This document shows positions 1 to 64,000 of a DNA stretch of 64,000 nt, piece after piece. Below the pieces are notes generated by a model. The model saw only the letters and a list, made by a program, of their open reading frames with translations. It was not told the origin of the DNA and did no database searches. The stretch lies in NCBI RefSeq assembly GCF_000293805.1, contig NZ_AMBZ01000005.1:1-64000 (forward strand), read 5' to 3'. Numbering within the stretch: position 1 is the stretch's first letter; each line of letters opens with the position of its first letter. The DNA comes from Paenibacillus alvei DSM 29. Lineage in GTDB: Bacteria; Bacillota; Bacilli; Paenibacillales; Paenibacillaceae. Made by a program: the position numbers and the translations under genes.

Positions 1-941
1 TGCAAACGTTGTATAGCGTCCTCGCGCCGTTTTGAAGATGCTCTATTCTCGTAAATGTCTGTGCTTCCTAGTATCCGATCGTATAGCCGCCCGTCTGGAT
101 CAACTGGCTTGTTGTACTTGTCCGCTTTGAACCATTGTTCAAGCCGTGCCAAATCGAGATTCGTTGTATAGTTCGTCGGTTTTCCCTGCCGGCCATTGAT
201 GATAGGGAACAGAATGTCATTGAACTCATATTCAGTTAGATATCCGCTGCCTATCTCATCGAGTGTAAGTAAGTCACACTGGACGGCCCCAGTGATTATG
301 TCCGTTAAGGTCGTTTTCACTGAACTATTGAATGTGTCTTTTGCAAGATTGAACAACTGTGACACATCCAAGAACAGACACACATACCCTTGCTTGTCTA
401 ATTCATGGTGGATAGCTGCTGCCAAGTGACTCTTTCCATTGCCTGGTGTACCAAAAAGCATCAATCCCGTTTTCCTTGTTTCGAAACCTGCTACAAACTC
501 AATTGCCGCCTGCTTGACTGATTCTGATCCTTCTCGATCTTGAAAGCTGTTGAAAGAGGCATTCTTTAGATCCTCATTCATAATGTTCTTAGAGTAGGCA
601 CGTTCCATATTCGTTCGCCGCGCTTTCCTCTCTCGCTCCTTCTCTTCCCGTTCCATCTCAGCTACCTTGCACTTGCATGCTGTTGCTATAACCCATTGAT
701 TCCGTAATGGTACGAGTGTGCGCCGCATTTCCTTCCTACACTTCAGACAGCAGTATGTCCCGATATACTGGTCATCTGCGAACAAAGAGGTCGTTGTCCG
801 ATACCCTTGCTCCATCTCGTCCATCATCTCGTTTAGCGGTGAGCGTCGAGGCTTGACTATATCGCGCCGTTTTGTGACCTGCATTGTTTGCCGAATTAGG
901 TGCTTGTCCGCCTCCGAAATGTCCAACTGGTCTAATTCCAT
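1..941 (-). CDS. DnaC-like phage helicase loader ATPase (3' end off window)
   Basis: This is an AAA+ ATPase of the DnaC/DnaI type that would load the replicative helicase at the phage origin. The translation has a Cys-rich N-terminal segment (CC-x2-C followed by C-x-C, zinc-finger-like), then a Walker A motif GTPGNGKSHLA and a Walker B-like LLTLDEIG. The ATG at 941 is preceded by GAGGAGG. The reading frame runs off the left edge, so the C-terminus is missing. Its first 170 nt overlap the end of the upstream replisome organizer in another frame. A later in-frame ATG is possible, but the strong ribosome site favours 941. Confidence 0.85.
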   Translation of the reverse strand, partial: MELDQLDISEADKHLIRQTMQVTKRRDIVKPRRSPLNEMMDEMEQGYRTTTSLFADDQYIGTYCCLKCRKEMRRTLVPLRNQWVIATACKCKVAEMEREEKERERKARRTNMERAYSKNIMNEDLKNASFNSFQDREGSESVKQAAIEFVAGFETRKTGLMLFGTPGNGKSHLAAAIHHELDKQGYVCLFLDVSQLFNLAKDTFNSSVKTTLTDIITGAVQCDLLTLDEIGSGYLTEYEFNDILFPIINGRQGKPTNYTTNLDLARLEQWFKADKYNKPVDPDGRLYDRILGSTDIYENRASSKRREDAIQRL

Positions 942-1671
942 TGCGTTTTGCTTCCTCCTCTTCGACCTTTTCTACTACCCATGTCAAAATGGCTCGGTAA
1001 TCATTCTTGTATGTCTTGCCTTTGGAACCTTTGTAGTTGTCCAAAATCTCGATCATTCGCTTAGCTTTTTCTTCGCCATATTTCTCAACAAGTTTGTTAT
1101 ATTCCGATTCAGTCATAGAGACGAAGTCAGCGTATTTGTTTTTCTGTTCTTTATCTCTTTTATTTTTATTTAATTTCTTTTTACTTTCCTTTACTTTACT
1201 TTGTGTACTTTCTGTACTCATATTGCTGCATAAATCTGTGTTATCGTCATCATTAACTGGGGTTTCTGTTGCAGAAACTACTTTTTGATCATCGACAAGT
1301 GAATATTCTTGCTTGATCAAAGTACCAATTCGCCTGTTTGCAGCCATCAAAAAACGCTTCTGAATACCTTGTGATGTAAGTATTTGATACGTTTCTGACA
1401 TGTTTCTGTCGAAGAAACCCCAGTTTATGCACTCAGAAACTACCTCTTGAACATAGTTAATGTCTTCATTAACCTTCATCGAAAATGAATACTTCTCTTT
1501 CTCTGTCCAAGGGTAGTAATAACCGTTCTTATAAATCGCCATTAGTAGGCGGATAATTAGGCCGAAACCTCGGTTCCCATACTTCGCTATAGGAACAACC
1601 AATTTGTCATCCCCCGCAATATCTACGTCAAGGGGGAAGTACTCCAGCCCCTCCTTCCGCGGTCGTGCCAT
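772..1671 (-). CDS. Phage replisome organizer, Lin1244/DUF4373-type N-terminal domain
   Basis: The 299-residue protein starts with a winged-helix-like domain (about residues 1-110, beginning MARPRKEGLEYFPLDVD) typical of phage replisome organizers. A Lys-rich linker follows, then a DnaD-like helical segment around residues 185-240 (VEKYGEEKAKRMIEILDNYK). Such proteins bind the phage origin and recruit the helicase loader, and the loader gene lies directly downstream. The last 57 codons overlap the loader gene. That tail is low in recognisable structure, so the functional protein may end near residue 240. Confidence 0.85.
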   Translation of the reverse strand: MARPRKEGLEYFPLDVDIAGDDKLVVPIAKYGNRGFGLIIRLLMAIYKNGYYYPWTEKEKYSFSMKVNEDINYVQEVVSECINWGFFDRNMSETYQILTSQGIQKRFLMAANRRIGTLIKQEYSLVDDQKVVSATETPVNDDDNTDLCSNMSTESTQSKVKESKKKLNKNKRDKEQKNKYADFVSMTESEYNKLVEKYGEEKAKRMIEILDNYKGSKGKTYKNDYRAILTWVVEKVEEEEAKRNGIRPVGHFGGGQAPNSANNAGHKTARYSQASTLTAKRDDGRDGARVSDNDLFVRR

Positions 1672-1675
1672 CGTC

Positions 1676-2005
1676 TCACCTTCTCTCTAGCACCGTGTTA
1701 ATGACGTTCGCTATCAATTTTCGGAATCGTATTCCCTCTTGAGTTTCATCCAGCCAGTCATGGCATGCCGTGCAAAGGTGCAATAAGTCCGTGACTTTAG
1801 TCTTCCATTCAAGTTGCTTCCGTCCGGTTAAATGCGCTCTCTCGGTCGCCCACGCCTTGCCGCACATTTCACATATACCTTTCGATCTATCTTTCAATTC
1901 CGCATCCACAGACGGGCTTATATCACCCATCTGCTTCTGCGTTTGCTTTATACGTGTACTCTTAGTCGCTTTGCTTTTTGGTTGCGGATTAAAAGGCAAC
2001 GTCAT
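1676..2005 (-). CDS. HNH endonuclease-like zinc protein
   Basis: This is a 109-residue basic protein with an HNH-like arrangement: a CEMCGK pair, then AHLTGRK, then LLHLCTACHDWLDE. The first Cys pair and the final CxxCH could hold a structural zinc, and the central His could be the metal-binding catalytic residue. A good ribosome site (AGGAGG) precedes ATG 2005. It sits in the replication/recombination block, four bases upstream of the replisome organizer. Whether it is an active nuclease or only an HNH-fold DNA-binding protein cannot be told from sequence. Confidence 0.6.
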   Translation of the reverse strand: MTLPFNPQPKSKATKSTRIKQTQKQMGDISPSVDAELKDRSKGICEMCGKAWATERAHLTGRKQLEWKTKVTDLLHLCTACHDWLDETQEGIRFRKLIANVINTVLERR

Positions 2006-2009
2006 ATGT

Positions 2010-2408
2010 TTATCCGCCTCCTATGCCGATGTTTAAATCAATTCGAAGCCGTAACCGAAGCTCATGAAGTTGTTCCGTCAGTGATTTAAACTCATTTCTC
2101 CAAAGGTGCATACGTTCAAATGCTTCAGCTTCCTGTTCGCGCAACTCCATTGTCGCAAGCTCTGCCTGAGTCGTCTTATCTCCACGCCCTGCCGCCGCTT
2201 TTACTGCAGCAAATGTGTTCTTACGTTCTGCATATTTACGCTTATACTGGCCGTCCATATGAGCTGATACGCGCCCTATCAATGTATGGGCTTGAGTCAA
2301 TAAAGTTATTCGTTGCATGAGTCCGCCCGGCGATTCGTCGTCATACTCATCTGCTTCGAGCCTGAGACGTTTAATTTCTTGAATATACTGTGGTATTTGA
2401 TCTTTCAT
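2010..2408 (-). CDS. Hypothetical helical phage protein
   Basis: This 132-residue, charged and strongly helical protein has no domain I recognise. It contains long Arg/Glu-rich stretches and ends in a Gly-rich tail (GIGGG). It begins two bases after the SSB stop codon, has no clear Shine-Dalgarno site, and is probably translated by coupling. Its position between SSB and the HNH-like gene suggests an accessory role in replication or recombination, which is inference only. Confidence 0.6.
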   Translation of the reverse strand: MKDQIPQYIQEIKRLRLEADEYDDESPGGLMQRITLLTQAHTLIGRVSAHMDGQYKRKYAERKNTFAAVKAAAGRGDKTTQAELATMELREQEAEAFERMHLWRNEFKSLTEQLHELRLRLRIDLNIGIGGG

Positions 2409-2410
2409 CG

Positions 2411-2821
2411 TCAGAATGGTAAATCATCATCGTGAATATCGATCGGTTTCCCGTCATTATGGAATGGATCACGGTTATCTACTGTTGGCACTTCTCCATC
2501 TCGTGTTGAATGTTCCAGGAAGCGAACATTATCAGCAACAACCTCAGTCACATAGATTCGACGGCCTTCATTGTTTTCGTAATTTCGTACCTGTATCCGA
2601 CCTTCAACCGCTGTTAGTCGCCCTTTGTGCAAGTAATTGGCGCAAGCCTCTGCTGTTTGCCTCCATGTAACAACAGGAATAAAATCTGCTTCCTTCTGTC
2701 CATTCGTTTGGAATTGTCTATCAACCGCAAGCGTAAATGATGTAGTTGCAACTCCACCCGATGTATAGCGCAACTCTGGATCTTTTGTAAGTCGTCCAAT
2801 TAATATCACTCGGTTCAACAT
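2411..2821 (-). CDS. ssb: Single-stranded DNA-binding protein
   Basis: The 136-residue protein has an OB-fold N-terminus starting [20 protein letters not shown], with the conserved FTLAVDR segment. It ends in the acidic tip DDDLPF that SSBs use to recruit partner proteins. It coats single-stranded DNA during phage replication and works with the ERF annealing protein encoded just upstream. The short linker and full-length fold are normal for phage SSBs. A ribosome site (AAAGGGTG) lies before ATG 2821. Confidence 0.95.
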
Positions 2822-2827
2822 CTTGCA

Positions 2828-3445
2828 TCACCCTTTCATTTCTTGGATCATTGCTGTAAGCACCTTTTCAGAATCAGCGCCGTGATCTTTAACAAAGTCA
2901 GCCAGACCATCCGTGTTCCCGTGAATGTGCTTGTATTTTGCTTCTAAGCTCGGCTTGATCTTCAGACCTTCCGGTGGTGGTGATGATTGATTTTTCTTAC
3001 TTGCCCCCGCCGGCCGTTTTTGCTGTTGTGCTTGTGCATCAAGTTCCGCGCTGCTCGTCTTATCCGGATCTTCACCTGTAGGGATAGCAAACGTTCGTAG
3101 CAACAGATATTTGTATGCATATGTCATGGCCTTTCCAACGCCCTTATCCTGTGTGTCGGCGCCAGTGCCAGAAGAAACGATAACCTCGTACTCGCCCGTT
3201 TCCGTGTCAACGATCTTATACTTCACGTCTACGGTTGTGAGATTGCCTTCCTTGCTATGTGCCTGTTCAAAGGGAAAGATTACTAACCCCTGCTCTATCA
3301 ATGCATCACGTACGGTTGATGTGACCTTTTCCTCGGTGATTGCGTTGTATTTCGTATTACCGAACTCAACTCGATCATCTTTCTGCAGATAATCTACCTT
3401 CTGCATAACAGCACTCATTTTTTGATAGAGTTGCGCTTTACTCAT
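2828..3445 (-). CDS. ERF-family single-strand annealing recombinase
   Basis: This 205-residue protein carries the ERF family signature in its first 130 residues, including the DTQDKGVGKAMTYAYKYLLL block followed by FAIPTGEDPD. ERF proteins anneal complementary single strands in phage recombination-dependent replication. The C-terminal part is a poorly conserved linker (KKNQSSPPPEG) and a helical tail. Its ATG overlaps the stop of the Gp157-like gene by four bases (3442-3445), so the two are translationally coupled. SSB follows directly. Confidence 0.9.
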   Translation of the reverse strand: MSKAQLYQKMSAVMQKVDYLQKDDRVEFGNTKYNAITEEKVTSTVRDALIEQGLVIFPFEQAHSKEGNLTTVDVKYKIVDTETGEYEVIVSSGTGADTQDKGVGKAMTYAYKYLLLRTFAIPTGEDPDKTSSAELDAQAQQQKRPAGASKKNQSSPPPEGLKIKPSLEAKYKHIHGNTDGLADFVKDHGADSEKVLTAMIQEMKG

Positions 3446-3927
3446 CGAATCATCAGCCCACTTTCGCCCTGAACAATCGTTACGCCTGGAATTGCGACCC
3501 CGCCTTTCAATGCATCCATTACGGCCTTTTTATCAACGGTTGGTTCTGGTTGTTTAACATATTCAGATGGCACTGCCAGCACATTCGTAACCTCTACACG
3601 GTCACGGGGCTTCGTAATCGACACGCTGAACAATGGGCTTTTATGTTTGTCCATTCCGATGCGAATCATGCCCCACTTCATGGCATCCTTCATGCGTGCT
3701 ACGTTATTTTCAATAGACGTCTTGCGTTGAGATAGGCGCAGCGCTTCGGCTTTTAATGCATCGGCCTCTGCTTCGAGTGAGCGAACTACTTTACAGTAGC
3801 CGTCCAACTTCTCTCCGATAGCTCCTTCCATTCCCTCCAGCATTTCAGAGTAGTCAACACCTTCTCCACCGTCTTGAGCGAGTTCAAGCAAATCATTGTA
3901 TTGGTCAGCCAAGTCATATAAACGCAT
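3442..3927 (-). CDS. Siphovirus Gp157-like protein
   Basis: From ATG 3927 this gives 161 residues. I chose this start because GGGAGG lies just upstream and family members begin with MRLYDLADQY-like sequence. The protein is mostly a coiled coil with LSQRKTSIENNVARMKDAMKWGMI, matching the Gp157 family of siphoviruses. That family was linked to phage resistance in Streptococcus hosts and is usually encoded next to an ERF or SSB gene, as here. Its molecular activity is not known. Confidence 0.85.
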   Translation of the reverse strand: MRLYDLADQYNDLLELAQDGGEGVDYSEMLEGMEGAIGEKLDGYCKVVRSLEAEADALKAEALRLSQRKTSIENNVARMKDAMKWGMIRIGMDKHKSPLFSVSITKPRDRVEVTNVLAVPSEYVKQPEPTVDKKAVMDALKGGVAIPGVTIVQGESGLMIR

Positions 3928-4015
3928 GTTGCATCCTCCCGATTTTGTGATATAATGCACGTAATTATATTTGTTCAAGTAATTGTTTAGCTGCGGCTCC
4001 TACCCCGCGGCTAAT

Positions 4016-4192
4016 TTACTTTTGTACCTTTGATTCTCGAAGCAATTTGCAATACTCGGAATAATGTTCTTTCGTTGGAAAATGGAACTGCGGCGGCTTT
4101 CCTGCTGGCAATACCATATTCCCTCCTGCTGCCGTTAAGCATCGTTGTGCGTCTAAGTCCTCAGAATACGAGATTCTTACCGCGAGTCTCAT
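4016..4192 (-). CDS. Small hypothetical phage protein
   Basis: This short gene (58 codons from ATG 4192; a GTG at 4201 is the alternative) encodes a basic protein ending ...EYCKLLRESKVQK. I do not recognise a family. GGAG lies 8 nt before the ATG. It overlaps the end of the zinc-ribbon-like gene (4161-4337) in another frame and is the last gene of a tightly packed run of small ORFs. Confidence 0.4.
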   Translation of the reverse strand: MRLAVRISYSEDLDAQRCLTAAGGNMVLPAGKPPQFHFPTKEHYSEYCKLLRESKVQK

Positions 4193-4337
4193 TCCATTCA
4201 CTCCAATCTAAAGGTTTACGAACCATGATATAAACCGAACATTCTATTGCTTCTTTCATGCATGCCTCGCAATGCGGCTGTTCATCTTCGTAGCAAAGGT
4301 ATTCTGCCGGCTTCCCGCATCCACAAGTTGGCCTCAT
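4161..4337 (-). CDS. 58-residue Cys-rich (zinc-ribbon-like) phage protein
   Basis: Reading from ATG 4337 gives a 58-residue protein that begins MRPTCGCGKPAEYLC and continues PHCEACMKEA, so five of its first 26 residues are Cys, plus one His. This resembles a small zinc-binding ribbon. The ATG overlaps the stop of the upstream gene (ATGA, 4334-4337) and GGGAGAG precedes it, which supports real translation. It is short enough to be missed by automated callers. Function is unknown. Confidence 0.55.
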   Translation of the reverse strand: MRPTCGCGKPAEYLCYEDEQPHCEACMKEAIECSVYIMVRKPLDWSEWNETRGKNLVF

Positions 4338-4492
4338 GACAACTCTCTCCCGAAGATTTCACGTTCCATCTGTGCAATCTCCATCGACAGCCAATCGTAT
4401 GCTGCTTCAAGGAGTCCTGGCGCGTTCCGCATCATTTTCAATTGATTCAAATGACGGATTGATTCGACTCTTTGCATTGCAATCTCTGTCAT
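4334..4492 (-). CDS. Small hypothetical phage protein, ATGA-coupled
   Basis: This encodes 52 residues starting MTEIAMQRVESIRHLNQ, a short helical protein of unknown function. I placed the start at 4492 because that ATG overlaps the upstream stop in an ATGA junction (4489-4492), and the gene itself ends in another ATGA junction with the zinc-ribbon-like gene. A longer in-frame start exists upstream but would overlap the neighbouring gene. Confidence 0.5.
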   Translation of the reverse strand: MTEIAMQRVESIRHLNQLKMMRNAPGLLEAAYDWLSMEIAQMEREIFGRELS

Positions 4493-4683
4493 GCCAGCAC
4501 CCCCACATCTCCGCGGCAGCGGTTGCCGGTTGCTAGCAGCTTGTCCATTCTTACCGCCACCTTCTGCCACTGATCAACAATAGAATCTTTCAAGTTGACC
4601 AGATATTCCGAACGACTTACGAGAGTCGCTACAGTTACACCAAGCAAGCTTACGACTGTCTTCTTGCCTACACTTCGTTTCAT
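4489..4683 (-). CDS. Small hypothetical phage protein with hydrophobic N-terminus
   Basis: This is a 64-residue protein, basic at the start (MKRSVGKK) and then hydrophobic (TVVSLLGVTVATLV), followed by a soluble helical tail. It could be membrane-anchored. It is the first gene of the ATGA-linked chain that runs leftward to 4016. AAAGGTGGATGAC precedes the ATG. No family was recognised. Confidence 0.5.
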   Translation of the reverse strand: MKRSVGKKTVVSLLGVTVATLVSRSEYLVNLKDSIVDQWQKVAVRMDKLLATGNRCRGDVGVLA

Positions 4684-4765
4684 TTGTCATCCACCTTTCC
4701 TATATTTGGCTTTAATATAGTTTCTCTTCCCTATACAATAGAGTTGTCCAGACACCATTGAAGGG

Positions 4766-5482
4766 ATGGTAGTTTATTTGAAACATGATATTTTTGAAAT
4801 GATTAATACGATTGAAAGATTAAATCACGACTTAACGCCTACTTTGACAAGATTATTAGAACAACAAAACAGATTAAGAGAGGCTCTTAGACCTGCTACT
4901 TCAGCTTTGGCTACTGCTATGGAAGCAAATTATTTGGCATTATCTAAAGTCTCCGATACTCTTCTTCCTGTAGCAAAGGAATGGGAAGCTGTTGCCGACT
5001 TCATTCGGGAACAAGATTATAGTCATCTTTTCATAACTGATTCCTTATCTTCAAAACTGAAAGACTTGATTCAATCAGTGGAAGTAGAACTACCAGATAT
5101 TAAAGAAGAAATTATCCAAACAACTGCATTCGACATCAACTCACCATCATCTAATAAGAAAATGGATATCGGGCAATTTTTAAGTGTTATTGGCATCATC
5201 CTTACTGTTCTTAGCATGTTACACAATCAGCGAATCGCCGATGAAAGCAGCATAGAAGCTCAAAAATTACACCAGATTCAAATTGAACAAGCAGAGAGAC
5301 ATCATATCGAACGTATGGAGCAGGCAGAACGTCATCATCGTGAAGTGACGCAGGCTAATGGCGCAAAATCTTCACCCAATAAGGAATCAGACAATGTACT
5401 CGAAGACCTTATCTCTTCGATATTCACTGAGTTGCGTTCTTTTTTACCTTCTGAAAATACAAGTCATTCCGAAGATCAGTGA
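4766..5482 (+). CDS. Membrane/coiled-coil protein, candidate prophage moron
   Basis: This is the only plus-strand gene within the leftward early block. It encodes about 238 residues: a helical N-terminal half, one transmembrane helix near residues 133-152 (IGQFLSVIGIILTVLSML), and a His/Glu-rich coiled coil with a repeated QAERHH unit. The DNA is visibly more AT-rich than its neighbours. Its 3' end overlaps the convergent gene at 5424-5747 by 59 bp. An AT-rich gene in opposite orientation with its own start region is typical of lysogenic-conversion morons, but no function can be assigned. A TTG start a few codons in is also possible. Confidence 0.6.
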   Translation: MVVYLKHDIFEMINTIERLNHDLTPTLTRLLEQQNRLREALRPATSALATAMEANYLALSKVSDTLLPVAKEWEAVADFIREQDYSHLFITDSLSSKLKDLIQSVEVELPDIKEEIIQTTAFDINSPSSNKKMDIGQFLSVIGIILTVLSMLHNQRIADESSIEAQKLHQIQIEQAERHHIERMEQAERHHREVTQANGAKSSPNKESDNVLEDLISSIFTELRSFLPSENTSHSEDQ

Positions 5483-5747
5483 GGCTACTTAAAAGATCTC
5501 GCGCTCGCTTGGTGTTTATTTCAGTTTCTTCGTTTATGTGATTACCTTGTTTGATTTGGTATTCGTATTGCTTGTTCAATTCTTCATACTTTTGATTCAA
5601 TTTCTCTCGTTGCTCAATCAGTTGTGCATACTGCTGGTTGAGCTTGTTTTTTTCGATACCGTCCCAAACGTTAAAAGTTAAGGATAAAGTCAGACCAGCA
5701 ATCACTAGGTAAAACATTCGGCGAGCTCGTTTCTCTAAAACCTCCAT
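5424..5747 (-). CDS. Single-pass membrane coiled-coil phage protein
   Basis: From ATG 5747 the product has 107 residues. A positively charged N-terminus (EKRARR) is followed by one membrane helix (FYLVIAGLTLSLTFNVW) and then a long coiled coil rich in Gln, Lys and Glu. I chose this start because AAGGGG lies upstream and the longer frame would run into the antirepressor gene. It ends tail-to-tail with, and inside, the plus-strand gene 4766-5482. The layout (short cytosolic end, one helix, coiled coil) resembles spanin- or holin-accessory-like proteins, but nothing specific supports lysis. Confidence 0.55.
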   Translation of the reverse strand: MEVLEKRARRMFYLVIAGLTLSLTFNVWDGIEKNKLNQQYAQLIEQREKLNQKYEELNKQYEYQIKQGNHINEETEINTKRARDLLSSLTDLRNDLYFQKVKKNATQ

Positions 5748-5767
5748 GTTTATATCCCCTTTCTTAA

Positions 5768-6499
5768 TTAACCTGCTGCTTTCTGAAGAAGTAACCGGAA
5801 TGTTTCTCGTCCCTTCGGAGTAATCAACGGCTGTACATCTGCTTTGCCGTTCCGCTCCCATTCCTTGAGTTCAAAGAGTGCAGGCACATGTTGTGCATAT
5901 GGCTTGAGCTTCCCTTTTGGATCGCGGTAAACATAACCACGTTCCAGAAGCCAGTTGATGAACTCGCGTTCCTTGACATGAATCTCCTTCGCGGTGTCAC
6001 GGAAGTTGGTAAGCAAGTTGCGGTCAACCAATGCATCAAAGTAATCTGCTTTAGGCTGCATGACTGAAATCTGCTCATTTGCCTTCCGTACCGTTTCAAG
6101 TGTTGCCTTAAATATCAGCTTCGTTTGATCATCTGCATGCGGTAGATATGTGCTAATGAATAGATCCTCATTTGCTACATATCCGCCTGTCTTTCTGATG
6201 GTTGGGATAACGTCACCTGTAATCCATTTTCTAAAGGCTCTTGCTTCTGGTTTACGGCTTTCCAATATCACATCATACAAACCATCTTCATTAATGATTG
6301 TTGTTTCTTGCGGTCTTCCTAGTGAATCTGGGATGGTGTAAGTTGAACTTACGTCATCTCCCAAGCGCTCTTTTACCATGCGGCTGTTGCTTAATCCCAA
6401 CACCTGAACAACATCCTTCAAAACAAACCAGGGTGAACCATCCTTGATTACTGTTCTGACTTCATTACCTACATACTGGAACACTTGTAATTGGTTCAT
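5768..6499 (-). CDS. Phage antirepressor, BRO-N plus KilAC-like C-terminus
   Basis: This 243-residue protein has a BRO N-terminal DNA-binding domain (about residues 5-110, with PWFVLKDVVQVLGLSNSR and FRKWITGDVIPTIRKTGGY). Its C-terminal KilAC-type domain (about 150-240) includes REFINWLLERGYVYRDPKGKL. Such antirepressors inactivate or compete with CI-type repressors to push the prophage into lytic growth. Its ATG overlaps the stop of the upstream small gene by four bases, so the two are coupled. A second small-gene/antirepressor-like pair lies at 6970-7984. Confidence 0.9.
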   Translation of the reverse strand: MNQLQVFQYVGNEVRTVIKDGSPWFVLKDVVQVLGLSNSRMVKERLGDDVSSTYTIPDSLGRPQETTIINEDGLYDVILESRKPEARAFRKWITGDVIPTIRKTGGYVANEDLFISTYLPHADDQTKLIFKATLETVRKANEQISVMQPKADYFDALVDRNLLTNFRDTAKEIHVKEREFINWLLERGYVYRDPKGKLKPYAQHVPALFELKEWERNGKADVQPLITPKGRETFRLLLQKAAG

Positions 6500-6693
6500 G
6501 CTGGTTTATCTCCTTTCTTTCTTTTGTAACGTAATCTTGAATTTAATCTTTGATACAATGTTCGCCATTTACACCATTTCAAATCGCCACATTCTCTTGC
6601 CCAAACTGCATTGTTTGAGTTGAACTCTATTGATGCATTAGCTCGTTCAGCGATGTTCACAAGAGCTGTTTTCGTAATCTTGTTTCGACTCAT
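6496..6693 (-). CDS. Small basic protein, paralogue of the gene at 7742-7984
   Basis: This short basic protein ends RLNSRLRYKRKKGDKPA. Its central part (LVNIAERANASIEFNSNNAVWA...CGDLKWCKWRTLYQRLNSRLRY) aligns along its length with the product of 7742-7984. I set the start at ATG 6693 because that methionine aligns with the paralogue's start. The ribosome site is weak, and starts at 6741 or about 6708 remain possible. It is coupled by ATGA to the antirepressor at 6499. No known family was recognised. Confidence 0.6.
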   Translation of the reverse strand: MSRNKITKTALVNIAERANASIEFNSNNAVWARECGDLKWCKWRTLYQRLNSRLRYKRKKGDKPA

Positions 6694-6750
6694 AGCTGCA
6701 ACCATCATCCACTTTCTCAGTACGACGTATCTCTTTGACATTATGTAAGT

Positions 6751-6954
6751 TCATGGTGTAGTTCCTTTTTCAATTAACTGCCGTTCATAGTCAAGCACCC
6801 ATTCACGGCGGTAACGATACTCCTGACCTTCTTTGTAAAAGCGGATATCTCCGTTTTTAGACCGTCGCCGTATCGTCCATGTGCTGCGCTGAAAATACGC
6901 TGCAACGTCCTTGAGTTTAAGGACGGCCGGTAAGCTTGTCGGTAGCTCTGTCAC
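6751..6954 (-). CDS. MerR/excisionase-type helix-turn-helix protein
   Basis: The 67-residue product is a small winged helix-turn-helix: LKLKDVAAYFQRSTWTIRRRSKNGDIRFYKEGQEYRYRREWVLDY. This is the layout of excisionase-like HTH_17 proteins, which bind DNA directly and often act as Xis or as small regulators. It lies between the two antirepressor modules and far from the integrase, so a regulatory role is at least as likely as excision. Confidence 0.75.
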   Translation of the reverse strand: MTELPTSLPAVLKLKDVAAYFQRSTWTIRRRSKNGDIRFYKEGQEYRYRREWVLDYERQLIEKGTTP

Positions 6955-6969
6955 TGTGCATACCTCCTC

Positions 6970-7794
6970 TCATGATGCGCTAATGAGCTGTAACAGATCG
7001 TCAAACTTGCTCGCATAGTAGTGCGGTTGAGTCTCTCGCGGGTTAACCGGGCTAATGATGTTCTTCCCATAAATCAATCCGTCATCGGTCAACGATTTAA
7101 ATGTCTTGACTCTGCCATTGCTTGATGGCCGTTCCCTCTCTTCCAACAAGCCACGCTGAATTAATAAGGTGTTGAACTTGGCGGCCCCAAACGGTGCACC
7201 GTGCTTTTTCAGTAAAACCGTAGCCGATTCCGTGACATCCTCATTGACCGCATAGGCAGGTAATGGGACGTTGAGATGATGCACTTTAGCAAAGTCGCCC
7301 ATCAGCTTCAGTTTCCCGCTTTCCGGCAGCCGGAGTATATTGGCGGCTGCCTCAAGGAACATCATCTCCTTCCGGAAGTGCAGCGTATCGACTGTTTCCC
7401 TAGCCGGGTGGGACTGCTCTGCATCCAGTAGGTAGCTCCTTACTGTCTGCGCAATGATGCTGTCCCGTAAGAGCATTCCGATGCGGAGGACTGCCCGCCG
7501 TGGGATGACAGTGAAGGCCGATGCTGTTTTTCCAATTAAACCCATGTCCTTGTAGGACTTCAGTTCATTTCCCATCAATACCCGTAACCCGTCAGACTCC
7601 AATTCACTTCTGTTATCTTTGATACAAGAATTTATTGCTTCTTTGCCTACTTCGTAATACTCCGCTGCCATGTCTATGCTTACGTTCATGTCGTCCGGCA
7701 ACATGGCCAACTTCTTCACCTTGTCCAATACGTCTGTACGGTCAATGACTGATTCCCGCAGTGTCTTGCTTTCGATTAATGCCAGTTGATTCAT
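6970..7794 (-). CDS. Putative phage antirepressor-like DNA-binding protein
   Basis: From ATG 7794 the product has 274 residues and begins MNQLALIESKTLRESV. GAAAGGAAGAG is upstream. The N-terminal half contains a helix-turn-helix-like stretch (DMAAEYYEVGKEAINSCIKDNRSEL) and an IPRRAVLRIGMLLRDSIIAQ block. The C-terminal part looks like a separate winged domain that ends in a conserved Tyr/Lys-rich tail. The gene organisation copies that of the BRO antirepressor at 5768-6499, with a paralogous small gene immediately upstream, so I infer a related role. I cannot name the domain with certainty. Confidence 0.6.
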   Translation of the reverse strand: MNQLALIESKTLRESVIDRTDVLDKVKKLAMLPDDMNVSIDMAAEYYEVGKEAINSCIKDNRSELESDGLRVLMGNELKSYKDMGLIGKTASAFTVIPRRAVLRIGMLLRDSIIAQTVRSYLLDAEQSHPARETVDTLHFRKEMMFLEAAANILRLPESGKLKLMGDFAKVHHLNVPLPAYAVNEDVTESATVLLKKHGAPFGAAKFNTLLIQRGLLEERERPSSNGRVKTFKSLTDDGLIYGKNIISPVNPRETQPHYYASKFDDLLQLISAS

Positions 7795-7984
7795 TTGCCC
7801 GTCTCTTCCTTTCTTTCTTTTGTGCATACCGCATTCTCGAATCCATTTTTTTATAAAGCTGTCTCCATCTCTTCCAACTGACATCCCCCGGCTCTTTTAC
7901 CCAAGCAGGATTTTGTGGATGGAATACTATCGAGGTGCCAGCCCTTTCAGCCATTCTAAGTAAACATTCCTTTTTAACTTTCAT
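7742..7984 (-). CDS. Small basic protein preceding antirepressor-like gene
   Basis: This 80-residue basic protein (MKVKKECLLRMAERAGTSI...) is a paralogue of the gene at 6496-6693. Both share the AERA-x-(A/T)SI-x-F core, an NxAW element and a W(R/C)xW...LYxxxxSR(M/L)RY ending. AAAGGGAGG precedes ATG 7984. Its last 53 nt overlap the following antirepressor-like gene. The inverted repeat at 7997-8016 lies directly in front of its ribosome site, so its expression is probably controlled by the phage switch. Confidence 0.65.
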   Translation of the reverse strand: MKVKKECLLRMAERAGTSIVFHPQNPAWVKEPGDVSWKRWRQLYKKMDSRMRYAQKKERKRRANESTGINRKQDTAGISH

Positions 7985-7996
7985 AATTGCCTCCCT

Positions 7997-8016
7997 TTGG
8001 ATAATTTTTTATCCAA
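7997..8016. promoter_or_regulatory. Inverted repeat, candidate repressor operator
   Basis: This 20-bp element has perfect 8-bp arms TTGGATAA and TTATCCAA around a TTTT centre. The same GGATAA/TTATCC half-sites recur in the divergent cro/cI promoter (8357-8375) and at 8049-8066, which points to one regulator binding all three. It sits just ahead of the gene at 7742-7984. Confidence 0.65.
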
Positions 8017-8042
8017 TAATGTTAAAAAAATATCCATACCCA

Positions 8043-8071
8043 TTGACTGGATAAATATTATTATCTATAAT
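8043..8071 (+). promoter_or_regulatory. Strong rightward promoter, antisense to cro-like gene
   Basis: TTGACT (8043-8048) and a perfect TATAAT (8066-8071) are separated by 17 bp. The spacer holds a GGATAA-N6-TTATCT operator-like dyad. Transcription would run rightward, antisense through the cro-like gene and on into the cI-like gene, as lambda PRE does. The function is inferred from position. Confidence 0.55.
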
Positions 8072-8085
8072 GCATTATAGATAAT
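8060..8085. repeat. 26-bp perfect palindrome
   Basis: The two 13-bp arms (ATTATCTATAATG and its complement) meet without a spacer. It overlaps the -10 box of the rightward promoter and touches the stop codon of the cro-like gene. It is almost pure AT and lacks a GC stem, so it looks like a protein-binding site rather than a terminator. Confidence 0.7.
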
Positions 8086-8324
8086 TAATTTATCACTTTT
8101 TGGACAGACTTATCCCTAGACTGTTCAAAATAGTCGGGAAATAACATCTCAACTGGCTCATCAAAATACGTTGAGAGTTGGAACATCAGGTCCCTGCCAG
8201 GAGTGAAAGTTCCATTCTCAATCATGCGAAGGTACACTGTTGAGATTCCGTTTTCTGAAGCAACTTGTGCTTGAGTTCCTTTTGACTTGCGACACTTCGC
8301 AAAGTAAGGGCGCTTCTCTGCCAT
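8085..8324 (-). CDS. Cro-like XRE-family repressor
   Basis: The 79-residue protein has an XRE-type helix-turn-helix (GTQAQVASENGISTVYLRMIENG) and the RDLMFQLSTYFDEPVEMLFP ending common to small phage regulators. It is divergent from the cI-like gene across a 91-bp control region. By position it is the Cro equivalent, transcribed from the TTGACG/TATAAT promoter at 8350-8379. It lacks a dimerisation or cleavage domain, as Cro proteins do. Confidence 0.8.
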   Translation of the reverse strand: MAEKRPYFAKCRKSKGTQAQVASENGISTVYLRMIENGTFTPGRDLMFQLSTYFDEPVEMLFPDYFEQSRDKSVQKVIN

Positions 8325-8349
8325 TCGCTTCCCTCCTTTCGATAAGTCG

Positions 8350-8379
8350 ATTATACCGGATAATATTTTTATCCGTCAA
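8350..8379 (-). promoter_or_regulatory. Early leftward promoter with embedded operator
   Basis: On the minus strand TTGACG (8379-8374) and TATAAT (8355-8350) are 18 bp apart. The dyad CGGATAA-N5-TTATCCG at 8357-8375 fills the spacer and the edge of the -35 box. A repressor bound there would block RNA polymerase. This is the most likely cro/early promoter with its CI/Cro operator. A GATAAT at 8389-8394 could be the -10 box of the opposing cI promoter. Confidence 0.75.
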
Positions 8380-8415
8380 GGGGTGGTGGATAATTTTTTT
8401 TTGGAGGATAGATGA

Positions 8416-8700
8416 ATGATGACTCTTGGAGAAAAACTAGTTCGTCTTAGGGAAGAAAAGGGGCTTTCCCAGTATGAAGTAGCCAACAGGTTAGGCATAA
8501 AGAGACCGCGATATAACTCTTGGGAGCAAAACATTGCCAAACCTCGCTTAGAAATGTTGAAAAAACTGGCCGAGTTTTATGACGTGAAACCGGAATACTT
8601 GCTTGGTTATGAACCAGCGGAAAGTGCAACAATCCCAGAATGGGCCAACGCCAAGGATAAACGGGATTTCAAAAAATGCTTGAGGAAGACACGGGTTTAA
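8416..8700 (+). CDS. CI-like XRE repressor, N-terminal part (frame broken)
   Basis: The 94-residue frame holds an XRE helix-turn-helix (LREEKGLSQYEVANRLGIKRPRYNSWE) and the LAEFYDVKPEYLLGY segment of phage and SOS-type repressors. GGAGG lies 8 nt before ATG 8416. After DKRDFKK the frame leaves the family pattern and stops. The -1 frame continues as MLEEDTGLMFDGVPIEDEDREKV up to 8843, which is the normal C-terminal part. A missing A in the A6 run at 8671-8676 explains this. Either the prophage has lost an intact repressor or the base is a consensus error. Confidence 0.8.
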   Translation: MMTLGEKLVRLREEKGLSQYEVANRLGIKRPRYNSWEQNIAKPRLEMLKKLAEFYDVKPEYLLGYEPAESATIPEWANAKDKRDFKKCLRKTRV

Positions 8701-8843
8701 TGTTTGACGGTGTTCCGATTGAAGATGAAGATAGAGAAAAAGTCATGCAGGTTTTAGAAGTTCTTTTCTGGGACGCTAAAAAAAGAAGTAAGGAGAAGTT
8801 TACAAACAAGCGCTATAAAAAGAAATCAGACGAAAATAGATAG
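8676..8843 (+). other. Remaining C-terminal part of the CI-like repressor in the -1 frame
   Basis: These 55 codons (MLEEDTGLMFDGVPIEDED...KKKSDENR) form the natural continuation of the cI-like gene. They contain the short FDGVP and LFWDAKK elements seen at the C-terminus of many such repressors. There is no ribosome site of their own in front of the ATG, so they are unlikely to be translated separately. Confidence 0.65.
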
Positions 8844-8863
8844 TCTGGAGTGAGTCTGGAACT

Positions 8864-9283
8864 ATGAACCGCGCCATCAGAAGGCTACTACAGAGGTACA
8901 AAACAAACTGCCCTTTCGCATTGGCAAAGCGAAGGGGGATTATTCTTGTGTTTGAGGATTTGGGGGACTCAACCTACGGAATGTATTACACCAAGTTTCG
9001 GCAACGATATATTGTTATCAACAATAGACTCTGCGAGATATGGCAGCGCGTCGTGTGTGCACATGAATTGGGGCATGATGTTCTGCATCGAGGTGTAAAT
9101 CGTTTCTTTACTGATAACAGCACTTTTTTCATGTCGTCCAAGTATGAACGGCAGGCTAATGTATTTACGGTGGAATTGCTTACAGCGACAGAGGCGATAC
9201 TTGATGGCGAATCTATAGAAAACTATTTTTGTCGTTTAGAAATCCCTATGGAAATGGCCCCTTACTATAATGGGGCATTCTAA
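8864..9283 (+). CDS. ImmA/IrrE-family metallo-endopeptidase
   Basis: The 139-residue protein contains the zinc-protease motif HELGH within RVVCAHELGHDVLHRG, followed by SSKYERQANVFTVELL, in which the Glu of YERQAN would complete the zinc site. ImmA-type proteases cleave phage or ICE repressors when the host SOS or signalling state changes. The gene is directly downstream of the cI-like repressor and co-oriented with it, which makes that repressor the likely substrate. Confidence 0.88.
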   Translation: MNRAIRRLLQRYKTNCPFALAKRRGIILVFEDLGDSTYGMYYTKFRQRYIVINNRLCEIWQRVVCAHELGHDVLHRGVNRFFTDNSTFFMSSKYERQANVFTVELLTATEAILDGESIENYFCRLEIPMEMAPYYNGAF

Positions 9284-9367
9284 AAACCTTCCGCGCTTCC
9301 CAGCCGCAAGGCTGTTTACCATACACACAGAACAGAACATTCGTTCTATGAAAGGAGAATAGTTACA

Positions 9368-10567
9368 ATGCCAAAGGAAAAGAAGAAGAAGCTACCGCCT
9401 GGGGTTCGCGAGCGGAACGGCCGTTATACTTACCGCTACAGCGTAGAGGTTATCGTTAATGGAAGGAAAAAACGCAAGCAAAAGGAAACAAAATCCTACG
9501 CAACCGCAAAAGAAGCATACAATGCTGGAATTCTTATTGAGGCGGACAAGCAGCGAGGGAAACTAGTCGATGAGAAGAATATCACTCTAGGAGTATGGGC
9601 GGAGCGTTGGCTTGAGAACTACACTATTGAAAAAGAACCCGCGGAATACACCCTTCGAGGCAAAAAGACAACTATAAGCTCATTAAAAAAATATCTCGGG
9701 GAGCATACTAGAGTCAAAGATACTACTAATGATGATTATCAGCAATGGCTTAATAAGTTGAAAAAAATCGGACGAAAGGAAGGGACTCTAAAGAAATACC
9801 ATGTTGACGCATGTATGATTTTTAGCGATGCTGTCTTAAAAAAAATCATTACTACCGACCCAACAGAAGCAGCCCAAGTTCCTGTTTATAAGCAGACAGT
9901 AGAAGAAATCGAAGCAGGAGAAAACATCCTGCCCAAATATCTCGAAAAAGCACAACTCAAGCATTTCCTGAACATTGTCCGCTTTCGTGGTAGTTCTCAA
10001 GAATATAAGATATTCGTCTTACTAGCATATACAGGGCTACGGATTGGAGAGTTACTGGCTTTAAAATTGAGTGACTTTAATGAGGAAGAGCGCTACATAT
10101 CTGTTACAAAGACACTAACCATTACTGGCAGTGTCAAGAATTATAAACTTGGGCCTCCTAAAAACAAGTCTTCCGTCCGGAAAGTAAGCATTGGTGATAC
10201 TGCTATAAAAGCTATCAAAGATCAGTTAGCTTGGAGAGAACAGAAAGAAAAGGATGGCGAAGTAATTTATAACGGAGGCTTTCTGTTCTGGAGCTCAAAA
10301 TACCCTGGGTATCCAGCGAGACCGTACACGGTAGAGGATCAATTTACCCGTCTGCTGAAAATTGCTGAGCTTCCAACTACTCTCACCCCTCACAGCCTAC
10401 GCCACACCCATGTAACTCTTTTGGCCGAGGCAGGAGAGCAACTGGCAGTAATCCAGGAACGATTGGGACATAAAAACGACGAGCTCACCAGGCGGGTTTA
10501 CCTACACGTTACAGAGGGGCAGAAAAAGCTTGTCCCCGACAGATTCGAGCAGGTCATGAACTCCTAA
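9368..10567 (+). CDS. int: Tyrosine-type phage integrase
   Basis: The 399-residue protein has an Arg/Lys-rich AP2-like arm-binding start (KKKLPPGVRERNGRYTYRYSV) and a core-binding SAM-like domain (about 70-170). Its catalytic domain shows ARG-1 in AYTGLRIGELLAL, the box HSLRHTHVTLL, and the final H/Y region RLGHKNDELTRRVYLHV, where Tyr is the nucleophile. AAAGGAG precedes ATG 9368. It is the last gene of the prophage, and chromosomal sequence begins within about 100 bp of its stop. Confidence 0.95.
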   Translation: MPKEKKKKLPPGVRERNGRYTYRYSVEVIVNGRKKRKQKETKSYATAKEAYNAGILIEADKQRGKLVDEKNITLGVWAERWLENYTIEKEPAEYTLRGKKTTISSLKKYLGEHTRVKDTTNDDYQQWLNKLKKIGRKEGTLKKYHVDACMIFSDAVLKKIITTDPTEAAQVPVYKQTVEEIEAGENILPKYLEKAQLKHFLNIVRFRGSSQEYKIFVLLAYTGLRIGELLALKLSDFNEEERYISVTKTLTITGSVKNYKLGPPKNKSSVRKVSIGDTAIKAIKDQLAWREQKEKDGEVIYNGGFLFWSSKYPGYPARPYTVEDQFTRLLKIAELPTTLTPHSLRHTHVTLLAEAGEQLAVIQERLGHKNDELTRRVYLHVTEGQKKLVPDRFEQVMNS

Positions 10568-10665
10568 CTAGTTCACATTGTGGGTAATGTGTGGGTAAAA
10601 TCCCCTCCCAACCTCCCTCTATCCCTTCTACAACAGCCTTTCAATGCCCATCCATGTATTTGCTC
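10568..10665. other. Right prophage attachment region (attR)
   Basis: The chromosomal MocR/GntR-like frame reading leftward from 10791 matches its family up to ...SERKFAEQ (near 10660) and is random afterwards. This places the phage-chromosome junction close to 10660, right behind the integrase gene. The exact core repeat cannot be defined, because the left end of the prophage lies outside the window. Confidence 0.55.
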
Positions 10666-10791
10666 GGCAAATTTACGTTCCGATGGTAGGATGCTTCCCG
10701 GAGAAAATTCACCGTTATAAATGCTGCGCTCGATATATGCGGCAATCTGCTGATAAAGCGGTTGTTTGCTGGAGCGATCCGGTTTCCACAT
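10573..10791 (-). pseudogene. MocR/GntR-type regulator, 5' fragment cut off by the prophage
   Basis: About 44 codons from ATG 10791 encode the start of a GntR-type winged helix of MocR (PdxR-like) regulators: SSKQPLYQQIAAYIERSIYNGEFSPGSILPSER. The frame then runs into prophage DNA and stops at 10573. Full-length family members have about 460-480 residues with a PLP-binding aminotransferase-like domain, so the rest of the gene should lie left of the prophage. GAGAGGTG precedes the start codon. The regulator is inactive while the prophage is integrated. Confidence 0.7.
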
Positions 10792-10819
10792 GGAAAATAC
10801 ACCTCTCGCTTTCGTAGTC

Positions 10820-10835
10820 TGTGATTTTTATCACA
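10820..10835. promoter_or_regulatory. Fnr/CRP-type dyad
   Basis: TGTGAT-TTTT-ATCACA is a perfect palindrome that fits the TGTGA-N6-TCACA pattern of Bacillus Fnr and of Crp-type regulators. It lies 29 bp upstream of the truncated MocR-like gene, near its +1, and about 410 bp upstream of cydA. Which gene it serves is uncertain. Confidence 0.5.
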
Positions 10836-11159
10836 TTTAACTAAGTATATCATTACCCTCACCGCTCCCCCATGGCTTGATTTCATCGAAACATTGTCAA
10901 CTCTGTGTCAGTCTCTTGAACATGGATGATCTCCCCCTGCTGAAATGGATGGCGACATCCCATCCACTCTGCTCTATGATAAGGCTGAACATGTGAATGT
11001 ATCTAAATCAGCCCACTCATACCGCATAACAGCGCTATGAGTCAGGAAATCGCGATGCACCTTATTGCGATGCACCTACAGCACCTACATCATATTTAGA
11101 TGAATTGCCCAACACATTCAAACCGATGACAACCATTGTCAGCACACAGAGCATCCCAT

Positions 11160-11179
11160 AACGTGAAGTTATTCACATT
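11160..11179. promoter_or_regulatory. Rex-type operator upstream of cydAB
   Basis: CGTGAA-GTTA-TTCACA closely matches the Rex consensus TTGTGAA-N4-TTCACAA. It sits about 70 bp before the cydA start. Rex senses NADH/NAD+ and is known to repress cyd operons in Gram-positive bacteria. A TTGTCA at 11136-11141 may be the -35 box it covers. Confidence 0.6.
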
Positions 11180-11245
11180 GTTTATTTCAAGCACGCAACC
11201 CATCCTACACGAACGAACATCGCTTTTTGCCAATAGGAGGCCTCT

Positions 11246-12655
11246 ATGGATCAAGTCATTCTCGCGCGAATTCAATTCGCTTCAACAACGCTATTCCACT
11301 ACATCTTCGTCCCGATGACGATCGGACTGGCGTTTTTAATCGCTGTATTGGAGACGCTCTATGTCCTCAAGGGTAAGGAGATTTACAAGCAAGCTGCCTT
11401 ATTCTGGAGCAAATTATTTCTAATTAACTTCGCAGTCGGCGTCGTCACCGGCATTTTGCAGGAGTTCCAGTTCGGGATGAACTGGTCCAATTATTCCCGT
11501 TTCGTCGGAGACGTGTTCGGGCCATCGCTTGCCATTGAAGGGCTTCTCGCCTTCTTTATGGAATCCACCTTCATTGGCTTGTGGGTGTTCGGCTGGGAGC
11601 GCTTATCGAAGCGCGTTCATCTCGCTTGCATTTGGATCGTCTCGATCGGCACCGTATTGTCCGCGTTCTGGATCTTGACGGCCAACTCATTCATGCATGC
11701 GCCAGTCGGATATGAATTCAAAAACGGCCGGGCAGAGATGAGCGACTTCTTTGCGCTTATTACGAATCCGCAATTATGGCTGCAATTTCCGCATACGCTA
11801 TTCGCTGCATTCGCAACCGGCGCCTTCTTTATGACAGGCGTCAGTGCATGGAAGCTGCTGCGTGGACACAATCCGGACATGTTCCGCCGTTCGTTCCGTG
11901 TCTCGATTACCGTTGCCTTGATTTCATCCGTCCTCGTTGCCTACATTGGGCATGCACAGGCGCAGCATCTGCTCGCTTTTCAGCCGATGAAGATGGCAGC
12001 AGCCGAGGCGCTCTGGGATACAAGCGAGGATCCAGCACCGTTCACTCTATTTGCCAACATAGATACGGAAAAGAAAGAGAACTCGTTCGATATCCAAGTC
12101 CCCTATATGCTCAGTCTGCTATCGTATAACAAGCTTAGCGGCAGCGTGGAAGGGATGAATCAAATTCAAGCGCGCTATGAACAGAAGTACGGACCAGGAA
12201 ATTATATTCCATCGGTCAAAATGACATTCTGGAGCTTCCGCATGATGGTCGTAGCAGGAGGGCTCATGTGCCTTGTCGGCATCCTCGGACTCCTATTTTC
12301 CCGCAAAAAGATGCTAGAGCAGCGCCCCTGGTTCTTGAAGCTGATGGTCGGCATGATCGCCTTTCCGTTCCTCGCCAATTCGGCGGGATGGCTTATGGCC
12401 GAGATGGGTCGTCAGCCGTGGGTTGTGTTCGGAGTCATGCGCACAGAGGACGCCATATCGCCGACCGTTACGGCGGAAGAGCTGCTCTTCTCACTCATTG
12501 CTTTTACGACCATTTATGCGGTACTGGCCATTATCGACGCTGTTCTATTCGTCAAGGTAATTCGTAAAGATGAGCAGATGGAAAAACCGGAGGAAGAAGA
12601 TATGAAGAATTACGATCCACTTGATAAGGAGGAAGCACATGCTATCGCTAAATGA
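11246..12655 (+). CDS. cydA: Cytochrome bd ubiquinol oxidase subunit I
   Basis: The 469-residue membrane protein begins MDQVILARIQFASTTLFHYIFVPMTIGLAFLIAVLE and carries the heme-binding His in TLFHYIF, the GHAQAQHL segment and the Q-loop region with the conserved GRQPW motif (AEMGRQPWVVFG). It forms the quinol-oxidising, heme-carrying half of the bd oxidase that reduces oxygen to water at low oxygen tension. The short Q-loop is the Gram-positive form. AGGAGG precedes ATG 11246. cydB overlaps its end by 17 bp. Confidence 0.97.
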   Translation: MDQVILARIQFASTTLFHYIFVPMTIGLAFLIAVLETLYVLKGKEIYKQAALFWSKLFLINFAVGVVTGILQEFQFGMNWSNYSRFVGDVFGPSLAIEGLLAFFMESTFIGLWVFGWERLSKRVHLACIWIVSIGTVLSAFWILTANSFMHAPVGYEFKNGRAEMSDFFALITNPQLWLQFPHTLFAAFATGAFFMTGVSAWKLLRGHNPDMFRRSFRVSITVALISSVLVAYIGHAQAQHLLAFQPMKMAAAEALWDTSEDPAPFTLFANIDTEKKENSFDIQVPYMLSLLSYNKLSGSVEGMNQIQARYEQKYGPGNYIPSVKMTFWSFRMMVVAGGLMCLVGILGLLFSRKKMLEQRPWFLKLMVGMIAFPFLANSAGWLMAEMGRQPWVVFGVMRTEDAISPTVTAEELLFSLIAFTTIYAVLAIIDAVLFVKVIRKDEQMEKPEEEDMKNYDPLDKEEAHAIAK

Positions 12656-13655
12656 GTTATGGTTCATACTCGTTGCCATCTTATTCGTCGGATTTTTCTT
12701 CCTTGAAGGATTTGACTTCGGGGTAGGCATGGTCGCTAGGTTCCTCGGGAAGACGGATCATGAGCGGCGCATCATCATCAACACAATCGGCCCGTATTGG
12801 GACGCAAACGAGGTATGGTTAATTACGGCTGGAGGAGCTATGTTCGCTGCCTTTCCAGAATGGTATGCCACGTTGTTCAGCGGCTTCTATATTCCATTCG
12901 TCGTGCTGCTGTTGGCGCTTATCGCGCGCGGAGTAGCATTCGAATTTCGAGGTAAGATGGATTATGGCGCTTGGAAAAAAGCGTGGGATGCCGCGATATT
13001 CATCGGGAGTCTGCTGCCTCCGTTCCTGTTCGGCGTCGTATTTGCCAATATGATTCGCGGTGTGCCGATTGACGGCAGCAAGGAAATGGTCGGGAGTGTG
13101 CTTGATCTGCTGAACGGATATTCCCTCGCTGGCGGTGTGGCCGTAGTCATGGTGTGCATCCTGCACGGGCTCGTCTTCATTACACTGCGAACCACTGGCG
13201 AGCTGCGGGAGCGGGCACGGAAGGCAGCACGCGATGTCAGCCCGGCAGTTGTCGTCCTCCTGCTGCTGTTCGCCATGATGACGTATGTCAGCACCGATAT
13301 TTATACGGTACATGGCAGCGTATGGATTATCCTGCCTCTGTTAGCTGGTTGCGCGTTGCTTCTAGCCATGTTGCTCATTAGACGGGAACGGGATGGCTTG
13401 GCGTTCGCCATGACGGGTGCCGTTATCATTCTATCAGCCGTGAGCATGTTCATTGGATTGTTCCCGCGGGTTATGGTCAGCTCGATCAGCCCTCAGTTCC
13501 ATCTGACGATTATGAACGCCGCTTCCGGCGCTTACTCGCTAAAGGTGATGACGTATATCTCGTTGACAATTCTGCCGTTTGTGCTTGGATATCAAATTTG
13601 GAGCTACTACGTCTTCCGCAAGCGGATCGATGATAAGGAACATCTGGAATATTAA
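12639..13655 (+). CDS. cydB: Cytochrome bd ubiquinol oxidase subunit II
   Basis: The 338-residue, multi-spanning protein starts MLSLNELWFILVAILFVGFFFLEGFDFGVGM, with the GPYWDANEVWL motif typical of CydB. I chose ATG 12639 because AAGGAGG precedes it; an upstream in-frame GTG/ATG has no such site. It completes the bd oxidase with CydA. The cydCD export genes that often follow cydAB in Bacillus are absent here, and a broken AKR gene comes next instead. Confidence 0.96.
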   Translation: MLSLNELWFILVAILFVGFFFLEGFDFGVGMVARFLGKTDHERRIIINTIGPYWDANEVWLITAGGAMFAAFPEWYATLFSGFYIPFVVLLLALIARGVAFEFRGKMDYGAWKKAWDAAIFIGSLLPPFLFGVVFANMIRGVPIDGSKEMVGSVLDLLNGYSLAGGVAVVMVCILHGLVFITLRTTGELRERARKAARDVSPAVVVLLLLFAMMTYVSTDIYTVHGSVWIILPLLAGCALLLAMLLIRRERDGLAFAMTGAVIILSAVSMFIGLFPRVMVSSISPQFHLTIMNAASGAYSLKVMTYISLTILPFVLGYQIWSYYVFRKRIDDKEHLEY

Positions 13656-13691
13656 TAGGATTTTCGAATCAATACGCAAAATAATGAGTAT

Positions 13692-13720
13692 TTCACCAAT
13701 TAATATAAGCTTGCTATACT
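13692..13720 (+). promoter_or_regulatory. Sigma-A-like promoter for the AKR remnant
   Basis: TTCACC (13692-13697) and TATACT (13715-13720) are 17 bp apart, about 30 bp before the AKR remnant's ribosome site. The promoter looks intact although the gene it served has collapsed. Confidence 0.5.
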
Positions 13721-13750
13721 CGAACCGTTACCTGAAAAGGAGGGGTTAGA

Positions 13751-13924
13751 ATGAATTCGCGAAAGCTTGGTACAAGCGGATTATCCGTAAGCGAGATTGC
13801 TTTGGGAAATTGGATTACTCACGGCGCGCAAGTGGACGATCAGACAGCGCATGCTTGTGTACATTAGCAAATCGACCTTATACTTGACGGGCTTATTGAA
13901 CGCGATCCGGGTAAAACCGGCTAA
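13751..13924 (+). pseudogene. Aldo/keto reductase remnant with large internal deletion
   Basis: From ATG 13751 (AAGGAGGGG upstream) the frame reads MNSRKLGTSGLSVSEIALGNWITHG...TAHACVH, the start of an aldo/keto reductase. After an in-frame TAG at 13865 the same frame continues QIDLILDGLIERDPGKTG, which looks like an AKR C-terminus. Around 270 central residues, including the Asp/Tyr/Lys/His active site, are gone. It converges on a LysR-type remnant with similar damage. Confidence 0.7.
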
Positions 13925-13931
13925 TCACGGA

Positions 13932-14703
13932 TTATTCATTTGTAGCTGCTGGACTTATGTCTTCCATAGTCTCAAGAAAGGCGGACAAGGCCCCCTTATC
14001 CGTATCGGTTCTCCAAGCGGCAATAAGGGGAACCGACGGTACACTTTCTTCAAATGGCCGGAATCCAACACCACTGCGCTGGAATACGGCAACCGAAGAA
14101 GGTGCGATGGAAACGCCGAAATTCGCAGCCACCAAATTTACAATGGTATACATTTGAATCGCTTCCTGTACAACATTCGGATAAACGCCGTGTTGTGCGC
14201 AAAAGCCCATGATGAGATCGTGAAAAGGAACGCCAAGATGACGCGGAGGCAAGATGAACGGCTCCAATTTTAACGAGCTGACGGACAAAATCTGCTGACT
14301 AGCCAAGGGATGCTGTTCGGGAAGTATGGCAATAAGAGATTCACTGGTGAAGGTTCGATAATCAATAGGCTTTGCACACTCGATGGAGCGAAGAAATCCG
14401 ATGTGAATAGTTCCATCGAGCAAAGCCTGCCCTTGCTGGGCAGAGGTCATCTCACGCAAAGTAAGCTGTATTTGTGGGAAATTCCCCCGAAATGCTTGTA
14501 TAAGATCAATCATTAGTCCGCCCGCAGGCGTAAGACGAACTTGCCTGGTATTGCGTTCCAATCGTTTTAAGCCAATTTCTTTTTCAAGAGCTTGAATTTG
14601 TTGGCTGAGGGGAGGCTGTGACATATTCAATTTTTCCGCTGCACGGTTAAAATGAAAGCTCTTCCGCTACAGCAATAAAGTAATGCAATTTGCGTATGTC
14701 CAT
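13932..14703 (-). pseudogene. LysR-family regulator, frameshifted and internally deleted
   Basis: ATG 14703 opens MDIRKLHYFIAVAEELSF, the first helix of a LysR HTH, and the frame then stops. One base on, the sequence continues NRAAEKLNMSQPPLSQQIQALEKEIGLKRLERNTRQVRLTPAG, so one extra T in TTTT (near 14653) breaks the HTH. After TPAG the protein jumps to FPQIQLTLREMTSAQQ, missing the linker helix and about 40-50 residues. The rest of the inducer-binding domain reads to 13932. Two independent lesions mark this as a true pseudogene. Confidence 0.8.
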
Positions 14704-14767
14704 TCCTGCGCCCCTTTTCCAAATGGTCTCCTTAGATGTGGAGGATTCCACTCTTACCTATTTACGC

Positions 14768-15637
14768 TCAAGCTTTGATTCCGTAACGTTCACGCAATGT
14801 ATGGATGACGTTATGCACTTGCTCTGACTCTGGGAGCCACAATCCTGAAGCCGCTTGTTCGAGACAACGCTCTGACTGGCGTTCCTGCACTACTTTCTTC
14901 ACAGCATCTATAAAGACTTGCGCCGCCCCTATCCCAACATTGCTGCCGAGCGAAGCCAGCTCTTCGAGACTGCCTGTCTTATCTTCCGTCACAACAGGAT
15001 GATCCGCTTGCAACACGCCCAACGCAGCACGCTCATAAAAGGAGCGGACGAGCTCAGCGCTCACTTTGCCCGAACCTTCGCATATGACGAATGCCTGCAC
15101 GACAAAGGCATGAGCTTGACGCCGCTGCGCAATGCCGCAAAATTTCATGCCGCCTATGCTGAGATCATAATCGCCAGGGCAGTATGCGCCATCGATTTCA
15201 CCCTTGTCGACCGTATAGCCCGTGTTCCGCAGAGCAAGCTTAATCAACTGATACATGCGCTCATAGTCCGAGCGGAAGCATTTGTCGCCCAGCCCTTCCT
15301 TTGGCAGGATCAATGAAATGTTCACAACGCCCAAATCGAGCGGTACGGCAGCCCCGCCCGTGCTGCGGACAGCCGTCGAGTAGCCAAGCGACTCCAGCCA
15401 TTGCTGCGCTTCTGCGGCATGCGGCAGTCTGCTGTCGCGCAGCCCCATCACAAAGCCTCGCGGATGACGCCACAGATGACATACAGCGGGTCCTCCCTTG
15501 CCCGTATGTCTGCACAGCAGCTCGTCCAATGCAAAAGGATACAAAATGTCGGGCTCCTCCAGATGCTGCGTGCGATCCAGCAATAAAATATTGTCCAGTC
15601 CTTCTCCCTTCGTTAATGAAGTCGTACAATCCGCCAT
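14768..15637 (-). CDS. lipL: Octanoyl-[GcvH]:protein N-octanoyltransferase-like (LipL/LipM family)
   Basis: The 289-residue protein carries the lipoate-ligase fold: LPFALDELLC-like start (YPFALDELLCRH), WRHPRGFVMGLRDSRLP, RSTGGAAVPLDLGVVNISLILP, and YCPGDYDLSIGGMKFCGIAQRRQ, whose first Cys is the probable thioester nucleophile. LipL moves octanoyl groups from GcvH to E2 subunits in Bacillus; LipM is the alternative. I chose ATG 15637 (AGGGGGAT upstream) over a TTG at 15700 because a TATAAT box at 15685-15680 would place the transcript start between them. Confidence 0.85.
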   Translation of the reverse strand: MADCTTSLTKGEGLDNILLLDRTQHLEEPDILYPFALDELLCRHTGKGGPAVCHLWRHPRGFVMGLRDSRLPHAAEAQQWLESLGYSTAVRSTGGAAVPLDLGVVNISLILPKEGLGDKCFRSDYERMYQLIKLALRNTGYTVDKGEIDGAYCPGDYDLSIGGMKFCGIAQRRQAHAFVVQAFVICEGSGKVSAELVRSFYERAALGVLQADHPVVTEDKTGSLEELASLGSNVGIGAAQVFIDAVKKVVQERQSERCLEQAASGLWLPESEQVHNVIHTLRERYGIKA

Positions 15638-15679
15638 TTCTGCATCCCCCTTTAAATCATCAAAACCTGCCAAACCTTT

Positions 15680-15685
15680 ATTATA
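15680..15685 (-). promoter_or_regulatory. -10 box for the lipL-like gene
   Basis: A perfect minus-strand TATAAT lies 43 bp before the chosen ATG, with no good -35 box at the usual distance. Transcription would start near 15673. Its placement decides against the TTG start further upstream. Confidence 0.5.
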
Positions 15686-15832
15686 ATCGGATTCCGCCAA
15701 ACTATATGTAGCTTAACACGGAATGAGTCCGTATGGAAAAATAAGAAGTCTCGCCGCTGATAACGTTCGTATCTGTTACATCAGCTAGCAACCTTCCGTC
15801 CTATATGTTTTTTTCACCAATTCTACCATGTT

Positions 15833-15861
15833 TTGATATTTGATATTGCCTCTGCTATGAT
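15833..15861 (+). promoter_or_regulatory. Sigma-A-like promoter upstream of oxdC
   Basis: TTGATA (15833-15838) and TATGAT (15856-15861) are spaced by 17 bp and read toward the oxalate decarboxylase gene. This leaves a leader of about 240 nt that contains a G9 run and a short interrupted ORF. Confidence 0.55.
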
Positions 15862-15918
15862 AGAGACAGCCACCACGAATCTGGCATAAATAACCAGTAA
15901 AGGGGGGGGGTCATCATA

Positions 15919-16092
15919 ATGATTGATTTCAAGCATCAATTTTTATTGATGAAACGTCGAAGGAATCAGTTCACTCCTGTTTAGGCCGTTGGTCTCGGAG
16001 TTACCGTTGCCGCCGGATCTAAATACTGCGCCTGTTGTGAGGTGTTCCCATTTTCGTTTTTCCACGAAAGCAAATCAGTTCATCTGAAATGA
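15919..16092 (+). other. Short leader ORF interrupted by an amber codon
   Basis: ATG 15919, just after a run of nine G, opens a 21-codon frame MIDFKHQFLLMKRRRNQFTPV that ends in TAG. The same frame then continues for 35 codons (AVGLGVTVAAGSKYCACCEVF...) to a TGA 16 nt before oxdC. The hydrophobic/Cys-rich second half looks like a small membrane or precursor-type peptide. It may be a leader peptide, a decayed small gene or chance. The confidence refers to its being biologically meaningful. Confidence 0.25.
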
Positions 16093-16107
16093 AGGGAGAC
16101 GTTTACA

Positions 16108-17255
16108 ATGGAACAGCTGAAAAATAAGATTCCACAACCAATTAGAGGCGATCAAGGAGCAACTGATGAAGGCCCAAGAAATATTGAACGCGATCTTCAA
16201 AATCCGGATTTGCTTGTTCCACCGGTAACCGATTCAGGCACAATTCCGAATTTGAAATTCTCTTTTTCTGATACCATGTTCGTATTGAACGCGGCGGCTG
16301 GTCCCGTGAAGTGACAGTACGCGAATTGCCGGTCTCGACGACGCTTGCCGCTGTGAATATGCGATTGACTCCAGGGGGTGTCCGTGAACTTCATTGGCAT
16401 AAAGAAGCCGAGTGGGCCTACATGTTAGGCGGAAGAGCACGCATTACAGCTGTTGATGAGAATGGGCGAGAATTCATTGACGATGTAAGTGAAGGTGATT
16501 TGTGGTATTTCCCATCAGGCATCCCCCATTCCATTACCGGCCTTAAGGAAGGCTGTGAATTCCTCCTGGTTTTCGATGACGGTTCATTCTCTGAAAATAG
16601 TACCTTTGCTATTTCAGATTGGTTCTCCCATACACCCAAAGATGTATTAAGCGCCAATTTCGGCGTACCGGAAGAAGCTCTCAAGAATATTCCTCCAGAA
16701 GAAAGATATATGTTTCAAGGAACGGTGCCGGGCCCCATTGCAAAGGAACGCCCACATCAAACAAATGGCGGGGTTGCGCATTCTTTCAGTTACCATTTAC
16801 TCAACCAAGAACCTATAATTACAAATGGAGGCAAAGTCCGCATTGCTGATTCCACCAACTTCACGGCTGCAAAAACCATTGCATCGGCCCTTGTTGAAAT
16901 CGAACCGGGCGGTATGCGCGAACTGCATTGGCATCCTAATGCGGCGGAATGGCAGTATTACATTCAGGGCAAAGGCCGAATGACTGTATTTGCCTCGGAA
17001 GGACATGCCCGCACTTTTGACTATCAAGCCGGGGACGTTGGATATGTGCCTTTTGCTTATGGACACTATGTCCAAAATACGGGGGAAGAGCCGCTGATCT
17101 TCCTTGAGATGTTCAAAAGCGACCGCTTTGCAGATGTCTCGCTGAACCAATGGATGTCACAGACGCCTCCTAATTTGCTCAAAGAGACACTCAACATTGA
17201 TGATAAGTTCATCAAGACTTTGCATAATGATAAACGACCTGTGATTAAAAATTAA
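16108..17255 (+). pseudogene. oxdC: Oxalate decarboxylase (bicupin), single-base frameshift
   Basis: OxdC converts oxalate to formate and CO2 with Mn and oxygen. The frame from ATG 16108 gives the family N-terminus ([11 protein letters not shown]...NLKFSFSDT), then shifts. One base is missing near ACCATG (about 16272-16275), and the rest continues as [16 protein letters not shown] to 17255. Both cupin metal sites are present ([10 protein letters not shown] and [11 protein letters not shown]). The lid loop reads SENST, as in the Bacillus decarboxylase, not the oxidase. With one base restored it would be a normal protein of about 380 residues, so consensus error is likely. Confidence 0.85.
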
Positions 17256-17673
17256 AGCTTTAGCTGCGTCTCTCAATCCTTATCGAAATGCTTTTTGCTC
17301 GGTACGGGGTGTATAGCGAGGAACAGGAACGCAGCGGCTTTAGTCGTGGCAATCTAACACGACTTAGGTCATCTAGTTATTGGCCTAAGAAATCCTGCAG
17401 GGGCGGTACCAAGTCTATGGCCCCGCTTGTTCTTACAACCCTGGAGCTGGCAGCATAAGCCCGAAGCTTTTATGGATGAAGCTAGGCAATGCTAAGCATG
17501 TGCAGAAAAAGGCTGCCCGTAGGTGGGATATAATATGCTCCCCAAACGACAGACAGGTGAAACCTGTTAACCGTAAGGGGAGCATTTTTCATGTCCAAAT
17601 AAAGAACAACGTTTATCTTATTTCCATCAATGAAATTAGTAGGCCTTGTAGATCTGTCATTGTTCTTGATTTT
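17256..17673. other. Structured non-coding stretch with serial hairpins
   Basis: No gene was found in these 418 bp. On the plus strand there are hairpins AGTCGTG/CACGACT (about 17340-17365), TTAGG/CCTAA and GGGGC/GCCCC. They are followed by a long stem ATGCTCCCC/GGGGAGCAT (17535-17585) that encloses ACAGGT/ACCTGT and ends in TTTTT. The last could be a terminator for an RNA from this region. The pattern recalls either a structured RNA or the right end of an IS200/IS605-type element, but I cannot identify it. Confidence 0.4.
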
Positions 17674-18330
17674 CTACATCTGAATCGATTCAATCATTTC
17701 ATGAACGGCCTTCTGCCATTCCCCTTGCTCAATAGCTGGAGCGCTAAATTGAATTTCAAGATGTGCCCCATTTAGTTCCGCCCAGCCGACGAGACGATAA
17801 GTGTCTCCCTTCTGAGAAGGCATAATAACTTCATTGACTGCAATGTGCTTCCCATGAACGAGCAGCGTTTCATTTTTCAACCACTCTAGCTTTTCTCCTC
17901 CACTGTCTTGTTCCAAAATTCCCTTCATCTTTATTCGACCCTCATCGATTCCAGCATCGGTCACGAGCTGTTCTGGATCATGCTGTATCTCAAGCTTAAC
18001 TTTCTTGCTGCTATCCGTGTAAACAAGCTTCGAGTTCGATGTCTCATTCGTTTGCGCCTCTAATCCCTGCGGGAGCTTCAGTGACATCAAATTCGAGAAC
18101 ACGTGAATTCTTCCTTGCTCAGGAGCCTCCGTTTCCGCAGTCTTATTCTCTTGTTCTGCTCTCCCTTGCTCACTCTCCTCCTGCTGCGGAGTCAAAGAGA
18201 CGTTCTTGGTCTCATCAGCAATCTTCTCCTCGCTGCCTGAGAAGCTGCAAGCAGAAATGCTGACCGCTGCCGAAAGTGCCAATAGAACCATCCACTTTTT
18301 CAACCTGCTTCCATCCCTATCACTTCGCAT
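17674..18330 (-). CDS. Small secreted lipoprotein, last gene of the sigma/ABC operon
   Basis: From ATG 18330 (GGGGGGAGG upstream) the 218-residue product has a lipoprotein signal peptide ending SISAC, an acidic linker (EEKIADETKN...EQGRAEQENKTAETEAPEQGR), and a compact C-terminal domain of about 130 residues with no family I can name. It lies 22 bp after the solute-binding protein and is probably co-transcribed. The domain layout (IHVFSNLMSLKLPQGLE... to WQKAVHEMIESIQM) is that of a small surface protein of the PsbP/DUF type. Confidence 0.75.
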   Translation of the reverse strand: MRSDRDGSRLKKWMVLLALSAAVSISACSFSGSEEKIADETKNVSLTPQQEESEQGRAEQENKTAETEAPEQGRIHVFSNLMSLKLPQGLEAQTNETSNSKLVYTDSSKKVKLEIQHDPEQLVTDAGIDEGRIKMKGILEQDSGGEKLEWLKNETLLVHGKHIAVNEVIMPSQKGDTYRLVGWAELNGAHLEIQFSAPAIEQGEWQKAVHEMIESIQM

Positions 18331-18352
18331 TTGTGCCTCCCCCCTTCCGTGT

Positions 18353-19681
18353 CTATTCATTTAAATAGGTCGTCACACGGTTTGCGATCAAATCCGAAAC
18401 CGCTTGTGCCGATTTTTGACCGTTATAGTAAGCCTTCGCTTCCTCCTCGATAATCGATTGAACTTTCGAATTATCCATTATTGCGGTGTTCGCATCGGCC
18501 AGCATCTGCTTGACCATGTCAATGTCTGCCTTCTGAATCTGGATTGCGGATCCCGTTGGCGATTCGACAGTGCCTTTGTCCTCAAGCGCCTTGAGCGTCT
18601 GCTCGTTTACCTTTTTATTGACAGAGAACCCTCGCAGTCCAGGCATGGTCTGTATTTCCTTAGACAATAAGAACTTCATGAAATCCCATGCTTCGGCCTG
18701 CACCTTCGAATTCCGATTCATCCCTAATTTGTTAGATGTCACGAAGGTGCCGCCGGCCTGTTGCCCAGCCGCGAGCGGCTTGCGATAAATCTTCCCTTGC
18801 TCATAGAACATTGCTGGCGTACTGAAGTAATCTTCCGGCGAAGTAATCAAATTAGGTGCAAAAAAGTAATCTCCTGCGCTCACTGTCGCATCCGTCGCTA
18901 CCTTATCTGCATACATCGTCTTCACTTGCTCCATCAATCCGACAAATGCATTGGCATCGAAGCTGGCTGGGCGCTGCTCCTCATTGACAACGCGAGCATA
19001 GTTATCAGCGAACAGAATGTTCAACATCCGCTCTGGCGGCGTATTCCCCAGCGAATACGTGTGCCCGCCGGACGCTGCCAAACGTTTGCCTACTTCCGTA
19101 AACTCTCCCCATGTCCATGCGTTGTCATCGAATGTGACGCCGGATTGCTGAATTGCCTTCGCATCGCCCATAAGACTGTCCAAGGAAAACCGCAGAGGCA
19201 GCGCATAGAGACCTCCTCTCATCTTGGCCCCGTCCAGAATGTTCATCTCGTACGAATTAGAGTCAAAGGCAGGATCCTGCTTCATCAGCTCGCTCAAGTC
19301 CACCAGCGCTTGCTTGTCTACGTATTTCCCAATTGGCAGGCCGCTCACATTCAAGTCGATCAAATCGGCCCCTTTACCGGACAATAGCTCTGTAGTAGTG
19401 GTATTCACATACTTCTCGGCACTTCCTTCTTGATTGGAGCCTCCCCCTAGGCTGTATTCTTTGATTTGAATATCCACATTGGGATGCTTCGCTTCATACA
19501 TTTTCTCAGCCTGAGCATACACAGGATCCGCTCCCAATACGGACAAGACAACGACTTTCTTCCCGTCCTGTCCCTGCTGCTCTTCTTGCTTCGCCTCACC
19601 AGCCTGTTTGCCGGCACATGCTGCCAATGTCATCGCTATCGTTAATGCAACGACCAGACTGCGTACACTCCTTTTTTTCAC
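18353..19681 (-). CDS. ABC transporter extracellular solute-binding lipoprotein
   Basis: The GTG at 19681 (GGAGAGGAG upstream) gives 442 residues with a lipobox LAAC after KKRSVRSLVVALTIAMT. The mature part is a family-1 type sugar-binding protein: KVVVLSVLGADPVYAQAEKMYEAKHPNVDIQI, then WDFMKFLLSKEIQ and a C-terminal helix. The ligand is unknown. It belongs to an operon with two permeases and an HlyD-like adaptor, under an ECF sigma/anti-sigma pair. An ATG 27 nt upstream is in frame but has no ribosome site. Confidence 0.85.
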   Translation of the reverse strand: MKKRSVRSLVVALTIAMTLAACAGKQAGEAKQEEQQGQDGKKVVVLSVLGADPVYAQAEKMYEAKHPNVDIQIKEYSLGGGSNQEGSAEKYVNTTTTELLSGKGADLIDLNVSGLPIGKYVDKQALVDLSELMKQDPAFDSNSYEMNILDGAKMRGGLYALPLRFSLDSLMGDAKAIQQSGVTFDDNAWTWGEFTEVGKRLAASGGHTYSLGNTPPERMLNILFADNYARVVNEEQRPASFDANAFVGLMEQVKTMYADKVATDATVSAGDYFFAPNLITSPEDYFSTPAMFYEQGKIYRKPLAAGQQAGGTFVTSNKLGMNRNSKVQAEAWDFMKFLLSKEIQTMPGLRGFSVNKKVNEQTLKALEDKGTVESPTGSAIQIQKADIDMVKQMLADANTAIMDNSKVQSIIEEEAKAYYNGQKSAQAVSDLIANRVTTYLNE

Positions 19682-19732
19682 CCTGAATCGCTCCTCTCCA
19701 TTCTTCATGGGATCGTTGCGCGCTCAAACGCA

Positions 19733-20889
19733 TTAGATCCTTACACGTTGACCATCTGTTACTGGCTCACTGCTCTCGACAATAATCTGGGCTTTCGCGT
19801 ATACCCCTTGCACCAGCGTTTCTTGGCCATTCGTCCCCCCTAATCGAACGGAAACCTTGCTAGCAATAAAAATATTGCCCAATGGGCCGGAACGCTCTTC
19901 GATAATAAGCACATAGCTGTCCTTCCCTGCCTGACGAATCGCTTGGTTTGATACGAGCATGCCGCCATCGCTCTTCTTCGTTTGTGTCAATTCCACGCTT
20001 ACGAGCTCATTCGCTTGAATATTCGGATGTTGAACCTTCACAATGACCCGTTGACTCGAATTTGTCTGCGATGCACTCCATTCTGCTTCCTCTTGGAGGG
20101 AAGCCCCTCCATCAACGCCTGCCATCGGTCGAATGTCGGTAATGCTCCCTTCAACCGGAACATTTGCCTCCTCATGCTCGATATGCACGCGTATCTTTTC
20201 CCCGGTACGCAATTCCCGGCCGAAGGCATCCGGGATGACAATTTCGAATTGATACCCTTGCTGCCTATTCGCTACACTAACATCTGGGCCGCCGCTTCCT
20301 GAAGGAAGCTGCGGCGTCGCACGTACTTGTGTCACAACACCGTCAAAGGGCGCGATGATTCGTCTACGATCATTCGCCTCCGACTGCATCGTGGTCACTT
20401 TTCGCTCCTGAACTCCTATAGCTATTCGCACACGTTCTATCTCCCGCTTTGTGCTGCGCGCTCGCATACCGTCGTTATTTTGTACGGCTTCAATATAATC
20501 ATCCTGCAAGTCAACTAATGTTAGCCGCTGCCCTGCAAGGCCCGCCTGTACATCCAATATTTCCTGAACAGCAGCAGGATTCTCATAGGTGATTAACGTC
20601 TGCCCCTTAACTACACGATCTCCCTCTTTTACATAAACCTTTTTGATTGACCACTCCGCCCTGTTCGATAAATCGATATGCTGCCGAGGTATTAATCGGG
20701 CCGTACCACGCCACGTGGTTACTAGCGCTCCTTCCCTCCCTTGTTCGGTGCGCACCTTCGGCAAATGTAACGTCAGCAATGTATTGCTCGCCAGGGTAAG
20801 GAAAAGGAGCAAGCTGAAGAACAGGCCGGAGAGCCATACTATTTTTCGTTTTTTCTTGCATCCAGCGCTGCTGTGAACCCTATAGCCAT
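19733..20889 (-). CDS. HlyD/RND-type membrane-fusion adaptor (frameshift near N-terminus)
   Basis: The protein has a membrane helix (IVWLSGLFFSLLLFLTLAS), a barrel-sandwich/lipoyl half (KKVYVKEGDRVVKGQTLITYENP), a helical hairpin (EIERVRIAIGVQERK), a second lipoyl half (IIAPFDGVVTQV) and C-terminal beta domains. The open frame has only a poor TTG at 20812. A proper start, ATG 20889 after GAGGAGGG, leads into it if one A is restored to the A6 run at 20849-20854. Adaptors of this class serve efflux ABC or RND pumps, so pairing with importer-type permeases is unusual. Confidence 0.8.
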
Positions 20890-20909
20890 CCTATCCCTCC
20901 TCTCATGAG

Positions 20910-21788
20910 CTACCCTTTGATCCCCGACATTTGAATGCCTTCGATAAAATAAGACTCCGCATACAAAAACAGGAGAACCATGGGCGTCATATAGATTATC
21001 GACGCGGCAAAGCCGATGCCTTGGGCTTCCTTATGAATTCTGGATAAATAGAGCGATAATGGCTGCTTGAATGCTTCCTCCAGGAAAATCAAAGGCTGCT
21101 CGACCATATTCCAGTAATCGACGAACAGCAAGACGATCAGCGCCGCAATCCCCGGCTTCATCAGAGGCAGCATAATCTGATAGAAAATGCGGTAATGACC
21201 CGCGCCATCCATCTGAGCCGCTTCAACCAGCGCATAGGGAATCGAGAGCATAAATTGCCTCAGCATGAACACACCGAATGCCGCGAATATCCCTGGCAAA
21301 ATAATCGCGCTTGCTGTATTCATCAGTCCCAACTTGTCAGCAATAATATAATTCGGAACCAAGGTCACTTGGAAAGGCATCAGCATCGTCAGCAAGTACA
21401 CCCGAAACCAGCCTTCTCTCCCTCTGAACCGGAGCTTGGCAAATGCGTACGCAGCCAGTGCACTGACAACGGTCTGTCCCGCAATAATCGCCACGACCAT
21501 CGCGATGGAATTCCATAGCATGAACAAATACGTGGGCGTTTCTAGCAAGACTCTCCCGTACTGCTCGAAGGACAGCCAATCCGGAATAAGCTTCAGATTC
21601 ACGAATACAGCAGGCTCCCCTTGCGTAACGACTGGCATTTGACCCACTAGACCGTAATTCCCGCGAATTTCATGCTCCGTCATCAGTGAATTTGTGAAAG
21701 TAATCACAATTGGGAATAACATGATGAGCCCGATGCATGCCATCACTAGCGTGAACGACAGGTTCCGAATGGCCCCCCTGTTCTTCAT
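20910..21788 (-). CDS. Sugar-type ABC permease (MalG/LacG-like)
   Basis: This 292-residue inner-membrane protein has six predicted helices and the EAA loop VEAAQMDGAGHYRIFYQIMLPLMKPG that contacts an ATPase of the MalK/MsmX type. No ATPase gene is present in the operon, so a shared ATPase encoded elsewhere is likely. GGGAGGGAG precedes ATG 21788. It pairs with the permease at 21802-22674. Confidence 0.92.
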   Translation of the reverse strand: MKNRGAIRNLSFTLVMACIGLIMLFPIVITFTNSLMTEHEIRGNYGLVGQMPVVTQGEPAVFVNLKLIPDWLSFEQYGRVLLETPTYLFMLWNSIAMVVAIIAGQTVVSALAAYAFAKLRFRGREGWFRVYLLTMLMPFQVTLVPNYIIADKLGLMNTASAIILPGIFAAFGVFMLRQFMLSIPYALVEAAQMDGAGHYRIFYQIMLPLMKPGIAALIVLLFVDYWNMVEQPLIFLEEAFKQPLSLYLSRIHKEAQGIGFAASIIYMTPMVLLFLYAESYFIEGIQMSGIKG

Positions 21789-21801
21789 TCTCCCTCCCGT
21801 A

Positions 21802-22674
21802 TCATTCCATAAATTGTGTAAATCGTTTTTCTATCCGAAGCAGAATCGTCACAATGATAAAGATAACTATCACCATAAGCGTCGCAGCCGCAGACAGCTT
21901 CTGTACATCCATCCCGAGGAACATGTTGTTCATGTAGTGCTGAAGTGTATAGATGCTGTCATGCGGGTAATCTCCTGCGATCAGGTACGTTTCGCGGAAT
22001 ATCTTGAACGTATTCATAATCGACATCAGAACGACGAAGACCATCGTTGGGGTCAAGTAGACAAGTGTAATTCCATAACATTGAAACCACTTGCCCGCCC
22101 CCTCCAATTCAGCCGTCTCATAGTAATCTCGCGGGATGCTCTGCAGTCCTGCAAGGAATAAGATGATGTTGTAGCCGATATGCTTCCATAGGTAGAATAC
22201 GGAAATAACGCCTCTCGCCCAGTCCGATTTCATCCAATCTATTTGTTCAAGCCCGGCAGCATGCATCCAGGCGTTAAGTGATCCATTCCAATCAAACAGC
22301 ACTTGCCACACCATTACGACGGAGGCAACGGGCACGACCAGCGGCAGGACATAAGCCATTCGAAGAAATTGACGCAGATAGAGATTTCGGTTCAGCACGA
22401 GCGCGATTCCAAGTGACAGCACTAACATTAGCGGGACATTCATTGCCGTGAACCAGAAGGAATTCAAGGCGGCTTTGCGAAAGGAATCGCTGCTGAGCAG
22501 TTCCTGATAATTCGAGAGTCCAACAAATGAACCGCCAACCGTTCGATCCAATACCGAGTAGACAAACCCCATCCCAAACGGAATGAGATAGAACAAGGCA
22601 AAGCCAATGGCGCTCGGCAACAAGAACGTTAGAGCCACCATGCTCTCTCTTCTGCTGATACGATTTCGCCTCAT
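21802..22674 (-). CDS. Sugar-type ABC permease (MalF/LacF-like)
   Basis: The 290-residue membrane protein begins with a short cytosolic end (RRNRISRRESMVALTFLLPSAIGFALFYLIPF). It has the paired-permease EAA region YYETAELEGAGKWFQ, somewhat degenerate in the last part (LVYLTPT in place of the LP signature). Its ATG overlaps the anti-sigma stop by four bases, so transporter and regulator are translated from one message. Confidence 0.92.
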   Translation of the reverse strand: MRRNRISRRESMVALTFLLPSAIGFALFYLIPFGMGFVYSVLDRTVGGSFVGLSNYQELLSSDSFRKAALNSFWFTAMNVPLMLVLSLGIALVLNRNLYLRQFLRMAYVLPLVVPVASVVMVWQVLFDWNGSLNAWMHAAGLEQIDWMKSDWARGVISVFYLWKHIGYNIILFLAGLQSIPRDYYETAELEGAGKWFQCYGITLVYLTPTMVFVVLMSIMNTFKIFRETYLIAGDYPHDSIYTLQHYMNNMFLGMDVQKLSAAATLMVIVIFIIVTILLRIEKRFTQFME

Positions 22675-23501
22675 GACTTATCTGAAGGGGAGAATGCTAC
22701 ACTTATGCCTCCATCTTGGAGGTTCACTTGGAACAGCTTCTTGCCATCCTCTGCACGCTTGTAGATAACGATGAATTGACCGATTCCTTGTGCTTTACCT
22801 GGCTGGGTTCCTGACACTTCAGGCTCATATCCATCAATAGGCACATCCAATTGCTTCAAGAATGCATTGGCGATAGCAATCGCTTCCGATTCCTGCAATT
22901 TCGCAACATGCGGAGCGTATGGCTCTAAGCCAGTCGTTTGCACAAAATGAATCTGCCCTGTATCCACATCAGCATTGACTACAATCTCTTGATGCGGCTC
23001 CGCAAATGTCTTTCCTTTTTCCATTAACATGATATTAAAGATATGGATCTTTTCACCGGCCCTGATTCCCTTGGTAATTTGCGCGTTTGCGATGTCGAAG
23101 TTCTTCGTCTCAGGGAACCCACGGTAAATGCGCGCAAGCACTTCTTGCGCCGTCTTATTGCCGCTAATCTCATCCGCATATAAGTTCGTAATGACATAAT
23201 CTGAATCCGCATCCTTCGTGACGAAGTTGCGCGCATCTTCTGTCCCAGATAGATTGAGCAAGGTGCGAATCTGTGCCGCTACAGTAGGACCGGTATAAAT
23301 GATAATTGGCGCGAGGAGTACAACCGCAAGCACACAGGCTACCATGCGAATGTTCAGATTTGATTTTGATGTTTCATTATTTTTTTCATTGCGATATCGC
23401 TCGTAAGAAGCTTCTTGAATGCGCTTCTGCATGTCAGATGGATTTTCCATTGCTTCCGCACAATCCTGAAGCTTATCGCGCAGTTGTTGTTCAATGGACA
23501 T
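22671..23501 (-). CDS. Membrane anti-sigma factor candidate
   Basis: The 276-residue protein has a cytosolic stretch of about 50 residues, one membrane helix (IRMVACVLAVVLLAPIIIYTG, about 51-71) and an extracytoplasmic region of about 200 residues with two PepSY/YcdB-like repeats. It overlaps the upstream ECF sigma gene by 11 bp and the downstream permease by 4 bp. Position and topology are those of an anti-sigma factor whose outer domain senses a signal. No zinc anti-sigma motif is present. Confidence 0.7.
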   Translation of the reverse strand: MSIEQQLRDKLQDCAEAMENPSDMQKRIQEASYERYRNEKNNETSKSNLNIRMVACVLAVVLLAPIIIYTGPTVAAQIRTLLNLSGTEDARNFVTKDADSDYVITNLYADEISGNKTAQEVLARIYRGFPETKNFDIANAQITKGIRAGEKIHIFNIMLMEKGKTFAEPHQEIVVNADVDTGQIHFVQTTGLEPYAPHVAKLQESEAIAIANAFLKQLDVPIDGYEPEVSGTQPGKAQGIGQFIVIYKRAEDGKKLFQVNLQDGGISVAFSPSDKS

Positions 23502-24066
23502 AAAGTTCCTGCTCCTTTGCTGATTCTAGATACGGGCTGAGCTCGCGAAGCTTCCCTAGTGCAGCATGATGCCTGGATTTGACCGTGCCCACGGGAATGT
23601 CCAGCAATTCAGCGATTTCATCGAAGGTATATTCGTGATAATAGCGCAGAATAATCACCGCCCGAAGCTTGTAGGATAGTTGATGAACCATGGTCAACAT
23701 CTCCCGATGGGTTTCGGCCTCCAAGATCTGGCGATCCGTGAACAGATGCTCTTCCCTCTCTAAGAGCCTCTTCTTCTCGAAGATTCGGAACCTTCTCCAG
23801 CTTTTTGTTCTCCACTTTTGTATTTGCTTCAGCACAATGCCATGCATCCAAAATCGGAAGGGACGATTCGCATCGTAATTGCCGATGGATCGCCACAGCT
23901 GAAAATAAATCTCGTTCATGACATCCTCTATCTCATTTTTTTCCGTCATCAAAAAGACAGCGGAGCGGTAGATTTCGGGGAATGACCAATCATAGATCAC
24001 TTGGAACGCAGACGAATCCCCTTCCTTCATCCGTTCAATCCAGTGCTCGATATTGATATCTTTCAT
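23491..24066 (-). CDS. ECF-type RNA polymerase sigma factor
   Basis: The 191-residue protein has a sigma-2 region (AFQVIYDWSFPEIYRSAVFLMTEKNEIEDVMNEIYFQLW) and a sigma-4 helix-turn-helix (YTFDEIAELLDIPVGTVKSRHHAALGKLRE) and nothing between them but a basic linker, which defines the ECF group. AAGGAGGG precedes ATG 24066. It is the first gene of the operon with its anti-sigma factor, two permeases, adaptor, solute-binding protein and lipoprotein. A possible autoregulated start, GAACCTTTT near 24131-24123, lies 57-65 bp upstream, but a matching -10 is not clear. Confidence 0.92.
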   Translation of the reverse strand: MKDINIEHWIERMKEGDSSAFQVIYDWSFPEIYRSAVFLMTEKNEIEDVMNEIYFQLWRSIGNYDANRPFRFWMHGIVLKQIQKWRTKSWRRFRIFEKKRLLEREEHLFTDRQILEAETHREMLTMVHQLSYKLRAVIILRYYHEYTFDEIAELLDIPVGTVKSRHHAALGKLRELSPYLESAKEQELYVH

Positions 24067-24208
24067 GAAAAAAGGGCCCTCCTTGGTAAGCTTACAACCT
24101 ATATTGCCTCATTCACCCGAAAAGGTTCGGTTCTTTTTAACTTTTTAAAATTTCAGATCATTCAAGACAAACGAAAGGATCGGCTATTATAAGGAGAGAT
24201 AATACGAA

Positions 24209-24355
24209 TTGAAAAACATCTTTGTATTCGATTATATCTCTAATGAAGCCCTGCGTCGTCATCGGCATTCACACGGTTCAAAAGCAGCAGAGCGTAAGAA
24301 AATAACACATTGGGATGTTTTCATCGTGCTTAGTGTGTACACGGACGGAGTATAG
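24209..24355 (+). CDS. Possible 48-residue small ORF
   Basis: TTG 24209 is preceded by AAGGAGAGA at a 9-nt distance and opens a 48-codon frame, MKNIFVFDYISNEALRRHRHSHG...WDVFIVLSVYTDGV. It is basic and His-rich with a hydrophobic end. It fills the otherwise empty gap between the sigma gene and the secreted protein gene. No homologue was recognised, and the unusual start codon keeps confidence low. Confidence 0.3.
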   Translation: MKNIFVFDYISNEALRRHRHSHGSKAAERKKITHWDVFIVLSVYTDGV

Positions 24356-24371
24356 CAAAAACATAAGCAAA

Positions 24372-24408
24372 AAGGCGTGAATGAGAAATCTCTTCTCACA
24401 CACGCCTT
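24372..24408 (-). terminator. Rho-independent terminator of the gene at 24438-25166
   Basis: AAGGCGTG and CACGCCTT pair around an inner GAGAA/TTCTC stem, followed on the minus strand by TTTTT. It ends the leftward transcript 30 bp after the stop codon. Confidence 0.8.
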
Positions 24409-24437
24409 GTTCACTTCAGCATCAGTCACCGCACCGA

Positions 24438-25166
24438 TTATAGGGTACGGAACTTCAGCTTCGTGCAATCAATAAGGAACGAATACGCTCTTGTCTCTTT
24501 GGCTCCTTTTACGGATAGGGCGAACTTCAAATTGATAATATCGCGATCCTTCAAGCCTTGATTGCGAATCCAGCCATGCAACTCCTTCTTCGGACGAATT
24601 GTTTTGCTCGCAAAGTCCGGATTATCCGATGCAATCTCGACCGCTTCTGCAGTTCTCCCTTTAACACCGATGTTCGCTTTGGTTATTACTTTTTGCATAT
24701 CAAGTGTAACCTTGTCTTTATCCGAATTGTTTGTAATCGTCACTTCGAAGTCCGTAGCCTTTTCCGTAACCCGAATCGAATGAACCGTAACCTCTACATC
24801 ATTCACGGTATGGGTTACAGGCAGCTTGCCTATCTTCTTGTCACTGCTGCTAGAATTCACTCCCGGCTTCGTATAATTGCGATTCTCGTCCTTCGTCATG
24901 TCGCCATGATCGATAACGTCTGCACTTGCATTCTTAGAGATATCTTTATCCATCGGCGTCACCATGATCGTTCGACCGCCCATTTCTCCGGACAGCTCTC
25001 GCACTGGAAGATGATCAACTATCGATACAGGCTTGTTGGTCGACAGTTTCTTTCCTTCCTCATCAAGACCATGCTTCTCAGCATTGGCTATTATCGCCGA
25101 AGTACCGAATGCGATTCCCGTGAACAAGATAGCGCCGCATAGGAAGCCTGTTTTCCATTTCTTCAT
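24438..25166 (-). CDS. Secreted protein with C-terminal Ig-like (DUF4352-type) domain
   Basis: From ATG 25166 (GAGAGGAACG upstream) the product has 242 residues. It has a Sec signal peptide (MKKWKTGFLCGAILFTGIAFGTSAIIANA) and a charged linker. The beta-rich domain that follows (VNDVEVTVHSIRVTEKATDFEVTITNNSDKDKVTL...) resembles the DUF4352/telomeric-repeat-like immunoglobulin folds of secreted Bacillus proteins. It stands alone with its own terminator. The function is unknown. Confidence 0.7.
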   Translation of the reverse strand: MKKWKTGFLCGAILFTGIAFGTSAIIANAEKHGLDEEGKKLSTNKPVSIVDHLPVRELSGEMGGRTIMVTPMDKDISKNASADVIDHGDMTKDENRNYTKPGVNSSSSDKKIGKLPVTHTVNDVEVTVHSIRVTEKATDFEVTITNNSDKDKVTLDMQKVITKANIGVKGRTAEAVEIASDNPDFASKTIRPKKELHGWIRNQGLKDRDIINLKFALSVKGAKETRAYSFLIDCTKLKFRTL

Positions 25167-25262
25167 GCTGTATCGTTCCTCTCGTCTCTTTCTTCTTCCG
25201 ATCCCGATTCGTGTATCACTCATTATTACGTTCATTCACATCATGCTTCCATCCGATGATCC

Positions 25263-26606
25263 TTATTGCCCGCTCCATCTCTCAACATGTATCTCTAAGG
25301 TTTTGTCCTGCTCTGCCTTATAGCTACGTTCGACGCGAGCCCCCGCTCCATCAACTTCGACGATTCCGTCTTCTCGACTCACTTGGAACAGCCAATCTGT
25401 ATGCAACGGGATGCGCAGGCGTGTTGCATATAAATCCTTGTTTGGATCGTACGTCAACGGGAACCAAGCGTACAGCTTGAGATCCTGCGGCGTATTAGGC
25501 GGAACATAAACAATGATCTCCAAATTAACATGCGTACGGAGCTCCTCCACGATTCGGAGAGGCATCGAGGCTTCCCATCCCTCGAATTGCACCGTTACTT
25601 CCGTAATGCCCGGGTGACGAGGAAAGACCGTGCCATCGTCCCGAACCTGCGCGATATGCTCATCCTCTACGCGGTACGCAGCACGAAGCGCTGACATCTT
25701 GAAGCCGGAATCGAACTCGATAATCGGATTCAGCCGGCACGGTGGCCCTGTGATCCCAACCTCCTGATCGCCATGCAGCGTAAGAGAGCAAGCCTTGTCG
25801 CGCTTGCCGAAGAAGTGAAGAAGCGGCGCAGACACTCTGGCTGCCCAGTCCTTCTCCACATGCGCCGCTCCGGGCTCATAGAGGTAGACAAGCTCATCAT
25901 CGGCTTTGTAGCCTATGCTAAGCAATTGTTCTGCTGCCTCGCGCACATGCTTTTCCATGACCAGCAGCCCTTCACGGCTGCCGAGATCGATCCATATTTT
26001 CTTAATGGACTGCTTCGTGGTAAAGGTATGGTACAAGGGCACTTCTTCCAAGGTGTCGGGATAAACGCAATACAAGTAAGGAGAGATAATCCCCAGCATG
26101 CTGAACACGTCGGGACGCCGCAGCCCAATATGGTACGTCACCTGCCCGCCCCTTGACGAGCCCATCAAGGCCGTATGCTCTGGCTCCGATTGCGTGCGGA
26201 ACAAGGCATCTATATAAGGCTTAACCTCATCAATAAGGAATTGCTCATACTGGTGGCCTCTTGGTTCGACCGCAAACTTGTCGTCTTGATAACGAACGCC
26301 CTCCAAGTCATGCGTGAACTCATTTGCCCGCTCCATCCCCATATTCGGAATGCCGACAATGATGATTTCTTTCATACGCTGTTCGGCAATCAGCTTATCG
26401 GCGGCAGCGTGCACGTTCCATGAATAGCCGTTGAAGGCCGGATGGAAAATATTTTGACCGTCATGCATGTATAAGACCGGATAGCGCTTGTTCAGGTCTT
26501 GTTGGTAGCTTGGAGGAAGATAAATGAACAGCTCTCTATCGTTATTCAGATATTCCGAGTGAAATGTTTCAATGCGCAGGATGCTTGATCCGTACTTCGT
26601 GCTCAT
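25263..26606 (-). CDS. Esterase of the Fes/enterochelin-esterase type fused to Ig-like and CBM-like domains
   Basis: The 447-residue protein starts at ATG 26606 (GGTGGAG upstream). It has an alpha/beta-hydrolase esterase domain (about 1-270) with RYPVLYMHDGQNIF, nucleophile Ser151 in GSSRGG, and the His of AAHVEKDW. A bacterial Ig-like stretch follows (about 290-350, ...DDGTVFPRHPGITEVTVQFEG), then a beta domain related to starch-binding modules (NLEIIVYVPPNTP...LDWLFQVSREDG-type). There is no signal peptide, so it should act in the cytosol. It overlaps its upstream paralogue by ATGA. Confidence 0.8.
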   Translation of the reverse strand: MSTKYGSSILRIETFHSEYLNNDRELFIYLPPSYQQDLNKRYPVLYMHDGQNIFHPAFNGYSWNVHAAADKLIAEQRMKEIIIVGIPNMGMERANEFTHDLEGVRYQDDKFAVEPRGHQYEQFLIDEVKPYIDALFRTQSEPEHTALMGSSRGGQVTYHIGLRRPDVFSMLGIISPYLYCVYPDTLEEVPLYHTFTTKQSIKKIWIDLGSREGLLVMEKHVREAAEQLLSIGYKADDELVYLYEPGAAHVEKDWAARVSAPLLHFFGKRDKACSLTLHGDQEVGITGPPCRLNPIIEFDSGFKMSALRAAYRVEDEHIAQVRDDGTVFPRHPGITEVTVQFEGWEASMPLRIVEELRTHVNLEIIVYVPPNTPQDLKLYAWFPLTYDPNKDLYATRLRIPLHTDWLFQVSREDGIVEVDGAGARVERSYKAEQDKTLEIHVERWSGQ

Positions 26607-27949
26607 CGCTTCTCCACCCTTTCCGCCATTATATCGATCCAATTCTCGACTTCGTAATGCAGCTCCAAACCATCGATAACCGTAAATTTGCGATACGGCA
26701 CTTCTTGACCGTAACGATCCGTTTCATGTTTGCCCAAGCCACGGGAAATCCGGAACTCGAACGCCATATCCCGTGGCACCTCGAACGTGCCTCCATATTG
26801 CCCTTCATCGATCATCGGCAGTTCGATCCCTGCATACAGCCTTTCGGTAGGCGGCGTATTTTCGGGTACCTTTACGACCAACGTAACTGTAGCTGTCTCC
26901 GAAAGATGCGGAATAACTGTAATCTCTGCATGCGCTGTGAGCTCATCATGATGATAGATGACGCGCGTCTTGCCCGACCGCTTCGGAGTGAGTGTTCCAT
27001 CCACGGTTACCTCTAGGATGCAAGGATCGGACACTTCGTACCGAGCGTTCAAATCCGTCATGACAAAGCCGCTATCGTAATGAACGACCGCATTGAACCT
27101 CTGCGTCGGCCCCTGAATCCCTACTACGCGGGAACCATGCAGTTCAACATGTACAGGCATGCCGATATCTCCGAAGAAATAAAGGAGCGGTGCATGAACC
27201 CTTGCGGCCCAATCCTTCTGCGCGTGTCCGGAACCGACGGCATAGTAGTACATCAGATCATTCCCCGGCTCATACCCGATGCGAACGAGCGTGTCTACGA
27301 CCTCCCGCACATGCTTCTCCATAACGGTGAAGCCCTCTGCATCACCGACATCCATCCAGATCTTGAGATCCTTCTTTTCCGTATAGATATGACTTAGCCA
27401 GCGATCCTCCATCGTATCTGGATTTACGCTGACGACGAACGGACATAATGCCCCAATCATGCCGAATGTATCGGATTGGCGAAATCCGATATTGTAGGAC
27501 ACCAAGCCACCAGCGGATGACCCCATCAAGGCCGTATGCTCCTTGCCTGGAAGTGTCCGGTATTCTCGATCGATATAAGGCTTCACTTCCTCTACGAGAA
27601 ACTGCTCATACCGCTCACCTTGATTCGCTGTGTTGAATAGGTTATGCCCATCCGGATTGGCATGCATGTACTCCGCAATCCGTGCATCTTCGATATGGGA
27701 AATGGCAACCACGATGATTTCCTTCATCCTGCCTTCGGCGACAAGACGATCAACCGTAAGATGGACGTCCCAGGAGTCTCCCTTCTGATCCGCAAAAAAT
27801 GCATGCTGCCCATCATGCAAATAGAGCACGGGATACCGCTTCTGTTCGTTCACTCGATAGCTCGGAGGCAAGTAAATAAATACTTTTCTTCGATTAGATA
27901 AGATCCTCGAATAAAACTCGTCGATCTGAATAAGACGTGATGAATCCAC
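26603..27949 (-). CDS. Paralogous Fes-type esterase with Ig-like and CBM20-like domains
   Basis: The GTG at 27949 (AAGGAG 9 nt upstream) gives 448 residues. The layout equals that of the next gene: an esterase domain with YPVLYLHDGQ and Ser145 in GSSAGG, an Ig-like repeat (VDGTLTPKRSGKTRVIYHHDE), and a C-terminal module with VTLVVKVPENTPPTERLYA and FEFRISRGLGKHE, the pattern of starch/glycan-binding CBM20 relatives. The two genes arose by tandem duplication. Lying in a maltodextrin locus, they may deacylate oligosaccharides, which is inference. The long N-terminal extension from a TTG has no ribosome site. Confidence 0.8.
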   Translation of the reverse strand: MDSSRLIQIDEFYSRILSNRRKVFIYLPPSYRVNEQKRYPVLYLHDGQHAFFADQKGDSWDVHLTVDRLVAEGRMKEIIVVAISHIEDARIAEYMHANPDGHNLFNTANQGERYEQFLVEEVKPYIDREYRTLPGKEHTALMGSSAGGLVSYNIGFRQSDTFGMIGALCPFVVSVNPDTMEDRWLSHIYTEKKDLKIWMDVGDAEGFTVMEKHVREVVDTLVRIGYEPGNDLMYYYAVGSGHAQKDWAARVHAPLLYFFGDIGMPVHVELHGSRVVGIQGPTQRFNAVVHYDSGFVMTDLNARYEVSDPCILEVTVDGTLTPKRSGKTRVIYHHDELTAHAEITVIPHLSETATVTLVVKVPENTPPTERLYAGIELPMIDEGQYGGTFEVPRDMAFEFRISRGLGKHETDRYGQEVPYRKFTVIDGLELHYEVENWIDIMAERVEKR

Positions 27950-27973
27950 TACGCATTTCTCCTTATAGAGGTT

Positions 27974-28139
27974 GTTCAAAAAACCCGCTTTTGATCACGA
28001 AGCAACATAAGAAGCCATTCGGCATCGAATCTTGCTTTCACTCTCGAAGTCCAGTACTCATGTAGTCCTGCCTACACTCCGTTCTTCCTTCTTCGAGTTC
28101 TTGCAACCTTCTCGGTGCTGAAAAGCGGCCCTTTTGAAC
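27974..28139. repeat. MITE-like intergenic repeat with inverted ends
   Basis: The 166-bp element begins GTTCAAAAAACCCGC and ends GCGGCCCTTTTGAAC, which are imperfect inverted ends. It contains TTTTGATCACGA at 27989-28000. The same 12-mer occurs in two other gaps of this locus (30959, 33201). It fills the space between the second esterase and the lacI-type gene and has no coding content. Confidence 0.5.
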
Positions 28140-28155
28140 TCGCACATATATTGAT

Positions 28156-29070
28156 CTACGAGGAGACTGGCAATTTCAAGAACTTCTCCTCGTGCTCATA
28201 CTCCACATCATCAATAAAGCTGTTCATAACGCCTACAAATGAATCGTATCTACTCAAGTCGAAGGTGACTCTCTCCGTATCTTGGCCGAGAATTTCGGGA
28301 CAATGGCAGGTGCACCATGCAATCAAGTTGGGATGAACTTTGGAAGCTTCGTTGGCAATAAATTCGTTCAATACGATGCCCGGTTGACCATCGAACTTGG
28401 CTAAAAAAGACTCCATCCCCTGGCAGTGTTCATATATATGAATCCGTTCTTCCGGCAAACCCGATGCCCGCTTGATGACATCCGACCATTGGTTATTGTT
28501 ATAGCGATCCATGATCAGAAATTGCGGAGCTTCATTCAGCAAATCACGGGATCGTTGAAAGCCCGCTTCCACATCAGGCATAATTTTATGAAAAAGCGAG
28601 TCTTCAATATAACTGTCCACGACAAACACGGGAATACCGAAGCCAAAGTAGGGCGTAATCGTCGCAAATCGCTCCTGATCCACATTGATTAAAAATACGC
28701 CGTCCAAATTCCGTTCCATAATAACCTTGTATGACGGCTCCGTATCGTCGATTTGCATATAAATAACATGATAGCCGAGCGCACTGCACTGCTGTTCGAT
28801 TTTGCTTATCGTTTTGGCGTACTTCAAATTTGACCCAAAGCTTTGTTGATCGTCCTTGAATACCAGAATTCCAATCAAGCCCGACTTCTTTACTTTTAAA
28901 GACCGGGCAGTACGGTTCGGCACGTATTTGAGCTGCTGCGCGATTTTTAACACCTTGACGCGCGTCTCATTCGAAATGGATTGATTCTTAACGTCATTCA
29001 ATATATAGGACACAGTAGCAATGGATACACCCGCTGCTTGGGCGATATCTTTTATCGTTGTTTTCTTCAT
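28156..29070 (-). CDS. LacI-family regulator of the maltodextrin locus
   Basis: From ATG 29070 (GAGG upstream) the 304-residue protein has the LacI headpiece MKKTTIKDIAQAAGVSIATVSYILND and hinge helix (YVPNRTARSLKVKKSGLIGILV), then a periplasmic-binding-type effector domain. It is slightly short at the C-terminus. Two palindromes CTTAAAC/GTTTAAG, one in front of this gene and one in front of malE, have the central CG of LacI-family operators and are its likely targets. Confidence 0.9.
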   Translation of the reverse strand: MKKTTIKDIAQAAGVSIATVSYILNDVKNQSISNETRVKVLKIAQQLKYVPNRTARSLKVKKSGLIGILVFKDDQQSFGSNLKYAKTISKIEQQCSALGYHVIYMQIDDTEPSYKVIMERNLDGVFLINVDQERFATITPYFGFGIPVFVVDSYIEDSLFHKIMPDVEAGFQRSRDLLNEAPQFLIMDRYNNNQWSDVIKRASGLPEERIHIYEHCQGMESFLAKFDGQPGIVLNEFIANEASKVHPNLIAWCTCHCPEILGQDTERVTFDLSRYDSFVGVMNSFIDDVEYEHEEKFLKLPVSS

Positions 29071-29095
29071 CTTATCCGACCTCACTTGGTTTAGA

Positions 29096-29109
29096 CTTAA
29101 ACGTTTAAG
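29096..29109. promoter_or_regulatory. LacI-type operator (autoregulatory)
   Basis: The perfect 14-bp palindrome CTTAAACGTTTAAG lies 26 bp upstream of the lacI-type start. An extended copy lies upstream of malE at 34555-34570. Confidence 0.7.
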
Positions 29110-29186
29110 CCAATTAAAGCATACCGCCCAAATGGTGTCAATTTAGCCCTAATCTCCCGTAACCCATATCTAGCAGCAGCTTCTCT

Positions 29187-30938
29187 TTAACTTGATTCAG
29201 CCATCAATACCATCCAGCCATACGCAGGCAAGCTAATCGTAACGTTGTCATTCTCTAATACAAATGTTCCGGATCCGATCATAGAAGGGGATAATGGCAG
29301 CGTATCTTCCTGTTCAAACGCAAAGGTGAAGGCTCCTGCCTGCTCACTATTATTGAAGCAAATATACATCTGCTCGCCAGCGCGCTGTCTTCGGATGACC
29401 AAGTGATCTCCGGATGCATAAACGAATCGGAATGAACCTTGTCGCAACGCAGGATGGGCGGTACGCAAAGCGATCAGTTTCCGATAAAAATGCAGCAATC
29501 CGCTATTCTGCTTCTCCTCTTCCCATACCATTGGTTTCCGGCAATCCGGATCCGGCCCGCCCGTCATGCCCACTTCGTCTCCATAATATATGCATGGTGC
29601 GCCAAGAAAGGCGAACTGGAACAGCGCCGCAAGCTTCATCTTGCGTTCATCTTGAGCCATTGTTAACAAACGCGGCGTATCATGGCTGCCCAATATCGTG
29701 AAGGTAGCTTCACCCACTTGCTGGGGATAGTCAGCCAACAACCTGTTCACTTGATAAGAGAACTGTTTTGCATCGATTACCCCTTTTGCAAAGAAATCAA
29801 GAATGGCCTCCGTAGCCGGATAATTCATAACCGCGTCAAACTGATCACCGCGCAGCCAAGGCATCGCATCATGCCATATCTCACCCAAAATATAAAAGTC
29901 CGGCTTCAATCCTTTGCATGTTTTGCGAAACTCCCGCCAGAAATCATGGTCGATCTCATTCGCAACATCCAATCTCCAGCCATCGATATCACATTCCCGA
30001 ATCCAATATTGAGCGACTTCAAGCAAGTAGGCTTTAACTTCAGGATTGACTGTATTCAGCTTCGGCATATGGGATTCAAAGGCGAAGCAGCGGTAAGAGG
30101 CTCTCGGCTCGCGCACGAGCGGAAATCGCTCAATATGGAACCAGTCTCGAAATCGTGATGCTTCCCCATGCTTCACGACGTCTTGGAACGGAGCGAACCA
30201 ATAGCCGCAATGATTGAATACCGCATCCAAGATAACCCGAATCCCGCGGTCGTGACAGGCCTTCACCAGCTTCTTCAACAGAACCACATCGCCAAACTGC
30301 GGATCCACCTTCAAATAATCCGTCGTGTCGTATTTATGATTCGTCTTTGCCTCGAACAGTGGGGTAAAGTAAATCGCATTAACGCCAAGCTCACTAATGT
30401 AATCCAAACGATCCAGTACGCCCTGAAGGTCACCGCCGTAAAAATCTTGCTGACCCGGATCGTCGGCTGTCCACGGCCGTACCTGTTCAGGATCATTGTC
30501 AGGGTTCCCGTTAGCAAACCGATCAGGGAAAATCTGATAGAATACGGCATCCTTCACCCACGACGGCGGCTGCAGCACCTCGCTTGACCATAAGAAAGGA
30601 TAGTCGAAAAACGTCAGTGGATCCGCTGGCTTTTCGGCAACGAATCCCTTTTCCGTATACCATAACGTCTGCTCGCCCGCAGCTAATTCGAAGGCATAAC
30701 GGAGCCGCTTGTGCGGAGGAGCTACCTCCACATGCCAATAATCGAACATCTCGTCGCTGCCCATGATGAACATGGCAGCTTCCTTTACGGTCTTGTCCCA
30801 ATCGTATTTATCGCCATACAACGCAGTGACTGATCGAAGATCGCCTTTCTTCGCGCGCAGCCGGATATGGATCGTGTCGTTATCGTATGAATAGCAATAT
30901 GAATTTCCAGGTCTGTGGTAGATCGCTTCCAGTAACAT
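29187..30938 (-). CDS. GH13 cyclomaltodextrinase/neopullulanase/maltogenic amylase
   Basis: From ATG 30938 (AAAAGGAG upstream) the product has 583 residues with an N-terminal CBM34-like domain (1-120) and a GH13_20-type catalytic barrel. The catalytic residues are Asp324 in GWRLDVANEIDHDFW, Glu353 in GEIWHD, and Asp420 in GSHDTPRLL. The FYGGDLQGVLDRLDY and AVFNHCG motifs are as in neopullulanases. No signal peptide is present, so it degrades imported maltodextrins or cyclodextrins in the cytosol. It follows malEFG in the same orientation. Confidence 0.92.
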   Translation of the reverse strand: MLLEAIYHRPGNSYCYSYDNDTIHIRLRAKKGDLRSVTALYGDKYDWDKTVKEAAMFIMGSDEMFDYWHVEVAPPHKRLRYAFELAAGEQTLWYTEKGFVAEKPADPLTFFDYPFLWSSEVLQPPSWVKDAVFYQIFPDRFANGNPDNDPEQVRPWTADDPGQQDFYGGDLQGVLDRLDYISELGVNAIYFTPLFEAKTNHKYDTTDYLKVDPQFGDVVLLKKLVKACHDRGIRVILDAVFNHCGYWFAPFQDVVKHGEASRFRDWFHIERFPLVREPRASYRCFAFESHMPKLNTVNPEVKAYLLEVAQYWIRECDIDGWRLDVANEIDHDFWREFRKTCKGLKPDFYILGEIWHDAMPWLRGDQFDAVMNYPATEAILDFFAKGVIDAKQFSYQVNRLLADYPQQVGEATFTILGSHDTPRLLTMAQDERKMKLAALFQFAFLGAPCIYYGDEVGMTGGPDPDCRKPMVWEEEKQNSGLLHFYRKLIALRTAHPALRQGSFRFVYASGDHLVIRRQRAGEQMYICFNNSEQAGAFTFAFEQEDTLPLSPSMIGSGTFVLENDNVTISLPAYGWMVLMAESS

Positions 30939-30958
30939 AACAAACTCCTTTTTGTCGC

Positions 30959-30987
30959 TTTTGATCACGAAGAGTATTCAGGATGTA
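30959..30987. repeat. Partial copy of the GATCACGA intergenic repeat
   Basis: TTTTGATCACGA followed after five bases by ATTCAGGATGTA sits between malG and the GH13 gene. The copy at 33201 has the same two blocks four bases apart. Confidence 0.4.
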
Positions 30988-31000
30988 TCCTTATTAGTCG

Positions 31001-31834
31001 TTAGCCTTTGTCCGCACCTGCCGTCATGCCGTGAATGAGATACTTCTGGAAATACATATACAGGAGCGTAATCGGCAGCGCTACAAGAACGGCGCCGGCA
31101 GCAAAGGTCGTAAAGCTTGAATTGGTCTCGTTCGCTACCATGTTGTACAAGCCTTGCGCCAGCGTCATCTTCTCAGATGATCGAAGCACGATTTGCGGCA
31201 GGATAAAATCCATGAATGGCGTAATGAAGCTGTTCAATGCAACAAACGTAATTGCGGGCAAAGACAGCGGTAATATGATTTTGAACATTGTCTCCAAAGG
31301 GCCTGCGCCATCGATATAGGCCGCTTCCTCCAGGCTTTTGGGAATGGTATCGAAATGCCCCTTCATGACCCATGTCCCCATCGAGATAGAACCGCCCGCA
31401 TAGATGAGAATGAGACCCAAATGCGTATCGAGCAGCTTCGTCTGCATCAGCAGCACGAAGATCGCCATGATGGACAGAAAGCCCGGAAACATTTGAAGAA
31501 TGAGCAATGTCATTAGCCCTTGCTTTCTGCCTTTGAATCGAAAACGGGAAAATGCGTAGGCTGTCGCTGCCACCAATGTCGTTGACAATGCCGCATTCGC
31601 AAGAGCGATCGTGACGGTGTTCGAAAACCATAGCACGAAATCCGTATTCCGAATCAGTTCTGTATAATGTGCGAGCGTGGGCTGATCAGGAAACATTCGG
31701 CTTACCATTAAGGAATTTCCTGGGTTAAGCGATGTTCCGATCACCCAAATCAACGGATATACCGTCGTTAGGAGCAGCACGGCAAACACCGCGTAAATGC
31801 CCGCCACGACCAAGTTGTTCAGCAATTTAGACAT
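31001..31834 (-). CDS. malG: Maltodextrin ABC permease MalG
   Basis: The 277-residue membrane protein has the MalG-type EAA motif LEEAAYIDGAGPLETMFKIILPLSLPAI and ends in the family tail FQKYLIHGMTAGADKG. It forms the transport channel with MalF. The stop of malF at 31835 is immediately adjacent, and the two are a single translational unit. The ATPase is not encoded here. Confidence 0.93.
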   Translation of the reverse strand: MSKLLNNLVVAGIYAVFAVLLLTTVYPLIWVIGTSLNPGNSLMVSRMFPDQPTLAHYTELIRNTDFVLWFSNTVTIALANAALSTTLVAATAYAFSRFRFKGRKQGLMTLLILQMFPGFLSIMAIFVLLMQTKLLDTHLGLILIYAGGSISMGTWVMKGHFDTIPKSLEEAAYIDGAGPLETMFKIILPLSLPAITFVALNSFITPFMDFILPQIVLRSSEKMTLAQGLYNMVANETNSSFTTFAAGAVLVALPITLLYMYFQKYLIHGMTAGADKG

Positions 31835-33151
31835 TTAGACCATATCCTCTTCTTGAGTTATCTTCATCCGCCGATAGTTCCATAAGGAGAATACGGTGAT
31901 AAAGACGAACATAATGATCGAGACGGCAGAGGCCATATTGAACTGGCTTTGATTCAACGTCATCTTGAATATCCAAGAGATTAAAATATCCGTGCTGCCC
32001 GCGTAATAATAATCAGGCTGGTTCGGATTGCCGTCCGTTAGCATATAGATTAAATTGAAGTTATTGAAGTTAAAAGCAAATTGCATGATTAAAATTGGTG
32101 CCGTCGCCGCCAGCACCAACGGAAGCGTCAGCTTGACGAATCTCTGCGTTCCCGTTGCTCCATCAACAGCAGCAGCTTCGTACAAATCCCGCGGCATGGT
32201 CGTTAATACCCCTGACATCAATGCCATCAGGAACGGAGTGGAGAACCACAAGTTCACAAGCAGAATCGTAAACTTGGCCATCGTCGGATCAGACAACCAA
32301 GGTACTGGCTCGAAGCCGAGCTTGGTGATCATATCGTTCACGGGCCCGAACGAACCGTTTAGCAGCACCCTGAATACCAGAATCGATATGAATTGCGGAA
32401 CCGCCCACGGCAAAATGAACATCGTACGCCAAAATTTTTTGAATTTCACTTTTGGATGGTTCACCATCAATGCTAGCAACAGCCCGCTAAAAAAGACGGA
32501 CACCGTAGAGGCCGCAGCCCAGATGACGTTCCACACCGAAATGCCGAAGAAGGTGTTGCGCCACGCCTCTTGTGCAAATAAGTCATAAAACGAGCTGAGC
32601 CCCGTCCAATCTACTAAGTTCCGGTCGGGAATATGGTTCGGAGCCGAATAGTTCGTGAAGGCAATCAGCACATTGAAGATGAGCGGCACTACCGTTACGA
32701 ACAGCACAAAGCAGATGGAAGGCAACAGAAGCAAATATGGGAAGCGCCGAAGCTTCGTCTGCTTGATGGATTCGATGAACCCCGGAGCAGGCCAACCTTC
32801 ATCCCGCAGCGCCCCGTTTTTCTTTGCATCATAAATATTCAGGACATAGCACCCGGCGAACAAGAGAATGAGCACCAATATAATAAGTCCTTCAATCATC
32901 ATGAAAATAGAATGATCGCCTTTGGTCACTTGCCCGGCAACCACCTTCGTAGGCGCGTCGCCTAACGTTATCAATCCTCTTATTCCTCGATAAGCAATCG
33001 GATAGTAGTTCCAAAAGAACAACTGTGCCGCGATCATCCACAGCAAGCCCTTCATATACTGCTTGTTGTACAGCTGGCCTAACCCGATACATACAGCGGA
33101 GAATACAGCCGCTTTCGTCCGATGCCGACGGGCATCTGTTGTCAGTTCCAT
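31835..33151 (-). CDS. malF: Maltodextrin ABC permease MalF
   Basis: The 438-residue protein has two extra N-terminal helices (AVFSAVCIGLGQLYN..., then LIILVLILLFAGCYVLNIYDAKK) before the conserved core and the EAA motif LYEAAAVDGATGTQRFVKLTLPLVLAATAP. The long N-terminus is typical of MalF in Bacillus and Paenibacillus. It partners MalG and MalE. The start at 33151 (MELTTDARRHR) follows the repeat copy at 33201. Confidence 0.93.
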   Translation of the reverse strand: MELTTDARRHRTKAAVFSAVCIGLGQLYNKQYMKGLLWMIAAQLFFWNYYPIAYRGIRGLITLGDAPTKVVAGQVTKGDHSIFMMIEGLIILVLILLFAGCYVLNIYDAKKNGALRDEGWPAPGFIESIKQTKLRRFPYLLLLPSICFVLFVTVVPLIFNVLIAFTNYSAPNHIPDRNLVDWTGLSSFYDLFAQEAWRNTFFGISVWNVIWAAASTVSVFFSGLLLALMVNHPKVKFKKFWRTMFILPWAVPQFISILVFRVLLNGSFGPVNDMITKLGFEPVPWLSDPTMAKFTILLVNLWFSTPFLMALMSGVLTTMPRDLYEAAAVDGATGTQRFVKLTLPLVLAATAPILIMQFAFNFNNFNLIYMLTDGNPNQPDYYYAGSTDILISWIFKMTLNQSQFNMASAVSIIMFVFITVFSLWNYRRMKITQEEDMV

Positions 33152-33200
33152 TCGGAAGACCGCCTTCGTCGATTTTTTAGATGTAGTTCACAAAGTCTGA

Positions 33201-33229
33201 TTTTGATCACGATGTGATTCAGGATGTAG
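33201..33229. repeat. Partial copy of the GATCACGA intergenic repeat
   Basis: TTTTGATCACGA with ATTCAGGATGTA four bases later lies between malE and malF. A GTTCACAAAG about 15 bp to the left resembles the end of the full-length element at 27974. Confidence 0.4.
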
Positions 33230-34524
33230 CTATTTTTTTGTCTGGATCGCTGTTTTGATCTGCTCGACTGCCTTCTTTAAGACATCTCCCGGTTGTTGAT
33301 TGTCATTCCATATTGCAGCAAGAGCAGCACCTGCCGGTACCCAAACGTTGCCCATTTCCGGGATGGACGGCATTGGAGCAGAATGCTTCGTTTGTTCTAG
33401 GAATGCAAGTGCATTCGCGTTCCCCTTGATGATCGGCTCCTCCATCATGTCTTGTCTCGGCGGCAGTTGTGTTGTCATTTCATATCGCTTGACGAGATTT
33501 TTGCGAGAGGTCGCATAACGCGCGAACAGCTTCGCTGCAACCGGATATTCGGTATAGGAACTGACATACAGCGCCCGGATGCCGGACATGCTTTGAGGAT
33601 GTTCTCCGTTAGGCAGCAGGGGAAGCGGAGCCACTCCGAAATCGATTCCCGCGCTCTTCACGTCCGTCATAAGCCAAGGCCCGCCTATAATAGCAGCTGT
33701 TTTCCCTTCCATGAAAAATCCGGTAATGATATTGTCGTTCATATCGTTGCTATTGACAGGCAGTATTTTGTTCAGCGATCGAAAGAACTCGGCTCCGGCG
33801 ATCGATTCCGCATTGCTCAAGCCAATATCGTCAGCATCCTTCCCTCCGTTGCCAAATATGTATCCCCCGTAGCCTGCCAGAAACGAGTAAGACTGATATA
33901 ACTGACCTACATTCCACATAAAGGCGTACTGTTTGTTTTTTGGATCGTTATACGTTTCAGCGAACCGAATGAGCTCTTGATAAGTGGCAGGAGCTTTATT
34001 CAGCAGTTTTTATTGTAGTACAGCGCATACGTATCAATCGCGGTTGGAAAACCGTAGAACACCCCATCATAGCTGACACCCTCTAGGGCGGAATCCATAA
34101 TTTGATGTTTCATTTGCTCGTCGTATACATCATTTTGCAGCACGAGTCCTGCCATGACTGCATTCCCCAAATGATCATGCGGCGCGGAGAACACATCAGC
34201 CCCGATTCCAGCAGGTCCATCCGTCGTCAGCTTCGTGACAGCGTCGATTGACGGAACCGCCACTACTTTTACACCAATCCCATATTCCTGTTCGAAATCT
34301 TCTGCGACCGCTTTCAAAAAATCCAGTTCAGGCCCCTTCGATTCCCATACGAGCAAATGAGCCCCCTTCTCCGGCTGCAATCCAGCTTGTCCTTCTCCCT
34401 GATGTGCATTCTTCCCTCCAGCTTCCGAAGATGTTGAGATCGCATGCTGTACGCCGCAAGCCGAGAGCAGCATCATGATGCACAATGAGAGCATCAACAT
34501 TGAAATGAAGAAGCGTTTAGACAC
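33230..34524 (-). pseudogene. malE: Maltose/maltodextrin-binding lipoprotein, single-base frameshift
   Basis: The frame from 34524 encodes a lipoprotein signal (LSLCIMMLLSAC), linker and N-lobe through ALYYNKN, then stops at 34000. The next frame continues KLLNKAPATYQELIRFAETYNDPKN...FMWNVGQLYQS to 33230, which is the normal second half. Exactly one A is missing in the A5 run near 34015. With it restored the protein has about 430 residues and binds maltodextrins for MalFG. Consensus error is as likely as mutation, since all neighbours are intact. Confidence 0.88.
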
Positions 34525-34554
34525 GTTCTCCCCCCCATCTATTGGTTGTTGTTA

Positions 34555-34570
34555 ACTTAAACGTTTAAGT
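34555..34570. promoter_or_regulatory. LacI-type operator in front of malE
   Basis: The perfect 16-bp palindrome ACTTAAACGTTTAAGT lies about 30 bp upstream of malE and shares its core with the operator in front of the lacI-type gene. It probably controls the leftward malEFG and GH13 transcript. Confidence 0.75.
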
Positions 34571-34681
34571 AATTTCAGTAACATGATACCTTCAAGTGCC
34601 CCGTGCCGTCAAATAAAAATTGCAGAGTCAGGGACAACATAAAGAAAATAAGCAGATGTTTCTAGATGATTCCAAAACGAA

Positions 34682-34710
34682 ACCCCCGTATCCACTAGGG
34701 ACACGAGGGT
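34682..34710 (-). terminator. Terminator of glnA
   Basis: ACCCTCGTGTCCC pairs with GGATACGGGGGT on the minus strand across a 4-nt loop (one mismatch), followed by TTTCGTTTT. It lies 28 bp after the glnA stop. Confidence 0.75.
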
Positions 34711-34738
34711 GATGAAGATGAATATAGGAATATGAATA

Positions 34739-36163
34739 TTAGCAATCAAAATAGAGGCTGTATTCTTGCGGATGGATACGGATCGCTACAGACTTGGCTT
34801 CCTTGCGTTTGATATGCAAATAATTTTCGATAAATGCCTTTGTAAATACGCCGCCTTCAAGCAAGAATTCATAGTCAGCTTCAAGCGCATCAAGCGATTC
34901 TTCCATCGTCGCTGGAACGCTGCGAATCTCACGTTTCTCCGTATCCGACAGTTCGTAAATATTGCGGTCATACGGCCCATAACCAAGCTCTGTAGGATCC
35001 AGCTTACGCTTGATTCCATCGAGCCCCGCCATCAGCATCGCAGCGAAGGCAAGGTATGGATTCGCCGTAGAATCCGGCGTACGGAACTCAATCCGACAGC
35101 CCTTCGGTGTAACCGCCGCTACCGGAATACGTACAGCCGCAGAACGATTGCCTTTCGAGAATACGAGATTTACAGGCGCTTCATATCCCGGCACGAGTCG
35201 CTTAAAGGAGTTTGTGCTCGGATTCGTCAATGCGATAAGTGCTGGCGCATGGTGCAAAATTCCGCCGATATAATGCAGCGCCATTTCACTCAAGTTCGCA
35301 TAGCCGCCCTTTTCATAGAATAGCGGTGTATCACCGTTAAAGATCGATTGATGCACATGCATCCCGCTTCCGTTATCCCCGAACAGCGGCTTCGGCATGA
35401 AGGTCGCTACTTTGCCGAAGCGGCGTGCCGTGTTGTGTACGATATATTTATACTTCATCAGGTTATCTGCAGTACGTGTCAGTGAATCAAAGCGGAAGTT
35501 GATTTCCCCTTGCCCTGCCGTCGCAACTTCATGGTGGTGACGTTCAATGCGAAGTCCTGCCTCTTGCAACAGGCTGCACATTTCACTGCGCAAGTCTTGT
35601 TGTGTATCGATTGGCGCTACAGGCACATATCCACCTTTTGTATGAATCTTGAAGCCAAGGTTTCCGCCCTCTTCCTTGCGGTTCGTGTTCCAAGAAGCCT
35701 CTTCGGAATCGACGAAGAAGGAAGAACTATTCATTGTATTCTCATAACGAACATCATCGAAGATGAAAAATTCAGATTCTGGCGCAAAGTATGCATCCGT
35801 GCCTACTCCTGTCGTTGCCAGATACTCTTCCGCCTTCTGTGCAATGCTTCGTGGATCACGCTCATAACGCTCGCCGTCAGGCGTGAAGATGTTGCACATG
35901 ATAATGAGCGTCGGACGTGCTGTAAATGGATCGACATAGCTGCTCTCCGTATCCGGCATCATGACCATATCAGATTCTTCAATTCCACGGAAACCAGTAA
36001 TCGAGGAGCCGTCAAACGCAACGCCGTTCTCGAACGTGCTCTCATCCACTTCGGATGCAGGCAAGCTGATATGATGCGCACGACCTAACAGATCAATAAA
36101 GCGAAAATCCACATACTCAATTTGCTTCTCTTTCATTAACTCCAATACGGTATTGACTGACAT
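34739..36163 (-). CDS. glnA: Type I glutamine synthetase
   Basis: The 474-residue enzyme makes glutamine from glutamate, ammonia and ATP. The start at 36163 has GGGGAGG upstream. Motifs include DGSSITGFRGI, the ATP-site GSGMHVHQS, NPSTNSFKRLVPGYEAP and the metal-binding Glu/His residues. The length and the NIYELSDTEKREI segment, with a Tyr at the adenylylation position, are those of the GSI-beta branch, whereas Bacillus GlnA (GSI-alpha) has about 444 residues. No glnR gene is adjacent, but a GlnR-type box lies upstream. Confidence 0.95.
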   Translation of the reverse strand: MSVNTVLELMKEKQIEYVDFRFIDLLGRAHHISLPASEVDESTFENGVAFDGSSITGFRGIEESDMVMMPDTESSYVDPFTARPTLIIMCNIFTPDGERYERDPRSIAQKAEEYLATTGVGTDAYFAPESEFFIFDDVRYENTMNSSSFFVDSEEASWNTNRKEEGGNLGFKIHTKGGYVPVAPIDTQQDLRSEMCSLLQEAGLRIERHHHEVATAGQGEINFRFDSLTRTADNLMKYKYIVHNTARRFGKVATFMPKPLFGDNGSGMHVHQSIFNGDTPLFYEKGGYANLSEMALHYIGGILHHAPALIALTNPSTNSFKRLVPGYEAPVNLVFSKGNRSAAVRIPVAAVTPKGCRIEFRTPDSTANPYLAFAAMLMAGLDGIKRKLDPTELGYGPYDRNIYELSDTEKREIRSVPATMEESLDALEADYEFLLEGGVFTKAFIENYLHIKRKEAKSVAIRIHPQEYSLYFDC

Positions 36164-36295
36164 CTCGATTCCTCCCCAATCCGAACATTTCATATTTATT
36201 CTCATCTTAATGTTCAATTTGTATTATTTGTTGAAATCATTATATGTAGGAGGATACTCCTTCGTCAATACTGATGTAAGGTATTTTTTATTTCA

Positions 36296-36312
36296 TGTTA
36301 GGTATGTTTACA
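36296..36312. promoter_or_regulatory. GlnR/TnrA-type box
   Basis: TGTTA-N7-TTACA matches the TGTNA-N7-TNACA consensus exactly. It lies about 135 bp upstream of glnA, and a half-matching TGTAA-N7-TTTAT sits just downstream toward the gene. GlnR represses glnA when glutamine is abundant in Bacillus and Paenibacillus. Confidence 0.65.
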
Positions 36313-36686
36313 TTAAATCAGGTTTTCCAGTTCCGTTTTTGTCGTTATCATTCATTCCTACTTATTTCAGTCCTTCATTTTCTTGAATCACACTGTTGGC
36401 ATGGCCATATTTATATCGATAGTGATCAGAATGGTACATAACATATCCAATATATATTTTGCACTATTAAACATATAAATAGCTCAAACTGTAGATTCCA
36501 CACCTTTTCCAATCCTAATATTCATGTACAAAATTTCATCTTTTTTCCGTTTTCCGTACAATCTACATCAAACTACCCGCTCACCCTTGCTACCTTGCTT
36601 TAACGGAAGGACTGAGCCAAGGGGAGAGTGGAGCAAAGAAGCAGCGAAGCTGCATTTACACAATCAAAGGTATCAGGAAACAAAAA

Positions 36687-36718
36687 AGAACTGGTCTCCC
36701 GCTAAGGAAACCAGTTCT
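36687..36718 (-). terminator. Terminator of aroF
   Basis: AGAACTGGT and ACCAGTTCT form a perfect 9-bp stem. The minus-strand transcript continues with TTTTTTG. It is 37 bp after the aroF stop. Confidence 0.85.
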
Positions 36719-36754
36719 ATATTAATGAGATCAGTTCAGCACATCACACTGCAC

Positions 36755-37816
36755 TTATTTTTCCCATGTATGAAAAAAGGATTGCTCCATTTTCTTCGTA
36801 TCAAACGACTTGCCGCACAATGGAGCAAGCTGCTCCAATTCACGCAGCAGGCCAGCGAATTGATCCGGGAAGAGAGACTGCACCCCATCGCCTGTCATCG
36901 AATTGTCTGGATCGGTATGCATTTCAATAATAAGACCATCCGCACCGGCAGCCACAGACGCCTTCGACATCGTCTCTACCAGCTCGCGTCGTCCTGTCGC
37001 ATGGCTCGGATCCGCAATGACCGGCAAATGACTAAGCTGCTTCATAACCGGAATAGCTGTTAAATCAAACGTGTTCCGTGTATACGTCTCAAATGTGCGG
37101 ATACCGCGCTCACACAGCATGACATTCGGATTGCCGCCAGCCAATATATATTCCGCGGCATTAAGCCACTCGTCATAGGTTGCGCTGAAGCCCCGCTTAA
37201 GCAGCACCGGCTTGCCGCACTCTCCAAGCTTGCGCAGCAGATCAAAGTTCTGCATATTCCGTGTGCCTACCTGCAAAATATCCGCATGCTCCGCACAAAT
37301 ATCCACATACTCTGGCGTCATCACTTCTGTAATGGTAAGAAGGCCGTGCTTCTCGCCCGCTTCCTTCATCATCTCAAGCCCTTCTACGCCAATGCCTTGG
37401 AAGCTGTATGGCCCAGTACGCGGCTTGAACGCTCCCCCACGCAGAATTTGCCCGCCTGCCGCCTTCACTAATCGCGCAATCTCATTAATTTGAGCAGGCG
37501 ATTCAACCGCACACGGCCCTCCCATAACTACCAAATTGCCGCCGCCGATTTTCACGCCGCGTATTTCAATTACCGTATCCTCCGGGTGGAAGTCACGGCT
37601 TGCCAACTTGTATGATTTCGTAATTTTAACCACGTTCTCTACGCCCTTCATTTGTCTAAGATGTTCTGCCAGCTTCGGCTCCGCATGTCCAATAATCCCG
37701 ATCACAGTATGAGCAGTGCCGCGGGATATATGAACCTGATTGCCTTGCCCTTCAATGATGCTGGCTATATTTGTAATCTGTTCTTCAGATGCCTCATTAT
37801 TTACAATAACAATCAT
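36755..37816 (-). CDS. aroF: DAHP synthase (3-deoxy-7-phosphoheptulonate synthase)
   Basis: The 353-residue enzyme condenses PEP and erythrose-4-phosphate in the first step of aromatic amino acid synthesis. It has the AroF-type N-terminal ferredoxin-like regulatory domain ([17 protein letters not shown]..., 1-70), then the barrel with [59 protein letters not shown] and [14 protein letters not shown]. The N-terminal domain suggests allosteric control by aromatic products. It is a single gene with its own terminator. Confidence 0.95.
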
Positions 37817-38018
37817 GATTGTACACCCTTTCTATGCGCAGTGCCAGTTAACCCCTTAAAGCAGAAATGCGTTTACCTACGACACTTTTCATTTCACTTT
37901 AATATTTTAATACTTTAATACATATAAGCTTTTATGCTTTTAACTATTAAAGAAACTATACAGAACAAACCACTGATCGTCAACCCTTTGTTACAATAAT
38001 TTTCAGAAAAATAACAAA

Positions 38019-38046
38019 AGAAGCCCTGCATAACGCACGACTTCTT
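38019..38046 (-). terminator. Terminator of the secreted-protein operon 38074-40596
   Basis: AGAAG/CTTCT with an inner TGC/GCA stem is followed on the minus strand by TTTTGTTATTTTTC. It lies 28 bp after the last stop. Confidence 0.6.
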
Positions 38047-38073
38047 CTCATCCCTAAATTATTATTTCACGTC

Positions 38074-39042
38074 TTATGAGGTAACCGGAATCTTTATTTC
38101 TAGCGCTTTATGGTAATCCTTTATCATGTTTCGTTTTTTATCCTCCAAAGGCATCCCGTTCTTATTGACAAAAAGAGTATATGGCTTCACAATAATAAAT
38201 TTTGTCGCAGAAGCCGATGGAGCATACAATATTTTTTCGTTATATTCCTTCTCTGGTTTTTTTGCGTATATGCTCAGCATGGATTGCTCCAATACTTTAC
38301 CTTTATCGTCTACGATTTCATAATACATTTTGGATTGATGATACCCATTCGGTCGCTTCGTGCTGCTGCTTGGAATTTCTCCCTTGCTGTGAATTTGCAG
38401 CAATGTTGTTGCGTCAGTCATTCGCAAACTTGTTACCTCGTAATTGAATTTCTGCGTACTTTTCTTTGTATTCGGCTGTATGTTTATATCCCGTTTGGAG
38501 ATGTTTTTCACTGGAATGACAAGAGACACCTCCGCTGCCTCAAATTTCGCATTAATCGTCAACTCAAATTCATTCGGAAGAATAGGCTCTCCCGTTTTCG
38601 GATCGATGGCATTTGTAAACTCAATCATGCACATATTATTCTCTTTTCCTTTTTCCACAGGAACCGAACTAGCCATCATCGATAGCTTGTCCACCTGAAG
38701 CGGCTGTCCGTTTACCAGATAGCTCTTACTAGCAAATAGCGGGTTTTCTTCGCCTTCGGACTTCAACACCATAACCAAGCGAAGACCGTCGAACATAAGC
38801 TCAGGCACGCTTAATGTAACTCCGTCTTTTGTTGCCTTAGCATCTTTCACTGTCGTCAAGCCTTTTTTGCTGGCTGCCTTTAACCCAGGGCCTCCCCACT
38901 TCTGAAACACACTTGATCCAGATGCCGCTGCACTTGCGGCAGGCAAATCAACGCTAGCCGCTCCTGCTCCTGTGCCCAATACAGCCGTCAAACACGTTAC
39001 CGCTATCATCTTCTTCAATAATGATTGTTTATATGTACTCAT
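38074..39042 (-). CDS. Secreted DUF4179/DUF5643-like protein
   Basis: From ATG 39042 (GAAGGAGG upstream) the 322-residue product has a signal peptide (KKMIAVTCLTAVLGTGAGAA). The region GLKAASKKGLTTVKDAKATKDGVTLSVPELMFDGLRLVMVL resembles the DUF4179 ectodomain of membrane anti-sigma factors, and the C-terminal half resembles DUF5643. It lacks both a cytosolic sigma-binding part and a partner sigma gene. It is the last gene of a three-gene operon with two DUF4367-like secreted proteins. Confidence 0.7.
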   Translation of the reverse strand: MSTYKQSLLKKMIAVTCLTAVLGTGAGAASVDLPAASAAASGSSVFQKWGGPGLKAASKKGLTTVKDAKATKDGVTLSVPELMFDGLRLVMVLKSEGEENPLFASKSYLVNGQPLQVDKLSMMASSVPVEKGKENNMCMIEFTNAIDPKTGEPILPNEFELTINAKFEAAEVSLVIPVKNISKRDINIQPNTKKSTQKFNYEVTSLRMTDATTLLQIHSKGEIPSSSTKRPNGYHQSKMYYEIVDDKGKVLEQSMLSIYAKKPEKEYNEKILYAPSASATKFIIVKPYTLFVNKNGMPLEDKKRNMIKDYHKALEIKIPVTS

Positions 39043-39068
39043 TTCCACATTTCCTCCTTCATTCTTGA

Positions 39069-39806
39069 TTATTTTCTGACAATCATCGATTCCGCAAGTG
39101 TAATTAAGTCTTCCTTCGTCATCGGGTTATCAGCGTTCGTATAAATATTGCAGCTCAACGCTTTGTCGACCCAAATTAGTTGGTTCTCTCCCGCTTTATT
39201 GCCACTGCCTTTTTTCGCAGGGTAATAAGTGTATTCTTTCTTGTTCGTCGCATGCTTCGTTCCCATATCATAAAAGTTCAACTTCACATAATTTTTATCA
39301 TTTGCAAATTTGAGCGTCATCGATTCTGATTTATTCCAATTATATTTTTTCGAAAGCACCACTTTTCCTGATTTTTGCGCCTCTGCCCTCAAATTTGCCT
39401 TAAAATTCTGATCCAAATAAGGCAGAAATCCTGCCTCAACAAAGGCGTACTCTTCCGGCAGGTCTGTCGGTCGCTGCAATGCTGCTCCCTTTAATCCAGC
39501 GACTTTCTTCATATAGTCGTCATAATTTTGAAATTGTTGCTTTACATTCCCATACCAGAACACCTCCGGCCCTTTGGACTTCGTCTTTTTGTTATCTACG
39601 AATACGCAATAAGTACCGCCGTTTTTTTGTACCTCTTTATCCAATCTTGCCAGCTCTTCCTCCAAGACCTTTGATTCTCCCGTAGCGCCTTTCATTGTAT
39701 AATCAATTGCGCTTTTTTTAGCCGCTGCCTCCACTGTAAAGTTCACGGAGCTGAATAGCAGCATACCGCACACCGCTGCAATTGCTAGTTTGGATGTCAT
39801 TTTCAT
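39069..39806 (-). CDS. Secreted DUF4367-like protein, array member 1
   Basis: The 245-residue protein starts at ATG 39806 (GAGAGGAG upstream) with a signal peptide MKMTSKLAIAAVCGMLLFSSVNFTVEAAA. The mature part has a helical head (LEEELARLDKEVQKN), a DLPEEYAFVEAGFLP centre and a C-terminal QLIWVDKALSCNIYTNADNPMTKEDLITLAESM, the ending of DUF4367 domains. It follows array member 2 by 25 bp and shares its promoter. The function is unknown. Confidence 0.75.
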   Translation of the reverse strand: MKMTSKLAIAAVCGMLLFSSVNFTVEAAAKKSAIDYTMKGATGESKVLEEELARLDKEVQKNGGTYCVFVDNKKTKSKGPEVFWYGNVKQQFQNYDDYMKKVAGLKGAALQRPTDLPEEYAFVEAGFLPYLDQNFKANLRAEAQKSGKVVLSKKYNWNKSESMTLKFANDKNYVKLNFYDMGTKHATNKKEYTYYPAKKGSGNKAGENQLIWVDKALSCNIYTNADNPMTKEDLITLAESMIVRK

Positions 39807-39831
39807 AAATATATTCTCCTCTCTTTCAGCC

Positions 39832-40596
39832 TCATCTATTAATTCTGACCATCGTTTCCGCAAGTTTGATCAAGTCTGCCTTCGTCAAAGTATTTCCTTC
39901 GTTGGTTATAATCCGAAATTGCCTGCCTTGTTCCGTCCATAGAAGTGTGTTTTGCTGCGGGCTATTCCGAAATTCTGGTTTTAACTTTTGCCTTTTCTCA
40001 TCAGCAGTTTGATAATGATACCCTTTCTGGGCAGAGGATGCTTTCGAATCCCGTGCAATATATTCCAAAAGCAACTTATCTTCACCATTCTTATATTCCA
40101 AAACAAGTTGACCAGCTTCTGTCCACTCATATTTCTTCGACAACACAGCTGCACCTTTCTGCTTGGCCTCTTCTCGCAAATCGTTCTTGAATTGCGGACT
40201 GAATGGACATAAAAGTTCTGCTTTTGCAAAGGAATATCCTTCTGGCAGATTTGTAGGCTCTACTAATATGACTCCTTTTAAATCAGCAGCCTTCTTCAAA
40301 TAATCCTCATAGGTTTCATAGGAAGGTGCGACATGCCCGGTGAAGATAACATCCGAACCCTGGCTTTTTGTCTTTTCATTGTCAATAAATATGCCATAAG
40401 ACTCGCCTGGATTTTTCTCAATCAATTTATTTAGTCTTGCCAACTCATCTTCAAGAACCTTTGGCTCTCCCGAAGGGTCTCTCACGGTATAGTCTATTTC
40501 GCTTTTGGCTGGCGCAGCCTCCGCGGCATTGTTCATACAACTGAACATTAGCATTCCGCATATTGCTGCAATTGCTAGTTTCGACGTCATTTTCAT
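39832..40596 (-). CDS. Secreted DUF4367-like protein, array member 2
   Basis: This 254-residue paralogue has a near-identical signal peptide (MKMTSKLAIAAICGMLMFSCMNNAAEAA), the NLPEGYSFAKAEL centre and the ending NTLLWTEQGRQFRIITNEGNTLTKADLIKLAETM. It is the first gene of the 40596-38074 operon, behind the TGTCACA-type promoter at 40657-40683. Its ribosome site is weaker than those of its paralogues (AGGTAAATAG). Confidence 0.75.
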   Translation of the reverse strand: MKMTSKLAIAAICGMLMFSCMNNAAEAAPAKSEIDYTVRDPSGEPKVLEDELARLNKLIEKNPGESYGIFIDNEKTKSQGSDVIFTGHVAPSYETYEDYLKKAADLKGVILVEPTNLPEGYSFAKAELLCPFSPQFKNDLREEAKQKGAAVLSKKYEWTEAGQLVLEYKNGEDKLLLEYIARDSKASSAQKGYHYQTADEKRQKLKPEFRNSPQQNTLLWTEQGRQFRIITNEGNTLTKADLIKLAETMVRINR

Positions 40597-40656
40597 AAAG
40601 ACTATTTACCTCACTTTGTACTTTTTTCTTATGGAAGTTCTATTTTCATCTATATG

Positions 40657-40683
40657 AACAATTGAAAAACGAGATTTGTGACA
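40657..40683 (-). promoter_or_regulatory. ECF-like promoter of array member 2
   Basis: The minus strand reads TGTCACAAA, then 13 bp, then TTGTTCATAT (15 bp between TGTCACA and TTGTT). The same two boxes precede three other array genes. TGTCACA is a known -35 type of some ECF sigma factors (ECF41/SigJ). Confidence 0.55.
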
Positions 40684-40716
40684 CGGATCGACTTTTTTAT
40701 GTTATAAATCTAAAAA

Positions 40717-40762
40717 ATCCCTCGAAATAAGACTGACGTTATCGCCGTCTTCTCCGAGGGAT
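40717..40762 (-). terminator. Terminator of the blaI-like gene
   Basis: ATCCCTCG pairs with CGAGGGAT around an inner GAC/GTC stem. The minus strand continues TTTTTTAG. Its sequence (GGAGAAGACGG) resembles the terminators of the neighbouring array genes. Confidence 0.8.
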
Positions 40763-40770
40763 GTAGACCA

Positions 40771-41190
40771 TTATAGATTATACGTGTTATTCTTTTTTGC
40801 TTTATCGTCATCACGGTTCTCATCAAATAACGATTTTAGATCCTCAATTTCCTGCGCATTTAGCTTTTTATCCTGTAAAAAGTTGGCCAGCATCGGCTTT
40901 AAAGCTCCGCCATACAACTTTTTCATAAAGGATTTGGTTTCGGATTGCAGATACTCCTGCTCGCTGATGAGTGGGTAATACAGATAGTTTCGTTTCGACC
41001 CCTTCTCCAGCTTTGCTCCGGCCGCTTCTTTCTGAACCAATCGGCTCAGGAGCGTCCGAGTCGTATTCGGGCTCCACTCCATCAAATCCGTCATTTGATT
41101 TACAACCTCACTGGAAGGACAATCCGGACGCGCCCACAATACGCGCATAATCTCCAGCTCAGCATCCGTAATAGGCGGTATTTTATTCAT
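40771..41190 (-). CDS. BlaI/MecI-family repressor, orphan
   Basis: The 139-residue protein has the Penicillinase_R winged helix (ITDAELEIMRVLWARPDCPSSEVVNQM...EWSPNTTRTLLSRLVQKEA) and a dimerisation tail. In BlaI this domain is cut by the activated BlaR1 pathway, but no blaR1/mecR1 sensor gene is present here. It sits inside the array of secreted DUF4367-like genes, in the same orientation, with its own terminator. A TTGACA near 41268-41263 may be its -35 box. Its targets are unknown. Confidence 0.88.
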   Translation of the reverse strand: MNKIPPITDAELEIMRVLWARPDCPSSEVVNQMTDLMEWSPNTTRTLLSRLVQKEAAGAKLEKGSKRNYLYYPLISEQEYLQSETKSFMKKLYGGALKPMLANFLQDKKLNAQEIEDLKSLFDENRDDDKAKKNNTYNL

Positions 41191-41494
41191 TCAAGAAACC
41201 TCCAAACTCAATCACTCAAGACCACGCATGTAGTTATACTCATGCTATAATTGTACTTTTATAATGTCAACCTCTTTTGTACAGAACGGGTTAGTTGCTG
41301 TTGCTGCAGGAATGATAATCAATAAAAAGAACCCATGCAATCCCGTTCCAAGGACTGCGTGGGCCTAATTTACAAAACCTAAGCTAATTGTTCAACCTAT
41401 TATTTTTTACCGCTGCTTTCAAAATTTCGATTCTCTTTTTTAGACATATTTGATGAGGTGGAAATACTGTATTTGTAATCAACAGAAAATGTAT
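41191..41494. other. Gap between blaI-like gene and array member 3
   Basis: This stretch holds the blaI promoter region (minus-strand TTGACA near 41268 and a TATAAC near 41232) and the terminator of array member 3 at 41332-41363. The part from 41395 to 41494 is AT-rich and shows nothing else. Confidence 0.4.
41332..41363 (-). terminator. Terminator of array member 3
   Basis: CCCACGCA (minus strand) pairs with TGCATGGG with one mismatch, and TTCTTTTTATT follows. It is 131 bp after the stop codon. Confidence 0.65.
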
Positions 41495-42259
41495 TTATTT
41501 CTTAACCATCGTCTTTGCAAGCTTGATCAGGTCTTCCTTTGTCAGCGGATTCTCAGGATTGGTTGAAATCGAGAACCCTTTACCCTGTTCATACCAACTT
41601 AATGTGTTACTAATAAATTTTGAATCAAGTTTTGGATTTTCCTTTTTCACATCCGCAGCAATTTTGTAGGCAAATCCTTTTTCTTTCTTATCCATTTCTT
41701 CAATCCGATAACTCGAGAACTGTATATAATCCTTTCCGTTTACGAAACGTAACTGGATCATATTCGTATCCTTCCACTCAAGCTTCTTTGAATACACCTT
41801 TTTACCGAGCTTTTTAGCCTCAGACATTACGGCTGCCGCATACTCATTTGTATACGGCCCTACAACAATAACCCCGTCGTACGTATAGCTCTTCGACAGG
41901 TCAGCAGGCTTCTGTGGAGCCGGCTCTTTTATAACACGCAATAACTTCTCATAGTCCTCGTATCTCTCATATCGTGGATTAAAGTTGCCATAACCAAAAA
42001 CCTCAAATCCCTTTGGCTGAAAACTGCTGTATATTAGATACATATCACACGGATTTTTTTCCAACAGTTTGTCAAGTTTAGCCTTCTCTGCTTGCTCCAA
42101 CTTCTCGCCTTCACTTGCAGCCATTGGTTTCGTTGCTGCTGTCTTCAAGTTGATGCCGCTTATAGCATGATCTGACGCTGTGCCTGACATGAGGTGCATG
42201 GATCCGAACAATAGAATGCTGCATAGTGAAGCAATTGCTATTTTCATCTTCGTATTCAT
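41495..42259 (-). CDS. Secreted DUF4367-like protein, array member 3
   Basis: From ATG 42259 the product has 254 residues with a signal peptide (MNTKMKIAIASLCSILLFGSMHLMSG), a Lys/Glu-rich helix (EGEKLEQAEKAKLDKLLEKNP), and a C-terminus NTLSWYEQGKGFSISTNPENPLTKEDLIKLAKTMVKK shared with members 4 and 5. It stands alone between its own promoter (42309-42336) and terminator. Confidence 0.75.
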   Translation of the reverse strand: MNTKMKIAIASLCSILLFGSMHLMSGTASDHAISGINLKTAATKPMAASEGEKLEQAEKAKLDKLLEKNPCDMYLIYSSFQPKGFEVFGYGNFNPRYERYEDYEKLLRVIKEPAPQKPADLSKSYTYDGVIVVGPYTNEYAAAVMSEAKKLGKKVYSKKLEWKDTNMIQLRFVNGKDYIQFSSYRIEEMDKKEKGFAYKIAADVKKENPKLDSKFISNTLSWYEQGKGFSISTNPENPLTKEDLIKLAKTMVKK

Positions 42260-42308
42260 ATAAAATCGCACCTTTCCTGTATTAGTATGTAATATCTACC
42301 ATTTATAT

Positions 42309-42336
42309 AACAATTTCAACCATTTGATTTGTGACA
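42309..42336 (-). promoter_or_regulatory. ECF-like promoter of array member 3
   Basis: The minus strand reads TGTCACAAA, 14 bp, TTGTTATATAAAT. It matches the member 4 promoter in both boxes and in spacing. Confidence 0.6.
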
Positions 42337-42362
42337 TGACTTTCAATCGAAGAAACGCAAAT

Positions 42363-42404
42363 ACCCCCAGGTTAGACATGCTGATCCACGTCTTCCCTGA
42401 GGGT
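42363..42404 (-). terminator. Terminator of array member 4
   Basis: ACCCTCAGG (minus strand) pairs with CCTGGGGGT, with an inner AGAC/GTCT stem. It shares the CTCAGGGAAGACGT block with the terminator of member 5. Confidence 0.75.
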
Positions 42405-42452
42405 GTTCAATATCGGACTATCTTACGTTTCGTATCAATAACAGGAGGCTTC

Positions 42453-43234
42453 TTACTTTTTGACCATCGTTTTTGCCAACTTGATCATATCTTCCTTCGT
42501 CATTGGATTCTTTGGATTCGTATGAACGGAAAGCAACTTGCCGTGTTGGATCCAAACCAACGAATTTACTAGATATTTCTCGTCTACATATGGATTATCT
42601 TTTTTCATTTTTTCCGCGCTTGTATAGGTATACTCTTGACTAAAATTTTTCTTATCCACCGCATCAGGCTTCCTACTGCTTATTTTGATAAAATTGTCTC
42701 CATTTTTGAATTCTAATTTGGTTTCATTTGTGATTGTCCAGTTAAGCTTTTTAGAGTAAATCTGTTTTTTAATTTTTTCGCTTCTGCTTTCAATTGCGCA
42801 GAATAATCTGTGCTGTATGGTCCTATCATCTCTGCCTCGGAGAAGACATATCCCTTAGGCAAGTTAGCAGGTTGTTGCAGCGTTGCCTCCTTCAAACTGG
42901 CTGCTTTCTTCAGATAGTCTTCATATTTATTAAATTTCGGCCTGGTGTTGCCCATCATGTAGACTTCCACACTGCCTTTGACTTTTGTCAATTCTTTACT
43001 TACATACACAATATAGGTATCATCCGGATTTTTTTCAAGCAATTTGGTAATCCTATCCTGTTCTGCTTTCTCCAGCTTTTCACCTTCAGTCATGGTCTTT
43101 GGTTTAGCTGCTGCCGTCTTCAGCGTAATATCGCTTATCGAACGAGAAGATGCTGCCTCTGCTGCGAGATTCATCGAACCGATTAATAAAATCCCGCTTA
43201 TTGTTGCGATTGCTATTTTCATCGTCATTTTCAT
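42453..43234 (-). pseudogene. Secreted DUF4367-like protein, array member 4, frameshifted
   Basis: ATG 43234 opens a signal peptide (MKMTMKIAIATISGILLIGSMNLAAEAA) and a normal N-terminal half up to EAKKLKN, after which the frame stops at 42713. One A added to the A6 run near 42768 restores KKQIYSKKLNWTITNETKLEF... and joins the C-terminal half, which ends MTKEDMIKLAKTMVKK at 42453. The repaired protein has about 260 residues, like its paralogues. This is either a recent lesion or a consensus error. Confidence 0.8.
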
Positions 43235-43283
43235 TTCAAATTACTCCCTTCTTGTTTTAACGTGGAATAGTATCTATTTATAT

Positions 43284-43311
43284 AACAATTTTCAGTATGC
43301 CATTTGTGACA
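43284..43311 (-). promoter_or_regulatory. ECF-like promoter of array member 4
   Basis: The minus strand reads TGTCACAAA, 14 bp, TTGTTATATAAAT. It lies 50 bp before the start codon, as does its counterpart at 42309. Confidence 0.6.
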
Positions 43312-43341
43312 TCATTTTCAGTAGTCCATGAAACAAAAACA

Positions 43342-43383
43342 ACCCTCAGATTAAGACATTCTCTCTACGTCTTCCCTGAGGGT
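43342..43383 (-). terminator. Terminator of array member 5
   Basis: ACCCTCAG and CTGAGGGT form a perfect stem with an inner AAGAC/GTCTT, and the minus strand continues TGTTTTTG. Confidence 0.85.
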
Positions 43384-43432
43384 CGTTTATATCAAAGTAA
43401 CTACTGTTATTCACCGTAAAATGAAATCTTTT

Positions 43433-44206
43433 TTATTTTTTGACCATTGTCTTTGCAAGCTTGATCAGGTCTTCTTTTGTTAAGGGGTTTCCCGGATCCG
43501 TTTCAATCTTGAATTGTTTTCCTTTTTCAAACCAAATGAGCATATTTTTGGGGTCTTTCTCATACACTTTATTTTTCTTACTTAACTCCTCAGCAGTCTG
43601 ATAGACGTAGCCTTTTTGATTTACAACCTCATTAGGATCCAGACGCATATAGCCTAATATTAGTTTATGCTCCCCATTCGCATACTCTAGTTCGATTCCT
43701 CTCGCGTGCACCCAGTTAATCTTTTTGGAGTAAACCTGCTTTCCAAGCTTTTTAGCTTCAGCCTTCATTTCAGCAAAATACTCCCCGCTATTTGGTCCCT
43801 TCATTGCTGCCTTTACAAATTCATATCCTTCCGGCAGATCTGCCGGTTGCTGCAGCACGCCGTCTTTTAAAGTAGACGCCTTCTTAAGATAGTCCTTATA
43901 ACTGTCATATTTTGGCCAAACATTGCCCTTGAAGAACACCTCTATTCCTTTTGTTTTCGTTAATTCATTACTGACATATACCGCATACAGATCCTCTGGA
44001 TTTTTAGCCAGCAACTTGTCAATTTTAGCAGTTTCTTCTTTTTCTAGCTTCTCCGCCTTACTTTCATTCTTCTTATTAGCAGCCGCTATCTTCATCATCA
44101 TTTCGCTTGGAGCAAGAGACGGCGCAGCCAAAGCCGTAAAATGCACGGAACTTATAAATAAAATTCCACTAAGCGTCGCAATCGTCATTTTCATTGTCGT
44201 CTTCAT
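43433..44206 (-). CDS. Secreted DUF4367-like protein, array member 5
   Basis: The 257-residue protein has a signal peptide (MKTTMKMTIATLSGILFISSVHFTALAA), a charged helix (NESKAEKLEKEETAKIDKLLAKNPEDLYAVYVS), the DLPEGYEFVKAAMKGPNSGEYFAEM centre and the ending MLIWFEKGKQFKIETDPGNPLTKEDLIKLAKTMVKK. It is the intact reference copy for the broken member 4. Its own promoter is at 44264-44292 and its terminator at 43342-43383. Confidence 0.78.
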   Translation of the reverse strand: MKTTMKMTIATLSGILFISSVHFTALAAPSLAPSEMMMKIAAANKKNESKAEKLEKEETAKIDKLLAKNPEDLYAVYVSNELTKTKGIEVFFKGNVWPKYDSYKDYLKKASTLKDGVLQQPADLPEGYEFVKAAMKGPNSGEYFAEMKAEAKKLGKQVYSKKINWVHARGIELEYANGEHKLILGYMRLDPNEVVNQKGYVYQTAEELSKKNKVYEKDPKNMLIWFEKGKQFKIETDPGNPLTKEDLIKLAKTMVKK

Positions 44207-44263
44207 ATTGATAGTTCTCCTCTCTGTTTTTCATATCGCAGAGCTAATTTCCACTTTACCTAC

Positions 44264-44292
44264 TTAACAACATAAAACTTTTGTTTGTGACA
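44264..44292 (-). promoter_or_regulatory. ECF-like promoter of array member 5
   Basis: The minus strand reads TGTCACAAA, 13 bp, TTGTTAAGTAG. The boxes match the other three array promoters, while the sequence between them differs, which argues that the boxes themselves are under selection. Confidence 0.55.
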
Positions 44293-44323
44293 TAAACTAA
44301 AAATTACTTTGTACAAAAAATAA

Positions 44324-44363
44324 CCCCCAGAAAAACTGCTAACCTTTCACGGCTTCTCCGGGG
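44324..44363 (-). terminator. Orphan terminator related to the array terminators
   Basis: On the minus strand CCCCGGAGAA pairs with TTCTGGGG, with one bulge, and TTATTTTTTG follows. GGAGAAG recurs in the blaI terminator. No clear gene lies in front of it. Confidence 0.6.
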
Positions 44364-44489
44364 ATTGCTCGATATATTTCGTCAGATTGCGAAACCTTTC
44401 TTCGTGCGAATATGGGCATGTCCCCCTATGCATAACAATCTCCATAATCCATTTTGCGACAGACTTCTAGCAATTCCAGACATAAAAAA

Positions 44490-44532
44490 CTCCCCCAAAG
44501 GAATACTTAGCATGTAAGTTCCTTTGAGGGAG
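44490..44532 (-). terminator. Terminator of ispH
   Basis: CTCCCTCAAAGGAA pairs with TTCCTTTGGGGGAG (minus strand, one mismatch) and is followed by TTTTTTATG. It lies 150 bp after the stop codon. Confidence 0.85.
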
Positions 44533-44681
44533 CCGTGCTCATTTGCCATTACATGTTACACATGCAGACTTTATGATATGAAGTTACATTACTTTGGATC
44601 GAAGCCCGCTTCTGCAACGGGATTCACTGAGCCCCTGTTCTTCTATATTTCTACGTACCAGCTAGTCCCTTTGTTTCATCT

Positions 44682-45632
44682 TTACGATTTTGACTTCGTT
44701 CGAACAGGAGGAAGCAGCTTCTTCATATTCACGGTACGCTTCTTCTCCCATGTTTCCGGGTTCGCCTCGTCGAACTGCTCCAAATACGCAATGACTTCCT
44801 TCGTAATTGGCGTCGGCGTCGAAGCGCCGGAGGTTACACCGATCTTCTTAACGCCACGCAGCCATTCCACATCCAGCTCGGACAGATCGCCAATGCGGTA
44901 TGCCTTCGTTCCGCCAATCTCCTCCGACACCTGAGCAAGACGATTCGAGTTATTGCTGCGAGGGTCGCCGACGACGATAACGAGATCGCATTCTCCCGCT
45001 TGTTCAGCAACTGCAGCTTGCCGAACCTGTGTCGCCATACAAATTTCGTTATGGATTTCGGCCGTCGGGAATTTCTCAACCAGCCGATTCATAATATGCT
45101 TAATATCCCACTGGCTCATCGTCGTCTGATTCGTAATAATAATTTTGTCTGTCGCCAATTGAAGCGTCGGAACTTCTTCTTCTCGTTCGATCAAGTGTAC
45201 CTTGTCCGGTGCGACACCTATCGCCCCTTCAGGCTCCGGATGCCCTTTCTTCCCGATGTAAATAACCTCGTAGCCGTCGGCCGTCTTCTCTCGAATTAAA
45301 TCATGAGTACGCGTTACATCCGGACAAGTAGCGTCGACCGTAGTAAGCCCCTTCTCGCGAGCCTTGCGTCGAACTTCTGGCGACACGCCATGTGCCGTGA
45401 AGATAATTGTCCCAGATTCCACCTGATCCAGTATTTCCATCCGGTTCGGGCCATCAAGCGTAATAATTCCTTCATCCTCAAATGCGTTTGTCACATGACT
45501 GTTATGCACAATCATGCCCAATATATAAATAGGCCGCGGCAAATCCAAATTGCGTGCTGTTTGCTGCGCAATGACCATTGCATCAACAACGCCATAGCAA
45601 TAACCGCGCGGTGTTATTTTCTTTACTTCCAC
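44682..45632 (-). CDS. ispH: 4-hydroxy-3-methylbut-2-enyl diphosphate reductase
   Basis: IspH is the [4Fe-4S] enzyme of the last MEP-pathway step and makes IPP and DMAPP. The GTG at 45632 gives 316 residues, the length of Bacillus IspH, with AGGTG upstream. The cluster ligands are Cys12 ([10 protein letters not shown]), the Cys of DATCPDV and the Cys of [29 protein letters not shown] and GASTPTP are also present. A TTG/ATG start farther upstream would only add an unconserved tail. Confidence 0.95.
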
Positions 45633-45713
45633 AAGTACACCTGCTTCCCTTCCAATCGCTTCGTTTGCTGGCAGAGCTGTGTCTACACCCGCTGCGAGCA
45701 TCCGGCATCTCCA

Positions 45714-47183
45714 TTATACCGGAATTTCCTCACTCGCGTCGACCGAGGTAAGCGGCAGCCAAATGATGAACGTCGTTCCTTCTCCAGGCTTCGTAACCAC
45801 TTCTACAGAACCGCGATGCTCATCAATAATCCACTTTGCAATCGACAGACCGAGCCCTGTACCCGAAGTCACGCCGCGAGATACGTCTGCACGATAGAAT
45901 CGTTCAAAAATATACGGAACTTCCTTCTGATTCATGCCCATGCCTGTATCCTGCACCTTCAAGCCAATCTGATCATCTTGTAAAATAGCATCAAGACGAA
46001 CAAATCCGCTATCCGTGTATTTAAAGGCATTTTCGATAAATATAAACAGCATCTGCTGCAAATAATCTTTGTTTCCCCACACCACTCGATCCTCGATTGC
46101 CGAAATATCTCCAAGTATCCACTCTGCCTTGCGCGGCAGGAACTGCGCCCTGCGCACCACCTCTTCCACAAGCGGCTTCAATTCGAGTATGGACTTCTCC
46201 ATCACATAGCCCGCATCCGCACGAGCCAAGGACAGCATATCATTGACGAGCCTGCTCATCCGGCGCGATTCATCAGAAATATCACTCAGCGCCTCCATGG
46301 ACATCTGCTGCTTGTCAGCTTCCGTAAGGGCAAGAGAGCCTCCCTCCTGGAGCCACATCTTTGCAAGCAGATCCACATTTCCGCGTATCGTCGTCAGCGG
46401 TGTACGCAGCTCATGCGAGGCATCAGATACGAATCTGCGCTGAGCCCGATAGGCTTCGTCAAGCTCATTGTAAAAAGCCTCCATGCGCCCAAGCATACTG
46501 TTAATCCTGTCGGTCAATTGGCCAATCTCATCATCCGGCGGCCCTACACGCGGAATTCTCACGCTTAGATCCGCGCCTTTCTGAATCCGATCGGTCGCTC
46601 TAATGATGTTCCCAATCGGGCGAAGTGATTTCTGCGCCAGGAACAGCCCTAGCGAGAATGCCAGCACCACCGTAACCATGGAGGCCACAATCAGAATGCT
46701 CCGCAATTCACGCATAAATCTAGATTCATGTCCGGTATATGCAGCAACTTGCACCGCCCCGATAATTGAATCGTTATTCTCTAATCTAATCGGCTGTTCA
46801 TATACGAGAAATTGAAGCGACTGCACCTCAACCTTGCGAATGCCTGCTTGAATCTGATTGACATTCGTCGGAACCGGCAGCTTCAAACCTAACGACTTCA
46901 AATTATCAGAACGAATAAGCTTGCCTGAACTGAAATTAATCGTTTGGAAGAACACTTCTTCATTGTTTAACCGATTGGATTTCTGAACATCCCAATTTAG
47001 CTGTGAACGTTCCCAGTCGATAGTCGGGTAGATGTACAATTGATCCATTTGATTCGTAATACGCGCCTTAACATCCCGATAAAGGTTGTAATCGACAAAT
47101 GTATAAATCGCGATGCCGAACAAAAACAAGGTAAAGGCAAGCAACGCTGAATACCAAACTGTAAGCCGCAATCGAATCGACAT
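45714..47183 (-). CDS. Membrane sensor histidine kinase
   Basis: The 489-residue kinase has TM1 (about 8-30), an extracellular sensor of about 130 residues, TM2 (163-183), a HAMP domain (184-236), and the phospho-acceptor His257 in SHELRTPLTTIRGN. The HATPase domain contains NAFKYTDSG and GTGLGLSIAKWIIDEH. It belongs to the OmpR-linked HisKA class and follows its response regulator by 4 bp. The neighbouring htrA suggests an envelope-stress input like CssRS, but the sensor domain is not diagnostic. Confidence 0.93.
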   Translation of the reverse strand: MSIRLRLTVWYSALLAFTLFLFGIAIYTFVDYNLYRDVKARITNQMDQLYIYPTIDWERSQLNWDVQKSNRLNNEEVFFQTINFSSGKLIRSDNLKSLGLKLPVPTNVNQIQAGIRKVEVQSLQFLVYEQPIRLENNDSIIGAVQVAAYTGHESRFMRELRSILIVASMVTVVLAFSLGLFLAQKSLRPIGNIIRATDRIQKGADLSVRIPRVGPPDDEIGQLTDRINSMLGRMEAFYNELDEAYRAQRRFVSDASHELRTPLTTIRGNVDLLAKMWLQEGGSLALTEADKQQMSMEALSDISDESRRMSRLVNDMLSLARADAGYVMEKSILELKPLVEEVVRRAQFLPRKAEWILGDISAIEDRVVWGNKDYLQQMLFIFIENAFKYTDSGFVRLDAILQDDQIGLKVQDTGMGMNQKEVPYIFERFYRADVSRGVTSGTGLGLSIAKWIIDEHRGSVEVVTKPGEGTTFIIWLPLTSVDASEEIPV

Positions 47184-47187
47184 TGAT

Positions 47188-47877
47188 TTAGCTGTCCCCT
47201 CTCAATACATAGCCCGTCCCGCGAATCGTTAGTATGATGCGTTTGCCTCCATGCTCTTCCGTCTTCTGGCGAAGCATTGCAATGTATACTTCCAGTACAT
47301 TGGATTCACCGCTGTAGTCGTATCCCCATATTTTCTCCATAATCATATCACGCGGCAGCACCCGCTTCGGATTTTGCATGAACAGATGGAGCAATTCGAA
47401 TTCCTTCGCTGTCAGCTCGATTGCCTTGCCGTCCCGCTGCACCTCGCGTGTATGCAAGTCGAGCACAACATCCTCGAACGTCAATCGATGCGATCCACCC
47501 TCATTGTCACTGCGACGCCTCAGCAAGGCACGTACACGCGCAAGAAGCTCTTCAAGCGCAAAGGGCTTCACCAAGTAATCATCCGCCCCATTATCCAATC
47601 CCTTCACGCGATCCTGCACTTCATCCTTAGCCGTCAACATAAGTACAGGCACTGAGCTGCCGCCTTCACGCATACGACGGCATACTTCCCAACCATCGAC
47701 TTCCGGCATCATAACATCCAAAATAACCATATCCGGTTCATGCAGCATCATATCCCGAAGTCCTTCTGCTCCATTCGAAGCCGTTCGCACCTCGAAGCCT
47801 TCAAATACTAACCCTCTTCGAAGCATCGAGGTAATTTTCTCATCATCATCAATGACCAATATCGTCGATCGCATCAT
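47188..47877 (-). CDS. OmpR-family response regulator
   Basis: From ATG 47877 (AGGAG upstream) the 229-residue protein has a receiver domain (phospho-Asp in PDMVILDVMMPEVDGWEVCRRM, Lys in NGADDYLVKPFALEELLARVRALLRR) and a winged-helix output domain (LTAKEFELLHLFMQNPKRVLPRDMIMEKIWGYDY...GKRIILTIRGTGYVL). It is the partner of the kinase at 45714. htrA, 176 bp upstream and in the same direction, is a plausible target. Confidence 0.95.
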   Translation of the reverse strand: MMRSTILVIDDDEKITSMLRRGLVFEGFEVRTASNGAEGLRDMMLHEPDMVILDVMMPEVDGWEVCRRMREGGSSVPVLMLTAKDEVQDRVKGLDNGADDYLVKPFALEELLARVRALLRRRSDNEGGSHRLTFEDVVLDLHTREVQRDGKAIELTAKEFELLHLFMQNPKRVLPRDMIMEKIWGYDYSGESNVLEVYIAMLRQKTEEHGGKRIILTIRGTGYVLRGDS

Positions 47878-47946
47878 TCTCAACTCCTAATTCCTATTTT
47901 CATCAAATATTGCAAATCATTTTCCATTCTTCCAATTAAAGCGAAA

Positions 47947-47984
47947 AGGAAGCCAGTAATCGCCGTAGCCATTCTGTGCTTCCT
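47947..47984 (-). terminator. Terminator of htrA
   Basis: AGGAAGC and GCTTCCT form a 7-bp stem, and the minus strand continues TTTTCGCTTT. It separates htrA from the response regulator. Confidence 0.55.
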
Positions 47985-48052
47985 ATCCTTATACTTTAAG
48001 GGGATGCGCCCTTCATGTGTCATTGTTCATGTCGAGACGCACTCCCTTCCCC

Positions 48053-49687
48053 TTATTGCTGTAATTGTTTTGCAAATTTATTCTTATCGCCAATCTTCAC
48101 ACTTACATCAATGGACTTGCCATTGCGTACAACTTGAAGCTTAGCCGTATCTCCAACCTTTTTCTTACTAATTTGCTCAATTAGCTCTTCCTTGGTTGTA
48201 AATTTAGCGCCATCCATGCCAGTAATGATATCGTAAGCACGCAGGTCTGCCTCATATGCAGGCGAGCCGAACAACACTTCACTTACGAGAGAACCTTTAA
48301 TCAAATTCATACCCAATCGATCTGCAATATCATCTGTCATCGTAATCAATGTTGCGCCGATAAATGGAAGAGGCTCCTTTGGAATCTCGCGCTTGTTCTT
48401 CAAGTCTTCCACAACTTTGCTGATTACATTGGATGGAATGGCAAAGCCAATTCCTTGCGCTTGACGGCTTACCGCCACATTCATGCCGATAACTTCACCT
48501 TGCATATTCAACAGCGGTCCTCCAGAGTTACCTGGATTAATGGATGCATCCGTCTGAAGCAAGTGCTGGTATTCACGCGCGCTGCCGTTATCGTCAACAT
48601 TGATTTTGCGTTCACGCGCACTCAGAACACCAACGGTTACCGTATGATCAAATCCGGACGGGTTGCCAATCGCAACGAGCCAGTCTCCAATTTGCGTTGC
48701 ATCGGAATTGCCAAGGCTAACGGTCGGAAGATCGCCATTGCTTTTAATTTTCAATACAGCCAAGTCCAAATCCTTGCTCTGCCCCAGCAATTCCGCCTTA
48801 AGCGGCTCCTTGCTCCCTTCAACCTGTACTTGAATGGTCTCCGCACCTTCAATAACGTGCTGATTCGTCAAAATATATCCCTCTTTATCGAAAATGAATC
48901 CTGTACCGATTCCAAGAGGCTGAAGCTTCGGCTTCACATCTTGACGGGAATTGTCATTGCCGTAGCTGTCTCCAAAGAATTGGCGGAAGAACGGATCGTT
49001 CATCCATGGGTTGTTGCCCCCGCTCTGGCCGCTTGTAGTAGCAAATGTTTCAATCTTCACTACAGCTGGACTCGCCTTCTTAAATACGTCGGCCACACTG
49101 TTCGAGCCGTTAGGCAGCGTAGTTCCCGGACCATTCGTTTGGACTGCATTCGCTGCGCTGCTTCCCGCTCCTTCACCAGCAAGCGCGGTGCCGCCCGTGA
49201 ACAGATTCGCCTTGTCAGCTGTAACCATAAGTGCCGTTATAACTAAGGCCCCTGCCATGAAGGAGGCGAACATAGCCTTAAACGATGTTCCACCCTTGCG
49301 CTTTGACTCCTTGAAGTTCCAACCACCTTGCGGCGGAGCGGATTGTCCTCCGCCATCTCCACGATTCGGAGCGGCAACACCGTTAGCTTGAGCCGATCCT
49401 TGTTGTGTAACACTGGAGAACGGCAGGGGCTTCACCGGATTTGGCGGTGTAACCTGCACATCATTCATGCGGCCAGCCGGATCTATTGATGTTGTAGTTC
49501 GCGAAGGCTCTTCTTGCTTTACCGATTGATAAGGGCCGTAGGCGTAATAATAACGTTCATTGTGCTCACCATGCTCCTGAGCTTCGTCCAGACGTCCCTC
49601 GCGCTCTTGTCGAGCGTTGTCGTCTAATTCAGATGTATGAGAATCCTTGTCGGATGCACGAAATAAATTGCGTTTTTGTTCGTCCAT
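48053..49687 (-). CDS. htrA: HtrA-like membrane-anchored serine protease
   Basis: The 544-residue protein has an acidic, disordered cytosolic head of about 135 residues, one membrane helix (138-156), a trypsin-like domain with the triad His277 (TNQHVIEG), Asp308 (KDLDLAVLKI) and Ser388 (INPGNSGGPLL), and one PDZ domain (about 440-535). It degrades misfolded secreted proteins outside the membrane. The cytosolic head is longer than in B. subtilis HtrA. AGGAGG lies before ATG 49687. Confidence 0.95.
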   Translation of the reverse strand: MDEQKRNLFRASDKDSHTSELDDNARQEREGRLDEAQEHGEHNERYYYAYGPYQSVKQEEPSRTTTSIDPAGRMNDVQVTPPNPVKPLPFSSVTQQGSAQANGVAAPNRGDGGGQSAPPQGGWNFKESKRKGGTSFKAMFASFMAGALVITALMVTADKANLFTGGTALAGEGAGSSAANAVQTNGPGTTLPNGSNSVADVFKKASPAVVKIETFATTSGQSGGNNPWMNDPFFRQFFGDSYGNDNSRQDVKPKLQPLGIGTGFIFDKEGYILTNQHVIEGAETIQVQVEGSKEPLKAELLGQSKDLDLAVLKIKSNGDLPTVSLGNSDATQIGDWLVAIGNPSGFDHTVTVGVLSARERKINVDDNGSAREYQHLLQTDASINPGNSGGPLLNMQGEVIGMNVAVSRQAQGIGFAIPSNVISKVVEDLKNKREIPKEPLPFIGATLITMTDDIADRLGMNLIKGSLVSEVLFGSPAYEADLRAYDIITGMDGAKFTTKEELIEQISKKKVGDTAKLQVVRNGKSIDVSVKIGDKNKFAKQLQQ

Positions 49688-49822
49688 TTTGCCTACCTCC
49701 TAAGTTAACTCGTATCGATGAAGTTTCATAATGATATGTTTATATAATGGATGATAAACCTTAATCCTAGCTTAAAATCATTATAAAACACCATAAAAGA
49801 TAATACGACTAAAGTTCGACAA

Positions 49823-49846
49823 AAAACAGGCCATTCGGCCTGTTTT
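49823..49846. terminator. Bidirectional terminator between liaR and htrA
   Basis: AAAACAGGCC-ATTC-GGCCTGTTTT is a perfect inverted repeat with A and T tracts on both sides, so it can end transcripts on either strand. It mainly serves the leftward liaFSR message. Confidence 0.85.
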
Positions 49847-49970
49847 GCAACTCCTGCTGCTCTATAGAATAAAAACTGGAAATTGGACGAGCAGACGCAC
49901 ACATTTGACATATCCATCAACTAGAAGCTGTTCATTCGTACCATTGCATCTATGAATAGGATAGACGAAT

Positions 49971-50636
49971 TTATCCGCTTTTAACCCACCCTTTGCGGTG
50001 CGCGAACACAGCAAGCTGAGTACGATCCTGAAGCTCGCATTTCATGAGGAGATTCGATACATGCGTCTTAACGGTCTTAATGCTGATATGGAGCTCATCT
50101 GCGATATCCTTGTTCGTCTTGCCGTCAGCAATAAGCAGAAGCACTTCTTTTTCCCGTTCAGTCAGTCCCTCGTCATCCGGCTGAGCTGCGCGCTTGCGCA
50201 AGCCTCGAGTTAATGCCTGAGATACTTCACCGCTCATAACGGGTCTGCCCTGCAGCGCGCCACGGATCGCATATACCAGTTCTTCAGCCGACACGGTTTT
50301 GAGCACGTAGCTCACCGCCCCTGCTTGAATCGCCTCTACAACCTGATCATCCTCCATGAAGCTGGTAAGCATCACAATTCTCAAGTCCGGATATTGTGCA
50401 ATAAGCTCTCTCGTTGTGTCCACACCATTCATATCCGGCATCATCAAATCCATTAGCAGCAAGTCTGGGAGCGGCTCATTGTTATTGCCCATCGCCTGAA
50501 TCGCAGCTATTGCCTCTCTCCCTCCACTTGCTTCACCAACGACCTCAATTTCCGGATCGAGCATTAAGTAGGTTTGCAATCCTAGCCGTACCATTTCATG
50601 GTCATCTACGAGAAATACCGTTGTCCGATCACTCAT
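49971..50636 (-). CDS. liaR: LiaR-type NarL/LuxR response regulator
   Basis: The 221-residue protein starts at ATG 50636 (GGGAGAGG upstream) with a receiver domain (phospho-Asp in DLLLMDLMMPDMNGVD) and a LuxR-type helix-turn-helix (LTEREKEVLLLIADGKTNKDIADELHISIKTVKTHVSNLL). It overlaps liaS by 8 bp. With LiaF and LiaS it forms the cell-envelope-stress system that responds to lipid II-active antibiotics. Confidence 0.92.
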   Translation of the reverse strand: MSDRTTVFLVDDHEMVRLGLQTYLMLDPEIEVVGEASGGREAIAAIQAMGNNNEPLPDLLLMDLMMPDMNGVDTTRELIAQYPDLRIVMLTSFMEDDQVVEAIQAGAVSYVLKTVSAEELVYAIRGALQGRPVMSGEVSQALTRGLRKRAAQPDDEGLTEREKEVLLLIADGKTNKDIADELHISIKTVKTHVSNLLMKCELQDRTQLAVFAHRKGWVKSG

Positions 50637-51747
50637 CCGAATCCTCTCCCGTTCTTTCGCCGCTGTTCGTACGCCCTTCATCTGAAGTGCTGCTATCAGC
50701 TAACCGTTCTTTCGTCTCCTCAAATCTAGGGATGTGCACACGAATCGTCGTCCCTGCACCGGGGCGGCTAATCAGATCCATATGACCTCCCAGCTTATCC
50801 ACACGCTCGCGCATTGTCGTCAATCCATAACTTCCAGCCTTAAATGATGCCCCCTGCAGATCGAATCCTTGACCATCATCCGCGACAGCAAGAATGATTT
50901 GATTCGGCGTTTCCTGCAGCGTCAAGGTAACCTTCCTCGCCTTGGCATGCTTGACGACATTCGCCATTGCCTCTTGTATCATAAGGAAGCATTGATGTTC
51001 CTTTGCCTCCGACAGTCCGCTATTCAGCTCAATATCAATTTTACCCTGCAATCCATTCTGTCTGCAATAATCTGGGAACCAGCGTTCCAACGCTTCCTGC
51101 AGCGTCTTTCCGTCGAGCTCCAGAGGCCGCAGCTGTGCGATTAATCCGCGCATTTGACGCTGTGCGGTATGGGACATTTCGACAAGATGACCGACCACCT
51201 TCTTCGCTCGCTCCAGATCCATGTCCATCACCTTCGTCAAGGACGAGGAGGCCATATGAAGCGCGAACAGCTGCTGGCTGACTGTATCATGCAAATCCCT
51301 AGCGAGCCGTCTCCGCTCTTCCAGCACGACAGCCTCACATTCCCGCTCCCGATCCATCACTTGCTGCTCGGACATTTTTTGCAACAGCCGAAGCTTCTGC
51401 TCCATCCCGCTTACCATCGTATTAAAATCCTCATATAAGCGCGCGAATGACTCCTCATCACCGAGCGGAATCCGCTCCGACCAATTCCCCTTCATTACCT
51501 GCATCATGCTCTCATGCAGCACATCGAGGCGGCGCTGAAGGCGCACGCCTGCGACATAGCCCATAATAACCGATACTATAATGACGGTAATGATGCCGAA
51601 CAGCCACCAGTTCATACCCGTGTACCAGGATCCGCCATAGACAAACCCAATCCAGAACACGCTCATGATAATGCAGCCAGAAATCACAAAGGTGAGAAGC
51701 AGTTCCCACTTTACACTTTTCGTGCGGCGAAACCACCGTGACACCAT
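50629..51747 (-). CDS. liaS: LiaS-type sensor histidine kinase
   Basis: The 372-residue kinase has two membrane helices with a very short outside loop (VYGGSWYTGMN), as in intramembrane-sensing kinases. It has a HAMP domain, a HisKA_3 site (ERRRLARDLHDTVSQQLFALHMASSSL, acceptor His) and a HATPase domain (ANVVKHAKARKVTLTL, DDGQGFD). The hydrophilic tail after IHIPRFEE is rich in Ser/Glu. It is co-encoded with LiaF, which normally inhibits it. Confidence 0.92.
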   Translation of the reverse strand: MVSRWFRRTKSVKWELLLTFVISGCIIMSVFWIGFVYGGSWYTGMNWWLFGIITVIIVSVIMGYVAGVRLQRRLDVLHESMMQVMKGNWSERIPLGDEESFARLYEDFNTMVSGMEQKLRLLQKMSEQQVMDRERECEAVVLEERRRLARDLHDTVSQQLFALHMASSSLTKVMDMDLERAKKVVGHLVEMSHTAQRQMRGLIAQLRPLELDGKTLQEALERWFPDYCRQNGLQGKIDIELNSGLSEAKEHQCFLMIQEAMANVVKHAKARKVTLTLQETPNQIILAVADDGQGFDLQGASFKAGSYGLTTMRERVDKLGGHMDLISRPGAGTTIRVHIPRFEETKERLADSSTSDEGRTNSGERTGEDSDE

Positions 51748-51754
51748 GATTGCA

Positions 51755-52804
51755 TTACCCCACTTTCATGACTTTGACATCTCCAATGAAGGTACTGACG
51801 GTAATCCGCACCTTCTTGCCCGCTTCATAAAAGTAGGGCGTCTCCACTTGCAGGTTGTTCATGAATCCTTCCTTCTCTTGATTGAACACTCTTACATCAC
51901 CAAGGAAGGATCTTGAATTCACGATCACGCCAAGATCCATATCATTCGGTACATACACCTTCACATCTCCGATAAAGGAGGAGATATTGATCTTTGTATC
52001 GCCATATGGAACCTGCGCCTTCGTCAAGTCGATGACGGTATCTCCAATAAAATGCGAGATGTTCATCGGCTTCAATTCCCAATAGTCACTGCCAAGATGA
52101 ATATCACCGATAAATCCCCCCTTGTTCATCGTACCGCCCCTCGATCCATCTCCCATCGGAGGTGGTGGCGGAGGTGGAGGTGGAACCGAGCCTGCATACT
52201 TAAAGGGATCATAATCCGACGACCGATCTTGGCTTTGGCTGAAGTCGTCTTGTTGACGCTTGCCCCCATCCCATTTCTGTCCTGAGCCATCTTCATTATA
52301 TCCGGGAGGCATGCCCGACACCCCGTCTTGCTTGAAGTGCTTGTTAAAAGTTTGATCAAAATCATCATCAAGCGGGCGAGGCTCGCGATACGATCTGTCA
52401 GTTTGCGAGCCCTGTTCATGCCAATGTCCTTCATCCCAGCGATTGCGGTCTCGACGATCCCGATATTTATCTCTATGCCGATCCTTCCGTGGACGGATCA
52501 ACATGCCTACTCCAATCATAATGAGGATGAACGGAACGAGCAGTCTCATATCTGATCCTACAGACGTCGTCAAGATACCTAAGGTTGATAACTGGAAGTA
52601 TCCACCGATTCCCAATAGAATAAGCCCCCATAATGCTCCGTGAATTAAGGCATTAAATCCTATTAATATGAGAATAACTGGCCAGAAGGTTCGTATTAGC
52701 TCACTCAAATCCATATCAATATATCCAAGCTGGTTAAGCATAAAAAAAGCACCGATAGCAATCAGAAACAATCCGCCCGACCATCTACCACGCTGATTAT
52801 TCAT
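51755..52804 (-). CDS. liaF: LiaF-like membrane inhibitor of the Lia system
   Basis: From ATG 52804 (GGAGGG upstream) the 349-residue protein has four N-terminal membrane helices, a long Arg/Asp-rich hydrophilic linker with a run of eight prolines (near residue 225), and the C-terminal LiaF beta-domain with repeated FIGD steps (GFIGDIHLG, HFIGDTVIDL, SFIGDVKVYVPND, TFIGDVKVMKVG). LiaF keeps LiaRS silent without stress. The linker is much longer than in B. subtilis LiaF. No liaIH genes are next to it. Confidence 0.9.
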   Translation of the reverse strand: MNNQRGRWSGGLFLIAIGAFFMLNQLGYIDMDLSELIRTFWPVILILIGFNALIHGALWGLILLGIGGYFQLSTLGILTTSVGSDMRLLVPFILIMIGVGMLIRPRKDRHRDKYRDRRDRNRWDEGHWHEQGSQTDRSYREPRPLDDDFDQTFNKHFKQDGVSGMPPGYNEDGSGQKWDGGKRQQDDFSQSQDRSSDYDPFKYAGSVPPPPPPPPPMGDGSRGGTMNKGGFIGDIHLGSDYWELKPMNISHFIGDTVIDLTKAQVPYGDTKINISSFIGDVKVYVPNDMDLGVIVNSRSFLGDVRVFNQEKEGFMNNLQVETPYFYEAGKKVRITVSTFIGDVKVMKVG

Positions 52805-52968
52805 TAGGTTCCCTCCATTTCCATACACATGTCATTAATTATGTACTCATTGTAAGGGATACCATGTCCAACTACCAGCGCCGGAGGAAGGAAGTTCGCC
52901 TCAGTCTCAAGACCGAGGGACTGGAAGTGAATTACTATTTTGTCCTCTTGATTCCCGGGTCAAATGAA

Positions 52969-52993
52969 AATGGCTGCCTCAAGGGCAGCCATT
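52969..52993 (-). terminator. Terminator of the SASP-like gene
   Basis: AATGGCTGCC and GGCAGCCATT form a perfect 10-bp stem, followed on the minus strand by TTCATTT. It lies 50 bp after the stop codon. Confidence 0.8.
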
Positions 52994-53042
52994 CAATCCA
53001 ATGCCAGGCCGAGTCTGTCACTTGCCAATGCATCTTGGTGTA

Positions 53043-53243
53043 TTATTTTTGGTCAGCTTCCTGCACCTTTTGCACGATGCCTTTTTGTGCTCCTGTTACA
53101 CCAGCAGCGCCTACAGCGCCAGCTGTACCTGCAGCCTCTTGACCGAATTCTGTATCAGCAGCAGTATTTTCTGCTGCGAATTCAGTAGAAGTATACTTTG
53201 AGTTCGCTGGGTGCATACGGTTCGCTTTGTTGTTCTTCACCAT
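53043..53243 (-). CDS. Gamma-type small acid-soluble spore protein-like
   Basis: This 66-residue protein starts at ATG 53243 (AGGAGGTG at ideal distance). It is low in complexity and rich in Ala, Gly, Gln and Glu, and has a KYTSTEFAAEN element reminiscent of the germination-protease site (TEFASE) of gamma SASPs, plus a second TEFGQE. Gamma SASPs are an amino acid reserve of spores. The match is by motif and composition only, so another spore-associated small protein is possible. Confidence 0.55.
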   Translation of the reverse strand: MVKNNKANRMHPANSKYTSTEFAAENTAADTEFGQEAAGTAGAVGAAGVTGAQKGIVQKVQEADQK

Positions 53244-53381
53244 CACTATTCACCTCCTGCATCCCCGCTAATGGCGGGTCATGTTCAGAAACATTGCGTT
53301 TCTACAGGAGATATTATGCTTAGTGCGGCATTCGATTATTCGGGTTCAACAGCTCGCATTCCAGCAACGAATAAGCCTCAA

Positions 53382-54164
53382 TTACAGCATCGAGCCCGGA
53401 ATTCCTTTATTTTTAAACACCGCAGCGTTCAATTCATCGAGCATCTGCTCCGATACTTTTCCATTTCCGCGTTTAATTAGCTTGATTTCCACTTCTTTTT
53501 TCCCCCATTGCCCGTATACCTGCTTCGTTGTATGGAAGAATAAATCAAGCTTCTTACCTTTAATTTTAGAGCCAATATCCGATACAACACCGTACCCATA
53601 TCCCGGAATATACAGGATGCTTCCTAACGGAAAAACAGACAAATCAGCCGCAATCGTGGAGACATAATCACGACGCACCTTAACACCCGAATAGGTAACC
53701 CCATACTCCGGATGCCCCGGCTCCTTGCCGGTTGATTCTGCTCCTGCTGTATAGCCAGTAGCCACTACCTTCATTGACCGAATCACATGCTCCTTCTGGG
53801 GAGCGAGCTCAGCAGCCGTAAATGTAAGCTTGGCCGCCGCAACCGCAACATTAGGGCTTTCCTGTCCTTCTTTTGCCTTTTGCCCTTTAGCCGTTGGCAA
53901 AGGCTGCACATACACGAGTGGCAGCGCTTCATTTACAGCACTCGAGGTCCAGGTCAATTTCTTCGATTGCACCTGTAAGGAAGCATGCTTGATCCACGAT
54001 GCTTGTGTCAAAGCTCCATGTTGATACATACCTGTTTCCGTCAACCATGCATGGGCAGAGACTGGAGATAGGAGCAAACCTGCTGCTGCACACAACACTG
54101 CTCCAGCAATTCCTAACGACAACCTTGCGAATACGATAGCGCGCTTATCCGATCTTGATGTCAT
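53382..54164 (-). CDS. Secreted 3D-domain protein
   Basis: From ATG 54164 (GGAAGGGAA upstream) the 260-residue protein has a signal peptide ([25 protein letters not shown]), a variable linker and a 3D (double-psi barrel) domain: [63 protein letters not shown]. This fold occurs in lytic transglycosylase-like proteins such as YocH and in MltA. It ends with a non-family tail ([22 protein letters not shown]). It is likely to act on the cell wall. Confidence 0.85.
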
Positions 54165-54317
54165 GTTTCCCTTCCGTTCCGAACTTATAGTCGATATTGT
54201 AAACATATGGTTACCCCTCCCTTAGTGGGAAGGATGTCCTGCTCAGTTCCCTTTTATTCATATTCAACAAAAAAGAACATCCCCGACAGATCGAGATATT
54301 CTTTCGACAGCTTTCCT

Positions 54318-54890
54318 CTAATGCAGCTTCTGGACGGGCAAAGCTTCTCCAACGCTGCCCAATTGGCCAGCCTGCGCATCTTCGTACAGGCTTTTCAACC
54401 AATTCAGTTCCGTTACTGTATATTTATAGCCTCCGTACAGCATATAAAGAACAGAACGAGGAGCGTATGAGATATGCTCTTCATACAAGGCCCACATTCG
54501 TTCCGCTTCCTGCTCATAGTAAGAAATGCGATTCTCAATAATCTCCATAACTATTGCCTGATCCGCATACTTCACAAAGGACAGCGCCGCATAAAAAGGA
54601 TGATTCAAATGAGGCAACTTTTTCATTTCTTCGATGAGCAGTCCTTTAAGCTCTCGCTTTCCCTTTTCCGTAATGCGATAAATCGTCTTATCCGGGCGAG
54701 AACCGCCGCTCACGAACTCGGCTTTTTCTATAAACTCGCCTTTGTTTAACTGGTCAATCGCGTAATACAATGACCCGTATTGAATTTTCATATAATTATG
54801 CATTTCGCGTTCTTTCATAGCCTGACTCATCTCATAAGGATGGCGATCTTGCTCCATAAGCAAACCAAGTATGGCCAGCTTCATCGACAT
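54318..54890 (-). CDS. PadR-family transcriptional regulator
   Basis: The 190-residue protein begins MSMKLAILGLLMEQDRHPYEMSQAMKEREM at ATG 54890 (GAAGAGGTG upstream) and has the PadR winged helix (MKIQYGSLYYAIDQLNKGEFIEKAE...YRITEKGKREL) and a C-terminal dimerisation helix bundle. It is encoded right after the MFS exporter at 54933, which it probably represses through the large dyad at 56479-56532. Confidence 0.9.
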   Translation of the reverse strand: MSMKLAILGLLMEQDRHPYEMSQAMKEREMHNYMKIQYGSLYYAIDQLNKGEFIEKAEFVSGGSRPDKTIYRITEKGKRELKGLLIEEMKKLPHLNHPFYAALSFVKYADQAIVMEIIENRISYYEQEAERMWALYEEHISYAPRSVLYMLYGGYKYTVTELNWLKSLYEDAQAGQLGSVGEALPVQKLH

Positions 54891-54932
54891 GCATTTCACC
54901 TCTTCCTTCATGAAACGACAGCCCTTTCGCAA

Positions 54933-56465
54933 TCATGCAGGTTCTCCTCCCTGCTCAGCGGCTGCCGCACGCCCATGAGAGTGTTTAGTCATCATTGTAA
55001 CACGTCCCATTAGCAAAATGAACAACAGCGAAAGCACCGCAAATGGAATAGACCAGACAAACGCTTGGGCAATGGAATCAGACAGCCCACTAGTCAGTTG
55101 CTTCAAAATCGGCTCTGGAATGGATGACCGCACTTGTTCCTGCAATAGAATTTGAGGATTGCCAAGCTGTTCCACAAGCTTCGGATCAGTCAACACATCG
55201 CTGAATCGATCCCGTAAATAGGAGGTCTGAATACTTCCTAAAATACTAATCCCCAGTGTGTTGCCAAGCGTTTGAAAGAACCGCACTAGCGAATTAACCG
55301 TGCCCCGCTGCTGATAATCCACCTTATATTGTGCCGCGAGCGAAGTGACAGGGAAGGAAGCACCTATCCCAAAGCCCATCATGATCATATAGACAACCAT
55401 TGTAGACATGGAGGTGTCAGGCGTTACCTGTGATAACAGCACAACAGACAGCAGCAGCAATATTCCCGATATTAGCATAATGTTGCGGAAAGACATTCTT
55501 CTTAACAGAAATCCTGCTGTAACTGTACTGCATACGAGTGCTAGCATCATCGGCGTGAGTACCGTACTGGCATTCGTTGCGGAGCCGCCCGCAACTCCCT
55601 GAATGAATAAAGGAATGAAAGTTGCTCCTGCCATCAACAGCATTCCAATGAGCATTCCTGCCCCCATGCTTGCGGTAAACAACTTATTCTTGAACAAGCC
55701 AAGCGGGACGACTGGCTCTGCCACCTTCATCTCGACAATGATAAACAGAACAAGCATGATGAGCGCCCCTGCAAATAACGCTATGATCGTTGGAGAAAAC
55801 CATGCATAATCCTTGCCGCCCATTTCCAACCCGAACATGAAACACAATATCGCAACAACCAGCGTAAATGTGCCCATCCAATCAATCCGCTGCTTCTGGA
55901 AGCAAAGTGTCTCCCGATAGCCGACCATAACAAGAAGAAGGGCAATCAGTCCTAACGGAAGATTCACGTAGAAAATCCAGCGCCAGTGCAAGTGGTCGGA
56001 AAAAAATGCTCCTGCCATGGGCCCAAACACACTGGACAGGCCGAACACTGCCCCAAACATCCCTGTCATCTTTGCTCGTTTCCCCTCTGGAAATATATCG
56101 AACAGAATCGTAAATACAACCGGCATAAGCGCTCCGCCGCCAACGCCTTGAATTGCGCGAAACCAAATCAATTCGTTCATCGAACCTGCCAATCCACATA
56201 ATGCCGAACCTAACATAAATAAGGCGATCCCCATTAGAAAAAAACGCTTGCGCCCGAACATATCGGATAATTTGCCGAACAGCGGCATACTCGCCACGCT
56301 CGCAATCAGATAAGCCGAGAACAACCACACGTATTGTTCGAAGCCGCCAAGCTTTGCAACAATCGTCGGCACGGCTGTCGATAATATCGTCTGATCCAAC
56401 GATACGATCAACAGCCCAAGCAGAAGACCAATAACCGTTATGCGAGCACGAGTAGAAGCGCTCAT
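54933..56465 (-). CDS. DHA2-family multidrug MFS exporter (EmrB/QacA type)
   Basis: From ATG 56465 the 510-residue protein has about 14 membrane helices. The motif A loop GKLSDMFGRKRFFLMG, motif C-like GPMAGAFFSDHLHWRWIFYVNLPLG and motif D1 LDQTILSTAVPTI define drug:H+ antiporter family 2. It starts 14 bp after a large operator and overlaps the region of the padR gene start. Substrates cannot be told from sequence. Confidence 0.92.
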   Translation of the reverse strand: MSASTRARITVIGLLLGLLIVSLDQTILSTAVPTIVAKLGGFEQYVWLFSAYLIASVASMPLFGKLSDMFGRKRFFLMGIALFMLGSALCGLAGSMNELIWFRAIQGVGGGALMPVVFTILFDIFPEGKRAKMTGMFGAVFGLSSVFGPMAGAFFSDHLHWRWIFYVNLPLGLIALLLVMVGYRETLCFQKQRIDWMGTFTLVVAILCFMFGLEMGGKDYAWFSPTIIALFAGALIMLVLFIIVEMKVAEPVVPLGLFKNKLFTASMGAGMLIGMLLMAGATFIPLFIQGVAGGSATNASTVLTPMMLALVCSTVTAGFLLRRMSFRNIMLISGILLLLSVVLLSQVTPDTSMSTMVVYMIMMGFGIGASFPVTSLAAQYKVDYQQRGTVNSLVRFFQTLGNTLGISILGSIQTSYLRDRFSDVLTDPKLVEQLGNPQILLQEQVRSSIPEPILKQLTSGLSDSIAQAFVWSIPFAVLSLLFILLMGRVTMMTKHSHGRAAAAEQGGEPA

Positions 56466-56478
56466 TTTAACCACCCCT

Positions 56479-56532
56479 ATATTCTAATTTGAATATTGTG
56501 AACACAAGTTCATTATATTCAAATTAGAATAT
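56479..56532. promoter_or_regulatory. Large double-dyad operator with promoter (PadR-type)
   Basis: Perfect 18-bp arms (ATATTCTAATTTGAATAT and its complement) flank an 18-bp centre that contains TGAAC/GTTCA. A minus-strand TATAAT (56517-56512) and TTGCTT (56539-56534) lie 16 bp apart within it. PadR bound here would block the MFS/padR transcript. A single 54-bp perfectly symmetric site is unusually long. Confidence 0.75.
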
Positions 56533-56598
56533 AAAGCAATCTTTTTCTCGCTATTTTGGAAATTTGTAATCGAGTTCGTCCATCTATGCATAACAAAA

Positions 56599-56627
56599 GC
56601 CGTCGAGGAGCTTTACTCCCCGACGGC
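56599..56627 (-). terminator. Terminator of the LPXTG surface protein gene
   Basis: GCCGTCG/CGACGGC with an inner GGAG/CTCC stem is followed on the minus strand by TTTTG. It is 8 bp after the stop. Confidence 0.85.
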
Positions 56628-56634
56628 CGATTCG

Positions 56635-59600
56635 TTAGCGATCTGCTGCCGCTTTTTTTCGCAATCCCCACATGATGACAGCGGCGATGCACAAGAACAT
56701 ACCGATGATCGGTTCAATTGGCGCTTGCTCTCCAGTCTGAGGCAAGACGCCCGGACGATTCGGCTGCTGATCAACGTCGTGCTTCCCGCCCAATTCAGTA
56801 CCGTCCGCTTCCTCCTCATTCGTTCCTTCATCCGGCTTTTCATCAGTACCTTGACCCTTATCCGGCTTTGTATCGTCATCCGGCTCTGTCGCTTCGCCTG
56901 GGTTAGGATTCGTCTCGCCATCTGGATTCCCAGGTCTAGGTTCCACGATTGTGCCCGGAATCGTCGTCGGTTCCTGAATACCCGGTTTACCTGGCTCTAT
57001 AGGCGACCCGGGATTGGTAGATCCGCCGGGATTAGTTGACCCGCCCGTTCCTGGTTCCGGATCTGGATTTGGATTGACCGTTCTTACAATAAGCCCCGCA
57101 TCAATCGTAAGATCCCGTGGACGTTCCGCCGTAAGTACGATGTTGTCTGACCAACCATTTGAATCCGCATCAGAATCGAGCACGCGATTGTCTCCCTGAT
57201 GCCGTTTTGTGAACGAATACCCCTCTGGCGCAATGAATCGAACCTTATAAGTGCTTACATCCAGATCATTAAATAAGTAATAGCCAGGCTGATACACGTA
57301 ATCGGTCACACCAGGATCATAGACCGATCCCGTGACAGTCGGATCATAGACCGAATTTGTCACCGAGCTGTAATACACGGAATGAGTGACCGTCGTAGCC
57401 AGCTTTGCATTGTTGTAGTTATATAATTCGACCACAACTCCATTCAAACCAGTTCCATTCTCGTCCTGAATTCCATTGCCATTCGTGTCGATCCATACAT
57501 ATTTGCCGATGGCTCCCTTGCCCGGAATAGACGGGATATCCTTCTTAATCAGACCTGCGTCAATGTCATGATTTTTACCGCCTTGTCCTAGCGTAATGAC
57601 GTCCGTTCTGCCTTCCACGTTAGCCTTGGAGTTCCGCCCTGGATTCGTTATCGCATCCTTCACCGTAAATGCATCATAGCCTTCCGGCAAGTGGAACGTA
57701 ACGTAGTATTTGCCCGCATCCAATCCAGTAAACAGATAGTATCCAGGTTGCCCTTCGTGATTATTGCCGGTTACAGTGGTTTGTATCACCTTGCCGTCAC
57801 TCTCGCGATGCAAGTCGACGCGAACGCCGTTAACGCCATGATCCTGACCTTCATCTTGAATCCCGTTTCCATTTTCATCGTACCAGACGTAGTCCCCAAT
57901 CTCTCCCTTTGGATCGCCCTTAATCTTAATACCGACCTTAAGCGGTTCAGCCGGGAGCATAGCTATGTCGCTAATGACTGAAGTCGCGGTATATCCGAAG
58001 GAATTCCATGCAATCTGATCGCCGCCTGCAGGCGCGTCAACCGGCGCACGCATTGTCCATGTCAATTCCTTGGATTGTCCGGGAGCCAGTATAACATCAC
58101 TGGCGAATTCGAACTTTAAGGCTCGTACCTTCGAAATATCTTGCGGGGGCTCCTTATCCCAGTTGCCGCCTGACATCGATACCGCTTCATCGATGCTGTA
58201 ATATACCGTTACACCGTTCGAAGGCAATATCGGCTCCTTCAGAATCGGGGTCCACTTACTGCCTCGCGGCGTTTTATCGATGACTCCGTGATCACCGATA
58301 TGCGGAAGCGCATCTACGATCAAAAGGTTTTTGACACCAATTGATCCCCGGTTCGTTATGGAGATTTTATACTTAATTTCTCCACCCGGCGCAGCATTTC
58401 CGATATTTGGATATTTTGACCATTGCCCGTTATCTAAATCCCCTAGAACCCATTTTTCCGAGACCAAGCTATCGATGCCGTTCACATCAATTTTATCTCC
58501 GTTATATACATACCACTTGCCGTCCTCTTGCTTGTATCGCTGGTTCTTAAAGTTGGTCAGCCCGTTAATATAGTTGTGCCGTTCTGAAGTGACCTCGACT
58601 TCATTGTAAACTTCGCCTGTCGGGGTATCCGGCTTCACTCTCGCTTCGAAGGTAAAGGTGAGCGCCTCGCCCTTCTGCAGCGTCAAGGAGTTGTTGCCGT
58701 TCATGCCCCATGCCCATGTAATCGGCGTGCGCCCTTGCTGATCCTCCTTCGCTTCTGAGAACGCAGGAGCAGGCACCTGCTTGCCGTTAATTGGCTCCAG
58801 CTTTAAACTATCCGGCACATATTCCAATTCTTTCGGCAGCAGGTCGGTAACAACCGGATCGTGAAACGGAACATCTATTGGGCTGGCATTGGTTGCAACA
58901 ATCTTATAGGTAACCGTACCTCCTGGAGAAGTACTTTTTCCACGTACAACCGTTTTATCCACTTCCAGCAGCGGACGCTTATCTACCGCTAATACCTTAA
59001 CCCCCGTTAAATACTCGGTCTTCTCGCCGTTGAAGCTGTATTCCATGCTTGCATAGTTAATCGTTTGTTTCCACTGCTTCGGGTGCTGCTTGGCTTCTTC
59101 GTTTGTAGGAAGTCCGTTATTTTTATCCAGATAGGTAAAGTCGTCTTTTGGATACTTTTCTGTCAGGCGGGGAAAATCGCCATACTTATAATCATCATGT
59201 TTGACGCTATCATAAGACGTTAATTGATAACGAAGTTCTAAAACGTCTTGCGGACGGAACGCAACAGGGACGTCGCCCAAAACAAGGCGGATGCCTTGAA
59301 TGTCAGCGTTAAGTTCTGCTGCCAACAGCTCGTGTTTTGTCTTGAAACTTAGTCCCTTCCAAGTCTTCCAATCTCTTTCCTCAGGTGTGCGTTTCGACGT
59401 ATACTGAATCTCGTACTCATCTTTATCTGCACCATCGAAGGCCGGAATGCGGATATATTGCAATTTCATGCCCTTCGGCGTCATATCTGTCATGACGGCC
59501 TGATTCAGAGAGACATTGGCAGCATTCCCTACTCCGCCAATAAAAAAGCTGACTTCCTGGCCTTCCGATAATTCCTTCTCCTGGCCGCTCCATATTTGCT

Positions 59601-60573
59601 TGTAAATCCATATTCCTCCGCCAGGTTGCTTAATAAAGTCGTGTTCAGTCTTCGCTGTCAGCTGCTTGGCCGTATCTCCCAAAGGTTGATAGGTTGCTTT
59701 GGCCGTATTCACCACCGTTTTCGTATCGCCAGTGCTCGGATCAATCACCTTATCTTTAGGATACAAAACCGTCACGAGTATACTTTTGGAACGCTCCGTT
59801 ATTTTCTCCTTATTGAGCTCCTTCGCATCAATTTTCCATGTTAAGGTCTGGCCCTGTATGGAATCAGGCGCGGGGGCTGCCTTAGAGAATTCGGCTTCAG
59901 GCGGCAGAATGTCGGTAATCACTACATGGTCAATGTTGAGATTGCCGTCTTTGTCTGCCGGATTCTTGTTGTCCTTCAGCATAATTTCATAGACGACTTC
60001 ATTTCCTGGCTGCGGCTTCACGCCTTCAACGGGTACGATTCGCTCCTTAGTAAGTGCCCAGTCCGCGGATGCCTTCCCTGTAACGGTTACAGGGTTCGAT
60101 TCGACCTGTAAGCTTCCGGAACGTTGGTTAAATGTCGCAGTTGTCGTTCCAGCAGTCCCGTTAGGCGTTGTGTGATTAGGGAAATAAGCCTTCACCTGCA
60201 GTTTTCCCGTCGCGCCAGATGAAGTAGGATTCTTGAATGTAAACGTCACTTTATCCATGCCGTCCATATTCTCATGCTTACTTACAACATGTTCAGAACC
60301 CTGCACTTCCTCGAACACGATGCCTTTAGGCAAGGGAAGCACAATTTCCGCATTGGAATAGTCCTCTGTCGTACTGGATAGGCTGTACTCAATTGTGTAG
60401 GTAAATGTCGCTCCTGTGAGCACTGTGTCCATACTGCTGCTTAATCGCAATTGAATTCCTCGTGAGTCGTTACCTGTTGCGTTCGCATGCGCCGTGACAG
60501 GCAGGAGCACTGTGTTCAAGATGAGCAACAGCGCCCATATGGACGCCTGCGCCCTTCTTAGTGTCCTCCTCAA
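56635..60573 (-). CDS. LPXTG-anchored surface protein with DUF11 and SdrD B-like domains
   Basis: The 1312-residue protein has a signal peptide (RAQASIWALLLILNTVLLPVTAHA), several DUF11/isopeptide-type adhesin domains (about 30-880), and two SdrD B-like domains (starting near 889, GEIGDYVWYDENGNGIQDEG, and 1018, GAIGKYVWIDTNGNG) with Ca-binding DxNGNG loops. A Pro/Asp/Glu wall-spanning linker and the sortase signal LPQTG (1277) follow, then a membrane helix and RKK tail. Sortase links it to the cell wall. The TTG start at 60573 has AAAGGAG upstream. The second B domain holds a 9-residue repeat insertion. Confidence 0.92.
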   Translation of the reverse strand: MRRTLRRAQASIWALLLILNTVLLPVTAHANATGNDSRGIQLRLSSSMDTVLTGATFTYTIEYSLSSTTEDYSNAEIVLPLPKGIVFEEVQGSEHVVSKHENMDGMDKVTFTFKNPTSSGATGKLQVKAYFPNHTTPNGTAGTTTATFNQRSGSLQVESNPVTVTGKASADWALTKERIVPVEGVKPQPGNEVVYEIMLKDNKNPADKDGNLNIDHVVITDILPPEAEFSKAAPAPDSIQGQTLTWKIDAKELNKEKITERSKSILVTVLYPKDKVIDPSTGDTKTVVNTAKATYQPLGDTAKQLTAKTEHDFIKQPGGGIWIYKQIWSGQEKELSEGQEVSFFIGGVGNAANVSLNQAVMTDMTPKGMKLQYIRIPAFDGADKDEYEIQYTSKRTPEERDWKTWKGLSFKTKHELLAAELNADIQGIRLVLGDVPVAFRPQDVLELRYQLTSYDSVKHDDYKYGDFPRLTEKYPKDDFTYLDKNNGLPTNEEAKQHPKQWKQTINYASMEYSFNGEKTEYLTGVKVLAVDKRPLLEVDKTVVRGKSTSPGGTVTYKIVATNASPIDVPFHDPVVTDLLPKELEYVPDSLKLEPINGKQVPAPAFSEAKEDQQGRTPITWAWGMNGNNSLTLQKGEALTFTFEARVKPDTPTGEVYNEVEVTSERHNYINGLTNFKNQRYKQEDGKWYVYNGDKIDVNGIDSLVSEKWVLGDLDNGQWSKYPNIGNAAPGGEIKYKISITNRGSIGVKNLLIVDALPHIGDHGVIDKTPRGSKWTPILKEPILPSNGVTVYYSIDEAVSMSGGNWDKEPPQDISKVRALKFEFASDVILAPGQSKELTWTMRAPVDAPAGGDQIAWNSFGYTATSVISDIAMLPAEPLKVGIKIKGDPKGEIGDYVWYDENGNGIQDEGQDHGVNGVRVDLHRESDGKVIQTTVTGNNHEGQPGYYLFTGLDAGKYYVTFHLPEGYDAFTVKDAITNPGRNSKANVEGRTDVITLGQGGKNHDIDAGLIKKDIPSIPGKGAIGKYVWIDTNGNGIQDENGTGLNGVVVELYNYNNAKLATTVTHSVYYSSVTNSVYDPTVTGSVYDPGVTDYVYQPGYYLFNDLDVSTYKVRFIAPEGYSFTKRHQGDNRVLDSDADSNGWSDNIVLTAERPRDLTIDAGLIVRTVNPNPDPEPGTGGSTNPGGSTNPGSPIEPGKPGIQEPTTIPGTIVEPRPGNPDGETNPNPGEATEPDDDTKPDKGQGTDEKPDEGTNEEEADGTELGGKHDVDQQPNRPGVLPQTGEQAPIEPIIGMFLCIAAVIMWGLRKKAAADR
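57305..57390 (-). repeat. 27-bp tandem repeat within the second SdrD B-like domain
   Basis: Units start at 57305, 57332, 57359 and 57386, exactly 27 bp apart. They encode SVYDPTVTG-like nonapeptides (NSVYDPTVT, GSVYDPGVT and variants). Only the ends of the units vary, so the array may expand and contract by slippage. Confidence 0.85.
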
Positions 60574-60745
60574 ATCGATCTCTTCTCCTTTCTGTAAATA
60601 AATTTGAGCCGTCCGTTTAGGAATCTATCCACACGTACGACTTCCTTCCTATCCTAATCAATGGCACTGAACAAATTCTGAATGAAGGAGGAGGAATCTT
60701 AAGCGATATGCAAAGATAGGGGAAAAATGCGAAGACAAAAAATAA

Positions 60746-60763
60746 GGCAGGCGATTGCCTGCC
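60746..60763 (-). terminator. Terminator of sdaAA
   Basis: GGCAGGC-AATC-GCCTGCC on the minus strand is followed by TTATTTTTTG. It lies 83 bp after the sdaAA stop. The rest of the gap up to 60573 shows no other feature. Confidence 0.85.
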
Positions 60764-60845
60764 ATTGCCATACATGAAAGTAACGCTGAACTTCATCCCA
60801 TGGCATATAAACCAAGCATGCGTTCAGGGGATTTTGGCGTTTGCG

Positions 60846-61715
60846 CTATTGGCTCAACACACGCTTTTCCAGCTTGCGGCCGGTCGGCGTGTTGGCCAGA
60901 CCGCCTCCAGCAGTTTCACGGTAGGCGCTTGGCATGGAACGTCCAACTTCATACATGGCCATAATCACCTCATCGGCCGGTATTCTGCTCTTGATGCCGG
61001 CTAAAGCCATATCCGCGGCTACGACCGCCGATGAGGCACCGACTCCGTTCCGCTTCACGCAAGGGACTTCTACAAGGCCTGCTACCGGATCACATACTAA
61101 TCCCAACATATTCTTGAGTGCAATCGCCATCGCTTCTGCCGATTGCTTTGGCGTTCCGCCTGCCATTTCTACGACAGCCGCAGCAGCCATTCCCGTTGCG
61201 GATCCAACCTCTGCTTGGCAGCCGCCAGCCGCGCCCGCGATGCAGGCGTTATTCGCGATTACGAATCCAAAGGCGCCTGCTGTAAATAGAAATTCAAGCA
61301 TTTGCTCCCGCGTAGGGTTCAGCTTCTCCTTGACGGCGAACAAAACCCCTGGAACGACGCCTGCCGAACCTGCGGTCGGATTGGCGCAGATGATGCCCAT
61401 GGCCGCATTTACTTCGTTGGTAGCAACAGCCTTGCTAACTGCATCAAGTACGAGGGATCCAGCTAATGCATTGCCACTGGCTATATATTGTTGAAGGAGG
61501 AGTGCATCCCCTCCGGTCAAGCCGGAGAGAGACCGGACTCCTTTTAATCCTTTCTCGATGGCCTGCTCCATCACGGTCAGATTGGCATCCATCGCCTTCA
61601 TGATTTCTTCTTCCGTCTGCTGCCGAAGCGATACTTCTCTCTCCAGCATCACGCGGGATATTTTACACTGCCTCTCTTCGGCCAACCGGACAAGCTCTGC
61701 TACGCTATGGAACAT
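60846..61715 (-). CDS. sdaAA: L-serine dehydratase, iron-sulfur type, alpha subunit
   Basis: The 289-residue subunit begins MFHSVAELVRLAEERQCKIS at ATG 61715 (AAGGAGGG upstream). It contains NPTAGSAGVVPGVLFAV, NNACIAGAAGGCQAEVGSA and LGLVCDPVAGLVEVPC, whose Cys residues bind the 4Fe-4S cluster that deaminates L-serine to pyruvate and ammonia. It overlaps sdaAB by 16 bp, and both are needed for activity. Confidence 0.95.
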   Translation of the reverse strand: MFHSVAELVRLAEERQCKISRVMLEREVSLRQQTEEEIMKAMDANLTVMEQAIEKGLKGVRSLSGLTGGDALLLQQYIASGNALAGSLVLDAVSKAVATNEVNAAMGIICANPTAGSAGVVPGVLFAVKEKLNPTREQMLEFLFTAGAFGFVIANNACIAGAAGGCQAEVGSATGMAAAAVVEMAGGTPKQSAEAMAIALKNMLGLVCDPVAGLVEVPCVKRNGVGASSAVVAADMALAGIKSRIPADEVIMAMYEVGRSMPSAYRETAGGGLANTPTGRKLEKRVLSQ

Positions 61716-62407
61716 GATTGCCCTCCTTCCGCGCCCGTGCGCTGGTAGGTTTGCACTTGCCATATTTCTTTTATATGGGGGAGCGCATGCATGCGATTGA
61801 TCACTGCCACATCAACCGCTTGGTCAAGCTCGATGGCCATCAAGGCGCTCTCGCCTTTACCTGAACGGGACACTTCCATATATCCGATATTTATATGATG
61901 CTGTGCAAGCAGCGAGGTTACATTTGCAACGGCACCCTGCTTGTCCTCATGCAGGACGAGCATGGCTGGAACTCTGCCGGCTGGGTTCGGATCCAATTGT
62001 ACGACTTCGCGGATTTCCATGCTTCCTCCGCCGATTGACACGCCGACGACCTCGATCGCGCCGCGCTTGTCCCGCAACGTGAGGCGTGCCGTATTCGGAT
62101 GCTCGCTCTCCTCCTCCGATGTCACGAAAGTAATGCGGACGCCCTGCTCTTCTGCGATGCTGAGGGCATTCGGAATTCGTTCGTCTGACGTATCAAAGTC
62201 CAAGATTCCGCTTACGATTGCCATATCGGTCCCATGGCCTTTGTACGTTTTCGCAAATGAACCGTATAAGGTAACCGTGACGGATTCTGGCAGTCGTCCG
62301 AACAGATTGCGGGCTGCGCGTCCAATTCGGTTGGCTCCTGCCGTATGCGAGCTGGATGGGCCGATCATGATAGGGCCAATAATATCAAATACAGATGTGA
62401 ACGGCAT
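61700..62407 (-). CDS. sdaAB: L-serine dehydratase, iron-sulfur type, beta subunit
   Basis: The 235-residue protein has the IMIGPSSSHTAGANRIGRAARNLFG motif of SdaAB and a C-terminal ACT domain (PAMLVLHEDKQGAVANVTSLLAQHHINIGYMEVSRS), which probably senses serine. Its 3' end overlaps sdaAA. The EIIC-like membrane protein gene lies 67 bp upstream in the same direction. Confidence 0.95.
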   Translation of the reverse strand: MPFTSVFDIIGPIMIGPSSSHTAGANRIGRAARNLFGRLPESVTVTLYGSFAKTYKGHGTDMAIVSGILDFDTSDERIPNALSIAEEQGVRITFVTSEEESEHPNTARLTLRDKRGAIEVVGVSIGGGSMEIREVVQLDPNPAGRVPAMLVLHEDKQGAVANVTSLLAQHHINIGYMEVSRSGKGESALMAIELDQAVDVAVINRMHALPHIKEIWQVQTYQRTGAEGGQSCSIA

Positions 62408-62474
62408 AATAATTCCCCCCTTACAAAGGAATTGATGGATGACTGAGACTATTTTTGTTATATCTTGTTCTGGT

Positions 62475-63536
62475 TTACGCCACTTCAGTGCCGGCTGCGG
62501 CTGCAGGCTTAGGAGAAAGCGCGGTTCCGCGAATCTCAGCGACCGTGCGGATCTTACATTTTTTGAAGATCAGCGAGCCGATGTAACCTGCCGTGATGCC
62601 GCATAGTGCGCAAAGGGCTGCCGCAATCGTTACCGTCAGCGGATCGTTGAAGCCGTACATCACCATGAGTCCCGCAATTGGGGTTGCAGTACCTGTCGCA
62701 TTATTCGTCAGATTGAACAAAGCTACGACGACCCCAGCCATCGCTCCTCCCAAGAAGTTGGTTACATATACCGGAATCGGATTGGCTGATATGATGTCTG
62801 CTTGCGTTAATGGTTCAATCGCTACCGCAATCGTGTCTCTCCGGTCACCAAACTTCATACGATGGAAAAAGACGAAGTTCATGAAGGATGATCCCATGAC
62901 GGACAAAGCTCCGATGGCCATCGGCAAGCCCGTAAGTCCCAGCATGGCAGTCAGCGCCATCGAGCTGAGCGGTGCGGTTGCGACGACGGTTATAACTCCA
63001 CCGAGCACGATACCCATAACGATTGGGTTATCATTTGCTGCCGTTGTAATGATGCCGCCAATATTAAGCAGTGTTGCATTGACTACTGGCGTTGCTATGT
63101 TTGCTACAAATCTAACAAGCGGTGCGGCAACGATGATGCATACGATGAGATCTAGTCCGTCCGGAACTTTCTTCTCGATTAGTTTGACAAGGAACGATAC
63201 GAGATAACCGGCAATGAAGCCAGGCAGCAATCCTGTTCCCGCACACGCTGCCCCCAGCAGCAGAGCATAGACGGGGGAAACGCCCATTGCGAGCGCTACC
63301 AATGCGGCTGCGACCACACCGCCCATACTGCCGGAAGCGAGCCCAACCTCTTTGGCAAGACTGAAGCCAAACAAATCGCCACCTACATAACTTTGAAATG
63401 CTTCTACCAAAAAACTGGCAACTGCCGCACTTGCCAAGGCCCCCATTGCCTTCATGCCGTTAGGCGCTTTAAAGCTGAAAAGGGAGAAAAGGGACAATAC
63501 GAGCAATAGTAGGGCTGTACCGATTACGATGTCCAT
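62475..63536 (-). CDS. PTS EIIC-like membrane transporter linked to serine dehydratase
   Basis: From ATG 63536 (GAAGGAGGAG upstream) the 353-residue protein has about ten membrane helices and fits the PTS_EIIC_2 family: IGTALLLLVLSLFSLFSFKAPNGMKAMGALA..., then ANDNPIVMGIVLGGVITVVATAPLSSMALTAMLG. These stand-alone EIIC-like proteins lack IIA and IIB domains and usually occur beside sdaAB/sdaAA, so serine (or a precursor) is a better guess for the substrate than a sugar. A cre-like site lies 35 bp upstream. Confidence 0.8.
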   Translation of the reverse strand: MDIVIGTALLLLVLSLFSLFSFKAPNGMKAMGALASAAVASFLVEAFQSYVGGDLFGFSLAKEVGLASGSMGGVVAAALVALAMGVSPVYALLLGAACAGTGLLPGFIAGYLVSFLVKLIEKKVPDGLDLIVCIIVAAPLVRFVANIATPVVNATLLNIGGIITTAANDNPIVMGIVLGGVITVVATAPLSSMALTAMLGLTGLPMAIGALSVMGSSFMNFVFFHRMKFGDRRDTIAVAIEPLTQADIISANPIPVYVTNFLGGAMAGVVVALFNLTNNATGTATPIAGLMVMYGFNDPLTVTIAAALCALCGITAGYIGSLIFKKCKIRTVAEIRGTALSPKPAAAAGTEVA

Positions 63537-63570
63537 ACGTGAAGCTCCTCCTTCATGGGTACATATTAGT

Positions 63571-63584
63571 GGTAACCGCTTACA
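63571..63584. promoter_or_regulatory. CcpA cre-like site
   Basis: Read on the minus strand, TGTAAGCGGTTACC matches the cre consensus TGWAANCGNTNWCA at 13 of 14 positions. It lies 35 bp before the start codon, in a position that fits carbon catabolite repression of the serine operon. Confidence 0.55.
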
Positions 63585-64000
63585 AAACATTTAAGGCGCA
63601 TTTTTACTGCTACATGATTGATTAAATAAAATTTTTAATTAATGATTAATTAACTCAAAAATAATTGAGTTTATCAACTACAACTTGATTGTATCAACTT
63701 TTTTTCAATTACACAATTCTTTTATACGTATTTTCGGAAATTGACGCAATTTACCATAACTAAGCAATTTGCCATGGATAATGATTCAAGGGATAAAGGA
63801 GCAAAACAAAAAGGGAAACGCTTTAATCCCTTTAAATGAGCGTGTCTTCCTATTAATATAGGGACTTCAGTACAACTAATATCGGTGGATGGTTTTGGTA
63901 GTAAAAAAGAAACGGGGATTGATTGAGGCTGGAGTTAGCGTTATGATAATAGTAATTCATCATTACTGTATGTTGATTCAATCAACTTTAGTTTATATGA
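63585..64000. other. AT-rich region upstream of the serine operon
   Basis: The stretch 63600-63740 is very AT-rich with repeated TTAATTAA-like and TTGATTGTATCAA-like elements, probably promoter and operator DNA. A terminator lies at 63810-63833. From 63950 on an open plus-strand frame (ATG after GGAG) runs to the window edge but is too short to call. Confidence 0.4.
63810..63833 (-). terminator. Terminator of a gene to the right of the window
   Basis: AAAGGGA and TCCCTTT form the stem, and the minus strand continues TTTTTGTTTT. It would end a leftward gene that starts beyond 64000. Confidence 0.65.

Follow-up and report, generated by a model that had tools for sequence, protein, structure and literature searches.

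Predicted secreted proteins of a Paenibacillus alvei gene array resemble stand-alone receptor sensor parts and seem to be induced through the pathways of those receptors

The array at 38074..44363 of the Paenibacillus alvei DSM 29 stretch analyzed here (NZ_AMBZ01000005.1; the window, 64,000 nt, to which all coordinates refer) codes for predicted secreted proteins that resemble stand-alone sensor parts of membrane stress receptors and whose expression the pathways of these receptors apparently turn on. We consider it an even chance that the array yields free, secreted sensor-domain copies which either receptor pathway drives, and which likely damp the response by feedback. The features are as follows, in the order of the minus strand.

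44480..44536, minus strand, terminator-like hairpin after ispH (-26.7 kcal/mol; not reached by any of 200 shuffles)
44431..44461, minus strand, degraded fifth ECF-type promoter, gene probably lost (2 mismatches; L053 has both promoter and gene intact here)
44312..44372, minus strand, terminator-like hairpin (-22.3 kcal/mol; not reached by any of 200 shuffles)
44266..44292, minus strand, predicted ECF-type promoter of the 44206 gene (TGTCACAAA-N13-TTGTT)
43433..44206, minus strand, ARR5, paralog 5, predicted free secreted sensor-domain protein (alignment A1; structure model m3a3a2c8f60ca)
43330..43388, minus strand, terminator-like hairpin (-27.6 kcal/mol)
43284..43311, minus strand, predicted ECF-type promoter of the 43234 gene (TGTCACAAA-N14-TTGTT)
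42456..43234, minus strand, ARR4, frameshifted paralog in two pieces (ORF reading)
42352..42408, minus strand, terminator-like hairpin (-28.7 kcal/mol)
42309..42336, minus strand, predicted ECF-type promoter of the 42271 gene (TGTCACAAA-N14-TTGTT)
41495..42271, minus strand, ARR3, predicted free secreted sensor-domain protein (alignment A1; dN/dS 0.21 vs NAIST15-1)
41318..41366, minus strand, terminator-like hairpin (-20.7 kcal/mol)
41242..41270, minus strand, sigma-70-like promoter upstream of blaI, by match to the consensus only (TTGACA-N17-TAGCAT; scan overall not above shuffles)
41220..41235, minus strand, putative imperfect BlaI-type operator AACTACATGCGTGGTC (2 mismatches; identical sequence before the NAIST15-1 ortholog)
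40771..41190, minus strand, BlaI repressor (PF03965, 107.8 bits, cut-off 22.6)
40712..40768, minus strand, terminator-like hairpin (-26.1 kcal/mol)
40657..40683, minus strand, predicted ECF-type promoter of the 40596 gene (TGTCACAAA-N13-TTGTT)
39832..40596, minus strand, ARR2, predicted free secreted sensor-domain protein (DUF4367 19.5 bits, below cut-off; dN/dS 0.25)
39069..39806, minus strand, ARR1, predicted free secreted sensor-domain protein, no own promoter seen (alignment A1)
38074..39048, minus strand, predicted free secreted DUF5643/DUF4179-like protein, an anti-sigma ectodomain without cytoplasmic part (Pfam, alignment A6; dN/dS 0.20)

The sensor-domain family of the array

Four related secreted-type open reading frames are intact on the minus strand (43433-44206, 41495-42271, 39832-40596 and 39069-39863, the last with a more likely start at 39806), and the remaining rows of alignment A1 share 41–52% identity with its first row. 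The original prediction counted five paralogous secreted proteins; the family is located where it was placed, but the paralog at 42456-43234 is split in two frames, so that four of the five are intact. Likewise, the common DLPEGYxF centre and the LTKEDLIKLAKTM ending hold as variants, the exact forms being confined to one and two array proteins, respectively.

The assignment to DUF4367 (PF14285; curated cut-off 22.1 bits) is borne out for homologs but not for the window proteins themselves, where the only match, in 39832-40596, reaches 19.5 bits. At E 0.01, just 5 of the 29 family members matched the domain. Above the cut-off are the homolog P0002 (31.9 bits), the free copy of locus L238 (31.2 bits) and one anti-sigma factor, also of L238 (25.1 bits); further relatives gave 19.8 bits, below the cut-off (L243), or no match (L224). 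A DUF4179-like secreted protein within the array had been predicted as well and is present at 38074-39048, with 42.3 bits for DUF5643 (cut-off 34) and 26.9 bits for DUF4179 (cut-off 30.1). It aligns with anti-sigma ectodomains and lacks the cytoplasmic sigma-binding part that precedes the membrane helix (alignment A6). The segment after the helix is mostly missing in 4 of the 6 free proteins and partly kept in the window protein and its ortholog in Paenibacillus sp. NAIST15-1; in RsiV, a role is ascribed to this region (PMC6066255). Taken together, the sigma/anti-sigma promoter described below, the L238 domain and the DUF5643 alignment argue for free anti-sigma sensor domains, against which stand the low DUF4367 scores in the window.

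Two control circuits

The four promoters starting at 44292, 43311, 42336 and 40683 share their boxes across diverged spacers, as anticipated. No own promoter was found in the window for the 39806 gene or the DUF5643 gene; the NAIST15-1 ortholog of the latter has one (L053:14804). Scanning the own genome with the pattern yielded more rows than chance would give, 13 compared with 2 in the reversed control, 9 of the 13 preceding regulon-type genes and 4 (3 places) lying within unrelated genes. A motif search for the sigma operon carrying the promoter, as originally suggested, was successful: at the 30 loci read, out of 36 sites, it precedes ECF sigma/anti-sigma operons 14 times and free secreted sensor-type genes 12 times. 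The array promoter is the same as that of the own operon of C10/C13-type sigmas, and its presence or absence agrees with that of a close C10/C13-type sigma in 18 of 19 genomes, a co-occurrence for which the threshold of closeness (E 1e-60) was chosen after viewing the list of matches. Control by one sigma factor is not supported, the promoter being found with two or more sigma types.

The degraded fifth promoter (44461-44431) sits between two hairpins. Because that place is occupied by a paralog (5158-5964) and by an intact promoter (L053:5143) in the syntenic NAIST15-1 locus L053, the window probably once lost a gene here. The NAIST15-1 array further contains a blaI/M56-fusion pair that is absent from the window. 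NAIST15-1 was isolated from the rhizosphere and, according to PMC5072692, is amenable to genetic work, including in-frame deletions and Northern blots. Several of the named loci belong to the surveyed genomes (L053 is G016:C18, NAIST15-1), and the two sets are accordingly not independent.

The sensor domain of the array type is also present in BlaR1-like M56 receptors paired with BlaI. The window BlaI, correctly predicted at 40771-41190 but taken for an orphan, is therefore no stray gene; besides the ECF promoter there is a second control circuit. A free copy adjoins 17 of 18 M56 fusions, the survey having taken in 18 of 19 fused genes, and paired BlaI-type operators precede genes for free copies as well as several blaI genes. 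Among free copies, ECF-type and operator-type control are mutually exclusive by sequence, and the control elements are kept at fixed distances across species. The ECF row of L243 (G008) may be a chance match, its second box being poor.

Several observations on this circuit and on the free copies count against the feedback explanation. The window blaI has the imperfect operator only. The nearest M56 receptor in the own genome, a fusion on contig C5 whose adjoining BlaI is 82% identical to that of the window, is broken. In a 37-row tree, which represents the broken window gene by its N-terminal and the C5 free copy by its C-terminal piece, the fused domain of L056 groups with ECF-type and not with operator-type copies. 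Enrichment of the operator in the own genome was not seen either, with 20 rows, corresponding to 10 palindromic places, vs 86 control rows. For 28 of 59 free copies, neither type of control element lies within 150 bases; this count leaves out pieces below 150 aa, rows without an N-terminal end and open reading frames matching M56 or sigma.

Proposed feedback and its alternatives

In the proposed mechanism, the array genes code for proteins that would be secreted and that correspond to the outer (sensor) part of membrane stress receptors, detached from the rest. Two types of receptor would be involved: on the one hand ECF anti-sigma factors, on the other BlaR1-like M56 proteases, which inactivate the repressor BlaI. 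Each free-copy gene would be under the output of one pathway, through binding of the sigma factors to TGTCACAAA-N13/14-TTGTTATAT or of BlaI to the paired operators. We infer that the exported domains most likely act back on the receptors: they would either compete for the ligand that induces the pathway or cap the receptor, in the way RseB does with RseA, and the response would thereby damp itself.

RseB and MucB are regulators, and their C-terminal domain is the best match to the modelled C-terminal fold of ARR5. Against the feedback reading count that all Foldseek E-values were above 0.001, that profile comparison with RseB by hhalign gave no match (Prob 0.2, with shallow alignments) and that the sensor domain of RseB appears to be missing: the alignment covers residues 105-257 only, and the remaining 47-104 are too short for an N-terminal domain, which in RseB comprises ~190 residues and is LolA-like and lipid-sensing (PMC7400510).

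Alternatively, the free domains could be effectors that bind the harmful ligand sensed by the receptor and either neutralise it or carry it away, like the BlaR1-induced beta-lactamase. We regard this as rather unlikely, since neither Pfam nor fold gave an enzyme or ligand-binding family for the array-type proteins and the best fold match is to regulators. The several free copies per locus would nevertheless fit a dosage-dependent effector, as would the classical BlaR1 layout, in which the receptor sensor domain resembles the secreted, induced class D beta-lactamases (PMC7593790).

In the own genome, 6 of 11 domain-bearing genes are broken; among comparable genes of the window that do not belong to the array, the figure is 2 of 30. 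This counts against feedback and, together with the unit lost at 44431-44461 and the uneven copy number (between 0 and 18 match rows in a genome), would suit functionless, decaying by-products of domain shuffling between receptors. Such an origin is improbable in view of the dN/dS of 0.20–0.25 for the three window genes tested (ARR2, ARR3 and the DUF5643 gene), the fixed distances of the control elements and the free copies adjoining M56 fusions.

Least probable by our estimate is control of the array promoters by an ECF41 sigma factor. ECF41 is known to use TGTCACA with a -10 of CGTC or TGTT (PMC3426412), such a sigma is present in the own genome (G000:C6:457934), and outside the genus some matching sites (L248, L250; 16 loci read of 67 sites in all) precede oxidoreductase-type genes. 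However, ECF41 occurs in 15 of 19 genomes without tracking the site (Fisher 0.30), the TGTCACA site that the own genome has upstream of its ECF41 gene shows a different -10 (TCTGTCTTA), and the 14 sigma operons among the 30 loci code for a different sigma type and its anti-sigma factor.

Relation to known systems

Returning to feedback by free copies, we tentatively propose a general soluble-receptor scheme for Paenibacillus, in which the sensor ectodomains of two unrelated receptor classes are interchangeable as modules and free copies induced by each pathway tune envelope-stress signalling outside the cell, possibly in threshold, duration or cross-talk, and are possibly shared between neighbouring cells. 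One common sensor domain links ECF anti-sigma factors with BlaI/BlaR1-like proteolytic receptors, usually treated apart, and two separate putative regulators are found before its free copies. Soluble (decoy) receptors are familiar from animal signalling; if the free copies feed back, they would be a bacterial counterpart of these and a Gram-positive counterpart of RseB. The scheme also offers a testable role for DUF4367 and DUF5643, as well as for those BlaR1-like proteins that lack a penicillin-binding domain. In the literature searched, which covered neither subscription journals nor preprints, DUF4367 and DUF5643 are nowhere named and the present arrangement is absent among the matches listed, which is no proof of novelty.

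Compared with the DUF4179 anti-sigma factors (RsiV, B. anthracis BAS1627), 38074-39048 and its relatives align with the DUF4179/DUF5643 ectodomains, whereas the free DUF4179-type proteins are devoid of the cytoplasmic part. The ECF41 regulon has the -35 TGTCACA in common and differs in the own-genome -10 and in co-occurrence. With the BlaI/BlaR1/class D beta-lactamase system (PMC7593790), the fusions share BlaI, the M56 protease and an extracellular domain related to a secreted, operator-controlled protein; here, however, the sensor is DUF4367-like or PepSY-like instead of penicillin-binding, and the window copies are under the ECF promoter. Finally, RseB/MucB with RseA/MucA (sigma-E, AlgU) offer a parallel in gene order, since in 13 of 59 cases the gene for the predicted soluble extracytoplasmic protein follows those for sigma and anti-sigma, as in rpoE-rseA-rseB, and in the modelled C-terminal fold, whereas the free copies appear to lack a LolA-like N-terminal domain, are present in many copies per genome and carry a sensor domain that is also part of the receptors.

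Array organisation

The original prediction described secreted paralogs interleaved with a DUF4179-like protein and a BlaI repressor, and this description stands with corrections, for example that paralog 4 is frameshifted.

Array elements in the window (minus strand, in order of transcription)
Hairpin 3' of ispH
44461–44431, minus: degraded promoter
Hairpin after the degraded promoter, minus
Promoter and paralog 5, then hairpin, minus
42456–43234, minus: paralog 4 (frameshifted), preceded by a promoter and followed by a hairpin
41495–42271, minus: paralog 3, preceded by a promoter and followed by a hairpin
40771–41190, minus: blaI, then hairpin
39832–40596, minus: paralog 2, preceded by a promoter and followed by paralog 1
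38074–39048, minus: secreted DUF5643/DUF4179-like protein, last of the array

The array genes look like separate units, since the six hairpins fold at −20.7 to −28.7 kcal/mol, with 0 of 200 shuffled sequences equally low. Four array promoters have TGTCACAAA-N13/14-TTGTT in common. Named homologs of the array proteins all belong to Paenibacillus (40 matches; 15 loci), the nearest to paralog 5 coming from Paenibacillus alvei with 94% identity, which probably places this genome near that species. In the syntenic NAIST15-1 locus a blaI/M56-fusion pair still lies within the array, and the window's BlaI shares 82% identity with the one adjoining the fusion on contig C5. As to the predicted DUF4367 identity, a search at E 0.01 showed the domain in 5 of the 29 family members; P0002 and the free copy at locus L238 score above the cut-off.

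The ECF promoter and its sigma factors

In the own genome (6.83 Mb, 25 contigs) the loose promoter pattern returned 13 rows versus 2 in the reversed control. Four lie in the window and five at C10:184231, C13:291036, 293264 and 293298, and C5:522763; the remaining four, at three places, fall within unrelated genes. On C13 (293234–293298) the complete promoter occurs twice in tandem, 34 bases apart, 5' of free DUF4179-type genes. With TTGTTAT, 36 sites versus 3 in the control were obtained across 19 genomes (the own genome plus 18 congeners); a site is present in 10 of the 19. For 30 of the sites the surrounding locus was read: 14 lead into an ECF sigma gene with a DUF4179-type anti-sigma gene behind it, 5 into free secreted DUF4179-type genes, 4 into array-family genes, 3 into genes for a second sensor-type domain, SEC, and 2 into lipoprotein genes, while the last 2 have no recognised gene downstream. 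The anticipated recurrence of the motif at sigma operons was thereby confirmed. At L104 the sigma gene downstream appears to be in pieces, and the L097 site (G015), one of the two with no recognised gene, looks like a remnant, because its core is that of a G006 promoter and the gene is absent. Solute-binding-protein-like lipoprotein genes repeatedly adjoin sigma loci (L016, L038, L239, L241) and stand directly under the promoter at L105 and L109.

Family-wide, 67 sites versus one control row were found in 197 genomes, 37 of them site-bearing. Outside the genus, 8 of 16 loci read have a closely related sigma gene (E ≤ 4e-56) downstream of the site; the other eight have none, so the pattern there is not exclusive to the array/sigma regulon. 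The site precedes oxidoreductase-type genes, judged by their sequence, at L248 and L250. These two loci together with L246 and L254, all from other genera, have a near-identical site core with TTGTTATA 5' of other genes, possibly another ECF regulon.

The sigma/anti-sigma pairs on C10 and C13 combine sigma-70 regions 2 and 4 with a partner carrying DUF4179 and DUF5643. Close relatives of these sigmas (E ≤ 1e-60, a threshold chosen after the list was seen) occur in 9 of 19 genomes, all nine with the site; among the ten without, one has a site, namely the L097 remnant (Fisher 1.2e-4, a statistic that ignores kinship). The promoter is common to two sigma types, either of which may drive the array. 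Sigma and DUF4179 anti-sigma factor share one 768-aa ORF at L038:7748–10054 (C5:496747–499053), and form two overlapping ORFs at L058, L217 and L226.

Receptors and the proposed operator circuit

Fusions of the array sensor domain to an M56 protease were examined in 18 genes from 13 genomes, 17 of them with blaI immediately 5'. At L238 a 335-aa anti-sigma factor has this domain as its outer part, in the order sigma gene, anti-sigma gene, free copy; by their layout, ORFs at L239–L243 are candidates for this arrangement. Operators of the form AACTAC-N4-GTAGTT accompany the free copies that adjoin blaI-M56 loci. There are mostly two of them, spaced 24–26 bases near −50 and −78, and a free copy with at least two lies close to 17 of the 18 fusions. 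The operator also precedes several blaI genes, with an imperfect match before the window blaI. The pattern was not enriched in the own genome (20 rows versus 86 control rows); the case for the operator is positional.

The ECF promoter precedes 14 of 59 free copies and the operator 17, whereas no copy has both (about 4 expected; Fisher 0.006); reversed patterns gave 0 and 0, and shuffles 0.04 and 0.045 per set. Neither element was found in 28, of which 13 lie directly 3' of a DUF4179 anti-sigma gene. In the tree, operator-type copies cluster with M56-fused domains in two clades (support 100/100), except that the L056 fused domain clusters with ECF-type copies; control-type labels required 16 changes versus 22.0 in shuffles (0 of 200 equally low). 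SEC repeats the pattern: it occurs as a free domain behind the ECF promoter at L090, L115 and L117, as a free domain behind operators at L048:7714, and M56-fused at L048:5302. Elsewhere in L048, a Paenibacillus MAG, four tandem small lipoprotein-like ORFs (116–123 aa; 442–2451) lie 5' of an array-family gene. The two putative circuits, ECF promoter and operator, have one product, free sensor domains. The central idea of the original interpretation, that free sensor domains stand under an ECF promoter, is right; the BlaR1-like receptors and the operator-based circuit were missed.

Possible roles of the free domains

On the preferred reading, the receptor pathway would induce the putatively secreted free domains, and these would act back on the receptors; we hold such feedback to be evenly poised between right and wrong. 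That the free domains are effectors binding the stressor is doubtful. Less likely than either, and improbable, is that they are non-functional by-products. Against NAIST15-1, dN/dS was 0.21 for paralog 3, 0.25 for paralog 2 and 0.20 for the DUF5643 protein, with 0.12 for BlaI and 0.08 for ispH. Six of 11 domain-bearing genes of the own genome are frameshifted or otherwise broken (window 42456–43234; L037:5748–6592, 7312–8976; L038:5242–6005, 6783–7555; L039:5629–6404), versus 2 of 30 comparable genes elsewhere in the window (Fisher 0.002, the sets being sampled differently). Genuine decay, phase variation or indels from assembly may account for these breaks. Several lie near A/T runs, and genes at window 33233–34533 and 60874–61714 span more than one frame versus intact NAIST15-1 ORFs. 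Also ranked below feedback and effectors, control of the array promoters by an ECF41 sigma is very improbable: PMC3426412 describes TGTCACA as used by ECF41 sigmas too, but these occur in 15 of 19 genomes without tracking the site (Fisher 0.30), and the own-genome ECF41 gene has an upstream TGTCACA site with a different −10, TCTGTCTTA.

Aligned with three anti-sigma factors, the six free DUF4179-type proteins all lack the long cytoplasmic part. Four also lack most of the segment after the membrane helix, part of which is retained in the other two, the window's copy and its ortholog in NAIST15-1. The free forms would then be cut and released without a signal; in RsiV, as PMC6066255 describes, the region after the membrane helix shields the signal-peptidase site.
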